DNA of 58,610 nt, taken from the NCBI GenBank assembly GCA_902796265.1, contig CADBOG010000129.1, forward strand, positions 1 through 58,610, read 5' to 3'. Of this stretch, positions 1-58,610 are shown in pieces. The notes beneath the pieces were generated by a model that saw nothing but the letters and a program-made list of their open reading frames with translations, was not told where the DNA came from and did no database searches. Within the stretch, counting starts at the first letter, position 1. Each line of letters opens with the position of its first letter. This stretch comes from an uncultured Bacteroidota bacterium (GTDB lineage Bacteria > Bacteroidota > Bacteroidia > Bacteroidales > P3). The translations under genes and the position numbers were made by a program.

Positions 1-56
1 GGGGTTAATGTTAGGTTAGAGTTAAGTTAGACTTAGGTTAGACTTAAGTTAGAGTT
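1..56. repeat. 11-bp tandem array, copy A (cut by window edge)
   Basis: Five consecutive 11-bp units can be read from position 2 to 56, ending in AGGTTAGAGTT, AAGTTAGACTT, AGGTTAGACTT and AAGTTAGAGTT, followed by GGAA. Related 11-bp units occur at 31101-31199 (opposite orientation) and 55114-55179. The period is not a multiple of three and close to one helical turn, so the array is unlikely to code. By analogy with the copy at 55 kb, an associated minus-strand gene would lie left of the window. Function unknown. Confidence 0.8.
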
Positions 57-150
57 GGAAAAATGCTATTTTGGGGGTGAAAAACCGAAATGATAGTTAA
101 AAACTGTTAACGGTTTTAGATGGGTTCGAGTTGACTTTATGAAAACCTTC

Positions 151-195
151 TGATACCCTTAATGATACTCTTATGACACCCTCATGACACCCTCA
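151..195. repeat. Direct repeat TGA(C/T)ACCCTCA, about 4 units
   Basis: Units read TGATACCCTTAA, TGATACTCTTA, TGACACCCTCA and TGACACCCTCA, with spacings of 12, 11 and 11 nt. The period matches the neighbouring array at 1-56 but the sequence differs. No inverted counterpart was found nearby, unlike the repeat clusters at 31.5 and 55.5 kb. Confidence 0.7.
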
Positions 196-253
196 AGAAG
201 ACATGAAAACGAAGTTGCCTTGAAAATATAGAGGTGAGATTTTTCAATTTTTT

Positions 254-284
254 TTTGTTATTTCAGAAATTTTTCCTAATTTTG
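254..284 (+). promoter_or_regulatory. Bacteroidota sigma-ABfr-type promoter
   Basis: TTTG at 254-257, a 19-nt spacer and TAATTTTG at 277-284 match the Bacteroidota -33 TTTG / -7 TAnnTTTG consensus at its preferred spacing. Transcription would start near 290 and run toward the giant gene. Found by eye; no other plus-strand match was noticed before 725. Confidence 0.55.
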
Positions 285-554
285 GATTTCAATTTTGCTA
301 AACCTACTATAGTTCCCTGTAATGAGATGGGGAAGGGCAACTATTTAAGATACACTATTTTGTACTATATAATATAATATAATTACTCAAAAAAATTGTT
401 GACACAATAGTAACTCATTTCTGCTTTTTCAGTTGTAAAATGTGGGATTTCCTCGCTTTTTCAACATTTTCCAAATGTTAAAATTTTATAATTTCAACAA
501 GATATAAACAACCTGTTAACAACAAACGAACAACTTTCCAACTGCATGAATAAT

Positions 555-580
555 GGTTTCAGGTTTCAGGTTTCAGGTTT
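555..580. repeat. GGTTTCA microrepeat
   Basis: Three tandem GGTTTCA units plus a partial one. The same family appears at 28364-28405 inside a flippase gene and at 46271-46330 in an intergenic region. Confidence 0.7.
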
Positions 581-724
581 ATTCCTTACTTACGGTCGAC
601 AAGTTAATCAATCACATCGCAACTATTTTAATTGACATCTTAGAACGATAAACAATAATCAAATCATCTGACGAAATAAAATCAAATCATCAATTAATTT
701 ATTTATTAACCAAAAAACCACATC

Positions 725-3700
725 ATGAAAAGTAAAAATTACTTTTTGAGGTTACTCCTTCTGGCAGCACTACTGCTTCCTGGAGTAACTTGGAGCCAGG
801 TGGCAAAAGTCTCGGAGTACGACTTCAACGCCGATACCGCCACCTACACCTCCATCGTTGGCAATGGCGGTACCGCATGGTCTGCCGCTGACGTTCAGAA
901 TGGTTACACAACCATCGCGATGCCTTTTGGTATGCAGTATGGCCAGACTTCGATTGGCCGTGGAGCTACGCTCTACGTCTCGCAAGACGGCTATGTCACC
1001 ACAGGTGATGCTACCATGAGCGGCATTGTGATTGCTCCGTTGGGCACCCCCTCCGGCTTCACCGGTCAGGGTTCCAACACCATCTACTCCAAGGTGGAGA
1101 GCAACAAGGTAACCATTGAGTGGAGAAAGCTCAAGGTTGGAAACAACATTGTCAGTTTCCAGCTCGTGCTTTCCAACACTGGTGCCATCAGGTTCAATTA
1201 CGGCCCAATGACACTATCAACTACGTCGCAGGTCTTTGCTGGAATGCAGTCCTCTGCGAACGATGTCTACTGCATGTCGACGGTCAACAACCGTTGGGAC
1301 ACCATCGTCCCTTCTTATCTCTCGTTGACCACGACGCGTACTCTCTCTCCCGCGGTGCATCCCTACTATGATGCCACCACCAACGAGGGACTCTCCTACA
1401 CCTTCACTCAGCCCGAGTGCGCTAAGCCCAACAGCTTCACTGCCGTCCCGGGCGACTTCAGCGTAACCTTCAACTGGACCGGTAATGGTTCTAAGTACCA
1501 GATTAAGTACAATCAGGGAGCCGACTTCACTCCTATGACCGAAGGCATCCTCCTCGACAACCTTACTGGTACCAGCACTACCGTCACCAACCTTTCCCAG
1601 CGTACTACTTACTATGCATACATCCGTGCCTTCTGCCAGACAAGTGGCAGCTGGAGTGCTTGGCGTGCTGTCTCTGATGAGAGCTTCACCACCGGTTGCG
1701 GCAACGAGCCTCTGCCTATGGTTCAGGATTTCACCAGCACCCCCATCTGCTGGGATTTCCTTAGCAGCAATCCCGATGCCTCCAACACCATTTGGATTGA
1801 GGGCGACGAAATGACTATGCGTGCCGGCACCGAGGATTACGGCTATGCCAACACTGTATACGCTGTTCTTCCCAAGTTCGATGCCAATCTGAATAACTAC
1901 GAACTTGATATCACAGCCAGCGTCGAGAGCCCCAGCTATGGTACTCTTACACTCGGCTACCTTACCAATATTAATAATATGTCAGGCTTTGTGGCTCTCA
2001 CCACTATCGAAGGCCTGTCCACTTCCAATCAGGATATTGCCCTCTACCTCACCGACTATGCAGCCATACCTTCGAATGCACGTCTGGCTTTGAGATGGAG
2101 TTTGAACACAAGCTACTACGACTGCTATATTGACCAGATTACTGTCAAGCCGCAGCCCACATGCTTCCCCATCAGCAATCTCCAGGTTACTGACATCAAC
2201 CCCACATCGGCAAAGTTCACCTTCACCGATGGCCACAACACTTCTGCAACTTATCAGTTGGTTTACGGAGCTCCTGGTTTCGACCCCGCTACCGCTACTC
2301 CCGTAACCATCACCAACGGCGGTGTTGTTAACACCCTCGAAGGCTCAACCCACTATGAGGCCTATGTTCGCGCAATCTGCGGAACTGAACAACTTGAGTG
2401 GGTCGGACCTGTTGACTTCTTTACTCCCTGCCCCGTTTCCTGCCAGCTCAGTTTCGAGATGGAGGATCAATATAACGACAGCTGGAATGGTGCATATATC
2501 AATGTCTATCAAAATGGAGAATTGATAACCTCAATAACTTGCGCTTCCGGTGAATCAGGAGAGACACAATCACTTACTCTCTGCGGTGGTGCCCAATACA
2601 GCCTTGTATGGGAAAGTGGTAGCTATGATAGTGAGTGCACGATGACTATCACCCATAACGGCAATGTAATCTACACAGGCGGTGCCCCCAGTGGAACTTT
2701 CGCCACCTTCAAGGCTTGCCCCGCTTGCGACGACCCGAGAGACCTTGCTATCAGTGCCAGCAAAGTGCTCACTTGGACCGCTGGTGATGCCACACAGTGG
2801 CAGGTGCGTTACGGTATTGCCGGTTCTGACAACTATACCACGCTAATTGTTAATTCAGCAACCGCTACTCTGCCCCTCACGGGTGATGCTGGAACACAGT
2901 ATGAAATATCTGTTCGTTCCATCTGTGGTGCAGGCGATACTAACTTCTATGTAGCTCCTGTCTACTACACCATGCCTCTCAGCCTGCCTTACAGCTGCGA
3001 CTTTGAGAACGGTGCCACAGGCTTCATTACTCAGAGTACAGCTAGCAACGCTTGGGTTGTTGGAACAGCCAAGAGCAATGGCGGCAATGGTTACTACGTC
3101 TCCAACGACGGCACGAGCAATGCCTACTCAGATGGTTCCAATATAGCTTATGCATACGTAACTCTGCCGTTCGAGAATGCTGGTGACTATATGGTAAAAT
3201 TCGATTGGACCGCCAATGGTGAGTCTACTTGGGACTTCCTCCGTGTCGCCCTGGTGCCAGATAATGTTACTCTGATTACTACTTATAGCAATTCCTATAA
3301 CAACACAAATCCTACGGGTTGGATTGCTGTTGACGGTGGTTCGAAATTGAATTTGAGTACGTCTTGGAACACCCATGCCGAGCTTGTTTCTGTAACCACT
3401 CCTGGCATCTATAAGCTTGTATTTGCATGGATGAACGACGGTAGTGGAGGTTCGCAGCCTCCTGCTGCAATCGACAATGTCTCTGTAAAAGCTTTGAATT
3501 GCAACGCTCCTTCCAACATTACTCTCAATAGCGACGGAGCAGTTACTTGGACTGGCGGCAACACTACCCAGTGGCAAGTGCGCTGGGCTCTGGAGGGTAG
3601 CAGCAACTACACCTACGCTTATGTGTCCACTCCAAGCTACACATCTTCAACCTGGATTCCCAATACCAGCTATACTATCGACATCCGCTCCATCTGCGGT

Positions 3701-6700
3701 GCTAACGATACCCTGGATTGGATGACCTACGACTTCACGATGCCGTGCTTGCCAATGACAATCACTGCAGATGAGCCATACTTCGAGGGCTTTGAAAGCA
3801 CAACATTCCCCTCTGAATGCTGGCAGAACTACCACGTGAGTGGCCCTGGTACTTATCTATGGACACGCAACACATCCTCCAGCTATATTCATACTGGTAG
3901 CGGTAGCGCCAAGATTAACGATATGCAGAACCAGACACTCACAAACTTGGTATGTCCTCCTATCGCCATCGAGGCAAACCAGGCCAATGGTTATGGTGTT
4001 GAATTCTGGATGTACAGAAATGCTACTGGTACAAGCAAGGCTAATGAAGGTGTCCGTGTATGGGCTAGCCATACTCCCAGCACCACAGATGCCACGTTAC
4101 TTGTTCACGCCCATCGTTATACTGGCTTTGAGCCAATAGTTGGTAGTACAGGTTGGTATAAGTACGAGGCTACTATCCCAATAACAGGTACTGTGTATAT
4201 CATCTTTGAAGGTGTCTGCGAATATGGCAGCTCCTCTTATATGGATGATATCACTATTTTCAAAGTCCCCACTTGTCCGAAACCTAACAATATTGCCGCT
4301 TCCGATGTAACGTCCGAAGGGGCTACCATCTCTTGGAATGAAAATAACGGAGCCACCACTTGGCGTGTTCTTTATGGTCCTGCTGGTTTCGATCCCGCCA
4401 CCGAAGGCAATATAATTACCGCTACCGGTACCGCATCGGCAACCATCAATGGTATTAATCCTAATACCAGCTATGATGTCTATGTCCGTTCGGTTTGCGA
4501 AGCTGGTGTTGATTCCTCCGCTTGGAGCGATGCCTTTAATTTCCGCACCGCTTGCGGATCTCTCCAGGCTCTGCCATTCTCTGAGAACTTCAGCGGATAC
4601 ACGGGTATACCGAGCAGTCCTACTGGAACTCCTGTTACGACTCCTTACTGTTGGAGCTATTACAGCAATGGTACGAATACTCCCACGTCATCAAGCAGTT
4701 ATTATGGCAGTGTAATTAGTTATGGTTATACCTCGTCATATGCTTGTTTAGAGGTTAACAATCCATACCTTTGTATGCCTATCCAGTTGACAGGTGCCAA
4801 TGTAACAAATGAGTCATATATCGGCTATGGAACATCACGAGGCAGCGTTAAGATTGCCGCTATGCCACTGTTCGACCAACCGATAAACAACGTTATGGTT
4901 TCGTTCGACTATAAGATGAGCACAGCTTACAGTGCAACAGGAGCTGCCGCTGTTCTTGAACTTGGTTATATTACAGACAATGATTTTGCCACCTTCCAGT
5001 CGATGCAATCTTGGAATGCTGTGACTACGACACAGCATATTGCAGATATGTCGCTCTCTACACTGGCTGCTAATGCTCCTACCAATGCTCGTTTGGCTTT
5101 CCGCTTCTCGGGTACTCATAATGGTACTGGTACATATAGCTATTCCACTGTATATTGCGGTATCGACAATATCGTTGTTAAGGTTATCCCCAACTGCTTT
5201 GCTCCTCAGGCAAGCACGATTGCCGCTACTGATGTTACACCTACTAGTGCAACCGTTAGCTGGGTTGACCAGAACACCAATACCCCTATAGCTTGGAAGG
5301 TGAAGTACAGCAGTGATGCCAATTTCGATCCTACTACAGATGGTACTGCCACCACTGTTTCATCACAGAGCATTAACCTCACCAATCTTAGCGATGCTAC
5401 ATTATATTATGTATATGTAGGCGTCGACTGCGGTTCCTTCGGTGAGAGCGAATGGAGTGATGCTTTCACTTTCACTACTCTGTGCAACCCAAGAACTCTT
5501 ACTTTAGCCACTCCTTTTGTTGAGGATTTCGACAGCTACACTGCTGAGGTGACCAGCTCTACGGCTCCTACCTCTTATCCTAACCATTCAATGCCTAATT
5601 GCTGGAACTTCTTGAATATGAGCCAAACAACCTCGACTTATCCTCAGATGTTCCTCACTGCTTACAGCACCTATGCTGTGAGTGGCAACTGCCTGTTCTT
5701 CAAATCGAGTTCGGCAACTCCCGCATTCGCTATATTGCCGAAGTTTACCAATGCTCTTGGCGATTTGCAAATGAGTTTCACCTATCGTAATGAAGGTGCA
5801 TCGACATCCAATGGTATACTGTCTATTGGTTATATGACCAATTCGAACGATCCTTCTACCTTTGTTGAGGTTGAGTCTATGCCTCAGATTACTACCAAGA
5901 CTCGCGTGGATCACATGTTCAATGGTGACAATATCCCTGCTGGTGACTACTTTATTGCATTTAAGTACACAGGTGGTACTTCAAATAACTATTATCTTGC
6001 TATTGATGATATTGAAGTCAGCGTATTGCCTCCATGCGTAAAACCGAACAATGTCCATACTACAGCATTGGCTTACAATGCCGCTACCATCGATTGGACA
6101 CAGAACAGCACCAACGCTACCGAGGGTAGCTGGGAAGTGATGTTCGGTGAAAGTCCACTGGATGTTACTACTGCAACTGTTACCACTCTGAGCGACCACG
6201 TGTTCAATGCTACTGGTCTCGATGAGCAAGTAACCTACGACTTCTATGTACGCGCCAACTGCGGTGCTGACGGTTATAGTGATTGGAGTGATGTATTCAC
6301 TTTCACCACTCCTTGTGCTCCTATCACCGTCACTAAGTACAACCCCTACATCTACGGTTTCGAAGATGTTGCCGGTACCGGTTCTTCTCAGCCCATCAAT
6401 GGCTGCTGGGCTAAGGGTACCAACTCGAGTACTGCTTACCCCTACCCGAGCAACACAGCTTCTTATCTTAGCGCCAACACAAACCCCATTACTCCGACCA
6501 ACAGCTACTACCTCTATATGTACGGTACTAATACTTATTATAGCTATGCCGTACTGCCCGAGTTCAGCAACCCGCTCAGCTCTCTGCAGCTCTCGCTCAA
6601 GGCTATGAGAACCAGTAGCACCACTACATACGGTGTACTCCAAATCGGTTACATGACCGACCCGACCGACATCAATACATTTGTAATGGTTCAGCAGGTT

Positions 6701-9700
6701 CAGCCTACATATGCTGCAAGTCCCAACTACAATTGGCAGACCTTCACCACCTACTTCGACAATGTGAATGCTCCTGCCGGCGCTCGCATGGCCTTTATGG
6801 TTCCTGCTGCTGGTACTAACTACACTTATGTCGATGACATCGAGGTTATGCCTGTTCCCACTTGCCGTGTGGCTACCAACCTCACCTCGGAGAATGTCTA
6901 TGCCAAGACTGCCAACCTGAGCTGGACAGACAACTGCCTTGTCACTCCCGCTGCTTGGGAGGTACGTTATGCTCCTGTTGCTGCCGACCTCGACAACGAG
7001 GGTGTAAGCATCTATCCTACTTCCACTTCCACCGCTCTCGCCAACTTGTTGCCCGAGACCGATTACCAGTGGAAGGTGCGTAGCATCTGCGTTGCCGCCG
7101 CCAACAATGATGGTGACACCGCTGACTGGAGCACCGTTGCTAACTTCTCCACAACTGCTACCTGCGTTGCTCCTACCATTAGCACTCCTGTAGCTACTGC
7201 TAATAGCGTAACCCTCAGCTGGGACGAGAACACTATGCCTGATCCCGCTACCACATGGGAGGTCGCTGTCGGTGAGATAGGATTCAACCAGAACATCGCT
7301 GGTCAGCACTTCACAACCACACAGAACACCAACTATGTTGTTGATGGTCTCCGTCACTCTACTGCTTATCAGGTCTATGTCCGTTCACTCTGCTCGGATG
7401 AAGACTGGAGCGATTGGAGCGTTGCCAAGACCTTCAACACTTCTTGCGGTCCTTGGCAGTATGCCGATATGCCGCTCGTCCAGACCTTCCCGGGTACCAC
7501 CTTACCCAACTGCTGGACTAAAGCTGGTGGTTCTACATCTATAAGTAGCAATAGAATCAATATCTATGGTGCTCACAGCATGGTTATCCTTCCTGAGATG
7601 GGCTTTGCTCTCGACACTATCGAGATGAGCTTTGAGGCTGCCAACTATAGCGGTACTACCGAGCGCAGCTTCCAGATTGGTTACCTTGCCGACGGTATGG
7701 ATACTACCTCCTTCACCGCTGTTGAGACCATCACCCTTAACTCTGCTAGCTACAACCAGTACAACGTTTCGTTTGCCGACATCAACAATACCACTGGTCG
7801 CTACATCGCTATCCGCGGTATTCAGACAGGCACCACTTGGGCTGACTTCAACGTCCGCAACGTCCAGGTTAAGCTCCGTGAGCCTATCGCCTACCTGCCC
7901 AGCAACGAGACCGAGAGCAATTGCGTTGTCTTCTACATGGCCGACACCGTCAACCATGAGGGTACTTATGCCAGCAACGTCAATATGACTCAGACCATCT
8001 ATCCTGGTGAGCCTGGTAAGGTTCTCCACCTCACTGGTATCATGGATTGCGAGTATGGTTACGACTTCCTCACCATCTACGAGGGTGTCGGCACCAACGG
8101 CACTATCCTCTTCCAGGGTACTGGCTACAATGACAATATCGACATCATGACCGACAGCTACGACTGGGTCAACAAGGGTGCTATGACTATTGTCTTCACC
8201 TCCGATGTCGACAACTCTGACCAATATCTCGGCTTCAAGCTCTTGGCTCAGTGCGAGTGCCCCTCCATTGCTCCTCAGCGAGAATGGATTGTTGACACCA
8301 ACACCGCCTTCACATGGGTCAATGGTCGTACTTACACCAACAACGTTACCGTTGCCAACCAGCCCGACAAGAGCTGGAGCGAAGAGTATATGGAGAAGAA
8401 TGTTGGTGGATGCGACTCTGTCTACCACACACTCCAACTCAATATCCATCCGACCTACAACCTCACCGCTACCTACGAACTCTGCCAGCCCAACAGCTAT
8501 GAGTTCTACGGTGAGAACCTGACCGCTACCGGCGTCTACACCCGCACTGTTCAGACAATCTATGGTGCCGACAGTACCACTACTCTGACTCTGCAGGCTC
8601 ACCCCGCCCCGACAGCTTATATCTATGTCAACGGTCAGCGTACCAATGGTGCTATCGACGCTTTCTGCGACAATGCTGACCTCGTGATGACTGCCCGTTC
8701 CACCATCGAAGGTTCTACCTACAAGTGGGATGACAACAGCACCGCTGCTGTCCGCACCGTCAATCCGCATGAGAACGCTAACTACACCGTTACAGCTTAC
8801 GATCCCGTCTACGGTTGCGCTAGTAATCCTGTTGACCTCGCTGTCACCACCACTCCGGTACCCGTGCTCAGCATCGAGGTTTCTCAGGATGCCATCTGCG
8901 CTGGTGCTTCCAGCACACTCACTGTGAACGATGCCAACAATACCGGCTGCACCTACCAGTGGAGCAACGGCGAGACTGGCAACAGCATCACTGTGACCCC
9001 CACCGCAACTACCGAGTACACCGTTACAGCTACCACTCCCAACGCCAGCGCTTGCACCGCTACAGCTTCGGCCACCATTACGGTCAACCCGCTGCCCGTT
9101 GTCACCATCACTCCTTCGGCTACTCAGATTTGCCGTTACGACAACCTGACCCTCTCTGCTACCGAAGTTGATGGCTATACCTACGAGTGGAATAGCCTTG
9201 GTGCTACTACTGCTGAGGTTACCTTCGTTCCCACCGCCACTGCAAACTACACTCTTAAGGTGATCGATGAGAACAACTGTTCATCAGAATTTACTTCAGC
9301 TACCGTTACAGTACGTCCTGCATATAATATTAATGATACATTATCTATATGCGAGGCTATGCTTCCTTACACTTGGGGCACTCAGACACTCAACGATGTT
9401 GAGGGTGGCGACTATGTCCAGACTTGGACTATTGGCTACGGCTGCGACAGCACCGTCAACCTGCATCTTGATGTCACCGCCACCGGTGTTTCCAATGCTT
9501 ATGCCACCTACTGCGAGGGCGCTAACTTCACCTTCGGACAGGGCGAGTATCTGACCAACCATGTTGCTGACCTCAACGTCACCTCACTGAGCTACGTCGA
9601 TACCACCTCCAATGTCTGCCCGGTCAAGTACAACCTGTTCCTCACCGTCAATCCCAATAAGGCTACCTCCTTCTTCGTTGACGAGTGCGACAGTTACACT

Positions 9701-12700
9701 TGGAACAATGTTGAATACACCGTTGCTGGCGAACATGTCCAGAACCTCCAGACCGTCAACGAGTGCGACAGTATCGTCACTATGAACCTTACTCTCCGCC
9801 ACTCAACCACCGGTATCGATGTCCAGAATCCTTGCGACAAGCTCGTTTGGATTGATGGCCTCACCTATACCGAGGACAACAACACCGCTCAGTACACTAT
9901 CCAGAATGTTGCTGGCTGCGACAGCTTGGTGACCCTCAACCTCACCCTCCGTCACGCCAACACCGGCATCGATAACATCCGCTGGTGCAACACTCCTGAG
10001 TATACCTGGATTGATGGTGTTACCTATGACATGAACGAGACTGATGGCAATGTCCGTTACCTCCTGCCCGGTGTTACCAACCAGGCTGGTTGCGACAGCG
10101 TCCAGATCCTCAACCTCGTCTTCAACCTTGCTGCTGATACTCTCGCTTGGGCCGACACCAGTGTCTGCGATATCTTGATCCTCGACACTGTGGCTTGCGA
10201 CGGCAGCCTCGTTGAGTGCCAGATTGACCAGGACGGCCAGTACGAACTGAAGACCTCTATCGGCAATGGCCGCTATGTCGTCAGCCGCTACAATGTCACT
10301 ATCACTCATAGCGACTACCACACCAGCATCGTCCGTAACGAATGTCTGCCTTACGAGTGGAGAGATGGTAACAACAATCTCATTGCTGTTATCAACGATA
10401 TCTACAACACCACTGGCGATACCAACATCTCCATTACCTTCTCTGAGGCTACTAACGGTTGCGACCGCACCGAGGTGCTCCGTCTCATCAACGCTAAGCC
10501 GCAAACCTACAACTATGTCGATGCTCAGATTTGCCTTGGTGAATCCTACAACTATGGCAGTGTTGTATTGACACCTACTGCTGCTGGCACCGAGACACAT
10601 CGTTTCGCTACTGGCAAGACCAATGCCTTTGGTTGCGACTCCACCGATTTCATCACCCTGACAACCTATCCGACCTCAGAGGAGACCCTCGATGTCACCT
10701 TCTGCGAGAACGATTTTGAAAAGGGTGCCGATAGTGCATACCACTACACCTTCGTCAACGAGGAGAACAGCACAGAGACTGTTGACCTGACCTTCGCCAA
10801 CGCTCTCAATGGCCAGCCCTACAATGGTTCTACCGTTGCTAACTGGACAACAGAGAAAGGTTGCGCTCGTACCGTCACCGTCAACTTCACCGTCAATCCT
10901 AACACCAGTACCATCTTCGAGACCACTCAGCTCTACACCTACACTTGGAATGGTGTTACCTATGACAACGAAGGTTTCTACACCGATAACGCTGTTATCG
11001 CCCAGAACGTTTACGGTTGCGATAGCCTCGTTACCCTCAACCTCACTCTGCACGACACTGTCTACAATACCGAAGACATCCATGTCTGCACCAGCTATGA
11101 GGGTCCTGATAATGTTACCTATCGTGAGAGCAAGACCTTCACCAAGACTCTTGAAGGTGCTTCTCAGTATGGTACCGACAGCGTGTTAGTTACCAACTAC
11201 ATCGTTAACCTCAACCCGCTTACCGATGTTTATGTTGCTTCTACCGATCCTTACACTTGGATTGACAATATCGAGTACACCACCACCGGTGAAGCCTTCT
11301 ATACTCTCTCCGATGTGAACAACTGCGATAGCACAATCCACCTGTTCTTCACCAAGCTTAATTCCATCGTCCTTTGCGAAGAGACTCTACCTTTCGAGAC
11401 CGAGTTCGGCTTCACAATCGATGCTAATTCTGTCAGCAACACCTACATGAACAATGACCCGAAGGGCAACGACACTATCGTTTCCTACGTCATCAACATG
11501 CAGACCCACAATGTCCTCGTCGACAATGGTTGCGACAGCTACACATGGGATGCTACCGGATTGACCTACACCGAGAGCGGTGTCTACTTCTATGATTACA
11601 CCAACGCCAACGGTTGCGCTAGCGCTGACACCTTGAAGCTGACTGTTTACAACAACACCAACAGCAGCGAGACCGTCACTGCTTGCGACACTTACGACTG
11701 GACAAATCATAACACCACCGTTACCAAGACCGTAAGTGGCGTTTACACCAACAGCTACCTCACTGTCAACAATTGCCCCAGCGTCGATACTCTCTACCTC
11801 ACTGTTAACTATAACACCAACAGCGCTACCGATGCTGTTGCTTGCGATAGCTACCTCTGGAATGGTACAAACTACGACGCTACCGGTGAGTATACCTACG
11901 ACTACACAGCCACCAATGGTTGCGCTAGTGTCGATACTCTCCGCCTGACTATCGGCACCGCTGGCAATACTATTGTCAACGAGGATGTCTGCAACACCTA
12001 CACTTGGGCTGAGAACGGCCAGACCTACACCGAGAGCATTAGAGACAGTGTTGTTATGACCGGCTTCGCTGGATGCGACAGCACCATCATTCTCAACCTT
12101 GTTGTCCGTCACAGCACTTCTGAAACCGTTGAGCAGACAGCTTGCGATTCCTTCACTTGGGCTCAGAACGGCGTTACCTACACCACCTCTGGCAACTACA
12201 TTGACACCATCGACAATGAGGCTATGTGCGACAGTATCGTAACCCTCGCCCTGACCATCAACAACAACAGCAACACTGGTTTCACTGAGACCGCTTGCAA
12301 TAGCTACGAGTGGACCAACAACGGCAATGTCAACAACTACACCGTTAGCGGAACCTACTACAGCAGCTATAACAATCTTGCCGGTTGCCCGAGCGTCGAT
12401 ACTCTCTACCTCACTGTCAACCACAGCAACAGCTATGATACTACTATCTATAGCAGCGAGGGCTTCTATGAGTTCATCATTGTTGCCAACGATGTAACTT
12501 ATGACACCCTCTTCCAGGCTAACACACCGACCACCTTCGGTCCTCTGACAGCCACCTTTACCAATGCTGAGGGATGCGACAGCGTTGTTAACTACACCTT
12601 CGTAGTCGGAACAACCCGCACCAAGACAGATATCGTTGTTGCTTGCCAGGAGTACACCTGGGCACGCAACGGTGAGACATACGTCTTCATCAATGCTGAA

Positions 12701-15700
12701 GAGAGCGCTGAACACAACAACGCAATCTACAAGACCATCAACGGTACCTACATCTATGAAGCTCCTATCAAGACCATTGTCAACAACAATGCAATTGATA
12801 GCACCTTCATCCTCCAGCTGGCACTCTCAGAGCGTGTTACCAGCACCGCTGATGTCACCCTCTTGCTGAGCGACGTTACCATCACCCTTGGCGACAGCGT
12901 CTTCGACTTCAGTGCTCAGAAGGCTGCCGGATACAGAGGCTACACTGAGACTGTCCAGCGTGACGTCCACTTCGCTTCTAACCTCTACTGCGACAGCGTG
13001 GTGACCTACAACATCAATCTCGTTTACAACTACGATACCACTTGGATGGACATCTGCGCAGAGCAGGCTTCCGTTGAATGGGGTAGCAACACTATTGCCA
13101 CCACCGTTACGAACACCACTTATGTTGCTGATTCCATCGGTACCGACGGTTGGTTCCGTACTCTTGTTATCAACCAGAAACCTGTCTACGCTTCGACCGA
13201 CAACCAGGTTGCTTGCGACAGCTTCACTTGGGTTGATGGCAATACCTACACCGCCAACAACAATACTGCTACTTGGGTTTATGAGTACAACGGATGCGAC
13301 AGCACCGTTACGCTGAACCTGACCCTCAACTACAACAGCAACACCTCATACACCGAAGAGGCTTGCGACACCTACACTTGGGTCAACAACGGCAACACTC
13401 AGACCTACACCGAGAGCGGTACATACTACAGCCAGTACAACAATGCTGACCAGTGCCCGAGCGTTGATACTCTCTATCTGACCATCAACAAGAATGCTGG
13501 TCATGACACGAGCGTCATAGCTTGCGATACCTACACATGGCATGGCACTGATTACACTGCTAGCACTGTTGCTTACTATCAGTACAACGACCTCAACGGT
13601 TGCGCCAGCGAGGATACCCTCAACCTGACTATCAAGGTCAGCACCACTGGCACCGATGAGATAACCGCTTGCGATAGCCTCGTATGGATTGATGGTATTA
13701 CCTACACCATCAGCAACTACACTGCTCAGCATACTATTGAGAACGTTGCTGGTTGCGATAGCCTTGTTACCCTCAACCTGACTATCAACCACGCTACACA
13801 CAATACCACCGTGAAAGCCAACGAGTGCGACAGCTATGTTTGGGAGACCTCTGGTATGAACTATCAATATGATGCTAATGCTACTTACCCGTTGATTATC
13901 ACTCACAACTATGTCAATGGTCAGAACTGCCCGAGTGTTGATACTTTGAAGCTCACTCTGTATCAGAGTTCTGCCGAGACATTCCAAGTTTCTGCTTGCG
14001 ACAGCTACGAGTGGGACAACAATGGTAATGTCAACACCTACACTACTAGCGGTGTTTACACCAGCAACTACACCAACCTCGCTGGTTGCGCTAGCACGGA
14101 TATGCTCTATCTGACTATCAATAGTGCTACCACAGGCAACGACGAGATTATTGCCAACAACGGTTACTACACCTATGACAATATTCTCTACACTGCCGAC
14201 CGCAATGGTAACGACTACTTCGATACTACCTTCTCGGTTGCTAGCGGTCTCAATGCCGGTGGTTGCGACAGCATCACGATGCTCCACCTCTTGGTTGGTA
14301 CCGATGCTATCGGTATGGAGAACCAGGTTGTTTGCGACCACTTCACCTGGATTAACGGTAAGACCTACCAGTATCGCGAGAATGCTCCTGCTGGTGCTCT
14401 CTACTGGAATGCTACCGATGGTGAATGGGTCTATGCCCGTCCGCGCTACACGCTGCCTGGCGTCGTAAGTGCTAACGGTTTCGACACCATCGCTGTCCTC
14501 AACCTCACCCTCACCCAGATTAACTACACCGAACAGAATGTACGCTTCCTGTTGAGCCAGGAGATGTGCTATCTCACCAGCGACAGCGCTGCCCAGTATA
14601 GCATCAACTTCAGCGGCCACGCTGCTGGCACTGTTGACACTGCATTCAGCTTCGGTGCTACCTCGCACTACTGCGACAGCATCATCACCTACCACATCAC
14701 TCTTGTTGACAACTACACAGAGCTGACATCGGTTGATGATATCTGCGCTACCGCTGAGGAATACACTTGGGACAATACCAACATCATGGGTGGCCACAGC
14801 AAGACCTACGACCTCACTTCTGGTCAGTATGAAATCACCGATTTCGACCACGTGAGCACCATCACTCTGTACGACACTGTCTTCAAGGGCGATGTCAACA
14901 ACGAATGGGTCTATGCTAAGGTTATCACCATCCACCCGCTTGTTTACGCTACCGAGCGCCGCACAGTTTGCGACAGCCTGAGATGGAACGGTACACTCTT
15001 CACTGAGAGCACCACCACCGCTACTCGCTTCTTCCCGAACGGCTCAAGCTTCGGCTGCGACAGTACTGTGACACTGAACCTCACTGTCAACCACAACAGC
15101 AGCACTGGCTACACCGTCGACAACGCTTGCGACGAGTACACATGGGCTCTCAACAACGAGACCTACACCACCTCTGGAGACTACTATCGTTCATACACAG
15201 CTACCAACGGCTGCCCGAGCGTCGATACTCTCCACCTCACTGTCAACTACAAGGGTAACACCAACTACGATGTTACTGCTTGCGACATCTATACCTGGAA
15301 CAGCACTGAGTACACCACTTCTGGCCAGTATGCTTACGCTTACTATACCAATGAAGGTTGCGCAAGCATCGACAGCCTCAACCTCACTATCATGCATAAC
15401 AGCAACAGTGGTGAGACGGTTGCCGCTTGCGACAGCTACGAGTGGACCAATAACGGTAATGTTAACACCTACACCGCTAGCGGTATCTACTACAGTGAAT
15501 ACACCAGCGTTGAGAACTGCCCGAGCGTCGATACTCTCCATCTGACCATCAACCACAACGATGGACAGGAGATTACCGAGAGCGTCTGCGACACCTACAC
15601 ATGGGCTGTCAATGGCCAGACCTACACCGAGACCGGCATCTACACTTACGATAGCACCGACGCTAACGGCTGCTACGCACAGTGCAAGCTCGACCTCACC

Positions 15701-18700
15701 GTGGGTTACACCACCAACAATGCTGAGACAGTTGTCGCTTGCCATGCTTACAATTGGCACGGTATCGACTACTCTACCAGTGGTGATAAGTTCTATGCTT
15801 ACACCAACAACGACGGTTGCCCGAGCGTTGATACCCTCCACCTGACTATCAACAACCAGACCACCTACGCCGTACAGAATGTCGAGAACTGCGGTCCTTA
15901 CACCTGGATTGTCAACGACAGCGTAATCGGAGTTTTGGAACAGAGCGTTGAGACTTCGACCTCAATCATCAATCCGAGAACCATGTGCGACAGTGTGATC
16001 TTCCTCCGCTTGACTGTCTACGAGGCACCTCACGCTTACGAAACCGCTACTGTTTGTGCTGATGCAATGCCTTACAACTGGCGTGGTTACACCTTCAATG
16101 AAGCTGTTGATACTGCTATCACCACCGCCTTCACCGCAAACTGCGACAGCACAATCCACTTTACACTTACCGTCAATCCACTTATCAGTGTCGAGCTGAC
16201 CGACGCCGTCTGCCTGGGTCAGGCTTACAACGCTAACGACTTCGTTATCGCTGCTACCGAACTCACCGCAGGTGTCCACACCTTCAGCCACACTGTTCCT
16301 TCAATGCTGACTGGTTGCGACAGCACCACCACGTTGACACTCACCGTTGGTGATGTCATCTACAATGACGCTGTCGAGGTTACCGCTTGCGACACCTACA
16401 GCTGGAATGCTGGCGATGGTGAGACCTATGTCTACACTGTCAGCGGCACCTATAACAGCGGTGCTTATCCCAACACTATGGGTTGCACCAGTATCGATGT
16501 CCTCGACCTGACCATCAACAACAACACCAACACTGGCTACACAGCTACTGCTTGCGACAGCTACACATGGAATGGCGTGACCTACAATGCTACTGGCGAC
16601 TACACCTATAGCTACAATGCTGAGAATAATTGCCCGAGCGTTGATACCCTCCACCTCACTATCAACAACAACAGCAGCACCGCTTACACTGCTACTGCTT
16701 GCGATAGCTACGAATGGAACGGTACCGTCTACACTGTCAGCGGTGACTACACCTTCGATTATAGCACACTTGAGGGTTGCAACAGCGTCGATACCCTCCA
16801 CCTCACTGTCAACCACAACAGCAGCACCGCTTACACCGCTACTGCTTGCGACAGCTACGAATGGAACGGCACTGTCTACACCACCTCTGGTGACTACACT
16901 TATAGCTACAACACCACCGCCGGCTGCGCTAGCGTCGACACTCTCCATCTGACTGTCAACTACAATAGCAACTCAGCTTACACTGAGACTGCTTGCGAGA
17001 GCTACACTTGGAATGGCACTGTCTACACCACCTCTGGCGACTACACCTATAGCTATAACAACGCAGCTGGCTGCGCTAGCGTCGACACTCTCCACCTGAC
17101 TGTCAACTACAACAGCAGCACTGGTTATGAGATTTCCGCTTGCGACAGCTACGAGTGGAATGGCCAGACCTTCACCTCCACTGGCGTCTACTACTATCCT
17201 TACAACACTGCTGAGGGATGCGCTAGCCTCGATACCCTCGTTCTGACTGTCAAATATAACAGCAATGCTGTCTACAGCGAGATTGCTTGCGACAGTTATG
17301 AATGGAACGGTACCGTCTACACCACCAGCGGCAACTACACCTACCATTACAACAACGCTGCTGGTTGCGCCAGCGTCGATACACTCCATCTGAAGATTAA
17401 CTACAACAGCAACAGCAGCACCACTGCAGAAGCTTGCGATAGCTACACTTGGAACAATACCGACTACACCGTCAGCGGCACCTACTTCCGTAATTACAGC
17501 ACCGCTGCTGGATGCGAAAGCGTTGATACTCTCTATCTCACGATAAAGAACAATACCAACAAACAGCGCACCATCATCGCTTGCAACGAGTACACCTGGA
17601 ATGGCGAGACCTACTACCAGTCTGGCGACTACCTGTTCAGCTATGAGGCCACCAACGGTTGCCCGAGTGTTGATACTCTCCACCTGACCGTCAACTACAG
17701 CACCAGCGTCAAGGATGTCGTTGAGGCTTGCGACGAGTACACTTGGAACGGTACCGTTTACAACACAACAGGCATGTATATCCGCGACTACGTTGCTACT
17801 AACAACTGCGAGAGCAGCGATACTCTGATGCTCACCATCAACGAGAGCTACCAGTCGAACTTCAGCGACGCAGCTTGCAACTTCTATGTATGGGACGGCA
17901 GAGGCTACACCGCTACTGGTGCTTACGACTACACCTACACAGCTGCTAACGGCTGCGACAGTGTTGTCACACTCAACCTCACCATCAATAACCAGGTCAC
18001 CAGCAATATTGAGGCTACCGCTTGCAATAGCTACACCTGGAACGGAGCTGTCTACACTGCTTCTGGCATCTACACTCAGAACTTCGTTTCAGCTACCGGC
18101 TGCGACAGTGTTGTGACTCTCACGCTGACCATCAACCAGCCCAGAACCAGCACTCTCACCGTCGCTTCTTGCGGTAGCTACACATGGCATGGTACTACCT
18201 ACACCACCAGTGGTAACTACACCTACACCACTACTGCTTCCAACGGCTGCGACAGCATTGCTACTTTGGTCCTCACCATCAACAATGCTACTACCTCGTC
18301 GGTTAACGTTGCCGCTTGCGACAGCTACACATGGCACGGTACTACCTACACCACCTCTGGCAACTACAACTACAACACCACCGCCGCTAACGGCTGCGAC
18401 AGCATTGTAACTCTGCACCTCACTCTGAACAACAGCACCACCGGTACTGTCAGCGTGACCACCTGCGGTAGCTACACTTGGATGGACGGTAATACCTATA
18501 CCGCTTCGACCAACACCCCGACTGTCACTCTCGTTAACGCCAATGGTTGCGACAGTGTCGTTACCCTCCACCTCACCATAAACCAGACCATCACTGGTGA
18601 TGCTTACGTTACCGCTTGCGGCAACTACACTTGGGAGGGTATTACCTACACCACCAGTGGTAACTACACTCACAACTATACCGCAGCCAACGGTTGCGAC

Positions 18701-19579
18701 AGCGTCGTGACTCTGCACCTCACCATTAACCAGCCTGTCAGCAGTAACTTCGACGTTACCGCTTGCGGCAGCTACACTTGGGAGGGCACTACCTACACCA
18801 CCTCTGGTACTTACACTCACAACTACACCGCTGCTAACAACTGCGACTCCGTTGTGACCTTGAACCTCACCATCAACCAGCCTGTCACCAGCAGCCTCAT
18901 CGTTACTGCTTGCGATAGCTACACTTGGGAAGGTGTCACCTACAATGTACCGGGTAACTACACTCACACCTACACCGCTGCTAACGGCTGCGATAGTATT
19001 GTGACTCTCGTTCTCTCACTGAACTACTCTGTCAGCACCGTTGAGGAAGTAACTGAGTGCGATGGATTCATCTGGATTGACAACATCAATTACACTGAAT
19101 CTACCAATACACCCACTGTTACTTTCCGTACCGTTAACGGTTGCGACAGCGTTGTTACTCTCCACCTGACCATCAACCACAGCGTTGAGATCTATGACTC
19201 CATCGATATCCTCGAGACTCAGCTGCCCTTCAACTATCATGGCAACACCATCGACGCTGAAGGCGACTACATGATTTCTGGCACCACCGTCAATGGCTGC
19301 GATAGCACCGTCTATCTGCACGTCAGCGTACAGCCTGTCGGAATCGAAGTCACCAGCGCTCTCGAGAACATCACCGTCTACCCGAACCCGACTCGCGGTC
19401 ACTCGACTGTTACTGCCGATGACGTGACGACTATCGAGGTATACGACATCGTTGGACACATGGTGGCCAAGTTCGAGAACACCAACCAGATTGACATCTC
19501 CAACCTTGCTGAAGGTTCCTACACTCTCCGCATCACGACTCCGAACGGTACTGCCGTCCGCCGTCTGATCAAGAAGTAA
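725..19579 (+). CDS. Giant T9SS-secreted repeat protein (FN3, CUB-like and Cys-paired repeats)
   Basis: A 6284-residue exported protein, probably a surface or released adhesin-like polymer; the function is inferred. It starts with a signal peptide (residues 1-24, cleavage at WS|Q). Residues ~26-2390 alternate fibronectin III modules with jelly-roll (MAM-like) modules. A CUB-like domain spans ~2393-2513 and PKD/Ig-like modules ~2627-2860. From about 3000 to 6190 there are on the order of 60 units of 48-49 residues or longer, with the pattern ACDSYTW-x-G-x2-Y...GC-x-S-V-D-T-L-x-L-T-V-N. Each unit has two cysteines that could pair. The C-terminus (~6210-6284), with YPNPTRG, GxxV and a terminal RRLIKK, is a type A T9SS sorting domain. 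ATG at 725 follows an A-rich stretch usual for this phylum. No T9SS machinery gene is in the window. A terminator follows at 19628. Confidence 0.95.
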   Translation: MKSKNYFLRLLLLAALLLPGVTWSQVAKVSEYDFNADTATYTSIVGNGGTAWSAADVQNGYTTIAMPFGMQYGQTSIGRGATLYVSQDGYVTTGDATMSGIVIAPLGTPSGFTGQGSNTIYSKVESNKVTIEWRKLKVGNNIVSFQLVLSNTGAIRFNYGPMTLSTTSQVFAGMQSSANDVYCMSTVNNRWDTIVPSYLSLTTTRTLSPAVHPYYDATTNEGLSYTFTQPECAKPNSFTAVPGDFSVTFNWTGNGSKYQIKYNQGADFTPMTEGILLDNLTGTSTTVTNLSQRTTYYAYIRAFCQTSGSWSAWRAVSDESFTTGCGNEPLPMVQDFTSTPICWDFLSSNPDASNTIWIEGDEMTMRAGTEDYGYANTVYAVLPKFDANLNNYELDITASVESPSYGTLTLGYLTNINNMSGFVALTTIEGLSTSNQDIALYLTDYAAIPSNARLALRWSLNTSYYDCYIDQITVKPQPTCFPISNLQVTDINPTSAKFTFTDGHNTSATYQLVYGAPGFDPATATPVTITNGGVVNTLEGSTHYEAYVRAICGTEQLEWVGPVDFFTPCPVSCQLSFEMEDQYNDSWNGAYINVYQNGELITSITCASGESGETQSLTLCGGAQYSLVWESGSYDSECTMTITHNGNVIYTGGAPSGTFATFKACPACDDPRDLAISASKVLTWTAGDATQWQVRYGIAGSDNYTTLIVNSATATLPLTGDAGTQYEISVRSICGAGDTNFYVAPVYYTMPLSLPYSCDFENGATGFITQSTASNAWVVGTAKSNGGNGYYVSNDGTSNAYSDGSNIAYAYVTLPFENAGDYMVKFDWTANGESTWDFLRVALVPDNVTLITTYSNSYNNTNPTGWIAVDGGSKLNLSTSWNTHAELVSVTTPGIYKLVFAWMNDGSGGSQPPAAIDNVSVKALNCNAPSNITLNSDGAVTWTGGNTTQWQVRWALEGSSNYTYAYVSTPSYTSSTWIPNTSYTIDIRSICGANDTLDWMTYDFTMPCLPMTITADEPYFEGFESTTFPSECWQNYHVSGPGTYLWTRNTSSSYIHTGSGSAKINDMQNQTLTNLVCPPIAIEANQANGYGVEFWMYRNATGTSKANEGVRVWASHTPSTTDATLLVHAHRYTGFEPIVGSTGWYKYEATIPITGTVYIIFEGVCEYGSSSYMDDITIFKVPTCPKPNNIAASDVTSEGATISWNENNGATTWRVLYGPAGFDPATEGNIITATGTASATINGINPNTSYDVYVRSVCEAGVDSSAWSDAFNFRTACGSLQALPFSENFSGYTGIPSSPTGTPVTTPYCWSYYSNGTNTPTSSSSYYGSVISYGYTSSYACLEVNNPYLCMPIQLTGANVTNESYIGYGTSRGSVKIAAMPLFDQPINNVMVSFDYKMSTAYSATGAAAVLELGYITDNDFATFQSMQSWNAVTTTQHIADMSLSTLAANAPTNARLAFRFSGTHNGTGTYSYSTVYCGIDNIVVKVIPNCFAPQASTIAATDVTPTSATVSWVDQNTNTPIAWKVKYSSDANFDPTTDGTATTVSSQSINLTNLSDATLYYVYVGVDCGSFGESEWSDAFTFTTLCNPRTLTLATPFVEDFDSYTAEVTSSTAPTSYPNHSMPNCWNFLNMSQTTSTYPQMFLTAYSTYAVSGNCLFFKSSSATPAFAILPKFTNALGDLQMSFTYRNEGASTSNGILSIGYMTNSNDPSTFVEVESMPQITTKTRVDHMFNGDNIPAGDYFIAFKYTGGTSNNYYLAIDDIEVSVLPPCVKPNNVHTTALAYNAATIDWTQNSTNATEGSWEVMFGESPLDVTTATVTTLSDHVFNATGLDEQVTYDFYVRANCGADGYSDWSDVFTFTTPCAPITVTKYNPYIYGFEDVAGTGSSQPINGCWAKGTNSSTAYPYPSNTASYLSANTNPITPTNSYYLYMYGTNTYYSYAVLPEFSNPLSSLQLSLKAMRTSSTTTYGVLQIGYMTDPTDINTFVMVQQVQPTYAASPNYNWQTFTTYFDNVNAPAGARMAFMVPAAGTNYTYVDDIEVMPVPTCRVATNLTSENVYAKTANLSWTDNCLVTPAAWEVRYAPVAADLDNEGVSIYPTSTSTALANLLPETDYQWKVRSICVAAANNDGDTADWSTVANFSTTATCVAPTISTPVATANSVTLSWDENTMPDPATTWEVAVGEIGFNQNIAGQHFTTTQNTNYVVDGLRHSTAYQVYVRSLCSDEDWSDWSVAKTFNTSCGPWQYADMPLVQTFPGTTLPNCWTKAGGSTSISSNRINIYGAHSMVILPEMGFALDTIEMSFEAANYSGTTERSFQIGYLADGMDTTSFTAVETITLNSASYNQYNVSFADINNTTGRYIAIRGIQTGTTWADFNVRNVQVKLREPIAYLPSNETESNCVVFYMADTVNHEGTYASNVNMTQTIYPGEPGKVLHLTGIMDCEYGYDFLTIYEGVGTNGTILFQGTGYNDNIDIMTDSYDWVNKGAMTIVFTSDVDNSDQYLGFKLLAQCECPSIAPQREWIVDTNTAFTWVNGRTYTNNVTVANQPDKSWSEEYMEKNVGGCDSVYHTLQLNIHPTYNLTATYELCQPNSYEFYGENLTATGVYTRTVQTIYGADSTTTLTLQAHPAPTAYIYVNGQRTNGAIDAFCDNADLVMTARSTIEGSTYKWDDNSTAAVRTVNPHENANYTVTAYDPVYGCASNPVDLAVTTTPVPVLSIEVSQDAICAGASSTLTVNDANNTGCTYQWSNGETGNSITVTPTATTEYTVTATTPNASACTATASATITVNPLPVVTITPSATQICRYDNLTLSATEVDGYTYEWNSLGATTAEVTFVPTATANYTLKVIDENNCSSEFTSATVTVRPAYNINDTLSICEAMLPYTWGTQTLNDVEGGDYVQTWTIGYGCDSTVNLHLDVTATGVSNAYATYCEGANFTFGQGEYLTNHVADLNVTSLSYVDTTSNVCPVKYNLFLTVNPNKATSFFVDECDSYTWNNVEYTVAGEHVQNLQTVNECDSIVTMNLTLRHSTTGIDVQNPCDKLVWIDGLTYTEDNNTAQYTIQNVAGCDSLVTLNLTLRHANTGIDNIRWCNTPEYTWIDGVTYDMNETDGNVRYLLPGVTNQAGCDSVQILNLVFNLAADTLAWADTSVCDILILDTVACDGSLVECQIDQDGQYELKTSIGNGRYVVSRYNVTITHSDYHTSIVRNECLPYEWRDGNNNLIAVINDIYNTTGDTNISITFSEATNGCDRTEVLRLINAKPQTYNYVDAQICLGESYNYGSVVLTPTAAGTETHRFATGKTNAFGCDSTDFITLTTYPTSEETLDVTFCENDFEKGADSAYHYTFVNEENSTETVDLTFANALNGQPYNGSTVANWTTEKGCARTVTVNFTVNPNTSTIFETTQLYTYTWNGVTYDNEGFYTDNAVIAQNVYGCDSLVTLNLTLHDTVYNTEDIHVCTSYEGPDNVTYRESKTFTKTLEGASQYGTDSVLVTNYIVNLNPLTDVYVASTDPYTWIDNIEYTTTGEAFYTLSDVNNCDSTIHLFFTKLNSIVLCEETLPFETEFGFTIDANSVSNTYMNNDPKGNDTIVSYVINMQTHNVLVDNGCDSYTWDATGLTYTESGVYFYDYTNANGCASADTLKLTVYNNTNSSETVTACDTYDWTNHNTTVTKTVSGVYTNSYLTVNNCPSVDTLYLTVNYNTNSATDAVACDSYLWNGTNYDATGEYTYDYTATNGCASVDTLRLTIGTAGNTIVNEDVCNTYTWAENGQTYTESIRDSVVMTGFAGCDSTIILNLVVRHSTSETVEQTACDSFTWAQNGVTYTTSGNYIDTIDNEAMCDSIVTLALTINNNSNTGFTETACNSYEWTNNGNVNNYTVSGTYYSSYNNLAGCPSVDTLYLTVNHSNSYDTTIYSSEGFYEFIIVANDVTYDTLFQANTPTTFGPLTATFTNAEGCDSVVNYTFVVGTTRTKTDIVVACQEYTWARNGETYVFINAEESAEHNNAIYKTINGTYIYEAPIKTIVNNNAIDSTFILQLALSERVTSTADVTLLLSDVTITLGDSVFDFSAQKAAGYRGYTETVQRDVHFASNLYCDSVVTYNINLVYNYDTTWMDICAEQASVEWGSNTIATTVTNTTYVADSIGTDGWFRTLVINQKPVYASTDNQVACDSFTWVDGNTYTANNNTATWVYEYNGCDSTVTLNLTLNYNSNTSYTEEACDTYTWVNNGNTQTYTESGTYYSQYNNADQCPSVDTLYLTINKNAGHDTSVIACDTYTWHGTDYTASTVAYYQYNDLNGCASEDTLNLTIKVSTTGTDEITACDSLVWIDGITYTISNYTAQHTIENVAGCDSLVTLNLTINHATHNTTVKANECDSYVWETSGMNYQYDANATYPLIITHNYVNGQNCPSVDTLKLTLYQSSAETFQVSACDSYEWDNNGNVNTYTTSGVYTSNYTNLAGCASTDMLYLTINSATTGNDEIIANNGYYTYDNILYTADRNGNDYFDTTFSVASGLNAGGCDSITMLHLLVGTDAIGMENQVVCDHFTWINGKTYQYRENAPAGALYWNATDGEWVYARPRYTLPGVVSANGFDTIAVLNLTLTQINYTEQNVRFLLSQEMCYLTSDSAAQYSINFSGHAAGTVDTAFSFGATSHYCDSIITYHITLVDNYTELTSVDDICATAEEYTWDNTNIMGGHSKTYDLTSGQYEITDFDHVSTITLYDTVFKGDVNNEWVYAKVITIHPLVYATERRTVCDSLRWNGTLFTESTTTATRFFPNGSSFGCDSTVTLNLTVNHNSSTGYTVDNACDEYTWALNNETYTTSGDYYRSYTATNGCPSVDTLHLTVNYKGNTNYDVTACDIYTWNSTEYTTSGQYAYAYYTNEGCASIDSLNLTIMHNSNSGETVAACDSYEWTNNGNVNTYTASGIYYSEYTSVENCPSVDTLHLTINHNDGQEITESVCDTYTWAVNGQTYTETGIYTYDSTDANGCYAQCKLDLTVGYTTNNAETVVACHAYNWHGIDYSTSGDKFYAYTNNDGCPSVDTLHLTINNQTTYAVQNVENCGPYTWIVNDSVIGVLEQSVETSTSIINPRTMCDSVIFLRLTVYEAPHAYETATVCADAMPYNWRGYTFNEAVDTAITTAFTANCDSTIHFTLTVNPLISVELTDAVCLGQAYNANDFVIAATELTAGVHTFSHTVPSMLTGCDSTTTLTLTVGDVIYNDAVEVTACDTYSWNAGDGETYVYTVSGTYNSGAYPNTMGCTSIDVLDLTINNNTNTGYTATACDSYTWNGVTYNATGDYTYSYNAENNCPSVDTLHLTINNNSSTAYTATACDSYEWNGTVYTVSGDYTFDYSTLEGCNSVDTLHLTVNHNSSTAYTATACDSYEWNGTVYTTSGDYTYSYNTTAGCASVDTLHLTVNYNSNSAYTETACESYTWNGTVYTTSGDYTYSYNNAAGCASVDTLHLTVNYNSSTGYEISACDSYEWNGQTFTSTGVYYYPYNTAEGCASLDTLVLTVKYNSNAVYSEIACDSYEWNGTVYTTSGNYTYHYNNAAGCASVDTLHLKINYNSNSSTTAEACDSYTWNNTDYTVSGTYFRNYSTAAGCESVDTLYLTIKNNTNKQRTIIACNEYTWNGETYYQSGDYLFSYEATNGCPSVDTLHLTVNYSTSVKDVVEACDEYTWNGTVYNTTGMYIRDYVATNNCESSDTLMLTINESYQSNFSDAACNFYVWDGRGYTATGAYDYTYTAANGCDSVVTLNLTINNQVTSNIEATACNSYTWNGAVYTASGIYTQNFVSATGCDSVVTLTLTINQPRTSTLTVASCGSYTWHGTTYTTSGNYTYTTTASNGCDSIATLVLTINNATTSSVNVAACDSYTWHGTTYTTSGNYNYNTTAANGCDSIVTLHLTLNNSTTGTVSVTTCGSYTWMDGNTYTASTNTPTVTLVNANGCDSVVTLHLTINQTITGDAYVTACGNYTWEGITYTTSGNYTHNYTAANGCDSVVTLHLTINQPVSSNFDVTACGSYTWEGTTYTTSGTYTHNYTAANNCDSVVTLNLTINQPVTSSLIVTACDSYTWEGVTYNVPGNYTHTYTAANGCDSIVTLVLSLNYSVSTVEEVTECDGFIWIDNINYTESTNTPTVTFRTVNGCDSVVTLHLTINHSVEIYDSIDILETQLPFNYHGNTIDAEGDYMISGTTVNGCDSTVYLHVSVQPVGIEVTSALENITVYPNPTRGHSTVTADDVTTIEVYDIVGHMVAKFENTNQIDISNLAEGSYTLRITTPNGTAVRRLIKK
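16540..17700 (+). repeat. Near-identical ~144-147 bp coding repeats inside the giant gene
   Basis: At least seven consecutive units begin with GCTTGCGACAGCTAC or a close variant, at roughly 144-147-nt spacing (for example near 16551, 16697, 16844, 16991 and 17139). They encode the 48-49 residue cysteine-paired module. A second subclass, with GCDSVVTLxLTIN in place of GCxSVDTLxLTVN, dominates 17950-19170. High nucleotide identity between neighbours suggests recent duplication or gene conversion. Confidence 0.85.
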
Positions 19580-19627
19580 GGTCATACCTTGCGTATGTCC
19601 TAATGGACATCAGCAATACTCTACTTC

Positions 19628-19659
19628 AAAAGGGGCTCGCATATCGCGAGCCCCTTTTT
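19628..19659 (+). terminator. Rho-independent terminator of the giant gene
   Basis: Perfect 13-bp stem AAAAGGGGCTCGC / GCGAGCCCCTTTT around a 5-nt loop, followed by T. It lies 49 nt after the stop codon. Confidence 0.9.
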
Positions 19660-19670
19660 CCACATAATAA

Positions 19671-19704
19671 AAAAGCAGGATGAACTGATGTTCATCCTGC
19701 TTTT
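19671..19704. terminator. Bidirectional terminator between convergent genes
   Basis: Stem AAAAGCAGGATGAAC / GTTCATCCTGCTTTT (15 bp) with loop TGAT. A- and T-tracts on both sides let it serve the giant gene and the minus-strand DUF4954 gene. Confidence 0.85.
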
Positions 19705-19757
19705 TGTTGATTATTAGATAAGAAAGAGTATCGTATGATTCAGATTATTGGATTTCC

Positions 19758-21533
19758 CTAATCCAAAACTGCGTGCATTTCTGCATCGTTCCAATATGTC
19801 ATGTGGCGGAACTCGTTATCGTCATCTTTCTTTCTCGAGAGAGCTTTTTGGTCAGCGACAAATTGCTTGATGCGGCTGTATTCAGCCTCATATAGTGCCC
19901 ATTCCTTCTCATCCAGGTTCTTCTTTTGCGACAGATGGCATAGCACTTGATAGGCATGCTGACGTTTTTGCTCAGGATAGGCTTCCCACAGCTGGTCGAG
20001 TCGGGCATGAATATCGTCCCATGTTGCAAGCTTCCCGCAAGCGATATCAGAAATAAGCCCCTGCATGTCGTTTTCTGCGATGAGCTGACCTCCGATATTG
20101 ACCCAGCGGGTTACTCGCTCAGCGTCGCTATAATTGCCCTTATTTGGCATTTCGCCAAGGTTGTTCATGGCGTAGTATATTAGCATATCGCGATAGGCTT
20201 TGTAACCCTCTCCTGGCTTAAGGATGACGGTCTTTCGTTTTCCCTTCTCCATACCGTGGGCAGTTACCTCTGTCTTACCTTCGCGATAGGCTTCTTCTGT
20301 CCAGATGTGCAACAGGTCGCGTCCTATTATTATCTCTTCAGCGGTGTCGGGAGCCAAGTTGTCGAACTCCACATGTTGCGCCTTGACTTTACGTTTGTCG
20401 CGTTTTGCAAACTTCTTGCTGTTGCGATCCATAGCGTACATGTTATACATCCACCAGTAGGCAGGCATGACCTCCAGTTGGTTCTTGGCGGCATTGTTGT
20501 TGACAAGAGCAAATGGAAGGGTGATGTTGAGTTCGTTGGGGTAGTCGGCTTTTGCCAAGAGGCAGTTGCTTGCAAAGCGGCTGCTGTGTTTGACGCTTAC
20601 GCAGAGTCCTGGCCAGAAACCTCTTCCACAACTTAGTTCGTTGTCGGCTGTACGGCTGTTGTGGTTGCTGCCCAATGTACCGCCAGCGGCTATGTTGCTC
20701 TGTCCCATGATGAGGGCGGCAATGAGGAACGAGTTATTGTGGTGCTGTTCGTGAGCAGGGAAGATTATGCTGTTGCCCACCTCGCAGCGAGCCAATGTCG
20801 AGTTGTCGCCCACTACGGTGTCGTTGAGGCGCAATCCGAATTCGAGCTTTACATGTTCTCCAAGCAAGAAACGTTCAGCGATGATGCCATGCTCAAGATG
20901 GCAGTCAATACCCACCACGCCATCGCGAAGGGCTATGCATTGCTCGGCCACGGAGCCCTGCATGAATGCCACATTGCATATCATCTTGCAGTTTTTTATT
21001 ACAACATTGTCGGCAACACTTCCCATGCATCCCTCTGGGGTGTCAAGATGGTGAATTGTCATTTCCTCTAGTTTTTTCATCATCTCGCTCTCGCCACGGA
21101 AACGTGCCCACATAAAGGCGTCACCCACGGTCATCTGCGGGAAGGGGAGGATGCGGCGTCCGCCGTTCTCGTTCATGGGTTCAATCCAGACTTTGCGTTC
21201 TGGTTGATAGCTCATCTCGTCGATATTGAAAAGGATGACGCGACTACCGACGGTATAGCCGTTGATGTATCTTACATTGTGGATAGCGCAGTTCTCACCT
21301 ATGGTGGTGTTGGCAATCCAGCTGCCGCTGATGCCAACAGGCAAACATAGTGCATCATGCGAGAGTGTTGTCTCGGTCATGTTGCCTATGCGCACCTCAC
21401 CACCGAAATGGTTGTTCGTTATGCGAGTTGCATCAAAGTTTTCGGCAACGAGTATGTTCTCCCAATTGTCGGCCATGTTGCCGTTAGTTTTGAGAGCAGC
21501 AACTTCATCAGTTGTTAATTTGCGGTAACTCAT
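19758..21533 (-). CDS. DUF4954 family protein
   Basis: About 591 residues from the chosen ATG at 21533, which opens MSYRKLTTDEVAALKTNG. An in-frame extension to 21581 exists but runs into the nagB terminator hairpin and adds an atypical leader, so it was rejected. The sequence resembles the Bacteroidota DUF4954 family. Residues ~30-330 show short V/I-x4 periodicity (VVIKNCKM, GVVGIDCHLE, NSIIFPAHEQ), suggesting a left-handed beta-helix as in hexapeptide acyl- and nucleotidyl-transferase tails; that is inference. There is no signal peptide or membrane segment, so it is probably cytoplasmic. The biochemical role is unknown. It lies downstream of nagB but is separated from it by a terminator. 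Confidence 0.8.
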   Translation of the reverse strand: MSYRKLTTDEVAALKTNGNMADNWENILVAENFDATRITNNHFGGEVRIGNMTETTLSHDALCLPVGISGSWIANTTIGENCAIHNVRYINGYTVGSRVILFNIDEMSYQPERKVWIEPMNENGGRRILPFPQMTVGDAFMWARFRGESEMMKKLEEMTIHHLDTPEGCMGSVADNVVIKNCKMICNVAFMQGSVAEQCIALRDGVVGIDCHLEHGIIAERFLLGEHVKLEFGLRLNDTVVGDNSTLARCEVGNSIIFPAHEQHHNNSFLIAALIMGQSNIAAGGTLGSNHNSRTADNELSCGRGFWPGLCVSVKHSSRFASNCLLAKADYPNELNITLPFALVNNNAAKNQLEVMPAYWWMYNMYAMDRNSKKFAKRDKRKVKAQHVEFDNLAPDTAEEIIIGRDLLHIWTEEAYREGKTEVTAHGMEKGKRKTVILKPGEGYKAYRDMLIYYAMNNLGEMPNKGNYSDAERVTRWVNIGGQLIAENDMQGLISDIACGKLATWDDIHARLDQLWEAYPEQKRQHAYQVLCHLSQKKNLDEKEWALYEAEYSRIKQFVADQKALSRKKDDDNEFRHMTYWNDAEMHAVLD

Positions 21534-21546
21534 ATTGTTAATAATT

Positions 21547-21579
21547 AAAAAAGAGGAGGCGCAGGTTGATGGCCTCCTC
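21547..21579 (-). terminator. Terminator downstream of nagB
   Basis: On the minus strand GAGGAGGC / GCCTCCTC (8 bp, 11-nt loop) is followed by six T. It lies between the nagB stop and the DUF4954 start, so the two genes are probably separate transcripts or only partly read through. Confidence 0.8.
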
Positions 21580-21598
21580 AATGAAAAGACTGATTTTT

Positions 21599-22423
21599 TT
21601 AGATTGCGTAATAGCCTTTGAAGCGTTCTATGGTCTTCTCGATGGTTTGTTTGTCCTTGAAATACTCATAGGTGCTCATCTTAAGTTCGACGGTAGCCTC
21701 TTCGTCGCAGAAGACGGTGCCGTGTGGGTGCATTTGCAGCATGCTGCTGGTCCACATGTGGTTCACACCGTTCTCAATCATGTGGTGCAGAGCACGGGCT
21801 TTTTTGGGACCGTTGCAGAGTATCACCACTTCGCGAGCATCCATCACGGTGCCGACACCAACGGTGAGTGCCTGTTTTGGCACCTTGGTGACATCGTTGT
21901 CGAAGAAGCGGCAATTTGCCTGGATGGTGTCTGTTGTGAGTGTCTTGATGCGGGTACGGCTTGCAAGGCTGCTGCCAGGTTCATTGAAGGCGATGTGTCC
22001 GTCAGGACCTACGCCTCCCATGAAGAGGTCTATTCCGCCTGCTTCGGCAATCATCTCCTCGTAGTGTTCACATTCGGCAACGAGGTCGGGGGCGTTGCCA
22101 TTGAGGATGTGTACATTTTCGGGACGGATGTTGATGTGGCTGAAGAAATTGGTCCACATAAAGCTATGATAGCTTTCGGGATGCTCTTCAGGCAAACCAA
22201 CGTACTCATCCATGTTGAAAGTCACCACATTTTGGAAATCGATAAGACCTGCTTTGTTGAGTTTTGCAAGGTGCTGATAGAGTCCAATTGGAGAACTTCC
22301 GGTAGGACAGCCCAGAACGAATGGACGGTCGGCAGTGGGCTTGAAATCATTGATTTTTTTGGCAACATAATTGGCTGCCGCTACTGACATCTCGTCGTAG
22401 TTTTTTGCAATAAGTACGCGCAT
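21599..22423 (-). CDS. nagB: Glucosamine-6-phosphate deaminase
   Basis: 274 residues, near the usual length for NagB (about 266). It converts glucosamine-6-phosphate to fructose-6-phosphate and ammonia in the cytoplasm, linking amino-sugar catabolism to glycolysis. Visible family signatures are TGSSP (41-45) for phosphate binding, NMDEYVGL (70-77) with the catalytic Asp72, and [17 protein letters not shown] (136-152) with Asp141, His143 and Glu148. The ATG at 22423 gives the expected MRVLI start. No nagA or sugar transporter is adjacent, so it stands alone here. Confidence 0.95.
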
Positions 22424-22514
22424 TGGTTTTGAAGATTAATTAATATATAATGTTTATTAAAAAATGGTCGTTTTGTTTCCTCGGTTATTGGTAGTATTGT
22501 AGAATGTTCCTCGT

Positions 22515-24722
22515 TCAGAATCCTTCCGATGTCAAGAACTTTATTCTCATCAGTCGTATCTCTTCGTGTGTGTAGTCGGGGTCATCTTCGAATTCGTCGT
22601 AGGCATCCTGTAGAGAGTCGCTTTCAGCTTCGTGCCAATAGTCGAGCAACACATCTTGGTGTTCCTGCTCTATATTGGCGTCGATATAGTAGTCAATGTT
22701 AAGTTTGGTTCCAGACGATAGTATGTGTTCCATTTCGGTAATCAGTTCATCCATCTTGATGCCTTTTCCGCGTGCTATGTCTTCCAACGGCATCTGTCTG
22801 TCTATCGCCTTAATTATGTATACTTTAAGACCCGATTTGTTGACAGTCGAGCGAACCACGATATCCTGGGGACGTTCAATCTCGTTCTCCTCCACATATC
22901 TCTTGATGAGTTCAACAAATGGCTCTCCGTTGCGTTGTGCTTTGGCGATACCCACTCCTGTGCATCGGCTCAGCTCCTCAATAGTGCATGGATATTGGAT
23001 TGTCATATCCTTAAGCGAACGGTCTTCGAAGATGACGTATGGGGCCAGGTTCTCCTTTTGGGCGATGTCTCTAAGCAACAGTTTGAGTTGGTTGTAAAGC
23101 ACCTCGTCGCCTGCTGCTGCTCCACCGCCTCCGGCCATCAATTCGTCATCGTCATCGATGGCTGTACCAGTATAGTCGTGGTCGCACGGTATCATCATCG
23201 TGTAGGGGTTCTTTATGTAGCGGAACCCGTTGGGGGTGAGCTTCAAGATACCGAACTGTTCTACCTCCTTTACCAGCAGCTTCTCGATTAGGGCACCTCT
23301 GATTACAGCTTTCCAGTATAGTTCGTCTCGGTCGGTACCTTTGCCGAACTGCTCGAGAAGGTGATGTTTATATGTACGTGTGTGCGTGTTGGAACGGCCA
23401 AGGATGACGTCGACAATCTCTTGTGCCTTGAAGGCCTGCTTCATTGCCACAATAGTTTCCAGCACATATACCATCTCTTCTTTTGTCTCGACACGTGGCT
23501 TGGGATGCAGACAGTTATCGCAACAGCCGCAGTTTTCTTGGTTGTAATCTTCGCCAAAGTAGCGCAGCAGGTTCATTCGCCTGCACATCGAACTTTCAGC
23601 GTATGAGACCATCTCCTGCACCAGCTGGCGTGCCATCTCTTGCTCTGTGATATTCTTGTCGGTGAAAAATTTGTATAGTCGTTCCACATCGTGTTCGGAG
23701 TAGAAGGCTATGCATTTGCCCTCACCGCCGTCGCGACCAGCGCGTCCTGTCTCTTGGTAGTAGCCTTCTAGACTTTTGGGGATGTCGTAGTGTATTACAA
23801 ATCGGACGTCGGGTTTGTCGATGCCCATGCCGAAAGCTATGGTAGCTACTATGACATCAACCTCTTCCATCAGGAATTTGTCCTGATTCTCAGCTCGGGT
23901 CTTTGCGTCAAGTCCTGCATGATAGGGTAGTGCTTTTATGCCATTGATTACCAATAGTTCGGCAAGGCTTTCCACACGTTTGCGCGTCAAGCAGTAGATT
24001 ATGCCGCTCTTGCCGTTATTCTCCTTGATGAACTTGATGATTTCTTTGTGCAGTACCAGCACTTCAGCAGGTTTGGGGCGTACCTCGTAGTACAGGTTGG
24101 GCCTGTTGAAACTGGAAACAAACAGCTGGGCATTTTCCATTTTTAGGTTGCGGATGATGTCCTGCTGTACTTTTGGGGTGGCCGATGCTGTAAGTGTCAG
24201 TAGGGGCACTCGGCTGTTTATCTGGTTGATGGCGTTGCGCAGTCGTCGGTATTCGGGCCTGAAATCGTGTCCCCATTCCGAGATGCAATGTGCCTCATCT
24301 ATGGCGAAGAATGTTATCTTTAATTGTTTAAGGAATTCTATGGTGTCTTCACGCGAGAGTGTCTCGGGTGCCACATAAAGTAGTTTTGTCCCCCCCTTGA
24401 GGAGGTCTTCTTTGACTTCGGTGACCTGCTGTTTGTTGAGAGATGAGTTTAGGAAGTGGGCTACAGCGTTGGTGCCAGATGTGTAGCGTACTGCGTCGAC
24501 TTGGTTTTTCATAAGTGCGATGAGGGGGGAGACGACGATGGTGGTGCCGTCAAGTATCATCGCAGGAAGCTGATAGCAGAGCGATTTACCGCCACCTGTT
24601 GGCATAATGACAAAAGTATCCTTGCCAGCAAGAACGCTGCGGATAATCTTCTCCTGATCGCCTTTGAAACTAACGAAGCCGAAGATTTCTTTTAGTTTTT
24701 GTTGCAGATTAATGTTAGTCAT
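22515..24722 (-). CDS. recQ: ATP-dependent DNA helicase RecQ
   Basis: 735 residues from ATG 24722; the TTG one codon upstream is less likely. It is a 3'-5' helicase acting in recombinational repair. Seen: Walker A PTGGGKS (41-47), DEAH (142-145) with the adjoining HCISEWGHDFRPEYR aromatic loop typical of RecQ, motif VI TGRAGRDGG, a Cys-rich zinc site (CRRMNLLRYFGE..NCGCCDNC), a winged-helix RQC region and an HRDC domain near 525-600. A C-terminal extension of roughly 130 acidic residues after the HRDC domain is common in Bacteroidota RecQ. A possible -7 element (TAACTTTG) lies at 24765-24772. Confidence 0.95.
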   Translation of the reverse strand: MTNINLQQKLKEIFGFVSFKGDQEKIIRSVLAGKDTFVIMPTGGGKSLCYQLPAMILDGTTIVVSPLIALMKNQVDAVRYTSGTNAVAHFLNSSLNKQQVTEVKEDLLKGGTKLLYVAPETLSREDTIEFLKQLKITFFAIDEAHCISEWGHDFRPEYRRLRNAINQINSRVPLLTLTASATPKVQQDIIRNLKMENAQLFVSSFNRPNLYYEVRPKPAEVLVLHKEIIKFIKENNGKSGIIYCLTRKRVESLAELLVINGIKALPYHAGLDAKTRAENQDKFLMEEVDVIVATIAFGMGIDKPDVRFVIHYDIPKSLEGYYQETGRAGRDGGEGKCIAFYSEHDVERLYKFFTDKNITEQEMARQLVQEMVSYAESSMCRRMNLLRYFGEDYNQENCGCCDNCLHPKPRVETKEEMVYVLETIVAMKQAFKAQEIVDVILGRSNTHTRTYKHHLLEQFGKGTDRDELYWKAVIRGALIEKLLVKEVEQFGILKLTPNGFRYIKNPYTMMIPCDHDYTGTAIDDDDELMAGGGGAAAGDEVLYNQLKLLLRDIAQKENLAPYVIFEDRSLKDMTIQYPCTIEELSRCTGVGIAKAQRNGEPFVELIKRYVEENEIERPQDIVVRSTVNKSGLKVYIIKAIDRQMPLEDIARGKGIKMDELITEMEHILSSGTKLNIDYYIDANIEQEHQDVLLDYWHEAESDSLQDAYDEFEDDPDYTHEEIRLMRIKFLTSEGF

Positions 24723-24764
24723 CAAATACTTTTATTGCAAAAGTGACGTTAGTTATATAATTTA

Positions 24765-24772
24765 CAAAGTTA
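24765..24772 (-). promoter_or_regulatory. Possible -7 element for recQ
   Basis: Minus-strand TAACTTTG fits TAnnTTTG, 43 nt before the recQ ATG. The position expected for the -33 box is T-rich but lacks a clean TTTG. Confidence 0.35.
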
Positions 24773-24804
24773 CAATTTTTTTTTGAAACTGAAAAAAAAA
24801 TTTA

Positions 24805-25782
24805 GTGTTGAAGACATCAGAAGAGATTAAACATATTGCATGTCAAGTTATTGACGATGAAAAAAAAGCTGTGGCAGGATTGGCTGCACATATAGATGAT
24901 GCTTTTGTTAGGGCAGTAGAAATTATTTTTTCGGCCCATGGAAGAGTAATTATTACAGGTATTGGCAAGAGTGCTAATATCGCCACCAAGATTGTTTCTA
25001 CCCTTAACTCGACGGGCACTCCAGCCATCTTCATGCATGCTGCCGATGCTATTCACGGCGATTTGGGTATGGTGCAGTCGGGCGATGTCGTTATTTGTAT
25101 CTCTAAGAGTGGCAACACGCCCGAAATCAAGGTCTTGGTGCCGCTGATTAAGAACTTCGGCAACACCTTGATTGCTATGGTTGGCGACATCGACTCTTTC
25201 CTCGCACAGCAAGCCGACATCGTGCTCAATACTACTGTTGAACATGAAGCTTGTCCCAACAACCTTGCGCCTACCTCGTCAACAACGGCCCAACTCGTCA
25301 TGGGCGATGCCTTGGCTGTTGCCCTTATCGAGTGCCGCAACTTCACGGCAAGCGACTTTGCCCGTTTCCATCCTGGTGGTGCGTTGGGCAAGAAACTATA
25401 TATGCGTGTCGATGAACTCTATCGTCAGAATGAGCGGCCCTTGGTTAACCCATCCACTCCTCTTCGTGAGACGATTTTGGAAATGACTTCCCGTCGGTTG
25501 GGATGTGCTGTTGTCGTCGACGATGGTAGGGTGGTTGGTATTGTCTGCGATGGCGACCTTCGCCGCATGATGAAGAAGCATCAGCAACTTGATGGCCTTC
25601 ATCTTACCGCAGCCGACATCATGACGCCCAAACCGAAGACGGTATGCCCCAATGAGTTTGCCGTTAAGGCGTTAGACAAGATGAGGAAGAATGCCATAAC
25701 TCAGCTTGTGGTCGTCGACGAGCAAGGCTCTTATCTTGGCGTGTTGCATATCCACGACATCTTGAGAGAAGGAATACTTTGA
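24805..25782 (+). CDS. kdsD: Arabinose-5-phosphate isomerase (SIS + CBS)
   Basis: About 325 residues. It interconverts ribulose-5-phosphate and arabinose-5-phosphate, the first committed step toward Kdo for LPS. The N-terminal SIS domain has GIGKSANIATK (52-62) and the HGDLGMV segment (84-90) typical of KdsD/GutQ. Two CBS domains fill ~205-325. There is no ATG near the start: GTG at 24805 or TTG at 24808 must be used, and the hydrophilic N-terminus begins LKTSEEIKHIACQVI. It converges with lptB, another LPS gene, across a shared terminator. A GutQ-like role is possible, but no glucitol genes are nearby. Confidence 0.92.
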   Translation: MLKTSEEIKHIACQVIDDEKKAVAGLAAHIDDAFVRAVEIIFSAHGRVIITGIGKSANIATKIVSTLNSTGTPAIFMHAADAIHGDLGMVQSGDVVICISKSGNTPEIKVLVPLIKNFGNTLIAMVGDIDSFLAQQADIVLNTTVEHEACPNNLAPTSSTTAQLVMGDALAVALIECRNFTASDFARFHPGGALGKKLYMRVDELYRQNERPLVNPSTPLRETILEMTSRRLGCAVVVDDGRVVGIVCDGDLRRMMKKHQQLDGLHLTAADIMTPKPKTVCPNEFAVKALDKMRKNAITQLVVVDEQGSYLGVLHIHDILREGIL

Positions 25783-25787
25783 TAGTA

Positions 25788-25819
25788 AAAAAAACTCACT
25801 CTTGTGGAGTGAGTTTTTT
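25788..25819. terminator. Bidirectional terminator overlapping the lptB stop
   Basis: AAAACTCACTC / GAGTGAGTTTT stem with loop TTGTG and A/T tracts on both sides. It serves kdsD (+) and lptB (-). On the minus strand the last lptB codons and its TGA lie inside the hairpin. Confidence 0.88.
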
Positions 25820-26557
25820 TGTTTGTTTGCGGCCGTGCCAAATAAAATCTCGACCCAAATATTTTTCTCGCACATCGGGGTCGGCTGCCATCTCTTCGGG
25901 CATTCCGTGATGCAGCACGGTACCCTCGAAAAGCAGGTAAGCTCGGTCGGTGATGCGTAGCGTCTCGTTGACGTTGTGGTCGGTTATGAGTATACCGATA
26001 TTCTTCTCTTTCAGATGGGCAACGATATCTTGTATGTCTTGTACGGCTATTGGATCTACTCCTGCAAAAGGTTCGTCGAGGAGCAGGAACTTGGGATTTG
26101 TGGCAAGTGCTCGGGCTATTTCTGTACGTCGCCTCTCTCCACCACTTAGTTGTATACCCTTGCTGTTGCGTATTCGCTGCAATCCAAACTCGTCAAGTAG
26201 GCTCTCCAGTCGCTCCTCTCTCTTCTCGCGTGTGAGCTCTTTTTGGAATTCGAGCACAGACATGATGTTGTTGGCGACTGTCATCTGTCGGAATACCGAT
26301 GCCTCCTGTGCCAAGTAGCCGACTCCCATTTGGGCTCGACGATACATTGGCAGCTCTGTTATCTCTGTATTGTCGAAGAACACCTTACCCGAATTGGGTT
26401 TGATGATGCCTACTATCATATAGAAAGTGGTTGTCTTGCCTGCCCCATTGGGACCGAGCAATCCTACTATCTCTCCTTGATTCACACTTACAGAGACACC
26501 TTTCACAACGGTGCGGCTGCGGTATTTCTTTACTACTTGCTCAGTTCGTAGTTCCAT
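25796..26557 (-). CDS. lptB: LPS export ABC transporter ATP-binding protein
   Basis: 253 residues. This is the cytoplasmic ATPase that powers LPS extraction from the inner membrane with LptFG. Motifs: Walker A GPNGAGKTT (35-43), signature LSGGERRR (137-144), Walker B LLLDEPFAGVDP (158-169) and a following H-loop (TDHNVNE). It is slightly longer than E. coli LptB (241) because of a short basic tail whose end is encoded in the terminator. fabD lies 9 bp upstream on the same strand, so the two are probably co-transcribed. LptF/G/C are not in the window; LptE is encoded at 38165. Confidence 0.93.
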   Translation of the reverse strand: MELRTEQVVKKYRSRTVVKGVSVSVNQGEIVGLLGPNGAGKTTTFYMIVGIIKPNSGKVFFDNTEITELPMYRRAQMGVGYLAQEASVFRQMTVANNIMSVLEFQKELTREKREERLESLLDEFGLQRIRNSKGIQLSGGERRRTEIARALATNPKFLLLDEPFAGVDPIAVQDIQDIVAHLKEKNIGILITDHNVNETLRITDRAYLLFEGTVLHHGMPEEMAADPDVREKYLGRDFIWHGRKQTKKLTPQE

Positions 26558-26566
26558 CTCTTCCTC

Positions 26567-27451
26567 CTACATCTCCACCGAATGCGCATTGGCATTGGCG
26601 TCTACTCTCTTTATCATGCCTTGCAGGGCGGTTCCGGGTCCCACCTCTATAAACTCGCTGGCACCGTCTTTCAGCATGTTCTGCACGGTGGCTGTCCAGC
26701 GTACTGGTGCGGTGAGCTGCTTGTTGAGGTTGGCCTTGATTTGGTCGGGGTCGCTGACGGGCAGGGCACATACATTCTGGTAGCAAGGGCAGATAGGTGC
26801 TGTGAAAGCCGTTTTCTCGATGGCGGCGCTGAGTTCTACGCGTGCCGGCTCCATGAGGGGTGAGTGGAATGCTCCGCCCACAGCAAGGGGAAGTGCGCGG
26901 CCTTTTGCCTCTTTCACCTTCTCGCAGGCTTTGTTGATACCTTCTACCGTGCCGCTGATTACCAGCTGGCCAGGGCAGTTGTAGTTGGCTGCTACTACCA
27001 CTTCGCCCTCTATCGAGGCACAGATATCCTCTACGGTCTTGTCGTCAAGTTTCAACACCGCTGCCATTGTCGAGGGATGTGCCTCACAGCATTTCTGCAT
27101 GGCGTTGGCACGTGCAATGACAAGACGCAATCCGTCTTCAAAACTCATTGCTCCTGCGGCTACAAGTGCCGAGAACTCTCCAAGCGAGTGTCCTCCCACC
27201 ATATCGGGTTGGAATGAGTCGCCCATATAGGTGGCAAGGATGGTCGAGTGCAGGAATATGGCTGGCTGCGTCACCTTGGTTTGTTTCAGGTCTTCTGGTG
27301 TTCCGGCAAACATGAGGTCGGTAATGCGGAAACCGATGATGTCGTTGGCGGTTTCGAACATTTCGCGGCACTTCTTGTTGCCGTCATATAAATCTTTACC
27401 CATACCCACAAATTGGGCTCCTTGGCCAGGAAATACGTATGCTTTCTTCAT
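26567..27451 (-). CDS. fabD: Malonyl-CoA:ACP transacylase
   Basis: 294 residues, normal for FabD. It loads malonyl groups onto acyl carrier protein for fatty acid synthesis in the cytosol. Seen: FPGQGAQFVGMG (7-18), the nucleophile elbow GHSLGEFSAL with Ser89, Arg114, and His196 in GGAFHSPLM. It is followed at 9 bp by lptB and preceded at 60 bp by the flippase gene, all on the minus strand. Pairing fatty acid, LPS and surface-polysaccharide genes suggests a shared envelope theme. Confidence 0.95.
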   Translation of the reverse strand: MKKAYVFPGQGAQFVGMGKDLYDGNKKCREMFETANDIIGFRITDLMFAGTPEDLKQTKVTQPAIFLHSTILATYMGDSFQPDMVGGHSLGEFSALVAAGAMSFEDGLRLVIARANAMQKCCEAHPSTMAAVLKLDDKTVEDICASIEGEVVVAANYNCPGQLVISGTVEGINKACEKVKEAKGRALPLAVGGAFHSPLMEPARVELSAAIEKTAFTAPICPCYQNVCALPVSDPDQIKANLNKQLTAPVRWTATVQNMLKDGASEFIEVGPGTALQGMIKRVDANANAHSVEM

Positions 27452-27511
27452 CTGTTTAGTTTTTTCTGGTTTTTCTAGTTTTTTTAGTCAACCTCTGCAA
27501 ATGATGTCTTT

Positions 27512-29008
27512 CTAGAGGTCTTTGTTTTTTATGCTTTTGGTTATCTCTTTTATATTTATCAGTTTGAGTGCCAATGCCATTATCATCGCCACCGCTCCAC
27601 ATATCAGCAGCGTCTGCCACCACACCACAAACTTTGTGCTCAACGTGCAAGCTATTATAGATAACGTAAAGGTTGTCAGTTTTAGTATATATCCCCACGA
27701 AAGTTTTATCTCGAAGATTTTCAATGCCGCCACTATCTGGGCAACCGCCATAAGGCTCTGTGCCGTAACTCCTGCCCACGCGCTACCCACAGCCCCATAT
27801 CTCGGGATAAGCAGCAAGTTGACGCCAATATTGGCCATCAGCGAGCAGGCAGCAAAGATGTTGAGTTTCCGAAGGTATCCACCTGCGGTGAGAAGAGTAC
27901 CGAAGATGTAGGTTGTAGAGATTGGTATGATGCAGAAAATCACAATTCTGAACACATCTGCATACTCCTCCACATTCTCTTCATAGAATAACGCCATTAT
28001 GTCATTTGCAACGCAGGCAAGTGAGCATGCCGCCGTGATGGCGAAAACCATTACCATCGCGAACATCCCCTTCGTTGTCTCCGCTATCTCTCCATCTCTC
28101 ACCCCTTCGCTCCGTTCTTTGGTCAATTTCGAAAATATCGGCAGCAGCGGCACCGACACCAAATATGCTATCATCGTAAGGGCGTCAAGCAGGCGGAAAG
28201 CACCGGCATAGATGCCTGCGTTCATGTTTCCCATGCCATCTGTCGACAGCTGTTCCAATAGGATGGGATCGATACGGTTGTAGCTCGCCATAAGCAGCAC
28301 AAGCAAAGCAAAAGGCAAGCTCTGCTTTAATATGGCTATGGCGAACAGCCGTTTCCGTCTATTAAATTTGAAACCTGAAACCTGAAACTTGGAAACTGAA
28401 ACCTGTCTCCTTATCAGCACCGTCAGAGCCAATACTGCCGTCACAAGGTATGCGGCCGTCTGTGCCAAAGCAAAACTGTATACCGTCATCCGGCTTCCTT
28501 CGCCGCTATAGGGCAACCACAACATCAATCCGCATATCACAATCATAAGCACTCGGTCAAGCACGCTGATAAGACTATCCCATTTGAAGAGAAGCAATCC
28601 TTCGTAATTGCTCCGCAGGTATAGTATCATCGAGTTGAGGAACTGGTTGAAAGTCAGTATCGCCAGCAGCAAAAATTGTTCTGAGGAGAAGCCTTTTATC
28701 AATCCTATGCTGAAGGTCACCACAAGATAGAATACCAGCAGCAGCAGCTTGATGCTCAGTAAACCAGGAAGGTGTTTTTCAATCAGCTTCGGGTGGCGAG
28801 CTATGTTGCGTGTGTTGAAGTTGGTGATGCCTAGGTCAAGGAGTATATTGAAGATATAGCTTATATTGAAAATCGTGAAGTAGAAGCCATACATCTCGGT
28901 GCCGACGGCATTCTGCACTCCCACCTCGATGCCAAGTATCCATAGTGGCTTAACCAGCAAGTTGGCCAGCAAAACCCAAAATAATCCCGATACAAGCTTC
29001 CTGTTCAT
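27512..29008 (-). CDS. Polysaccharide flippase (Wzx/MATE-like)
   Basis: 498 residues with about 12-14 predicted hydrophobic segments, typical of oligosaccharide flippases that move lipid-linked glycans across the inner membrane. It starts MNRKLVSGLFWVLLANLLVK, which fits the first helix of the family. The ATG overlaps the upstream lipoprotein stop (ATGA), indicating translational coupling. Oddity: around residues 202-215 (28364-28405) the cytoplasmic-looking peptide RRQVSVSKFQVSGFKFNRRK is encoded by a GGTTTCA-type microrepeat, so this loop looks expanded by repeat insertion. No glycosyltransferase cluster is adjacent, so the substrate is unknown. Confidence 0.85.
   Translation of the reverse strand: MNRKLVSGLFWVLLANLLVKPLWILGIEVGVQNAVGTEMYGFYFTIFNISYIFNILLDLGITNFNTRNIARHPKLIEKHLPGLLSIKLLLLVFYLVVTFSIGLIKGFSSEQFLLLAILTFNQFLNSMILYLRSNYEGLLLFKWDSLISVLDRVLMIVICGLMLWLPYSGEGSRMTVYSFALAQTAAYLVTAVLALTVLIRRQVSVSKFQVSGFKFNRRKRLFAIAILKQSLPFALLVLLMASYNRIDPILLEQLSTDGMGNMNAGIYAGAFRLLDALTMIAYLVSVPLLPIFSKLTKERSEGVRDGEIAETTKGMFAMVMVFAITAACSLACVANDIMALFYEENVEEYADVFRIVIFCIIPISTTYIFGTLLTAGGYLRKLNIFAACSLMANIGVNLLLIPRYGAVGSAWAGVTAQSLMAVAQIVAALKIFEIKLSWGYILKLTTFTLSIIACTLSTKFVVWWQTLLICGAVAMIMALALKLINIKEITKSIKNKDL
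28364..28405. repeat. GAAACCT microrepeat inside the flippase gene
   Basis: Tandem GAAACCT units (reverse complement of the AGGTTTC family) lie in frame within the coding sequence. They encode KFQVSGFKF-like residues. The same family occurs in non-coding DNA at 555-580 and 46271-46330. Confidence 0.7.
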
Positions 29009-30891
29009 TTTATTGTCAACTTTTCCTCAAAATCCCAATTGGCTCTGATATCCAGTTCTTTGTCCATATATATCACTCTCTCTGGTTGCTTCTGCATTCC
29101 GAAGTCGCCTTCATCCCATTTCCCGTTGCCATCCGTGTCGATGATGGCTCGCACCCGATATTTTGCAGGCTTGATATGGTCGAATTTCACCTTCCCGTCT
29201 TCTGCGATTCTCTTTTCGCACAACACTTTACCTTTATCGTCTATCAACTCAAGGATAATCGCCTCACTCTCTATTTCGCCCACTACGCTAACAGTCAGAT
29301 TGCCATAATCCTCTGCTTTCGTTACTGTTATTACTCCGTTCAGCGAGTCATTTTCATTTCCCTGCACGTCAACAAAGAGTCCTTTGTCTATATTCACAGC
29401 GTATTTCTCGCCTTGGTGGAAACTATATTGTAGCCGTGCCCTCAACCCGTTGCTGTCAACCTTGACGGCACAATACTCCACCGTGCTGTCCTTCAGCAAC
29501 ATGACACGTGCTTTGGCCATTGCCTCTTCTTCGTGCTTTACCGTGTCTTGTGCTGCCAAACTCGAATCGCTTGTCGTTGTATTATTGTCTTTAAGGGTGG
29601 CTTGTCTTGCAATGGGTGTCGCGAACACCAGCACGAGCGAGTCGTAGTAGGGGAGTGTCTTTGTGCTGAATGTCACGCTGCCAGTTTTTATCGAAATATT
29701 ACCCACGCCTTTCTCCTTGCGTTTCTTGTGCCATCTGAGGCTTAGCGTGTCATCTATGCCCGTCGTGTCCTTGACGACGAAAGCTATCGAGTCGCACTCC
29801 TTGTTCAAGGTCCAGAGTGTAATGGTGTCGCTTGTCTTGTTCATTCGCCACACAATGCCCTCCTCTCCGGCATCAACCTTTGGTGCCTTAAGGGGTAGGA
29901 GAGAGGTTACTACCACCTTTCCGGCATCCACGAATTTGCTTGATGTCAGTCGTTGTTTCTCTATCTTCTTTGCCGACATCCTCAGTATGGCGTTTTCTTT
30001 TGGCTTGCTTGGTGTTGTCTTTGGTGATGCCTTTGCTGCGTTTCCTAGATAGCTGTAACCCGAATCTTGCACCTTGAGGGTCGAATCAAGTACCTTCAAA
30101 GTCGAATCAGGCATCTTCATAACCTCAGCTGCCCATGCGCTGTCGCTGAAAGCAACAGCCTCGCCAACGCCTACTGCACCATTCTTGTCATCGTCCTTAA
30201 CCGCAATCATACGGTAGTTGCCGGGTTTTATGTTGTTGAATCTGAATGTTCCGTCCTTGTCGGTACGTGTTATGTAGTTTGCCGTTGGTGTCACATTATC
30301 CTGTTGGGCATGTTTAGAAGAATCGGGCGAAGAAGACGACGAATCGTTTTCCGAGATGTTCAGCAAGAAACCCGTCACAGCTTGCTGGTATCTTTCCTCA
30401 TCCATAAGCCACACGGCCACGGGATCCTTGTCGGCTTCCATAGTGAGGGCGTCAACCACCTTGCCGCCAAGGGTCATGCTGTCAATATAGCTGCCCGTCG
30501 AGAAGACATACTCCAGCGAAGGCAGCATGTTCCCCTCGTTGAAGTCGGCAACCGCCTCCTTAAATTGGAACAGGTAAGTGGTGTTTGGCTGCAGCGAGTC
30601 CTTGATGGTCACCTTGATGCCGCGCCCTTTCGTCTTCACTTCAGGGCGTTCCTTCATCGGAGGCGACACAAGCATGTTGTTCTCTACATTTTTCAGAACC
30701 ACATATTCGTCAAATTCTATATAGAAATCCTTTTGGTTGCTGTTCAGCGTCCCACTCGGAGGCGACATTTGTAGCATCATCGGAGGTGTTACATCCTTCT
30801 GGCCGCCAGTAGGCATTCCCGGTTTAGCGCATCCGCCAAGCAAGGAGGTGGCAATTAACAATAATATTTTCTTTTTGATATTCAATTTCAA
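29005..30891 (-). CDS. Ig-like (Big_5) domain lipoprotein
   Basis: About 628 residues with a lipoprotein signal: LLGGC, Cys21 lipidated. Residues ~35-130 form an SbsA-type Ig-like domain (TPPMMLQMSPPSG...FYIEFDEYVVLKN), found in many Bacteroidota lipoproteins. A central Ser/Lys-rich region and a C-terminal carboxypeptidase-regulatory-like fold (DTDGNGKWDEGDFG) follow. No ATG is available: TTG at 30891 is the best start. A tandem STLKVLDSTLKVQDS segment comes from a short DNA duplication at 30064-30112. The 4-nt overlap with the flippase suggests a coupled pair. The role is unknown; it is probably an envelope protein. Confidence 0.85.
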   Translation of the reverse strand: MKLNIKKKILLLIATSLLGGCAKPGMPTGGQKDVTPPMMLQMSPPSGTLNSNQKDFYIEFDEYVVLKNVENNMLVSPPMKERPEVKTKGRGIKVTIKDSLQPNTTYLFQFKEAVADFNEGNMLPSLEYVFSTGSYIDSMTLGGKVVDALTMEADKDPVAVWLMDEERYQQAVTGFLLNISENDSSSSSPDSSKHAQQDNVTPTANYITRTDKDGTFRFNNIKPGNYRMIAVKDDDKNGAVGVGEAVAFSDSAWAAEVMKMPDSTLKVLDSTLKVQDSGYSYLGNAAKASPKTTPSKPKENAILRMSAKKIEKQRLTSSKFVDAGKVVVTSLLPLKAPKVDAGEEGIVWRMNKTSDTITLWTLNKECDSIAFVVKDTTGIDDTLSLRWHKKRKEKGVGNISIKTGSVTFSTKTLPYYDSLVLVFATPIARQATLKDNNTTTSDSSLAAQDTVKHEEEAMAKARVMLLKDSTVEYCAVKVDSNGLRARLQYSFHQGEKYAVNIDKGLFVDVQGNENDSLNGVITVTKAEDYGNLTVSVVGEIESEAIILELIDDKGKVLCEKRIAEDGKVKFDHIKPAKYRVRAIIDTDGNGKWDEGDFGMQKQPERVIYMDKELDIRANWDFEEKLTIK

Positions 30892-30894
30892 TAC

Positions 30895-30967
30895 TTAAAA
30901 AAGGCTCATCCGAGCATGTTAATGAAGCATTCCCCATCAAGTTAAAAAAGGCTCTCCCGAGCAGGTC
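30895..30967. repeat. Two copies of a TTAAAAAAGGCTCnnCCGAGCA element
   Basis: Copies begin near 30895 and 30942, about 47 bp apart. On the minus strand each is a short GCTC/GAGC hairpin followed by C and six T, like weak tandem terminators in front of the lipoprotein gene. They could limit read-through from locus B. Confidence 0.5.
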
Positions 30968-31100
30968 AGGAAAGCCCACAAATACATCTTTGTTTTATGT
31001 AAGCACGCAATAATAACGCAACGATATTTTTTTTATTTTGTGACATGGAAAAATTTTTTTCAAATCAGCATCCATAACAACCATCAAAAAGACTACCTCC

Positions 31101-31199
31101 AACTCTAACCTAACTCTAACCTAACTCTAACCTAACTCTAACTTAACTCTGACTTAACTCTGACTTAACTCTGACTTAATTCTGTCCTGAATTCTGTCC
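31101..31199. repeat. 11-bp tandem array, copy B
   Basis: Nine units of 11 bp: AACTCTAACCT three times, AACTCTAACTT, AACTCTGACTT three times, then two decayed units. The reverse complement matches the arrays at 1-56 and 55114-55179, including the flanking TCC/GGA. The gradient of divergence from one end to the other is visible. It sits 34 bp upstream of a 49-codon ORF. Confidence 0.85.
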
Positions 31200-31232
31200 A
31201 GACAAAAACACAATTCTAAACCTTAATTCACG

Positions 31233-31382
31233 ATGCAAAAACCCAATTATTATGTCAACAACCACCATTTGGCTACAAAGTTCATCCCAAATGAGGTCGG
31301 GATACAGAAATTCCGAACCGCTTATGTGTTCGCCAAGAACGGGGAAAAGCATCGGAACAAGGGGTTCATGCACGTCTTTTGA
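31233..31382 (+). CDS. Small basic protein of 49 residues (uncertain)
   Basis: ATG at 31233 to TGA at 31382 encodes a 49-residue peptide rich in Lys, Asn and His, with no signal peptide or membrane segment and no family recognised. It is listed because it begins 34 bp after the 11-bp array, in the same relative position as the short ORF at 54839-55027 next to the array at 55 kb. It may be a gene remnant. A ribosome site is not evident beyond an A/T-rich leader. Confidence 0.35.
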   Translation: MQKPNYYVNNHHLATKFIPNEVGIQKFRTAYVFAKNGEKHRNKGFMHVF

Positions 31383-31510
31383 TGCCTTTTAGAGGAATAA
31401 AATGACACATTCTGTCCTCTTTCCAAACTTTGGCATCTTTGGTGATAACTGTTTACTAATGTCGTATTTCATTGTATATTTGTTTTTTAGATATTATTAT
31501 CTTGGGGTTT

Positions 31511-31671
31511 AGCGTTCCGTTCCGGTTGTTCCGGTTGCTTTTTTGAGGGTTCCTGTTTCTCTTATTATATATATAATTAATTATATATTAATAAGTTATA
31601 TATACTTTATATACTTTAAAAGAGGTATGATCGTGTCATTATTTTAACCGGAACAACCGGAACGGAACGCT
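31511..31671. repeat. Nested inverted repeat with GTTCC units and AT-rich centre
   Basis: Left arm 31511-31536 and right arm 31646-31671 are perfect 26-bp reverse complements. Each arm is itself built of GTTCCG and GGTTGTTCCGG direct repeats. The ~110-bp interior holds an AT palindrome (ATATATAATTAATTATATAT). The design matches the structure at 55474-55644, although the sequence differs. Confidence 0.85.
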
Positions 31672-32090
31672 TTAGTATTAATAACCAATTGATAATTAAA
31701 CCTTTCTTCCCTACAAGGCCTATTGTGTATCGTCGCTTCTTGTCTTGACGAAGTACTCAGAAGACAAAGGCAATACCGTCCCTCTCCTTTTTTGGTTCAA
31801 ATATTATTCTGATGCCCGACTGCTACTCTGACGAAAGCATTAACTACCAACGTGTTGTCGTGTATAGCTACTTAACCAACAGGTATTGTGAAGTTGCTTG
31901 ATGGCAAGGCGTTTTTTGGGTTGAAAAATTTTTCTCAATAATTCACACAATAATCACATTTTTCTACGTTATATATTGATACTTCTTATAAAAAATAAAC
32001 AACCTTATCGTCTTGATTTGCCCTATTCGAAATAACACATAGAATACTGAAACAACTTATTAATCAATTAATCAATAAAAAAAAACAAAC

Positions 32091-32723
32091 ATGAAAAAAT
32101 CATTCTCAGTTTTAGCTCTTGTAGCTTTCGTTTTTGTTGCATTCAATGCAAACGCTCAGCTCGGTATCAATTTCGGCTTTGCTCCCGAAACCACCACATC
32201 TCAGTATACCATTTCTGGTAATACAACTTCTAATGATAACCATTACAATGGCTTCTTCGGTGGCGTAAACTACAATCTCGGCCTCACCGGTGACCTCAAC
32301 CTCTCTATCGGTGGTCAGCTCCGCTTCAACTATCATAAGGAAAGTCTTACTGTTGTCGGTGTCACCACTACCAGCGTCGACAAACAGTTCGTCATCGATG
32401 TTCCCGTTCTGTTCAACTATGGCTTCTCTCTCGGCAGCGATGCCAAATTGAGCTTCATGCTCGGTCCTGTTGCCACTTTTGCCCTCACCGGTAAGACTAC
32501 TACCGAGACTACTGTTGGTAACGTTAAGAAAGACACCGATTGGTATGGCGACAAGAGCAACCTCCGCCGTCTCGACCTCGGTATGGCCGTTGGCGTTTCC
32601 TTCGACTTCAAGCAGTTCCGCCTCTTCGGTGGTTACCGTATGGGTCTCATGAACCTCACCTCCGCAGACAACACCACCGTCAAGACTTCTGACTTCTTCT
32701 TCGGCTTGGGATATATTCTCTAA
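32091..32723 (+). CDS. Outer-membrane beta-barrel protein (PorT-like)
   Basis: 210 residues. The signal peptide MKKSFSVLALVAFVFVAFNA is followed by NA|Q, so cleavage after residue 22 leaves Gln at +1. The mature part alternates aromatic/polar residues with Gly-rich turns and ends SDFFFGLGYIL, a terminal aromatic-hydrophobic strand typical of outer-membrane barrels of about eight strands in Bacteroidota. The ATG lies after an A-rich stretch. No partner gene is adjacent, and the function beyond a small OM barrel is not known. Confidence 0.85.
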   Translation: MKKSFSVLALVAFVFVAFNANAQLGINFGFAPETTTSQYTISGNTTSNDNHYNGFFGGVNYNLGLTGDLNLSIGGQLRFNYHKESLTVVGVTTTSVDKQFVIDVPVLFNYGFSLGSDAKLSFMLGPVATFALTGKTTTETTVGNVKKDTDWYGDKSNLRRLDLGMAVGVSFDFKQFRLFGGYRMGLMNLTSADNTTVKTSDFFFGLGYIL

Positions 32724-32813
32724 GAGCATTTTTTAGTGATTGGTGAAATGGCACAATACAAGCCTTTTCACCAATCGCTTTTCATTTTTAATACACATTA
32801 TAATTAATATATC

Positions 32814-33995
32814 ATGTACACAAAGTTCCAAGAACATTTACAGAAAGAACTGGCCGACATCGAAGCCGCTGGTCTTTACAAACATGAACGTATTATCGAG
32901 AGCCCTCAGGGTGCCGAAATCATGGTTAAGGGCAAGAAGTGCCTCAACTTCTGCGCCAACAACTATTTAGGTCTTGCTGACAATCCTGAGCTTATCGAGG
33001 CCGCCAAGAAGGGTATGGATGCCCGCGGCTACGGTATGGCTTCTGTCCGTTTCATCTGCGGCTGCCAGGATCTCCACAAGCAACTCGAGAAGAAAATCGC
33101 AGACTTCTTCGGCACCGAGGATACCATCCTTTATGCTGCCTGCTTCGATGCCAATGGCGGTGTTTTCGAACCCCTCCTCACCGAAGAGGATGCCATCATC
33201 TCCGACTCCCTCAACCACGCTTCCATCATCGACGGTGTCCGTCTCTGCAAGGCTCAGCGTTATCGCTATGCCAATGCCGATATGGCCGAACTCGAGGCTA
33301 AACTGCAGGAAGCACAGAAGAACCGCTTCCGCCTCATCGTCACCGACGGTGTCTTCTCAATGGACGGCAATGTCTGCCCGCTTGACAAGATTTATGAGCT
33401 CGCCAACAAGTACGACGCTATGGTGATGGTCGACGAGAGCCACTCCGCTGGTGTTGTCGGCAAGACCGGTCGTGGTGTCACCGAACGCTACAACCTGCGC
33501 GGCAAGATTGAAATCCTCACCGGCACCCTTGGCAAGGCCTTTGGTGGCGCTATGGGCGGTTTCACTACCGGCAAGAAGGAAATCATCGACATGCTCCGTC
33601 AGCGCAGCCGTCCTTATCTGTTCAGCAACTCTATGGCTCCCGGCCTTGTTGCCGCTGGCATCCGTATGTTCGACATGATGAGCGAGACCAACGCCCTGCA
33701 GGACAAGCTGCATGAGAACACCGAATACTTCCTCCGCCGCATGAAGGAAGAGGGTTTCGACTGCAAGCCCAGCGAGAGCGCCATCTGCGCTGTGATGATC
33801 TACGACGCTGCCAAGAGTCAGAAGTATGCTGCTAAGATGCAGGAAGAAGGCATCTTCGTTACCGGCTTCTATTATCCCGTCGTACCGAAAGGTCAGGCTC
33901 GTATCCGCGTCCAGATTAGCGCCGCTCACGAGCACGAGCATCTCGACAAATGCATCGAGGCCTTCAAGAAGGTTCGCAAAGAAATTGAAGGATAA
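32814..33995 (+). CDS. kbl: Glycine C-acetyltransferase (2-amino-3-ketobutyrate CoA ligase)
   Basis: 393 residues, close to E. coli Kbl (398). A PLP enzyme of the alpha-oxoamine synthase family, it cleaves 2-amino-3-ketobutyrate with CoA to glycine and acetyl-CoA, completing threonine breakdown after Tdh. Seen: NYLGLADNP near the N-terminus, SLNHAS with His135, DESHSAGVVG (207-216), and the PLP lysine Lys241 in GTLGKAFGGAMGG. The partner dehydrogenase is not adjacent but is encoded in this window at 48570-49517. A strong terminator follows. Confidence 0.95.
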   Translation: MYTKFQEHLQKELADIEAAGLYKHERIIESPQGAEIMVKGKKCLNFCANNYLGLADNPELIEAAKKGMDARGYGMASVRFICGCQDLHKQLEKKIADFFGTEDTILYAACFDANGGVFEPLLTEEDAIISDSLNHASIIDGVRLCKAQRYRYANADMAELEAKLQEAQKNRFRLIVTDGVFSMDGNVCPLDKIYELANKYDAMVMVDESHSAGVVGKTGRGVTERYNLRGKIEILTGTLGKAFGGAMGGFTTGKKEIIDMLRQRSRPYLFSNSMAPGLVAAGIRMFDMMSETNALQDKLHENTEYFLRRMKEEGFDCKPSESAICAVMIYDAAKSQKYAAKMQEEGIFVTGFYYPVVPKGQARIRVQISAAHEHEHLDKCIEAFKKVRKEIEG

Positions 33996-34013
33996 ATTCT
34001 ATCTCATACTCAC

Positions 34014-34048
34014 AAAAAAAGCTTGCCACATCTGCGGCAAGCTTTTTT
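34014..34048. terminator. Bidirectional terminator between kbl and rubrerythrin
   Basis: AAGCTTGCC / GGCAAGCTT stem with flanking A7 and T6 tracts, between two convergent genes. Confidence 0.9.
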
Positions 34049-34073
34049 CTTTGTGTATTATCTGCGCTAACTC

Positions 34074-34616
34074 TTATTTCTCGAAATAGCGTTTCAGCAG
34101 GCCTTCGAGAGCCTTTCCGTGACGTGCCTCGTCGCGAGCCATCTCGTGAACGGTGTCGTGTATGGCGTCAAGGTTCAGGGCTTTTGCACGTTTTGCAAGG
34201 TCGGTCTTGCCAGCGGTTGCACCATACTCGGCATCAACGCGCATCTTCAGGTTCTGTGCTGTGCTGTCGGTCAGAACTTCACCAAGCAGCTCTGCAAATT
34301 TGGCTGCATGCTCGGCCTCCTCAAAGGCGGCTTTCTCCCAGTAGAGTCCTACCTCGGGATATCCTTCGCGGTGTGCTACGCGAGCCATTGCAAGATACAT
34401 TCCAACCTCTTTGCACTCGCCTTCAAAGTTCATGCGAAGGTCTGCCTTGATATCTTCGGGAGCATCTTTGGCGACACCGACTATATGCTCAGCGGCCCAT
34501 GTCTTGATGTCCTCTTTCACTTCCTGCATCTCTTTGCCGCAAATAGGGCATTTCTCGGGCTTCTCGTCGCCCTCATATACGTACCCACAAACGGGGCAGA
34601 TGAATTTTTTGCTCAT
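34074..34616 (-). CDS. Reverse rubrerythrin
   Basis: 180 residues with the rubredoxin-like domain first (CPVCGYVY...CPIC, Cys7, 10, 23, 26) and the ferritin-like di-iron domain second, i.e. the reversed order. The helices carry the Glu and EEAEH motifs for the di-iron centre ([33 protein letters not shown]). The family reduces peroxide, and in some clostridia oxygen, in the cytoplasm of anaerobes. It is the last gene of a minus-strand run with ferritin and rubredoxin, which fits delivery of electrons and safe iron storage. Confidence 0.93.
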
Positions 34617-34673
34617 TATATCGTTAGTTTTTGGGATTAATAATCGTTTTTATTTTTTTGTTGAGCACCCGTT

Positions 34674-35189
34674 TTAGTCAAGCACCAAGCTGGGGGCGTT
34701 GTAGGTGCGGGCGGCTAATTCCTGGTTGAGCATGTAAAGGCTCTTGGGGTCGCTGCCGAAAAGTTCCATCTTGGTAATCATGTCGCGTGCGTTGGTCTCC
34801 TCTTCGCCTTGCTCCTTGACAAACCAGTCGAGAAACTGCATGGTGCGGAAGTCTTTTACCTTGTAAGCTGCATCGTAGATGGTGTGGATTGATGCGGTTA
34901 CATACTCCTCGTGCTCAAGGCCGGCTTGCAAAACTTCCATGTCGCTCTTGAACTTCTTGTCGGGTTTGGCAATAGCTTCGAGCTTAATGGGGCAATCGTT
35001 GTTCTGCATATACTTGTATATCAACATGGCGTGGTCGCGCTCTTCCTGTGCCTGGATCATGTACCAGTTGGCGAAGCCGTTGAGGCCGCGTTTGTCGAAA
35101 TAGTTGTTCATGTCTAAATACAGGTAGCCGCTATAGAGCTCCTTGTTAATCTGCTCGTTAAGCAGGTCAGATACTTTCTTGTTAAGCAT
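34674..35189 (-). CDS. ftnA: Ferritin
   Basis: 171 residues, the usual length of bacterial non-haem ferritin. It stores iron as ferric mineral in a 24-mer and limits Fenton chemistry. Conserved features include LNEQINKELYSGYLYLDM with the first di-iron glutamate, the QAQEERDHAMLIYKY helix with Glu-x2-His, and the later KEQGEEETNARDM ligands. It sits between rubredoxin and rubrerythrin on the same strand, in a probable oxidative-stress operon. Confidence 0.94.
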   Translation of the reverse strand: MLNKKVSDLLNEQINKELYSGYLYLDMNNYFDKRGLNGFANWYMIQAQEERDHAMLIYKYMQNNDCPIKLEAIAKPDKKFKSDMEVLQAGLEHEEYVTASIHTIYDAAYKVKDFRTMQFLDWFVKEQGEEETNARDMITKMELFGSDPKSLYMLNQELAARTYNAPSLVLD

Positions 35190-35219
35190 GTTTGTTATTG
35201 TTTAATTGTTTGATTGCTT

Positions 35220-35378
35220 TTACTGTTTCTCAAAATGAGTCTTGTCGACTGAACAGAGTGGGCATACCCAGTCGGCAGGCAGATCTTCAAACTTGGTTCC
35301 GGGAGCGATGCCATTGTCGGGATCGCCTTTTGCGGGATCGTATTCATACCCGCATACATTGCAAACGTATTTTTCCAT
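35220..35378 (-). CDS. Rubredoxin
   Basis: 52 residues, the classic rubredoxin size. ATG at 35378 and TAA at 35220. Iron ligands are Cys6, Cys9, Cys39 and Cys42 in [10 protein letters not shown] and WVCPLCSV, with the conserved D-P[11 protein letters not shown] segment between them. It is a one-electron carrier, likely feeding the neighbouring rubrerythrin or the flavodiiron protein. It is first in the minus-strand run ahead of ferritin (30 bp gap). A -7 element lies about 68 nt upstream. Confidence 0.95.
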
Positions 35379-35445
35379 ATTTATTTAAATTTAATGTTTT
35401 GATTTGTTGTGTTTTCGCCCAATGAGTCCATCTCAATGGGTATTG

Positions 35446-35453
35446 CAAAGATA
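35446..35453 (-). promoter_or_regulatory. Probable -7 element for the rubredoxin-ferritin-rubrerythrin run
   Basis: Minus-strand TATCTTTG fits TAnnTTTG and is identical to the -7 box of the divergon-like promoter at 37491. The -33 position is T-rich (TTTT). Confidence 0.45.
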
Positions 35454-35539
35454 CAACTTTTTTCTTAAATGAAAAAAAAAAAAATTGTGTTTTTTTCTCA
35501 AGTCAACCTTAGAGGTTTGCTTAAAAGTGCGATAGGGGT

Positions 35540-36160
35540 TTATTCAACCAGTTTGAAGTCGCTGGCAGGGTGCTTGCACCAAGGACAGATGAAGTCGGCT
35601 GGTAGCTCGTCGCCTTCATAGACGTAGCCGCATACTTCGCACACCCATTTCTTCTTGCCTCCTTCTGCCTTGGGTGATGTGGGTTTAGGTTTGATGTTTT
35701 GCTGGTAGTAGCTGTATGTTATACTGGGGCTGTCGCTAAGTATGCGAGCCTCCATAGGCATAGCGATGAACATGGTGTGGGTGCCGAGGTCGATACTCTT
35801 GGTGACTACACACGATATCACGCTGTTGATATACTTTGGCAGGTAGAGCAACCCGTTTTCGGTACGCAGCTCTTGCTGGCATTCGGCAAACTTGTTGACA
35901 TCTCGTCCGCTTTGGAATCCGAAGTGCTGGAAAGGCTTCATTGTGGCTTCTTCGCTGAGGGGACAGAGATTGAACTTCAGAGTTCGTAGTATCATGTCGT
36001 GCGTCAGGTTGGCTTTGTTGACGCATATCATCAGCTGCAGAGGGTCGCTTGTGACTTGTTGAGCTACATTTATTATGCAGGCGTTGTCTTTCTCGCCTTG
36101 TCGTGCGACGAGTACAAAGAGGCCGTAGCTGATATTGAAAAGTGCTTTATTGTCTATCAT
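35540..36160 (-). CDS. Flavin reductase-rubredoxin fusion (high-molecular-weight rubredoxin type)
   Basis: 206 residues from ATG 36160 (MIDNKALFNISYGLFVLVA), preferred over the ATG at 36184 because family members start at this point. Residues ~1-150 are an FMN-binding flavin reductase-like domain. A lysine/proline linker follows, then a C-terminal rubredoxin domain ([14 protein letters not shown]...CPWC). Proteins of this layout pass electrons from NAD(P)H to flavodiiron proteins. The gene starts 42 bp after fprA (18 bp if the upstream ATG is used) in the same direction, consistent with donor and acceptor in one operon. Confidence 0.9.
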   Translation of the reverse strand: MIDNKALFNISYGLFVLVARQGEKDNACIINVAQQVTSDPLQLMICVNKANLTHDMILRTLKFNLCPLSEEATMKPFQHFGFQSGRDVNKFAECQQELRTENGLLYLPKYINSVISCVVTKSIDLGTHTMFIAMPMEARILSDSPSITYSYYQQNIKPKPTSPKAEGGKKKWVCEVCGYVYEGDELPADFICPWCKHPASDFKLVE

Positions 36161-36201
36161 TTTTGTGTTACTTTTTTGCAACATCTAGATGTTGTCTTTG
36201 A

Positions 36202-37398
36202 TTATAGGGTTTTTGCTATCTCTTCGGCAAGGGTTGCCAGTTGCTCTTCCTGTTCTGCTTTTGCAGCACTCTTGAGTGTGACGGTTTCTGCCAGAATGGT
36301 ATGTTCTTTCATCTGCTCTAGTTCTGCTCGCATCAGTTTGCCGCTGGTGGCTGCCCATGTGCCGTTCTCGATGATGCCAATGGTACGTCGTTTCCAATCG
36401 TGGGCTTTGAGGTCGGCAAGGAGATTCTCCATTGGTGTGAAGATGCCGTTGTTGTAGGTGCTGGATGCGAGGACAATATGGCTGACTCGGAAGCATTCGG
36501 AAACGAGCTCGCTTACTGGTGTGCGGCTAGCGTCGTAGGCTTTGATGCCCTTTACGCCTCGTTGTGCAAGGAGGGTTGCGAGTCTTAGTGCTGCACTCTC
36601 GGTATGGCCATAGATGCTGCCATATATGATGACTACTCCTTTGTCCTCAGGTTCGTAGCGACTCCACACATCGTGTTTGCCGATGAACCAACCAAGATTC
36701 TCGCGCCACACGGGTCCATGCAAGGGACAGATCATTTGGATGTCGAGTGCAGCTGCTTTCTTCAGTACGTTTTGAACCTGAACTCCGTATTTCCCAACGA
36801 TGTTGATGTAGTAGCGGCGAGCTTCTGCTAGCCACTCATTTTCGAAATTGACCTCATCGGCATAGATGTTGCCCGAGAGTGCTCCGAAGGTGCCGAATGC
36901 GTCGGCTGAGAAGAGTATCTTGTCGGTGCTATCGTAGGTCATCATGACTTCTGGCCAATGTACCATGGGTGCCATAGTGAAGGTGAGTTGGTGACGGCCG
37001 AGCGTGAGTGTATCGCCTTCTTTTACTGCCTGCAGGTTGGCGGGTTTCTGTCCGAAGAACTGTTCTATCATCTGTGCGGCTTTTGCTGTGCAGACGATTG
37101 TCGCTTGCGGATAGCGGAGAAGGAGCGGGGCAATGAGGGCTCCATGGTCAGGTTCCATGTGGTTGACGATGAGGTAGTCGAGGGCGCGACCAGAGAGTGC
37201 TGCCTCTACATTCTCGAAGAACTGTTCGCTGACTGTGATGTCTGCAGTATCGAGGAGCGCGGTCTTCTCATCTAGCAGCAGATAGCTGTTGTATGATACT
37301 CCGTTGGGTATTTGGTAGACGTTTTCAAAGAGGGCTGTGCGACGGTCGCTAACTCCGACGTATACTAGGTCTTGGTTTATTTTTACTGTGTTTTGCAT
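36202..37398 (-). CDS. fprA: Flavodiiron protein (A-type flavoprotein, FprA)
   Basis: 398 residues from ATG 37398 (MQNTVKINQDLVYVGVSD). A longer reading to 37467 would run through most of the leader, so it was rejected. It has an N-terminal metallo-beta-lactamase-fold di-iron domain with NHMEPDH, VHWPE, SADAFG and CPLHGP ligand motifs, and a C-terminal flavodoxin domain (IIYGSIYGHTESAALRLA). It reduces oxygen to water and/or NO to N2O in the cytoplasm. A consensus promoter lies 93 nt upstream. It is followed by its likely electron donor. Confidence 0.94.
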   Translation of the reverse strand: MQNTVKINQDLVYVGVSDRRTALFENVYQIPNGVSYNSYLLLDEKTALLDTADITVSEQFFENVEAALSGRALDYLIVNHMEPDHGALIAPLLLRYPQATIVCTAKAAQMIEQFFGQKPANLQAVKEGDTLTLGRHQLTFTMAPMVHWPEVMMTYDSTDKILFSADAFGTFGALSGNIYADEVNFENEWLAEARRYYINIVGKYGVQVQNVLKKAAALDIQMICPLHGPVWRENLGWFIGKHDVWSRYEPEDKGVVIIYGSIYGHTESAALRLATLLAQRGVKGIKAYDASRTPVSELVSECFRVSHIVLASSTYNNGIFTPMENLLADLKAHDWKRRTIGIIENGTWAATSGKLMRAELEQMKEHTILAETVTLKSAAKAEQEEQLATLAEEIAKTL

Positions 37399-37490
37399 TA
37401 TTAGGTTAAGAGTTTTGTATTTATTGTTAAAGGTTGTTATTTGCTTATAATCAGTCATGAAGACCATTTTTGGCCTTCCTTATTTTTATA

Positions 37491-37521
37491 CAAAGATACT
37501 ATACTTATCTAATTTGGCAAA
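37491..37521 (-). promoter_or_regulatory. Consensus promoter of the fprA operon
   Basis: On the minus strand TTTG (37518-37521), 19 nt, then TATCTTTG (37491-37498): a full match to the Bacteroidota consensus. The expected start is near 37485, giving a leader of about 87 nt before the fprA ATG. Confidence 0.7.
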
Positions 37522-37618
37522 ATTTTTTACTATAGACAACATTTAATAATACTATCTCTATAACCAAATGGGTCTTTAGGATTTAGTATTTGTTTCAAGC
37601 AGTTTGTCGGTGTCTAAC

Positions 37619-37653
37619 AAAAAAAACAGGCAGCCTTCTGCGGATGCCTGTTT
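37619..37653 (-). terminator. Rho-independent terminator
   Basis: 9-bp stem AAACAGGCA / TGCCTGTTT, then T8 on the minus strand. No annotated minus-strand gene ends here, which is why a small RNA is proposed. Confidence 0.75.
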
Positions 37654-37729
37654 CCATTATTAATCCATAAAACTAAATAACAACCAGATGTTTACGCACT
37701 TTTAATGGCAAAATGTTTCTGTTGTTTCT
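37619..37729 (-). ncRNA. Candidate small RNA of ~110 nt
   Basis: Minus-strand TATTTTTG at 37735-37742 fits a -7 box. About 75 nt downstream is a hairpin, AAACAGGCA / TGCCTGTTT (37624-37653), followed by eight T. No credible ORF lies between. This promoter-terminator spacing is typical of an independent sRNA. No clear -33 box is present, and the terminator could instead end an unrelated transcript. Confidence 0.35.
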
Positions 37730-37975
37730 GTTTGCAAAAATACATGCTCTGCTGAGTTTGGGAGATAACAAATAATGGCCATTTTTTTCCTTACCTATCA
37801 CTACTTTTGGTGATTGACTTGCTTGAGTGTATTGATACTCAATTGATTGAAATAAATTTTGCTTTTGCTGTAATTATCGGCTTTTTTTTTCGTTATATTA
37901 TTTCAGCAACCTCTTATTTAGAGATTGCCTCAACTGATATCAACCTTACTTAAAACAATTTTTAAATCACGTATA

Positions 37976-38146
37976 ATGGACAATAATATCAAACAACGTA
38001 TCGACGAGATAACCAACGAGATAAGCAATATCAACGACCTCAATATCAAGCATGCTTGCCTTACTTATATGGAGCAACAGGCTGCTTTCATGCTTTGGCA
38101 GATGGAGGACGAAAAGCATATTGACAACGACTCGTATAATGTCTAA
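37976..38146 (+). CDS. Small hypothetical protein (56 residues)
   Basis: ATG at 37976 starts MDNNIKQRIDEITNEISNIN, a soluble, largely helical and acidic peptide with one Cys and no signal sequence. An extension to a TTG at 37925 is possible but lacks support. It ends 18 bp before lptE on the same strand, so it is probably co-transcribed. No family was recognised. Confidence 0.6.
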   Translation: MDNNIKQRIDEITNEISNINDLNIKHACLTYMEQQAAFMLWQMEDEKHIDNDSYNV

Positions 38147-38164
38147 TAGTTTTACTGTTGAATC

Positions 38165-38674
38165 GTGTTGAAACGGTTTCTATATATTTTGATGGCTCTG
38201 AGCCTGTTGTCGTTTTCGGCTTGCAAAGGTGGCTATAGCTTCACAGGAGCCTCGATTCCTGTGGGGGCTAAGACTATATCGGTGGCGACTTTCCCTAATT
38301 ATGCCACTACTGTTAATCCTCAGCTGAGCCAGAAACTTACTGACGACTTGCGCAACTTGTTTTCTTCCCAAACGAGCTTGAATGTGGTCAACGGTAGTGC
38401 CGATATGGAGATAAGCGGTGAAATCACCTCCTATACAACGAGGGCGGCTGCCCTTTCGGCCAACGACGAGGTGTCGATGAACCGTCTGAGCATCACTATC
38501 AAGGTTAAGTTCGTGAATAACAAGGACCATGATGCCGACTTTGAACAGTCGTTCACAAGGTATCGCGACTACAACGCTCAGCTTAACTTCTCCTCTGTGG
38601 AGAGCAGCTTGATGGCGGAGATTGTCAGCGAGCTCTGCGACGATGTTTTCAACAAGTCGGTTGTCAACTGGTGA
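38165..38674 (+). CDS. lptE: LPS assembly lipoprotein LptE
   Basis: 169 residues. The lipobox SFSAC lipidates Cys20; the start is GTG at 38165 (or TTG at 38168), with no ATG available. The mature sequence begins KGGYSFTGASIPVGAKTISVATFPN, characteristic of the Bacteroidota LptE family. It would plug the LptD barrel in the outer membrane and help insert LPS. It complements lptB and kdsD elsewhere in the window. lptD is not present. Confidence 0.88.
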   Translation: MLKRFLYILMALSLLSFSACKGGYSFTGASIPVGAKTISVATFPNYATTVNPQLSQKLTDDLRNLFSSQTSLNVVNGSADMEISGEITSYTTRAAALSANDEVSMNRLSITIKVKFVNNKDHDADFEQSFTRYRDYNAQLNFSSVESSLMAEIVSELCDDVFNKSVVNW

Positions 38675-38710
38675 CATGCATTGTTCTATGGTTAAGGTGT
38701 TGTAAGTCAG

Positions 38711-41242
38711 ATGAACCGCTCTAGTGTTATAACTATTATCGGATGGTTTGTTGCCATTGTTGCTACAATTGTTTATTTGTTCACGTTGGAACCCTCTGTG
38801 AGCTTCTGGGATTGTGGCGAGTTCATTGCGACATCTTACCTTCTTGAAGTGGGGCATCCTCCTGGAGCTCCTCTGTATTCGCTTTTGGCTCATTGCTTTA
38901 CACTTCTTGCATCTAATCCTGAGCAGGTGGCGTGGTGGAGTAATGCTCTTAGTGCTGTTGCTGGTGGTCTTACAGCAATGTTCCTTTTCTGGACAATATG
39001 CAGGTTGCTATGCAATCACGACAGTTCGACCGACAACGGTATAGGACGTGGTGTCTTTGCCGCAATTGTGGGTACTTTTTGTTATGTCTTTTGTGATACT
39101 GCCTGGTTCTCAGCTGTCGAGAGCGAAGTTTATAGTCTTTCTATGCTCTTCTCCTCGGCAATTGTATGGGCAATGGTGTGTTGGGCTCAATCCATCGACC
39201 GTTCTCCTCGCTGGTTATTTCTTATCGCTTTCTTGCTAGGTCTTTCAGTATGTGTCCATCAGTTGAGCCTCCTCACCATTCCGGCACTCTTGGTAATATA
39301 TTTCACACAACTGAAAAAGTATGGATTTCAGCGTGAAGACAAAAGTGCTAAGAAAAATCCTATTCTCAATATTCTGTTTCTAATCCTTTTCTTCTTCATC
39401 GGCCTTACTCCTTATCTTGTCATCCCTATTCGCGCTGCTGCCGACCCACCTATCAATATGGGTGCGCCAAGCACAAGGGAGGCATTCCACGACTATTTCA
39501 CTCGTTCTCAGTACGAGAAAGCCCCACTCTTTTATGGCCGTTGCTACAACTCACCTATTGTTGCTTTTGATGATGACGGCAAGCCTGTATATGCACCTGA
39601 GATGAATATGTTTTTCCCACGCATGTGGAAACGTGGCACCTATTCGGACCTCTACTACAACGACTGGTGTGGCCGTCATGGTAAAATGGTCAATGTGGAT
39701 GGTCAGCAGTACTATAAGCCTTCGCAAGGCGACAACCTTATCATTTTTGGAGGTTACCAGTTGGGTTATATGTATTTGCGCTACCTCATGTGGAACTTCT
39801 CTGGTCGATACAATGACAGGCAGGGTTATGGCAACTTGCAGAAAGGCCAGTTCATTACCGGCATTCCTTTCATCGACCGACTCTATATTGGCACTTCAGC
39901 AGCAATGCCCGACTCTATGCCTAGTGCTGGTCACAACCGTTATTTCCTCTTGCCTTTGATACTTGGTATTATTGGTCTTTTCTCTTCTTTTGGAAAATCA
40001 AGAGATACCCTTTTTGGAAAAACTAATGATGCTCGACCTAATCAATCTTGCAGTCAAAATAACAAACAGTATAGTGGTCATGAAAATAAAGAGGCTAAGT
40101 GTTGGGCTTGGTCCTTTCTAACTCTATTCCTTATCTCTTCGCTGGCTCTCTCTGTTTACCTCAACCATCCTATGTACGAACCACGAGAGCGCGACTATGC
40201 TTACATTCTTTCTTTCTATACTTTCGCTATCTGGATAGCTTTCGGGGCAAAAGCCATTATCTCTTTTATTGATAAGAAGTTTCCTGTGATAGCTTCTAAA
40301 CTATCATTCATTTATTCGATTCTCCTCGTCGTTCCGCTCCTCATGGCTTTCCAAAACTGGGACGACCACGACCGTAGCGGCCGCTATATTGCTCGCGATG
40401 CGGCTCGTAACATTCTTGAATCATGCGACCAGAATGCGATTCTCTTCACTCTTGGCGACAACGACACCTTCCCACTATGGTATTTGCAGGAAGTGGAGAA
40501 TTGTCGCCCCGATGTTCAGGTTATCAACATCTCGTTGCTCGGTAGCGAAAGTTATGCTCTTTCCATTGCAAAACAACTCGTTGCTAAAGATGAAAAATCT
40601 TCTTCGGATGATTCCCAATACGCCATTCTCAACTCCCAATTACTGAACGCTGGTCCTTATCGCCGCATGATGGCTATTATCAACCTTTACAATGGTAAAC
40701 GCACACCACATTTCAGCCACTATGCCAAAAATGACCAACGCGTTTCTTTTGATTGTCCACTCCAGCTTTCTGGTTTCGTTTATCGTCTTCCTGAGAATAC
40801 TCAATCTTCCGATTCTGTCGACCTTGACCGTTGTCATCGTCTGATGTCCGGTGTCCTCCGTTGGGAATCTCTTGACGGAGTTCATATCGACGAGACGTCA
40901 CATGGTTTCCTCCGCCAATATTGGCTTGATGTCATACTTGCTGCCGAGAACCTTGCTGATGCAGGTCGCCAAGATGAAGCTTGCCAGATACTTGACTCCA
41001 CTCGCAGTTCCATTCCTTTGCGTTTGATGTGCGACCCTCAGCTTACATATAAGGCATCGCAGGCTTATGGCCGCTGCGGTGATTCGAAAACCGCATCATC
41101 ACTTGCTGCTGATTGCCGCTATATGGTTAAAGGCCAGCTGGAATACTACTCTACTATGTCGCCTGGCATGCAGTATTACATCTCTTACACCATCGACCCA
41201 TTGAAAGAACTGCAACAAAAAACAATTGCAAATACTCAATAA
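38711..41242 (+). CDS. DUF2723 membrane protein (putative protein O-mannosyltransferase)
   Basis: 843 residues with about 10-12 membrane segments in the first 560 residues and a soluble C-terminal part. The N-terminal TLEPSVSFWDCGEFIATSY (Asp34, Glu37) and GHPPGAPLY motifs define DUF2723, homologous to eukaryotic TMEM260, a GT-C fold O-mannosyltransferase. Bacteroidota glycosylate many exported proteins at D-S/T motifs; a role in that pathway is inference. Residues near 633-648 (AILNSQLLNAGPYRR) include a peptide encoded by an inserted microrepeat (40610-40648). It lies 36 bp after lptE. Confidence 0.85.
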   Translation: MNRSSVITIIGWFVAIVATIVYLFTLEPSVSFWDCGEFIATSYLLEVGHPPGAPLYSLLAHCFTLLASNPEQVAWWSNALSAVAGGLTAMFLFWTICRLLCNHDSSTDNGIGRGVFAAIVGTFCYVFCDTAWFSAVESEVYSLSMLFSSAIVWAMVCWAQSIDRSPRWLFLIAFLLGLSVCVHQLSLLTIPALLVIYFTQLKKYGFQREDKSAKKNPILNILFLILFFFIGLTPYLVIPIRAAADPPINMGAPSTREAFHDYFTRSQYEKAPLFYGRCYNSPIVAFDDDGKPVYAPEMNMFFPRMWKRGTYSDLYYNDWCGRHGKMVNVDGQQYYKPSQGDNLIIFGGYQLGYMYLRYLMWNFSGRYNDRQGYGNLQKGQFITGIPFIDRLYIGTSAAMPDSMPSAGHNRYFLLPLILGIIGLFSSFGKSRDTLFGKTNDARPNQSCSQNNKQYSGHENKEAKCWAWSFLTLFLISSLALSVYLNHPMYEPRERDYAYILSFYTFAIWIAFGAKAIISFIDKKFPVIASKLSFIYSILLVVPLLMAFQNWDDHDRSGRYIARDAARNILESCDQNAILFTLGDNDTFPLWYLQEVENCRPDVQVINISLLGSESYALSIAKQLVAKDEKSSSDDSQYAILNSQLLNAGPYRRMMAIINLYNGKRTPHFSHYAKNDQRVSFDCPLQLSGFVYRLPENTQSSDSVDLDRCHRLMSGVLRWESLDGVHIDETSHGFLRQYWLDVILAAENLADAGRQDEACQILDSTRSSIPLRLMCDPQLTYKASQAYGRCGDSKTASSLAADCRYMVKGQLEYYSTMSPGMQYYISYTIDPLKELQQKTIANTQ
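40610..40648. repeat. CATTCTCAACTCCCAATT microrepeat inside the DUF2723 gene
   Basis: In-frame relative of the CAATTCTCAA family seen at 46386-46427 and 51396-51430. It encodes AILNSQLL. Confidence 0.55.
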
Positions 41243-41298
41243 AGAAATAATGGTTTTGGGTTTATTCGTCTTGTAAGTGTTATTTCAAAAAAAATAAC

Positions 41299-41306
41299 TA
41301 AATTTG
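41299..41306 (+). promoter_or_regulatory. Possible -7 element upstream of mrdA
   Basis: TAAATTTG fits TAnnTTTG, 95 nt before the mrdA ATG. A TTG at 41271-41273 is about 25 nt upstream, further than the usual 19-21. Confidence 0.35.
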
Positions 41307-41401
41307 CACTTTTGATTTTTTTGATGACCTATCTTTAATCTGCGATGGTTAAGGAGTTTAGGCAGAATTGTGTGGCTTGAAACAATAGTATTATTGGCAA
41401 T

Positions 41402-43273
41402 ATGTCCAGAGACCTCTATCAAGAACGAAGCAACGTTATACGCATCATCTTAATCACGGTGGCAATTGTGTTCATTGTGAGATTGGCCATATTGCAGATT
41501 TTCGACAAGTCTTACCGTGAAAAAGCTGACCAGCAGGCTCTCCGTACTATTACCCAATATCCCGCTCGTGGATTAATATATGACCGCAATGGTGAATTGC
41601 TGGTTTACAACGAGGCTGTCTACGACCTTATGGTCATCCCAAGAATGACAAAGAAACTTGATACCGCAATGTTTTGCAGGGTCTTGGGTATAACTCTTGA
41701 TGAGTTCAACAGCAGAATGAAGAAGGCAAGCCGCTACAGTACCTACTCTCCGTCCATCTTCATGAAGCAGGTCTCGAAAGAAGAGTATGCCTCCTGGCAG
41801 AGCCACCTCTACAAATTCCACGGATTCTATGTTCAGCAGCGCACTTTGCGTGTCTATGACAAACCCATTGCGGCTCATGTCCTCGGTTATGTGGGCGAAG
41901 TCGATGATAACGATATCAAGATAGACAGCACCTATTACCATCAGGGCGACTATATCGGAAAGAGTGGCCTCGAGAAATCTTACGAGGAGGTCCTCAGAGG
42001 TATCAAAGGCAAGCGTATCATGCATGTCGACGTTCATAATAGGGAGATTGGCCCCTATATGCATGGCAACTTTGACACTATGGCTGTCGAAGGCGGTAAC
42101 CTCTACACTACCATCGATGCCTCTCTTCAGGAATATGCTGAAAAGATTATGGCTAACAAGCGTGGATGCATTGTCGCCATTGAGCCATCTACTGGCGAAG
42201 TTCTGGCTCTCGCTTCTGCTCCCTCCTATGATCCTAACCTCTTGGTCGGTCGTATACGTGGCAAGAATTACATCCTCCTTGCCAACGATATCAGCAATCC
42301 TCTCTTCAACCGCGCTCTCCAAGCTCAGTATCCTCCTGGATCTATTTTCAAGGTGGCTCAAGCTATGACGGCGCTTAATCTTGGTGTCATTACTCCCAAC
42401 CAAGGTTTTCCTTGCGACAAGAACCTTGTGGGGTGCCACAACCATCCTAGTGCCCGCTCGGTTCGCGAAGCTATCAAAATGTCATGCAACCCCTACTTCT
42501 ACTATACCTATCGTCGTATCATCCAGCAGGGTAAGTTCAAAAGCATTTACGAAGACAGCCCTTATGGGCTTACCGTCTGGAATGAATATATGCACCGTTT
42601 TGGTTTCGGCACACGTCTTGGTATAGACCTTCCCAATGTCAAGAGTGGCCGCATCCCCGATACGGCATTCTACAACAATCGCATAGTAGGCGGTGTGCCT
42701 CTTAGGGGCAAATGGGCTTTCAGTACTATCTATTCCAATAGTATCGGCCAGGGAGAAGTAGAGGTCGTGCCTATCCAGATGGCTAACCTTGCCTGCATTG
42801 TTGCCAATAGAGGCTATTACATCACTCCACACCTCGTGCGCTATTATGGACCTGACTCCACCCGCAACGAGGAATTCTATACTCACCATGAGACAGGTAT
42901 CCGCCCTGAATACTTCGACATTGCTGCCGCAGGTATGTATGACGTGGTTCATGCTCCTGGCGGCACAGCACACCGTGCCAATATTCCCGACATCGACATC
43001 TGCGGAAAGACTGGTACGGCTCAGAACAGCGGCGACGACCACTCGGTATTTATCTGCTTTGCTCCTAAGGACAAGCCTAAAATCGCTGTCGCCGTATACG
43101 TCGAAAATGCTCGTGGTGGAGGCGGCTACTGGGCGGCTCCTATCGCCAGCCTCATCGTTGAGAAATACATCCGTGGCGAGGTTACTCGCAAAGATGTAGA
43201 ACGTATGTATCGTGAAACTAACCCATGCCAGAAACTACCCCTGCCTGTCAGGTATAAAAAGAAAAAGAAATGA
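41402..43273 (+). CDS. mrdA: Penicillin-binding protein 2
   Basis: 623 residues: an N-terminal membrane anchor (~15-33), a PBP dimerisation domain, then a transpeptidase domain. Active-site motifs are SxxK (Ser314-Ile-Phe-Lys317), SxN (Ser361-Cys-Asn363) and KTGTA (536-540). It cross-links peptidoglycan during rod elongation in the periplasm. The stop overlaps the rodA start by 4 nt, the standard pairing of PBP2 with its SEDS glycosyltransferase. The basic tail RYKKKKK is notable. Confidence 0.95.
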   Translation: MSRDLYQERSNVIRIILITVAIVFIVRLAILQIFDKSYREKADQQALRTITQYPARGLIYDRNGELLVYNEAVYDLMVIPRMTKKLDTAMFCRVLGITLDEFNSRMKKASRYSTYSPSIFMKQVSKEEYASWQSHLYKFHGFYVQQRTLRVYDKPIAAHVLGYVGEVDDNDIKIDSTYYHQGDYIGKSGLEKSYEEVLRGIKGKRIMHVDVHNREIGPYMHGNFDTMAVEGGNLYTTIDASLQEYAEKIMANKRGCIVAIEPSTGEVLALASAPSYDPNLLVGRIRGKNYILLANDISNPLFNRALQAQYPPGSIFKVAQAMTALNLGVITPNQGFPCDKNLVGCHNHPSARSVREAIKMSCNPYFYYTYRRIIQQGKFKSIYEDSPYGLTVWNEYMHRFGFGTRLGIDLPNVKSGRIPDTAFYNNRIVGGVPLRGKWAFSTIYSNSIGQGEVEVVPIQMANLACIVANRGYYITPHLVRYYGPDSTRNEEFYTHHETGIRPEYFDIAAAGMYDVVHAPGGTAHRANIPDIDICGKTGTAQNSGDDHSVFICFAPKDKPKIAVAVYVENARGGGGYWAAPIASLIVEKYIRGEVTRKDVERMYRETNPCQKLPLPVRYKKKKK

Positions 43274-44526
43274 TTGAGAATAAGATTGACTGGCTGACAA
43301 TTATCCTTTACGCTGCCATCCTACTTTTTGGTTGGCTTAATATCTATGCTGCTTGCTACGATGAATCGCAAAGCTCCATCCTCGACTTTGGCACAAAGCA
43401 CGGAAAACAGATTTACTGGATTGGGGTTTCTCTTCTCCTGGCTGTTGTCATCACTCATATAAAGCCTACTCTTTACTCTTCAACGGCATATCTCATTTAT
43501 CTTTTTGTCCTGGTTCTTCTCGTCATTACGTTGGTCATCGGCACCGTCACCAATGGAGGAAAGTCTTGGATTGACTTTGGCTTCTTCAGGTTCCAGGCAT
43601 CAGAGTTTGCCAAGTTTGCTACGGCTTTGGCTTTGGCTAAATATATAAGCTCCTTGGATAACGATAGCGACTACAGAAATTTTCACAACAAGGTGGTTGC
43701 GTGGACTTTGATATTAATCCCAGTTGCTCTCATCATGCTCCAGCATGACACGGGTTCAGCCTTAGTCTTTGCTGGTTTTCTTTTGCCTCTCTATCGTCAC
43801 GGTATGTCTGGCAAGATATTGGTTATAGGACTTGTGGCTGTTGTGCTTTTCATCTTGGCTTTGCTTGTAGACAATTTTATCATCATCGGTGTTCTTGCTG
43901 CCATTGCTTTGCTGTACCTCTTTGTATGGCTCAGCAAACGCACCCGCAAGCACTACTTATGGGTTACTGCCATCTTCTTGATTTGCTCTCTTTTCACCTT
44001 CTCGGTGGATATTGTCTTCAATAATGTGCTGGAGGAGCATCAGCAGAAGCGCATCTATGTGATGTTAGGCAAGATTGAGGACAAGCAGGGCACAGGGTAT
44101 AATCAGTATCAGTCAAAGATAGCCATAGGGTCGGGTGGCCTTACTGGCAAGGGATTTCTCAAAGGCACAATAACCAAGGCCGACTTTGTACCCGAGCAGG
44201 AGACAGATTTCATCTTCTGCACGGTAGGCGAGGAGTGGGGTTTCTTAGGTGGCACAACGGTAGTTCTCCTTTACGTCGCCTTGCTGTTGCGGATTGTAAG
44301 ACTTGCCGAACGGCAACGGTCGCGCTTCTCGCGCTTCTATGGCTACTCGGTAGCCAGCATCCTCTTTTTCCATTTCTTTGTTAATATAGGTATGGTGCTG
44401 GGATTGGTGCCTGTTATCGGTATTCCTCTGCCTTTCTTCAGCTATGGAGGCTCTTCTCTTATGGCTTTCACCATACTATTATTCATATTTCTGCGTTTAG
44501 ATCAATCAAGAACAGAATTAGTATAA
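43270..44526 (+). CDS. rodA: Rod-shape SEDS glycosyltransferase RodA
   Basis: 418 residues with about ten membrane helices. It polymerises lipid II with PBP2 in the elongasome. SEDS signatures seen are GGKSWIDFGFFRFQASEFAK (conserved Glu), HDTGSALVFAGF, the extracellular loop with YNQYQSKIAIGSGGLTGKGF, EQETDFIFCTVGEEWGF, and the final GIPLPFFSYGGSSLMA. It is translationally coupled to mrdA and followed 27 bp later by clpX. Confidence 0.95.
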   Translation: MIENKIDWLTIILYAAILLFGWLNIYAACYDESQSSILDFGTKHGKQIYWIGVSLLLAVVITHIKPTLYSSTAYLIYLFVLVLLVITLVIGTVTNGGKSWIDFGFFRFQASEFAKFATALALAKYISSLDNDSDYRNFHNKVVAWTLILIPVALIMLQHDTGSALVFAGFLLPLYRHGMSGKILVIGLVAVVLFILALLVDNFIIIGVLAAIALLYLFVWLSKRTRKHYLWVTAIFLICSLFTFSVDIVFNNVLEEHQQKRIYVMLGKIEDKQGTGYNQYQSKIAIGSGGLTGKGFLKGTITKADFVPEQETDFIFCTVGEEWGFLGGTTVVLLYVALLLRIVRLAERQRSRFSRFYGYSVASILFFHFFVNIGMVLGLVPVIGIPLPFFSYGGSSLMAFTILLFIFLRLDQSRTELV

Positions 44527-44553
44527 ACCGTAAAACACATTAATCCATACATA

Positions 44554-45768
44554 ATGCCCAAGAAACCAACTCACGAAGATCATTGCTCATTCTGTGGCCG
44601 CCCTGCTTCTCAAGTCGAGATGCTTCTCACCGGCCTTGAAGGTTATATCTGTAACGACTGTGTTACTCAAGCGGGCCTTATCTTGAAAGAACAAGGTATC
44701 GGCACAAGGAAGTCAACAAAGTCTAAATCCAATACCAACGCCATCCCTACTCCTATGGAAATCAAGGAGAAGATGGATCAGTATGTAATTGGTCAGGACG
44801 ATGCCAAGAAGGTGTTGGCTGTCGCTGTATACAACCATTATAAACGTCTGCGTTATGCTGAGCGCACAGGTAACAAAAACGATGTTGAAATCGAGAAATC
44901 AAACATCATCCTCGTAGGTGAGACGGGAACCGGCAAGACCTTGATGGCTCGCACCATTGCCCGTATGCTTGATGTCCCTTTCTGCATCGCTGATGCTACA
45001 ACCCTAACCGAAGCCGGATATGTGGGCGACGATGTGGAGAATGTCCTTGTTCGCCTCCTCCAAGCAGCTGATTATAATGTTGCTGCCGCTGAGCGTGGTA
45101 TCGTCTTTATCGATGAGATAGACAAAATTGCACGCAAGAGCGATAATCCATCCATCACACGTGATGTCTCTGGTGAGGGTGTTCAGCAGGCAATGCTTAA
45201 ACTCCTTGAGGGTGCTGTTGTCAACGTGCCACCTAATGGAGGTCGCAAACACCCTGAACAGCAGATGATTCAGGTCGACACTCGTAACATACTCTTTATT
45301 TCTGGAGGTGCTTTTGATGGCATCGAGCGAGACATTGCTCTCCGTATGAATTCAAACGTCATTGGTTTCAACGGCAGTAAGACACGCGACGAGATTGATA
45401 AGCATAACTTGTTGAAATACATCCAACCAATGGACTTGAAGAAGTTTGGACTGATCCCCGAACTTGTGGGTCGATTCCCTGTTCTAACGCATCTTGAACC
45501 TCTCGACCGCAATGCTCTTCTCCGCATACTTACCGAACCCAAGAATGCTCTTGTTAAGCAGTATCAGGAGCTTTTCAAGATGGACAATGTGGAGCTAACT
45601 TTCGACCAAGGTGCTCTTGATGCTATTGTTGATAAAGCTATAGAATTCAAGCTGGGAGCACGTGGATTGCGCTCTATTGTCGAGGGTGTTATGAATGACA
45701 TTATGTTTGAGCTCCCCACCCATCGTGGTGAGAAGATTGTGATTACCAAGGAAATGGTGATTAAATAG
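44554..45768 (+). CDS. clpX: ClpXP protease ATPase subunit ClpX
   Basis: 404 residues. It unfolds substrates and feeds them to ClpP in the cytoplasm. The N-terminal zinc-binding domain has Cys11, 14, 33 and 36; Walker A is GETGTGKT (122-129); Walker B is VFIDEIDKI; sensor and ClpP-docking loop region VIGF are present, as is the [10 protein letters not shown] segment. clpP is not adjacent in this window. Placement after rodA is probably incidental, though co-transcription is possible at 27 bp. Confidence 0.96.
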
Positions 45769-45839
45769 AGACAACTTCCTATAATAGCTTCCTGTATACC
45801 AGATTATTGCTTTCAAAAAAGCAATCAGCATTATTGCTT

Positions 45840-46259
45840 TCAATAAACCATCAGCACCCCGCCACTATACGAGGTGCTGTATTGGTATAAAGGGCAAGTG
45901 GTGGCTCCTCCATCGAGGGGGAGACCATCGTTGGATGTCACAAATAGTGTATGACAAACGGGGCATTCCAGCAGTTGCCCTCCCCAATCAGACGAGGCGA
46001 CAACGGCTGTGGTGCTATCTGCTGGACAGGTGCGCTCAAAGGCAACAAACTGGTCATAAGCCAATCGGACGACAACAACACCACGATGCCCACCGGTTAG
46101 GTACATATAACCTCCTACATTGTTGAGCCCTGCATAATAGGCATCGTTCGGATATATTTCGAAGTTGGTCAATCCGATAGGCACATAACAACGATTCTCC
46201 TTACCGCAAGATATCAGAAGGAAAAAACAGAAGGGCAGTATGAAAAGGAATCTCTTGAT
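45840..46259 (-). CDS. Rieske-fold lipoprotein with missing cluster ligands and no standard start codon
   Basis: The C-terminal ~100 residues resemble Bacteroidota Rieske-like lipoproteins (GGYMYLTGGHRGVVVVRL, FERTCP, LECPVCHTLF, LDGGATTCPLYQYS). The first Cys-x-His ligand pair is absent, and the second is replaced by C-P-V-C-H, so a normal 2Fe-2S cluster is doubtful. A GTG at 46184 would give a 114-residue protein. The same frame upstream encodes a convincing lipoprotein signal (KRFLFILPFCFFLLISCGKE) back to an ATC at 46257-46259 where ATG is expected; a stop lies at 46278-46280. Either ATC is used, the start has mutated, or the base call is wrong. The ends given assume the lipoprotein form. 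Confidence 0.6.
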   Translation of the reverse strand: MKRFLFILPFCFFLLISCGKENRCYVPIGLTNFEIYPNDAYYAGLNNVGGYMYLTGGHRGVVVVRLAYDQFVAFERTCPADSTTAVVASSDWGGQLLECPVCHTLFVTSNDGLPLDGGATTCPLYQYSTSYSGGVLMVY

Positions 46260-46270
46260 GGTGGTAGGTG

Positions 46271-46427
46271 TTAGGTTTCAAGTTTCAATGGCCTTCGGCC
46301 GTTTCAGGTTCCAAGTTCCAAGTTTCAGGGTGCAAGAGCCTTTGGCTCGCGCAGAGCTGATATGCGCGTTGGATGTTAATGGTTTCAATTCTCAATTCTC
46401 AATTCTCAATTCTCAATTTTCACCATA
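46271..46427. repeat. Cluster of GGTTTCA and CAATTCT microrepeats
   Basis: Left part: AGGTTTCAAGTTTCAA, GTTTCAGGTTCCAAGTTCCA and similar. Right part (46386-46427): four tandem CTCAATT units. They fill the gap between the Rieske-like gene and the cyclase gene and run into the 3' end of the latter. Related elements lie within genes elsewhere in the window. Confidence 0.75.
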
Positions 46428-47399
46428 TATCACCTTCATGCTGACCGTTGCGACGGTCTTCATAGTGTTGCGGTCGATGGCGTCGAGGTTGTCATTCATA
46501 GTGTGCCAATGGGGATAGAAACTACACTCTCTGCTGTTCTGAACGATGTCTATTGTGGGAATGCGTAGTATCTGATTGACATAAAGGTGGTCGTCGAGGA
46601 TTGCACTTGAGAGTTCATCGACAAAGATGTTGCCGTATCCTATTGCCGCTGCTGCGTTCCATACTTTGTTCATCACTCCTTGAGCGAATCCCATTGATAC
46701 TTCCTCTTTGGTGAAGCGTGGCTTTGGGCAACCAACCATATCATAGAGGATGCCATATTGAGCGGTATAGAACAATTTGTGGGGGTTCTTTGCCCAATGT
46801 TGGGAACCGAGACACCAGGTGTTGTCTTCGTATCGTCCTGCCCATTCGGGTATACCTTGATCTTCTACATCGAAGAAGACGAAGTCGATGCCTACATTGG
46901 GAGGCATTGCCGACATCACGCGAGCCATTTCCATCATCACAGCCACTCCGCTGGCTCCATCGTTGGCTCCAGGAAGGGGTTTGCGCCAGTTGTTTGTGTC
47001 TATGTCGTGGTCAGCCCATTTGCGCGAATCCCAGTGGGCAGCCAATAGTATGCGCTTCTCACAATCGGGGTGCAACGAGGCGATGATGTTTTTGCCGTTG
47101 ACTTTTTCATCGTTCCACAACCGAGCGCTGAACTTCTGCACTATCACGGTGTCGCACCAGCGGCTCATGTTGTCGGCTATGTATTTGGCACAGGCTTCAT
47201 GGCCTTTAGAACCCGGATAACGCACTCCAAAAGCCAATTGGTCGGCAGCATATTGGAATGCTGAGTCGGCATTGAATTCGGGTATGACCACTTTGCTGTA
47301 ATCAGGCCCTTTGGGTTGCTGGGTGGATTGATTATCCACTTTATGTTTGCAGCCTGCCAGCAGAAGCAAGCAGGCTGCTATAATCGCAATTCGTTTCAA
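46413..47399 (-). CDS. M28-family glutaminyl-peptide cyclotransferase lipoprotein
   Basis: 328 residues. The lipobox LLLAGC lipidates Cys17; the start is TTG at 47399 because an in-frame TGA lies two codons upstream. Zinc-peptidase-fold ligands and catalytic residues are visible: AAHWDSR (His122, Asp124), GANDGASG (Asp147), DVEDQG (Glu179, Asp180) and FYPHWHT (His297, His299). This resembles the glutaminyl cyclases of Porphyromonas and Prevotella, which turn N-terminal Gln of exported proteins into pyroglutamate. The giant protein and the PorT-like barrel here both expose Gln after signal cleavage. An aminopeptidase function is the alternative. Confidence 0.85.
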   Translation of the reverse strand: MKRIAIIAACLLLLAGCKHKVDNQSTQQPKGPDYSKVVIPEFNADSAFQYAADQLAFGVRYPGSKGHEACAKYIADNMSRWCDTVIVQKFSARLWNDEKVNGKNIIASLHPDCEKRILLAAHWDSRKWADHDIDTNNWRKPLPGANDGASGVAVMMEMARVMSAMPPNVGIDFVFFDVEDQGIPEWAGRYEDNTWCLGSQHWAKNPHKLFYTAQYGILYDMVGCPKPRFTKEEVSMGFAQGVMNKVWNAAAAIGYGNIFVDELSSAILDDHLYVNQILRIPTIDIVQNSRECSFYPHWHTMNDNLDAIDRNTMKTVATVSMKVIYGEN

Positions 47400-47427
47400 T
47401 TGTCAATTATGGATTATGATTTTCTAA

Positions 47428-47991
47428 TTATTTAAGTCTTTCTGCGTATTCGCAGGTACGGGTGTCAACCTTGATGCGCTCGCCTTCTTTGATGAAGAGG
47501 GGAACACGGACTTGTACACCAGGCTCAACGGTAGCATCTTTCATGGCGTTGGTAGCGGTGTTGCCAGCAAAACCGGGTTCGGTATAGGTGACGACTGTCT
47601 CGATGAAAGGAGGAAGTTCGCAGAGAAGAGGAGTTTCGGTGTCAGCATGGACGGTGATTTCGACATACTGTCCGTCTTTAAGGAACTGAGGAGCGTTGAT
47701 GATATCCTCGGGGATGTAAATTTGTTCGTAGGTCTCGGTGTGCATGAAGACGTGCATGTCGCCCTCTTTGTAGAGATAGGTGTAGGGACGGCGTTCTACG
47801 CGAACGATGTCGATTTTTGCGCCCGAAGGGAAGGTGTTCTCAAGGATGCGACCAGTTTTGACATTGCGCATTTTGGTGCGTACGAAAGCGGCACCTTTAC
47901 CGGGTTTCACATGAAGGAACTCAACGATGGTGTAGATATCGTTGTTGAAATTGATACACAGGCCGTTTTTAATATCAGCGGTTGTTGCCAT
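47428..47991 (-). CDS. efp: Elongation factor P
   Basis: 187 residues, standard for EF-P. It binds the ribosome between P and E sites and relieves stalling at polyproline. The N-terminal KOW-like domain contains the [10 protein letters not shown] loop with the tip lysine (Lys32) where modification occurs in other bacteria. The C-terminal OB domains end [13 protein letters not shown]. No epmA/epmB genes are near. It lies 28 bp upstream of the cyclase gene on the same strand. Confidence 0.96.
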
Positions 47992-48101
47992 AGAATAATG
48001 ATTTATGTTATTGTTAATTATTTGTTTCGAGGTATATTTGTTGTGCGGATTTTTTCATTTTGAGCTTGCTCGTCCGCCACTTTATCTTTCAGGTACGATT
48101 A

Positions 48102-48380
48102 TTACTCTGATTTTTGAGTGCTATTTTTCTTTTTTTCAAGTTCGAGGAGGTTGGTGAGGCGTCGTAGGTCGACCTTGAGTTCCTCGTTTTCGTCTTCAAA
48201 CATTTTATATCTGGTGCGATACATAAGGTTGCGGAAGAAGAGTGCGAGAATGATACCTAACAATGTGATAGGCAGTCGCATAAGTGATGTCTTGTCAAAT
48301 GCGAAGTAGAAGACTGTGGCGGCGACGATGATGATATACGACGCCCATTCGTAGAGTTTTGCCAATGTGGATTTTTCCAT
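48102..48380 (-). CDS. Small membrane protein with C-terminal coiled coil
   Basis: 92 residues from ATG 48380 (MEKSTLAKLYEWASY). A reading from 48416 adds 12 residues that overlap the promoter-like TACTTTTG at 48404-48411, so it was rejected. There are two membrane segments (~14-30 and ~36-54), then a charged helix YKMFEDENEELKVDLRRLTN likely to form a coiled coil. No family was recognised with certainty. It lies upstream of efp, divergent from tdh. Confidence 0.75.
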   Translation of the reverse strand: MEKSTLAKLYEWASYIIIVAATVFYFAFDKTSLMRLPITLLGIILALFFRNLMYRTRYKMFEDENEELKVDLRRLTNLLELEKKKNSTQKSE

Positions 48381-48463
48381 TTTTGTTTGAAAATTTGAAA
48401 ATGCAAAAGTACACATTTTTTTGCAATTTTAAATATTCAATTCTCAAATTTCATTTTTTTATG

Positions 48464-48471
48464 TAAATTTG
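48464..48471 (+). promoter_or_regulatory. Possible -7 element for tdh
   Basis: TAAATTTG fits TAnnTTTG, 98 nt before the start codon; no clean -33 box was seen. Confidence 0.35.
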
Positions 48472-48569
48472 CTTTCTCAAAAAATCACGCGGATTCCACA
48501 CAACGTTATGAATATTCGCGTGTTAGTACATTATATATTATAGTCAAACAATACAAAAACATATTAACA

Positions 48570-49517
48570 ATGAAAAAAATCCTTATCGTTGGTGCCGGTG
48601 GACAGATTGGTTCCGAACTGACACGTAATCTGAGAGACATCTATGGTGACAACAATGTTGTTTGCAGTGACCTGCGTCCGCTGAAGGGCGACCCTTACGA
48701 GAGAGGCCCCGTGGAACGTATTGATTCTACACAGATTATGCAGATTGCTACTGCTGTAAAGCAATATAACATTGATACCATCTATAACCTGGCTGCTATC
48801 CTTAGCGCTACCGCCGAATTGAATCCTATGCTTGGTTGGAATGTCGGCATTGGTTCGTTGGTCAACTGCCTCGAGGTTGCCCGTCTCTTTGGCTGCGCCG
48901 TATTCACACCTTCTTCGATTGGTGCTTTCGGTCCTTCCACACCGCACGACAATACTCCTCAGGATACCATTCAGCGTCCCAATACTATCTATGGCGTTAC
49001 CAAGGTTACTGGCGAGCTGTTGAGCGATTACTATTTCACCCGTTTCGGTGTCGACACCCGTTCGGTGCGCTTCCCGGGACTTATCAGCTATCAGACACTT
49101 CCTGGTGGCGGCACAACCGACTATGCAGTAGAGATTTACTATGCTGCCGTCAAGGGTGAGAAGTTTGTTTGCCCGCTGAAGAAGGGTACCTATATGGATA
49201 TGATGTACATGCCCGATGCCCAGAAGGCTATGATTGACATCATGGAGGCTGACCCCACTAAGCTCGTACACCGCAACTCGTTCAACGTCACCGCTATGAG
49301 CTTCGACCCCGAAATCATCTACAATACTATCAAGAAACGTTACCCCAACTTCGAGATGGTTTATGAGCCGGAACCTATCAAGCAGGCAATTGCCGACAGT
49401 TGGCCCGACAAGATGGACGACAGCTGCGCACGCAACGAGTGGGGATGGAACCCTCAGTATGACCTTGAGCGCATGACTGACGATATGATTCTCAACCTCA
49501 AGAAGAAACTTCTGTAA
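48570..49517 (+). CDS. tdh: L-threonine 3-dehydrogenase, SDR type
   Basis: 315 residues of the extended short-chain dehydrogenase/epimerase fold. It oxidises L-threonine to 2-amino-3-ketobutyrate with NAD+. The Rossmann motif is GAGGQIG (8-14) and the catalytic pair is Tyr141-x3-Lys145 in YGVTK. The context SSIGAFGP, FRYPG-like SVRFPGLISY and TTDYAVEIYYAA matches the SDR-type threonine dehydrogenases of Bacteroidota and protozoa rather than the zinc MDR type. The product is the substrate of Kbl, encoded at 32814. A generic UDP-sugar epimerase is less likely. Confidence 0.88.
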   Translation: MKKILIVGAGGQIGSELTRNLRDIYGDNNVVCSDLRPLKGDPYERGPVERIDSTQIMQIATAVKQYNIDTIYNLAAILSATAELNPMLGWNVGIGSLVNCLEVARLFGCAVFTPSSIGAFGPSTPHDNTPQDTIQRPNTIYGVTKVTGELLSDYYFTRFGVDTRSVRFPGLISYQTLPGGGTTDYAVEIYYAAVKGEKFVCPLKKGTYMDMMYMPDAQKAMIDIMEADPTKLVHRNSFNVTAMSFDPEIIYNTIKKRYPNFEMVYEPEPIKQAIADSWPDKMDDSCARNEWGWNPQYDLERMTDDMILNLKKKLL

Positions 49518-49542
49518 TCGTTAATCCCCAATAACAAAAAGT

Positions 49543-51300
49543 ATGAAAAAAATCATTATTGCAGCTGCGTTGTTCGCATTCTTCAGCTTACAATCTTCAA
49601 TCACGCAGGCTTGCACCAATTTCCTTTTCACCAAAGGCGCCACCAAGGATGGCTCCACGATGATTACCTATGCTGCCGACAGCCATGTGCTGTATGGTGA
49701 ACTCTATTATCGTCGCGCTGCCAGCTATCCTGCTGGCACCATGTTCCAAGTCGTTGACTGGGACAGCGGCAAACCTCTTATCAAGATACCCCAAGTGGCT
49801 CAGACCTATAGCGTTGTGGGTAACATCAACGAGTTCCAGCTCGCTATTGGTGAGACAACCTACGGTGGCCGCGAAGAGTTGGCCAACGAGATTGATGGCG
49901 GCATCGATTATGGTTCGCTCATCTACCTCACCCTCCAGCGTGCCAAGAATGCCCGCGAGGCCATCCAGGTGCTTGCAGGATTCCTCTCGCAGTATCCTTA
50001 CCATAGCGAGGGAGAGAGTTTCAGCATCTGCGACCCCGAAGAGGTTTGGATTTTCGAACTCATCGGCAAACGTCCTGGCCTTGTCAAATCCGACATCGCC
50101 AAGAAACTGAAATACACTTATACTGATGGTGCTGTATGGGTTGCTCGCCGCATTCCCGACGGCTATGTCAGCGGTCATGCCAACCAGGCACGCATCACCC
50201 AGTTCCCCCAGGAGGGCAAGAAGTTCAGCAAAGCTAAAGGCAAAGGTCTCCACACAGCCATCAGCAGCGCCCATATTGACTATGTCTTCGAGCCCGAAGT
50301 GGAATGTGTCTACAGCTCTGATGTCATCACCTTCGCACGCGCTTGCGGCTGGTATAATGGCACCGATGCCGACTTCAGCTTCACCGACACCTACGCTCCT
50401 CTCACTTTCAGCGGCATCCGTGCTTGCGATGCCCGTGTCTACGCTATGTTCCGTCGCGTCAATGCCAGCATGCGCAAATATGAGAAGTATGCTATGGGCG
50501 ACGCTACTGCCGAGCGTATGCCTCTTTGGATTAAGCCCGACCACAAGGTCGATGTCCAGGAGGTCATGAACCTTATGCGCGACCACTACGAGGGTACCGC
50601 AATGGATATGACTCAAGATGTTGGAGCCGGTCCTTTCGCCTGCCCCTATCGTTGGCGTCCTATGGGTTGGGAAATCGACGGCAAGAAGTACATCCACGAG
50701 CGTGCTACCTCCACCCAGCAGACAGGCTTCAGCTTTGTTGCCCAGTGCCGCAGCTGGCTGCCTCGCAAGGTTGGTGGCATCATCTGGTTTGGTGTCGACG
50801 ATACCTATAGCACCGTCTACTGCCCCATGTATTGTGGCATCACCGACATTCCTCTCTGTTTCCGCGAGGGCAATGGCGATATGGTCACCTATAGCCCTAC
50901 TGCAGCTTTCTGGCTGTTCAACCGCGTCACCAACTTCGCCTACAGCCGCTACAAAGACATGATTGTCGATGTGCAGAAAGTTCAGACACAGCTTGAGGAA
51001 GGCTTCATCACCGATGTCGAGAAATTCGACGCCCGTGCCAAGAATGCTACCGAAAGCGAGCTTACCACCCTTCTCAACGACTTCAGCGGCCGCCAAGCCA
51101 AGAAGATGATGGACGAGTGGACAAAACTCGACCAATATCTCCTTGTCAAGTACATGGATGGCAACATCAAGAAAGAGGAGAACGGCAAGTTCAAGAAAAC
51201 AGAGTTCGGTGGCTCAGCAATGCCCAATATGCCTGAGTATCCGCAGTGGTTCTATCGTCAGATTGTCCGTGACCACGGCAGCGTCATCGAAGAAAAATAA
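49543..51300 (+). CDS. C69 family dipeptidase (first of a tandem pair)
   Basis: 585 residues. The signal peptide ends TQA|C, exposing Cys24 as the N-terminal nucleophile of an Ntn hydrolase (CTNFLFTKGATKDGSTMITY). This is not a lipobox. Other conserved blocks are YSVVGNINEFQLAIGETTYGG, GESFSICDPEEVWIFELIG, GHANQARIT and FGVDDTYSTVYCPMYCG. The family cleaves dipeptides in the periplasm or at the surface and suits amino-acid fermentation. The second copy follows after a terminator. The gene lies 25 bp after tdh, so threonine from peptides may be degraded by a co-expressed enzyme. Confidence 0.92.
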   Translation: MKKIIIAAALFAFFSLQSSITQACTNFLFTKGATKDGSTMITYAADSHVLYGELYYRRAASYPAGTMFQVVDWDSGKPLIKIPQVAQTYSVVGNINEFQLAIGETTYGGREELANEIDGGIDYGSLIYLTLQRAKNAREAIQVLAGFLSQYPYHSEGESFSICDPEEVWIFELIGKRPGLVKSDIAKKLKYTYTDGAVWVARRIPDGYVSGHANQARITQFPQEGKKFSKAKGKGLHTAISSAHIDYVFEPEVECVYSSDVITFARACGWYNGTDADFSFTDTYAPLTFSGIRACDARVYAMFRRVNASMRKYEKYAMGDATAERMPLWIKPDHKVDVQEVMNLMRDHYEGTAMDMTQDVGAGPFACPYRWRPMGWEIDGKKYIHERATSTQQTGFSFVAQCRSWLPRKVGGIIWFGVDDTYSTVYCPMYCGITDIPLCFREGNGDMVTYSPTAAFWLFNRVTNFAYSRYKDMIVDVQKVQTQLEEGFITDVEKFDARAKNATESELTTLLNDFSGRQAKKMMDEWTKLDQYLLVKYMDGNIKKEENGKFKKTEFGGSAMPNMPEYPQWFYRQIVRDHGSVIEEK

Positions 51301-51310
51301 CAAAGAGATA

Positions 51311-51341
51311 GGGGAGTGAGAGTGAAATCACTCCCCTTTTT
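51311..51341 (+). terminator. Terminator between the two dipeptidase genes
   Basis: GGGGAGTGA / TCACTCCCC stem followed by five T, 11 bp after the first stop. Confidence 0.85.
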
Positions 51342-51366
51342 AATTCATCAAAAACTAATCAACTCC

Positions 51367-53058
51367 ATGAGAAAAATCTTTCTTGTAGCCGCTATATTTT
51401 CAATTATGAATTTTCAATTCTCAATTTCAGAGGCATGCACCAATTTCATTTGTAGTCGTGGTGCGAGTGCTGATGGAAGCACGATGATCACTTATGCTGC
51501 CGACAGTCACACACGTTACGGCCAGCTCCGCTACCATAAGGGTGGTGACCATCAGCCGGGCGAGATGGTAAAACTCTACAACTACGGCAGCCTTAAGTTC
51601 CAGATAGAGATACCGCAGGTGCCACACACTTATAGCGTTGTGGGTTTCATCAACGAGCATCAGCTGGCTATAGGAGAGACAACATGGGGAGGCATCGAAC
51701 CACTCTCCAAAGGTAACGATATGGGCATCGACTACGGCAACCTCATCTACCTTGCCCTCCAGCGTGCCAAGACTTGTCGTGAGGCTATCGTGGTGATGGC
51801 AAATCTTGTCAACACCTACGGTTATGCCGACGGTGGTGAGAGTTTTTCGCTTTGTGACCCCAACGAGACATGGATTTTTGAGATTACCAGCAAAGGCAGC
51901 GAGAAGGGAGCCGTTTGGGTGGCACGCCGTGTGCCGGAAGGCTATGTATGTGGTCATGCCAATCAGGCACGCATCACCACTTTCCCCAAGATGCATCGTG
52001 GAGCTCCGCAGGTGAGCCTAAGTTTCAGCAACATCTCCGATATCTACAATAACCGCATAGAATGTGTCTATGCCAACGATGTGGTCTCATTTGCACGCAA
52101 GCACGACCTATTCCATGGGTCGGATGCCGATTTCAGTTTTGCTGATGTCTACAATCCCCTCACCTTTAGTGGTCTTCGTGCATGCGAAGCTCGTGTCTAT
52201 GCCATGTTCAACCGCATTAATGGCGACATGAAGCGTTACGAGAAGTTCGCAATGGGCGACCCCAAGGCCGAGCGTCTGCCCCTTTGGATTAAACCCGACC
52301 ATAAGCTTACGGTGCATGATGTCATGGAGCTGATGCGCGACCATTATGAGGGCACACCTATGGATATGAATGGCGATGTGGGAGCAGGTCCTTTCCATTG
52401 CCCCTACCGTTGGCGTCCAATGGATTTCGAGGTCGATGGCCAGAAGTATGTCCACGAGCGTGCCATATCTACCCAGCAGACGGGTTTCTCCTTTGTGGCA
52501 CAATGCCGCAGCTGGTTGCCCGACAAACTCGGTGGCATCATTTGGTTTGGTGTCGACGATACCTATTCTACCGTCTATTGTCCCATGTTTTGCGGCATCA
52601 GTCAAGTGCCTGTATGTTTCGAAGAGGGCAACGGCTCGATGTCGGAGTATTCCGAAACGGCTGCTTTTTGGCTTTTCAATCGTGTCAGCAACTTCTGCTA
52701 TCTGCGTTACGATAGCATGATTGTCGATGTGCGGCGTGTTCAGGGCGAGCTTGAGAGCGACTTCATCAAGATTGTCGATGGAGTGAGCAAGCAGTACGAG
52801 AACTATGACGACACACGTCTTGTGGCTGCTCTCAACCGCACGAGCAACCAGTGTGCCGACCAAATGATGCGCCGATGGACACAGCTCGACCGCCTGCTTC
52901 TTATGAAGTATGTCGATGGCAATATCAAGACCGTCGAGAACGGACACATCAAGACCACCCCCACTGGCGTCGTTACAGGCATCAAGCAGCCGCCTTATCC
53001 CGAATGGTTCTATCGCCAGATAGTCAACGATCATGGCGATATTCTCAAGGAACAATAA
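51367..53058 (+). CDS. C69 family dipeptidase (second of a tandem pair)
   Basis: 563 residues from ATG 51367; the in-frame extension to 51316 crosses the terminator and was rejected. The signal peptide MRKIFLVAAIFSIMNFQFSI leads to SEA|C with nucleophile Cys24, aligned with the first copy. The bodies are closely similar (GHANQARITTFP, WRPMDFEVDGQKYVHERA, FGVDDTYSTVYCPMFCG). Oddity: the hydrophobic core of the signal peptide (FSIMNFQFSIS) is encoded by a CAATTATGAATTTTCAATTC microrepeat common in the non-coding DNA here. The pair arose by duplication and may differ in dipeptide preference. Confidence 0.92.
   Translation: MRKIFLVAAIFSIMNFQFSISEACTNFICSRGASADGSTMITYAADSHTRYGQLRYHKGGDHQPGEMVKLYNYGSLKFQIEIPQVPHTYSVVGFINEHQLAIGETTWGGIEPLSKGNDMGIDYGNLIYLALQRAKTCREAIVVMANLVNTYGYADGGESFSLCDPNETWIFEITSKGSEKGAVWVARRVPEGYVCGHANQARITTFPKMHRGAPQVSLSFSNISDIYNNRIECVYANDVVSFARKHDLFHGSDADFSFADVYNPLTFSGLRACEARVYAMFNRINGDMKRYEKFAMGDPKAERLPLWIKPDHKLTVHDVMELMRDHYEGTPMDMNGDVGAGPFHCPYRWRPMDFEVDGQKYVHERAISTQQTGFSFVAQCRSWLPDKLGGIIWFGVDDTYSTVYCPMFCGISQVPVCFEEGNGSMSEYSETAAFWLFNRVSNFCYLRYDSMIVDVRRVQGELESDFIKIVDGVSKQYENYDDTRLVAALNRTSNQCADQMMRRWTQLDRLLLMKYVDGNIKTVENGHIKTTPTGVVTGIKQPPYPEWFYRQIVNDHGDILKEQ
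51396..51430. repeat. CAATTATGAATT / CAATTCTCAATT microrepeat inside a signal peptide
   Basis: It matches the AT-rich microrepeat family at 46386-46427, 47396-47420 and 48437-48450. It forms the h-region of the second C69 dipeptidase signal peptide. Confidence 0.65.
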
Positions 53059-53070
53059 ATATACCCAGTC

Positions 53071-53184
53071 ATGAGTATTGGCTACCTAATCACCAGCCAA
53101 GATGATTATAACTACTGCTGGCGGTTAGGAGTTGGTTTTGAACCTGTTGCAGAGGGCACAGAACGATTTCAGGCGATGCCATGA
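53071..53184 (+). CDS. Small ORF (37 residues) coupled to the next gene
   Basis: ATG at 53071 opens MSIGYLITSQDDYNYCWRLG and the TGA overlaps the downstream ATG by 4 nt (ATGA). It starts 12 bp after the dipeptidase stop. It has no signal or membrane segment; its aromatic and acidic residues are reminiscent of a small soluble protein. No family recognised. The coupling to the next gene is the main reason to list it. Confidence 0.45.
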   Translation: MSIGYLITSQDDYNYCWRLGVGFEPVAEGTERFQAMP

Positions 53185-53615
53185 AGACAAGAATACCCAT
53201 ATATAATACAATCCTTCTCTCAGTAATAGCGATGGTGCTTTTCAGCTCGATGTATATGAAGCGAGCACCACGCTTTGGTGATATGTACGATTGCTATGTC
53301 ATTGTCGATGCCGAGGTGTCGCCATATAGCATGTATCGCACTCCTGAGCGTTCCGATTTGGCTACAGAGATTGTTGAGGTCGAGGAAGAGTACGAGCAGG
53401 TGGATTACGAGGAGCTGATGGATATTTTGGCTCGTGGCCGTTATGTACATGCCGGTTTTTTGCCAGCATGGCGTTTGCAGCTCTACGACGATGGTGGTGT
53501 TCGCTACCGAATATATGTAAGCCGTTCTTGTCGCTTTTTCCGCATAGATGGCAACTACTTCAAACTCCCCCGTCGCCAAGCCCAAAGGCTTAAACTCCTT
53601 TTCGGCGCGGCATAA
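53181..53615 (+). CDS. Hypothetical protein with N-terminal membrane anchor
   Basis: 144 residues. Residues ~8-24 form a single membrane segment or uncleaved signal. An acidic stretch follows (TEIVEVEEEYEQVDYEELMD), then a beta-rich C-terminal half with R/Y-rich strands (RLQLYDDGGVRYRIYVSRSC). No family recognised. It overlaps the 37-residue ORF by 4 nt and converges with the repeat-rich cassette. It may be exported. Confidence 0.65.
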   Translation: MKTRIPIYNTILLSVIAMVLFSSMYMKRAPRFGDMYDCYVIVDAEVSPYSMYRTPERSDLATEIVEVEEEYEQVDYEELMDILARGRYVHAGFLPAWRLQLYDDGGVRYRIYVSRSCRFFRIDGNYFKLPRRQAQRLKLLFGAA

Positions 53616-53659
53616 AATAAGCGCAACCATGCTCGGTTGCGCCCATAGAAGGAAGGTTA

Positions 53660-53701
53660 GGATGTGAGGAATGTTGGGATGTGAGGAAGGAAGGGATGTG
53701 G
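53660..53701. repeat. 17-bp tandem repeat, about 2.5 units
   Basis: GGATGTGAGGAATGTTG, GGATGTGAGGAAGGAAG, GGATGTGG. Purine-rich on the plus strand, just downstream of the DUF6266-like stop codon. Confidence 0.75.
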
Positions 53702-53746
53702 TGGCTATTCGCTGTCGTGGGTTTATTTGTGGCTATTCGCTGTCGT
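53701..53746. repeat. 18-bp direct repeat spanning the DUF6266-like stop
   Basis: GTGGCTATTCGCTGTCGT occurs at 53701-53718 and 53729-53746. On the minus strand the coding copy encodes the C-terminal D-S-E and stop codon; the other copy lies in the 3' untranslated region. Confidence 0.85.
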
Positions 53747-54650
53747 TGCCGTCGCCATCGCCGCCTCCGTCGTTGCCGCCGGTGTTGCCACCCGTCGAGC
53801 CGCTGCCGCCTGTTCCGCCTGTTCCGCCCGTTCCGGTGTTGCCACCCGTGGTGCCGCCCGGGTTGGTGCCGGTGCCGTCGGTGATGGTGCCGTCGGTGCC
53901 GCCGCCAGCAGTTGTGCCTTGGCCACCGGTGGTGCTTCCGTTGGCGCTCACGGTGAGAGCTGCGCTTACGGTTGGCGAGAATGCAAAGCCGGTGGTGGTT
54001 ACGCGGCTCAGATCGAGGACGAAGCCCTGCTGATTGGCAGCCGTCTGGCCGAGAACGCCCCATGCGTCTTGAGTCTTGGGCTCGAGGACGATGCCGTAGG
54101 CAAATACCTCGAGTGCGTCGCCGCTTTCGTTGGCGGATTTGCCGATGCTGATGGCTGTGCGGGTGTCGAGAGCTGCGGTGTGGCGCCAAAGGCCGGTGGT
54201 GAGGTCGTGGACGAGGATGCACTTGGCGATAGCCTCGCCTGCGGCAGCTCCGCTGAAGGTAGCCTTGAAAGCGTCCTCCTCGCTGGTGATCAGCATCGAG
54301 ATAGCCTCAGCGTAGGAGGGGTTGTCGACGAGGTGCAGGTCATACTTGAGGGATGCTTGGTTGCCGCTGGCGTTGACCACGACGCTCTCGAGCAAGCGTT
54401 TGATAAGTATTCCTCGGTCGGTCTTGCGATGGCCATTGGCGATGAGGGAGGTGCGACCCACTTCACCGAGCATGCCTGCCACTTGAGCTGCCAGCTTCAT
54501 TTTGGCACGGTTGCGCATCTGTGCATCTGTGCGAGGGTTAGAGATTGAGGCGGCCTTCTGTTTGAGGATGATTCCGCCCTTGCGGGACTTCTGTCCCACG
54601 GTGTTGCCGGCCTTGCCGACAAATTGGATGATAGAAACAATTTTTGCCAT
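53733..54650 (-). CDS. DUF6266-like protein with Gly/Thr-rich tail
   Basis: 305 residues, ATG at 54650. The N-terminus (VGKAGNTVGQKSRKGGIILK and ISNPRTDAQMRNRAKMKLAAQ) follows the G-K-x-G-N-x-V-G...N-P-R-T-x2-Q-x3-R pattern of Bacteroidota DUF6266 proteins, whose function is unknown. Residues ~85-250 look beta-rich and soluble. The last ~50 residues are low-complexity GGT/TGG ending GGDGDGNDSE. There is no signal peptide. A basic, helical N-terminus would suit nucleic-acid or partner binding, but that is a guess. The gene is surrounded by four different short tandem repeats and shares its locus with a short membrane ORF and an 11-bp array. Confidence 0.75.
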   Translation of the reverse strand: MAKIVSIIQFVGKAGNTVGQKSRKGGIILKQKAASISNPRTDAQMRNRAKMKLAAQVAGMLGEVGRTSLIANGHRKTDRGILIKRLLESVVVNASGNQASLKYDLHLVDNPSYAEAISMLITSEEDAFKATFSGAAAGEAIAKCILVHDLTTGLWRHTAALDTRTAISIGKSANESGDALEVFAYGIVLEPKTQDAWGVLGQTAANQQGFVLDLSRVTTTGFAFSPTVSAALTVSANGSTTGGQGTTAGGGTDGTITDGTGTNPGGTTGGNTGTGGTGGTGGSGSTGGNTGGNDGGGDGDGNDSE

Positions 54651-54696
54651 AGTTATTTGGTTTTAAGGGTTGGAAATTTGGTTTGTTTTTGGGGAC

Positions 54697-54766
54697 GAGC
54701 CGAGCACGGCTCTTTTTTTTGGGGGCTTTGGGATGGGGTGGTTTTTGAACGAGCCGAGCACGGCTC
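54697..54766. repeat. Two copies of the GAGCCGAGCACGGCTC hairpin
   Basis: Copies at 54697-54712 and 54751-54766, each preceded by ACGAGCC context and followed by a T-run and five G. The 6-bp stem GAGCCG/CGGCTC with T8 after the first copy looks like a plus-strand terminator, but no plus-strand gene ends here. Confidence 0.7.
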
Positions 54767-54768
54767 GT

Positions 54769-54840
54769 TTTTGGGGGAGGAGGGTTCTTTTGGGGGAGGA
54801 GGGTTCTTTTGGGGGAGGAGGGTTCTTTTGGGGCAGGGTT
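54769..54840. repeat. 19-bp G-rich tandem repeat, about 3.5 units
   Basis: TTTTGGGGGAGGAGGGTTC repeated three times plus a partial unit. Runs of G5, G2 and G3 give G-quadruplex potential on the plus strand. It ends exactly at the stop codon of the short ORF 54839-55027. Confidence 0.85.
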
Positions 54841-55027
54841 AGATTAGACCCACGAAGTGGGAGCATGAGGTGGTTGCTGCTCCGGCGAGGATGAGGCCAA
54901 TTGCATAGGCGAGGATTTTGAGGACGATGACCCACCAGGGGTCGTTGGTTTTGATTCCAGCTTCCTGCGCTTTAGTAGGGTCGGCAAGGATGTCGGCGAT
55001 TTGCTGCTGGGTGAGTTTGATTTTCAT
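54839..55027 (-). CDS. Short membrane protein (62 residues, smalltalk-like)
   Basis: ATG at 55027. Residues 1-30 are soluble (MKIKLTQQQIADILADPTKA), and residues ~32-55 form one hydrophobic segment ending AGAATTSCSHFVGLI. Short Bacteroidota proteins called smalltalk, which often sit beside HU-like or DUF6266-like genes, share the single helix ending in T-S-C; the match here is partial and the name tentative. It lies 87 bp downstream of the 11-bp array and 189 bp upstream of the DUF6266-like gene, same strand, so the three probably form one transcription unit. Confidence 0.6.
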   Translation of the reverse strand: MKIKLTQQQIADILADPTKAQEAGIKTNDPWWVIVLKILAYAIGLILAGAATTSCSHFVGLI

Positions 55028-55113
55028 TTTGGTTTGGTTTTAAAGGTTGTTGGATATGGTTTTGGATTTGGTTATGGTTCTGGTTCGAATTAGGTTATAG
55101 TTATGTGGGGACA

Positions 55114-55179
55114 ATGTTAGAGTTAAGTGGGAGTTAAGTGGGAGTTAAGTAGGAGTTAGGTAGGAGTTAAGTGGGAGTT
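55114..55179. repeat. 11-bp tandem array, copy C
   Basis: Six 11-bp units, consensus AAGTGGGAGTT with variants AAGTAGGAGTT, AGGTAGGAGTT and ATGTTAGAGTT, followed by GGAAG. Same orientation as copy A and the same phase and flank as copies A and B. It lies upstream of the minus-strand short ORF. A -7-like TACTTTTG sits at 55223-55230 on the minus strand, so the array may be transcribed as a leader. Confidence 0.85.
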
Positions 55180-55473
55180 GGAAGTTGTTGGGGCAGCTGT
55201 GCCTTTTGTTGAAATCATGATGCAAAAGTACAATCTCGACATTGCGGTCTACGAATAAGAGTATTTACAAATAATATACCTCATTGGTTATCATACGAAT
55301 AACATATACATTTTATTTCATTATACTATTGCTACGAAGGTAAAAGATGTTATTCTAAGGATATATTTTCTGATTTTTGGTCAAGTATGGTTATTATCCG
55401 GACAGCAGAACTGCGGAAAGTGTTGATGTATATACATATAGTCATCTTTTGAATTGCATAATGACTATTGGAG

Positions 55474-55644
55474 CGTTGCACCGTTGCACCGTTGCACCGT
55501 TGCAGTCCAAAATAGGCAATTCAAAAAGTAGAAAACAGACTTAATATATATATAAATATATTCATATTTATATATATATTAAAATTTTTCTTTGAGTTTT
55601 TACAACCCATAAATCGGACTGCAACACTGCAACGCTGCAACGGG
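55474..55644. repeat. Nested inverted repeat with CGTTGCAC units and AT-rich centre
   Basis: Four 8-bp units CGTTGCAC (55474-55505) are mirrored by three units CTGCAACG/A (55619-55642); the aligned 29-bp arms (55480-55508 and 55616-55644) match at 25 positions. The interior holds a near-perfect 19-bp AT hairpin (55541-55559 / 55564-55582). Same architecture as 31511-31671 with unrelated arm sequence. Confidence 0.85.
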
Positions 55645-55804
55645 TTACATAAAACAATGAGTAAGATTGCCGCAATTACAAAGATATAATATGCTGATTA
55701 TTATATCTCTAAATAAGTTTGTATTGTCAACGGTACCTCTTGAGTCCCATCATCAGCGACATCTTGAGTGAATTTTTGCTGACCATAAGTCCTTATAATA
55801 AGAA

Positions 55805-55827
55805 GTGCCGGATTGCAAATCCGGCAC
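55805..55827. repeat. REP-like hairpin
   Basis: Perfect 10-bp stem GTGCCGGATT / AATCCGGCAC with loop GCA. Extragenic palindromes of this form recur in Bacteroidales genomes. There is no T-tract for a terminator, although it lies 30 bp past the DUF2752 stop. Confidence 0.65.
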
Positions 55828-55856
55828 AACGGGAACCAATTAATACATAGAAATTT

Positions 55857-56168
55857 TTATAACCCTTTTAGGATATTCCATACCCAATTTAGAAGAGTTA
55901 ATAAAGAGGAAACAACAATAACCCATATTGGTAATTGACGATGCATCAGTTTATAAACATAAAAATCACGCAATTTTATATCACCTTTATATTTAATGAC
56001 ATCTACAATAGTTATAACAATAGCAGCTCCAATACCAATCACTAATAGAAAAACGATGGGATTATACCATAAAGCCTGCTTTATGTTTCCATAAAACAGA
56101 CTTTTTAATGCTCGAGTACATCCGCAGCCAGGGCACGGACAACCCGTCAATTCTTTGAAGAAGCACAT
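55857..56168 (-). CDS. DUF2752 membrane protein
   Basis: 103 residues from ATG 56168 (MCFFKELTGCPCPGCGCTRA), which starts 1 bp after the TM2 gene; a TTG at 56189 would overlap it by 20 bp. The C-P-G-C-G-x-T-R-A motif defines DUF2752. Two to three hydrophobic segments follow. The function is unknown; the family usually travels with TM2-domain genes in this phylum. It is the third gene of a probable operon with the TM2 and zinc-ribbon genes. Confidence 0.85.
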   Translation of the reverse strand: MCFFKELTGCPCPGCGCTRALKSLFYGNIKQALWYNPIVFLLVIGIGAAIVITIVDVIKYKGDIKLRDFYVYKLMHRQLPIWVIVVSSLLTLLNWVWNILKGL

Positions 56169-56169
56169 T

Positions 56170-56514
56170 CTATTTGCCTGCGAGACCAATAAACTTCTGA
56201 TAGTTGGCCTCTCTAGTCAATTTAGAAATCAAAAATAAATCAATTAACCACCAGATACCACAGCCACCGCCTGTAAGTAGTTTGATTACACCGTACATCG
56301 TATGACCCAGCATAAAACGGTCAACACCTAATGCACCAAGAAAAATAGAAATAAGCAACATAATCATAGGCTGTTTGTAGTCTATAGCCGTTACCATTGT
56401 CAGCCTCTCGTTGTCCATTGCGGCTAACTTACTTTTGATTTCGTTCATACTCTCTGCCGGAAAATAATCCGTTTTTTGAGCGACGAACATGTCGATTGTG
56501 TTTTGATTGTTCAT
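56170..56514 (-). CDS. TM2 domain protein
   Basis: 114 residues. A soluble N-terminal ~45 residues ([20 protein letters not shown]) is followed by two membrane helices with the TM2 signature [20 protein letters not shown] and [17 protein letters not shown]2 proteins are small inner-membrane proteins of unclear function. It is followed directly by DUF2752 and preceded 12 bp upstream by a zinc-ribbon protein. Confidence 0.9.
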
Positions 56515-56526
56515 TTTCTTAAAATT

Positions 56527-56733
56527 TTAATAGTATATTGTAAGTTTAATCATCATCACCAATACATAAACCATATATAAAATTGCTAGAATACATAATA
56601 TAGCTATAAATCCAACAGAGCATGCAATTAAAAGTTTAAAAAGCAATCTGTCTTCATTTGATGTGGGTCTTCCGCAATATGGACAACCCTTAGCTCCATC
56701 TCTTATTTCTTTACCACAAGTCTTACAAATCAT
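56527..56733 (-). CDS. Zinc-ribbon membrane protein
   Basis: 68 residues. The N-terminal zinc ribbon CKTCGKEIRDGAKGCPYCGR (Cys3, 6, 17, 20) is followed by a charged linker and one long hydrophobic segment (~32-65). It is typical of small Bacteroidota zinc_ribbon-TM proteins. First gene of the zinc-ribbon/TM2/DUF2752 operon; a -7 box lies 29 nt upstream of its ATG. Confidence 0.85.
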   Translation of the reverse strand: MICKTCGKEIRDGAKGCPYCGRPTSNEDRLLFKLLIACSVGFIAILCILAILYMVYVLVMMIKLTIYY

Positions 56734-56761
56734 TTATGTTATTATCCTCTTTATTATTTTG

Positions 56762-56769
56762 CAAAAATA
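56762..56769 (-). promoter_or_regulatory. -7 element of the zinc-ribbon operon
   Basis: Minus-strand TATTTTTG fits TAnnTTTG. The position of the -33 box, 19-20 nt upstream, falls on the end of the 40-bp palindrome, which lacks TTTG, so an activator or repressor may act there. Confidence 0.5.
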
Positions 56770-56788
56770 CTACCATTATCTCATTCAC

Positions 56789-56828
56789 GGTATGGCGGAT
56801 GTTGCCATATGGCAACATCCGCCATACC
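56789..56828. promoter_or_regulatory. Perfect 40-bp palindrome
   Basis: GGTATGGCGGATGTTGCCAT followed by its exact reverse complement, with no spacer (centre between 56808 and 56809). It abuts the HTH stop codon and ends where the -33 box of the next operon should be. It could be an operator, a terminator hairpin of the HTH transcript (no T-run follows), or a cruciform. Confidence 0.85.
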
Positions 56829-57032
56829 CTACAATAAATCGGAGTAGTGTCTAAACAAGTTATTACCAAGGATTTTACTGATGCGTAGCAACTGTTGCGT
56901 GTCGATGGATGGCTTTGTGTAAAGCCTTTGCAAAGTGCGTCGATCTATATCAAGTTGTTCGGCAAGCCATCGGTTGGTGTGCCCTTGCCGCCGCAATTCG
57001 TCGCGGATAATGTTCCCAATGTGTATTTGCAT
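56829..57032 (-). CDS. Mini XRE-type helix-turn-helix protein
   Basis: 67 residues, almost wholly one HTH domain (IGNIIRDELRRQGHTNRWLA, then EQLDIDRRTLQRLYTKPSID). The LAEQLDIDRRTLQRLY segment is a clear HTH. No other domain is present. Tiny XRE proteins of this kind act as repressors or as antitoxin-like regulators, but no toxin gene is adjacent. It is preceded by a ~285-nt leader with strong secondary structure and followed at once by a 40-bp palindrome, a plausible binding site. The ATG at 57032 lies 4 nt after the leader's closing stem. Confidence 0.85.
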   Translation of the reverse strand: MQIHIGNIIRDELRRQGHTNRWLAEQLDIDRRTLQRLYTKPSIDTQQLLRISKILGNNLFRHYSDLL

Positions 57033-57036
57033 ATCA

Positions 57037-57249
57037 GTTTGCTATTGTACGCTTTGCTACCGATTCCTTATTAAATGCAACGACCACAGACAAAAAGAAG
57101 GCGAGCAATCTCGTCTCCAGTCTGCGGTCGTCGAAAAAACCTCCAAGGATAGACAAAAATGCTCGCTTAACAACGAGCATCTGCTTATGTCTTCCTTGGT
57201 ACCGTATTGAAATTTTCGACGTTTCAGACTGGTCGGAACAATAGCAAAC
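57037..57249 (-). ncRNA. Structured leader RNA upstream of the mini-HTH gene
   Basis: Reading the minus strand, closing arms GTTTGCTATTGT (57249-57238) and ACAATAGCAAAC (57048-57037) are perfectly complementary. Inside lie two modules of the same design. Module 1: CCAAGGAAGACA / TGTCTATCCTTGG (57199-57188 / 57155-57143, one bulge) encloses hairpin ATGCTCG/CGAGCAT, then TTTTTGTCT. Module 2: ACGACCGCAGAC / GTCTGTGGTCGT (57131-57120 / 57091-57080, one mismatch) encloses hairpin GACGAG/CTCGCC-like, then TTCTTTTTGTCT. CGAAAA / TTTTCG joins module 1 coaxially to module 2. A consensus promoter lies upstream. Confidence 0.6.
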
Positions 57250-57323
57250 GCTTTGGTTTTTAATATGTATCTATTACTTTGTTTTTGTTTCTATATCATT
57301 TCATCAGGTGTTAAAAATCGATG

Positions 57324-57355
57324 CAAAAATACAAAAATTATTTAAATTGGCAAAA
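57324..57355 (-). promoter_or_regulatory. Consensus promoter of the structured leader and HTH gene
   Basis: Minus-strand TTTTG (57351-57355), a 19-nt spacer, then TATTTTTG (57324-57331). The predicted start near 57317 places the whole structured region in the 5' leader of the HTH gene. Confidence 0.7.
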
Positions 57356-57505
57356 TATTTTTCTAAAGTTTGACAAGTAATTTTTAATTAAATATAACAT
57401 GACAGCATGTGCAAATAGCTAATATTTAGTAATTTTGCGGCGTAAAATCAAAAAAAATCATAGCCATGTCACAATGCAAAAAAACGAATTCTTTTCTATT
57501 CGGCC

Positions 57506-57565
57506 ATCCTGCAATTTGACCTATAGAAACAAAGTCCATTAATATATCCTGAAAAATGACCTATA
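57506..57565. repeat. Imperfect 20-bp direct repeat
   Basis: ATCCTGCAATTTGACCTATA and ATCCTGAAAAATGACCTATA, 40 bp apart, 17 of 20 positions identical. Function unknown. Confidence 0.65.
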
Positions 57566-57668
57566 CTCCAAAAAAGAAATCAACTTGAAGCATCCTCAGA
57601 CACAAGGGGGTAACAAACTATTTTAGGTTGAAGCAGTATTTTTTTTACCGGCATCAGAAAAAGGTTCG

Positions 57669-57676
57669 TAATTTTG
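57669..57676 (+). promoter_or_regulatory. Probable -7 element of the coiled-coil gene
   Basis: TAATTTTG, 66 nt before the ATG at 57742. It is preceded by a T-rich tract at the -33 distance but without TTTG. Confidence 0.45.
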
Positions 57677-57741
57677 CACCCCAAAATGAAAATGCCTTTT
57701 GCACTTTCAACAACAGAACGACCTTTTTATCAAACTATTAA

Positions 57742-58488
57742 ATGTCAACTATGATGAACAATGAGAATGGCTTTCCTGAAGAAAATGGCTTAATAAACCC
57801 TTACCAAAATAATATGGGTAGCATTATTAACGATACCCATACCGTCGATTGGGAGGATGAAGAGTCGTCGACCCCAACAGTCAAGGCTGGAGTAGACTTT
57901 GACTATGACGAATGTATGAATTCGATTGACGCTGAGCAAAAAAAGCTTGAAGAGAAAATGGAGCAACTGATGATGCGGAAGATGCAGATAAAGGATTGGC
58001 GTAACGGTATTGAATACTATAAAAATAAGCTAGCCAAAGCAAACGAGCAGATAGAAATAGAAAGGGAGAATAATAGAGAATTGCTTCGTCAAATAGAGGA
58101 AAAGGATAAGGCAATAGAAAACCTTAGCGTAACGGTAAATAACTTGCAAGGATCAATCAACGAAGTGAGAACCCAGAAGAAAGAGCTGGAGATGAAACTG
58201 ACAGAGATGAAGAAGATATCGGAAGGTATGGCGGAGAAAGCCTCAGAAGAAGCTGTACTTGGTTTTATGCGCAGATATGTAAACCATTCGAGGCGTAAAA
58301 CATCTGACAAAAGGGCTTTTGCGAAACAGGCAACGCTGGAGATTGCCAACGCAAACGGACTTGACTTGCCGGAAGATCTAAAAGCTACCATCGAAAGCCT
58401 TGATGACGAAAACCCTGAACCCAAAGTGATCAACGTCGCCGGCAACCTCAACGACATTCACGACAACACAACAGTAAATCAGAAATAG
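57742..58488 (+). CDS. Coiled-coil hypothetical protein
   Basis: 248 residues, cytoplasmic. Residues ~60-170 form a long charged coiled coil (AEQKKLEEKMEQLMMRKMQI, ENNRELLRQIEEKDKAIENL). Residues ~170-215 are a basic helical region (GFMRRYVNHSRRKTSDKRAF). The tail VINVAGNLNDIHDNTTVNQK carries an I-N-V-x-G-x4-D-I-H-D-N-x2-V motif repeated at the start of the next gene. Such tails recur in small Bacteroidota proteins of unknown function. The next gene starts 2 bp after the stop, so the two are an operon. Confidence 0.7.
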   Translation: MSTMMNNENGFPEENGLINPYQNNMGSIINDTHTVDWEDEESSTPTVKAGVDFDYDECMNSIDAEQKKLEEKMEQLMMRKMQIKDWRNGIEYYKNKLAKANEQIEIERENNRELLRQIEEKDKAIENLSVTVNNLQGSINEVRTQKKELEMKLTEMKKISEGMAEKASEEAVLGFMRRYVNHSRRKTSDKRAFAKQATLEIANANGLDLPEDLKATIESLDDENPEPKVINVAGNLNDIHDNTTVNQK

Positions 58489-58490
58489 TT

Positions 58491-58610
58491 ATGACAAGGA
58501 ACATTATAAATGTACAAGGCAGTTACATCGACGTTCACGACAACGATGTGGTGAATCTAAATATCGACAAGGCGTCGGTGAGTGTAGACAAGACTTCATT
58601 AGAGGCACCA
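58491..58610 (+). CDS. Partial gene with the INVxGxxxDxHDN motif (runs off window)
   Basis: ATG at 58491; 40 codons before the window ends. It begins MTRNIINVQGSYIDVHDNDV, repeating the motif that ends the preceding protein. The following residues (NLNIDKASVSVDKT) look beta-strand-like. No family recognised; the gene is incomplete. Confidence 0.6.
   Translation, partial: MTRNIINVQGSYIDVHDNDVVNLNIDKASVSVDKTSLEAP

Follow-up and report, generated by a model that had tools for sequence, protein, structure and literature searches.

Predicted pseudoknotted 5′ leader RNAs, present in many copies per genome, ahead of diverse genes in Bacteroidia

The SAM-II/SAM-V, preQ1 and fluoride riboswitches are built on H-type pseudoknot aptamers and function in transcription attenuation; a second kind of leader, the ops/JUMPstart elements (RfaH) and the leaders of UpxY-controlled capsule operons, heads surface-polysaccharide and other acquired operons. 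The SAM-V pseudoknot is documented in PMC6061858. From Bacteroides, the GibS and FopS sRNAs are described in PMC11697453 and PMC7366714 as multicopy RNAs with TAnnTTTG-type promoters and terminator-like ends, FopS being approximately 65–70 nt long, characterised by the R1 seed and mostly intergenic or antisense. Comparative genomics has further yielded candidate RNAs from the same phylum, among them the Bacteroidales-1, Bacteroides-1, Bacteroid-trp and Flavo-1 motifs (PMC2864571).

The RNA described here is encoded in the window, that is, the whole stretch of DNA analysed (58,610 nt). It shares with the pseudoknot riboswitches the position in a 5′ leader, a pseudoknot interlocked with a putative switch at a terminator or start codon, and variable helices joined by conserved junctions; unlike them it serves diverse targets without a shared metabolic theme, has unusually many copies per genome, carries a large hairpin domain (P4) in its loop and has no Rfam match. 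Like the ops/JUMPstart and UpxY leaders it heads surface-polysaccharide and other acquired operons, but its gene runs are mostly short and its conserved pseudoknot is large. With GibS and FopS it has in common the phylum, the multiplicity, the promoter type and the terminator-like end; it nevertheless differs from FopS as described (PMC11697453, PMC7366714) in its length, for which the median estimate is about 290 nt, and in being a leader tied to the next gene. Those of the Bacteroidota motifs that have an Rfam accession did not match; Bacteroides-2 is listed without one in the table of PMC2864571, and the comparison covers the motifs with an accession. Against Rfam 15 the whole window gave no match, nor did 14 homologous loci, and in 17 further loci, with E-values up to 0.1 allowed, only a tRNA in the flank was found; the best sub-threshold match in a piece of the window, RF02864, scored 22.6 bits against a gathering threshold of 123. 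No description was found in the literature searched, mostly the main texts of openly accessible journal articles; the supplement of PMC8040213 lists candidates, some of which could match. The family is apparently undescribed, and no Rfam 15 family covers it.

In the window the predicted leader occupies 57317–57033 of the minus strand, on which all its features lie. A structured leader had been placed there in the preliminary description, and both the position check and shuffle-tested folding confirm it: none of 200 shuffled sequences folds as well as the native one (−84.2 kcal/mol, z −5.08), and for the inner 223 nt (57030–57252) the z-score is −6.54. The 12-bp end stem, called P1 below, is perfect as claimed (57238–57249 with 57037–57048), and the ATG of the HTH gene indeed follows 4 nt beyond it, at 57032. 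The proposed promoter is represented by a TAnnTTTG (−7) box at 57324–57331, from which transcription would be expected to start a few bases downstream, near 57317; of 201 homologous RNAs, 135 are preceded by such a box, against 19.3 expected. Further 5′ features are an ACATATT motif (57262–57268), ahead of the structured part, and an element conserved in the homologue alignment, which resembles WAGCGTTTGCTATTTRTTC (57236–57253) and contains the 5′ strand of P1. The overall layout is promoter, a core of P2, P3, P5 and P4, a terminator-like hairpin with U-run, a post-terminator complement, and the 3′ strand of P1 (57037–57048) directly 5′ of the start codon. Of the earlier interpretation, the new cis-regulatory RNA is supported by homologues with compensatory changes, both inner hairpins with their T-rich stretches are present and are attenuator-like, and the linkage to small HTH genes holds as well (see below); the two-module fold and the interpretation as a MITE do not survive. 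Modules “with the same plan” are not the conserved fold of the homologues, and the supposed covariation within one molecule was not borne out: the outer stem of module 2 (57078–57091 with a strand around 57117–57137) competes with several other pairings that exclude one another, the best-supported helices P2, P3 and P5 are absent from the older model, and P2/P3/P5/P4 displaced it as a conserved structure once homologues were aligned. The likeness of the modules does have a real basis: the 5′ arm of the first hairpin recurs in the terminator strand.

As predicted from the alignments, the conserved core is a helix, P2, around an H-type pseudoknot made of P3 and P5, with the hairpin domain P4 in the loop. 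Covariation identifies the strands of P2 (57225–57232 and 57117–57124, the last two bases of the latter doubling as the start of the terminator hairpin), of P3 (57213–57221, the first pseudoknot strand, and 57129–57137) and of P5 (57139–57142, AGGT, of which GGT pairs, and 57125–57128, ACCG, of which ACC pairs, so that 57140–57142 face 57126–57128). Strong covariation is seen for P2 and P3 in alignments of homologues. Of the alignments used, A2 comprises 27 of 30 loci (L022, L023 and L030 were left out), and the 224 rows of A3–A5 became 206 after short or identical ones had been removed. P5, the fourth helix, was recognised from invariant GGn and nCC on either side of the P3 3′ strand; the inner pair of this motif is T-A in 134, C-G in 55, T-G in 3 and something else in 4 of 196 sequences, and in seven of the ten sequences without the motif the helix has been exchanged as a whole, for CACC:GGTG or CAGT:ACTG. 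In P2, P3 and P5 together, 95.5% of cells are paired, with a covariation score of 0.778 versus 0.192 ± 0.009 for shuffled and at most 0.105 for slid alignments; for P5 alone the values are 0.265, 0.144 ± 0.017 and at most 0.109, the alignment having been fitted to P2 and P3 and not to P5, which is not part of the search model either. By eye P5 is present in all 15 printed matches from outside the order. The outermost pair fails in 24 of 99 sequences for P2 and in 28 of 99 for P5, and the sequence of P2 varies from copy to copy. Domain P4 (57143–57199) consists of an outer stem (57193–57199 with 57143–57149), for which own arms pair better than swapped ones (−14.7 versus −6.4 kcal/mol), and an inner hairpin (57174–57180 with 57159–57165) known from homologue comparison. 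As in riboswitches, a conserved structured domain is found in the 5′ leader.

Judged from such alignments and model searches, this is a large family of knotted RNA leaders with many copies per genome in many gut-type bacteria. A DNA search found a second copy with 77% identity in the window's own genome, which is itself one of 22 genomes with matches among the 99 of relatives. A covariance model from 27 sequences (R1) matched, at E 0.01, 72 of 393 genomes of the order, weak partial matches included; in a phylum-wide draw R1 found 4 of 395 genomes. The figures for prevalence in the order are taken instead from a broader model built on 100 sequences (R2), which at E 0.0001 matched 147 of 393 genomes there, representing 88 of 206 genera. 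R2 also matched 71 of 345 genomes of a class-wide draw (62 of them outside the order) and, within the genus, 57 of 59 genomes. The R2 counts stand without an out-of-phylum control, and the Infernal E-values of both models are rough, as they come from a short calibration; in the order and class scans with either model at most 7 or 8 candidates were scored per genome. In four genomes the copy number reaches 23, 21, 20 and 19; the window's own shows 4. A pattern scan of named genomes gave at least 119 stretches; all 119 listed also match the covariance model (three are cut by the stretch end), the 80 with titles are from Bacteroidales or other Bacteroidota as far as names show, and Prevotella denticola, Duncaniella muris (a copy, L198, being in strain DSM 103720) and Heminiphilus faecis are carriers among the titles listed. 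A search of two members against phages and plasmids by blastn had no match. An 18-mer found eight viral contigs, which are treated as chance because the model gave weak matches of 40–45 nt in three and none in five; with no true copy there, and none found by blastn for the two members, an origin from phages, plasmids or viruses was rejected. Many model matches are close to a contig end, a few hundred bases away at most, as though assemblies tended to break at the leaders or near them. At three loci two RNA copies lie close together on one strand (L086, 4079 and 5001; L135, 5432 and 7698; L182, 5105 and 5555), reminiscent of leader-gene-leader-gene arrays.

The family is far wider than the leader of one HTH gene, as the first genes after the RNA fall into 145 clusters. 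For 138 of these (L096, L078, L066, L186, L032, L002 and L144 were left out) Pfam was scanned in two sets of 73 and 65, and among the first 25 families listed for each set are N6_Mtase (12/73), N6_N4_Mtase (7/73 and 2/65), C5 methylase (5/73), Acyl_transf_3 (8/73 and 1/65), MBOAT (2/73), BspA-type repeats (4/73) and fimbrillin-like proteins (2/73); PADLOC likewise reported mainly methyltransferases for the first genes. This sample leans to restriction-modification because the scan pattern picks one 5′-motif subgroup. In two whole regulons (genomes G001 and G012, 40 of 44 matches fetched) secreted proteins and lipoproteins dominate by eye, and acyltransferase, HTH and methyltransferase genes are there too. 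The first gene in the window, an open reading frame for a 67-residue HTH-type protein (56829–57032), has no Pfam match at E 0.001; homologues are found in 24 of 59 congeneric genomes, and at least 18 of the 33 matches have the RNA just upstream by row comparison, in agreement with the linkage proposed earlier. Behind it, open reading frames and Pfam define co-directional genes (55857–56733) for a zinc ribbon (56527–56733), a TM2 (56170–56514) and a DUF2752 protein (55857–56189); zinc-ribbon or TM2 proteins also occur among the first genes of other loci.

Downstream of the core lies a terminator-like hairpin, T (57097–57118 in the window), followed by a U-run (57092–57096). TTTT is found 16–44 nt past P2 (5th–95th percentile) in 178 of 206 homologues; the other 28 have none within the stretch searched, and thinning of those that do left 108 clusters. 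In these the hairpin, which abuts the U-run, has a median of −8.9 kcal/mol and a mean z of −3.0 (25 of the 108 are weak, above −4 kcal/mol), and in 81 of 108 it overlaps the P2 3′ strand by at least two pairs. Its own 3′ strand (57100–57106) is a copy of the 5′ arm of P4. With the 3′ arm of P4 this strand can form contiguous stretches of at least six Watson-Crick pairs in 59 of 108 clusters, versus 2.8 when shuffled and 4 with the P4 5′ arm. An unsupervised column search in A3 picked the right strands but a short helix only, because the T region aligns poorly, and duplex tests were therefore used: with 5% expected, the own pairing beats all 20 swaps in 31% of the 108 clusters for the terminator strand with the P4 3′ arm, in 20% for the terminator strand with P2′ (the local hairpin) and in 17% for the post-terminator strand with P3′–P2′, compared to 3–5% for four negative pairings. 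The post-terminator strand (57078–57091), identical with the outer stem of the former module 2, reaches −11.4 kcal/mol with its own and −8.7 kcal/mol with swapped partners. At the level of sequence, the putative expression platform and the conserved domain are mutually exclusive, as in riboswitches.

We consider it fairly likely that these RNAs constitute a new class of cis-acting 5′ leader, a riboregulatory attenuator with the pseudoknot as antiterminator; the leader probably works as an on/off switch for the adjoining gene. As long as pseudoknot and P2 hold, the terminator strand would have no partner and polymerase would read through; when they are unformed or undone, the strand would find a partner either in the P2′ end, giving the local hairpin, or in the 3′ arm of P4, and polymerase would stop ahead of the gene. 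The balance may be set by a shared effector (a ligand, an RNA-binding protein or an elongation factor) at some 20 genes per genome, and P1 may add a second, translational gate. The direction of the switch could be the reverse of that proposed. In a nested thermodynamic model at the U-run, P2 exceeds a probability of 0.5 in 82 of 108 clusters, compared with 29 for the local hairpin and 3 for the P4-3′ pairing; as the model favours P2, termination would need an effector, kinetics or pseudoknot effects outside the model. The RNA may also be bound by a regulator. A tentative extension, possible but not probable, is that Bacteroidia possess a new, very large riboswitch-like class reading one cellular signal, perhaps a second messenger or one of infection or stress, through the H-type pseudoknot. 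The flexible regulon of about 20 genes per genome would comprise restriction-modification systems, surface modifiers such as acyltransferases, lipoproteins and secreted proteins, and HTH regulators of small size; a gene acquired recently would enter it by recombination downstream of a leader. Were the attenuator a correct description, a large part of Bacteroidia would carry an RNA regulon unseen by Rfam 15, phage defence and surface variation would both be tied to one leader fold, in-vitro transcription and probing would have an object defined by covariation, and it would become testable how gut and rumen bacteria wire acquired genes into their regulation. Even without a switch mechanism, the family accounts for an otherwise unannotated leader ahead of many genes.

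The main rival of the attenuator is a switch of translation only, which fits much of the data and is, in our estimate, rather doubtful. Here, the A-rich region that precedes the start codon would be masked by P1 and the post-terminator pairing and made accessible by the pseudoknot or by a bound factor; the T hairpin would have a structural role only. The complementarity of the two ends beats all 19 shuffles in 86 of 174 homologues where about 5% are expected, and in the window the ATG is a few bases from the 3′ strand of P1; however, P1 is not significant in the other 88, and neither the U-run after the hairpin nor the overlap of the hairpin with P2 would be explained.

An element recruiting a factor for antitermination, comparable to ops/JUMPstart with RfaH or UpxY, or to EAR, put and nut, would serve read-through of acquired operons and is unlikely. 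Defence and surface functions are frequent among the first genes, a set that resembles the targets of RfaH, and linear motifs are conserved upstream: ACATATT lies approximately 15 nt ahead of AGCGTT in 71 of 202 homologues, where shuffles of the same composition give 1.4, and WAGCGTT is a motif of the same kind. The co-directional gene runs, however, are mostly short, one or two genes at 54 and none at 14 of 95 loci, which makes long-operon antitermination less likely, even if 16 of the 95 runs extend to the limit of the 5 kb viewed. Nor was the 5′ element seen in 12 rRNA leaders from three Bacteroidales genomes, which by eye carry a GTTCATTGA-like box at the place of boxA; a boxA/nut element is disfavoured by this lack of likeness, which was judged by eye and not statistically.

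More unlikely still is a family of sRNAs in which the trans-acting product would be the one ending at the U-run, with read-through a side effect. The multiplicity (as many as 23 copies in one genome), the promoter and the terminator-like end would suit it, and multicopy sRNA families exist in Bacteroides according to PMC11697453, yet the FopS sRNAs described there have about 65–70 nt (a comparison by length, not by sequence), the sequence of P2 differs among copies, and the distance to a co-directional start codon is fixed: in 172 of 199 cases an open reading frame in the same direction begins 170–300 nt downstream of the RNA start, compared to 23 of 129 in the mirror control, with a median of 228 nt from RNA start to ORF start. 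That fixed distance, together with the compensatory evolution of the internal helices, is also the reason why a MITE, that is, a mobile inverted-repeat element inserted before genes by chance, was rejected as highly improbable despite the end-to-end inverted repeat formed by P1, the multiple copies and the matches near contig ends.

With regard to the A-rich part of the leader, the window has a two-codon open frame, ATG-ATA-TAG, at 57291–57299, a feature of a subset of homologues only. Frames of the type ATG-NNN-TAA/TAG occur about 34–50 nt before the RNA in 43 of 201 sequences (20.5 ± 3.9 expected), other ATG-to-stop spacings being near expectation or below; these frames might represent minigenes or else a binding motif, and a required leader peptide was rejected, only 43 of 201 sequences having it. 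Elsewhere in the window, two adjacent similar open reading frames of 585 and 580 residues (49543–53058) encode products that look like C69-type dipeptidases, and another (53733–54650) has a glycine-rich tail and a weak match, under the Pfam cut-off, to DUF6266.
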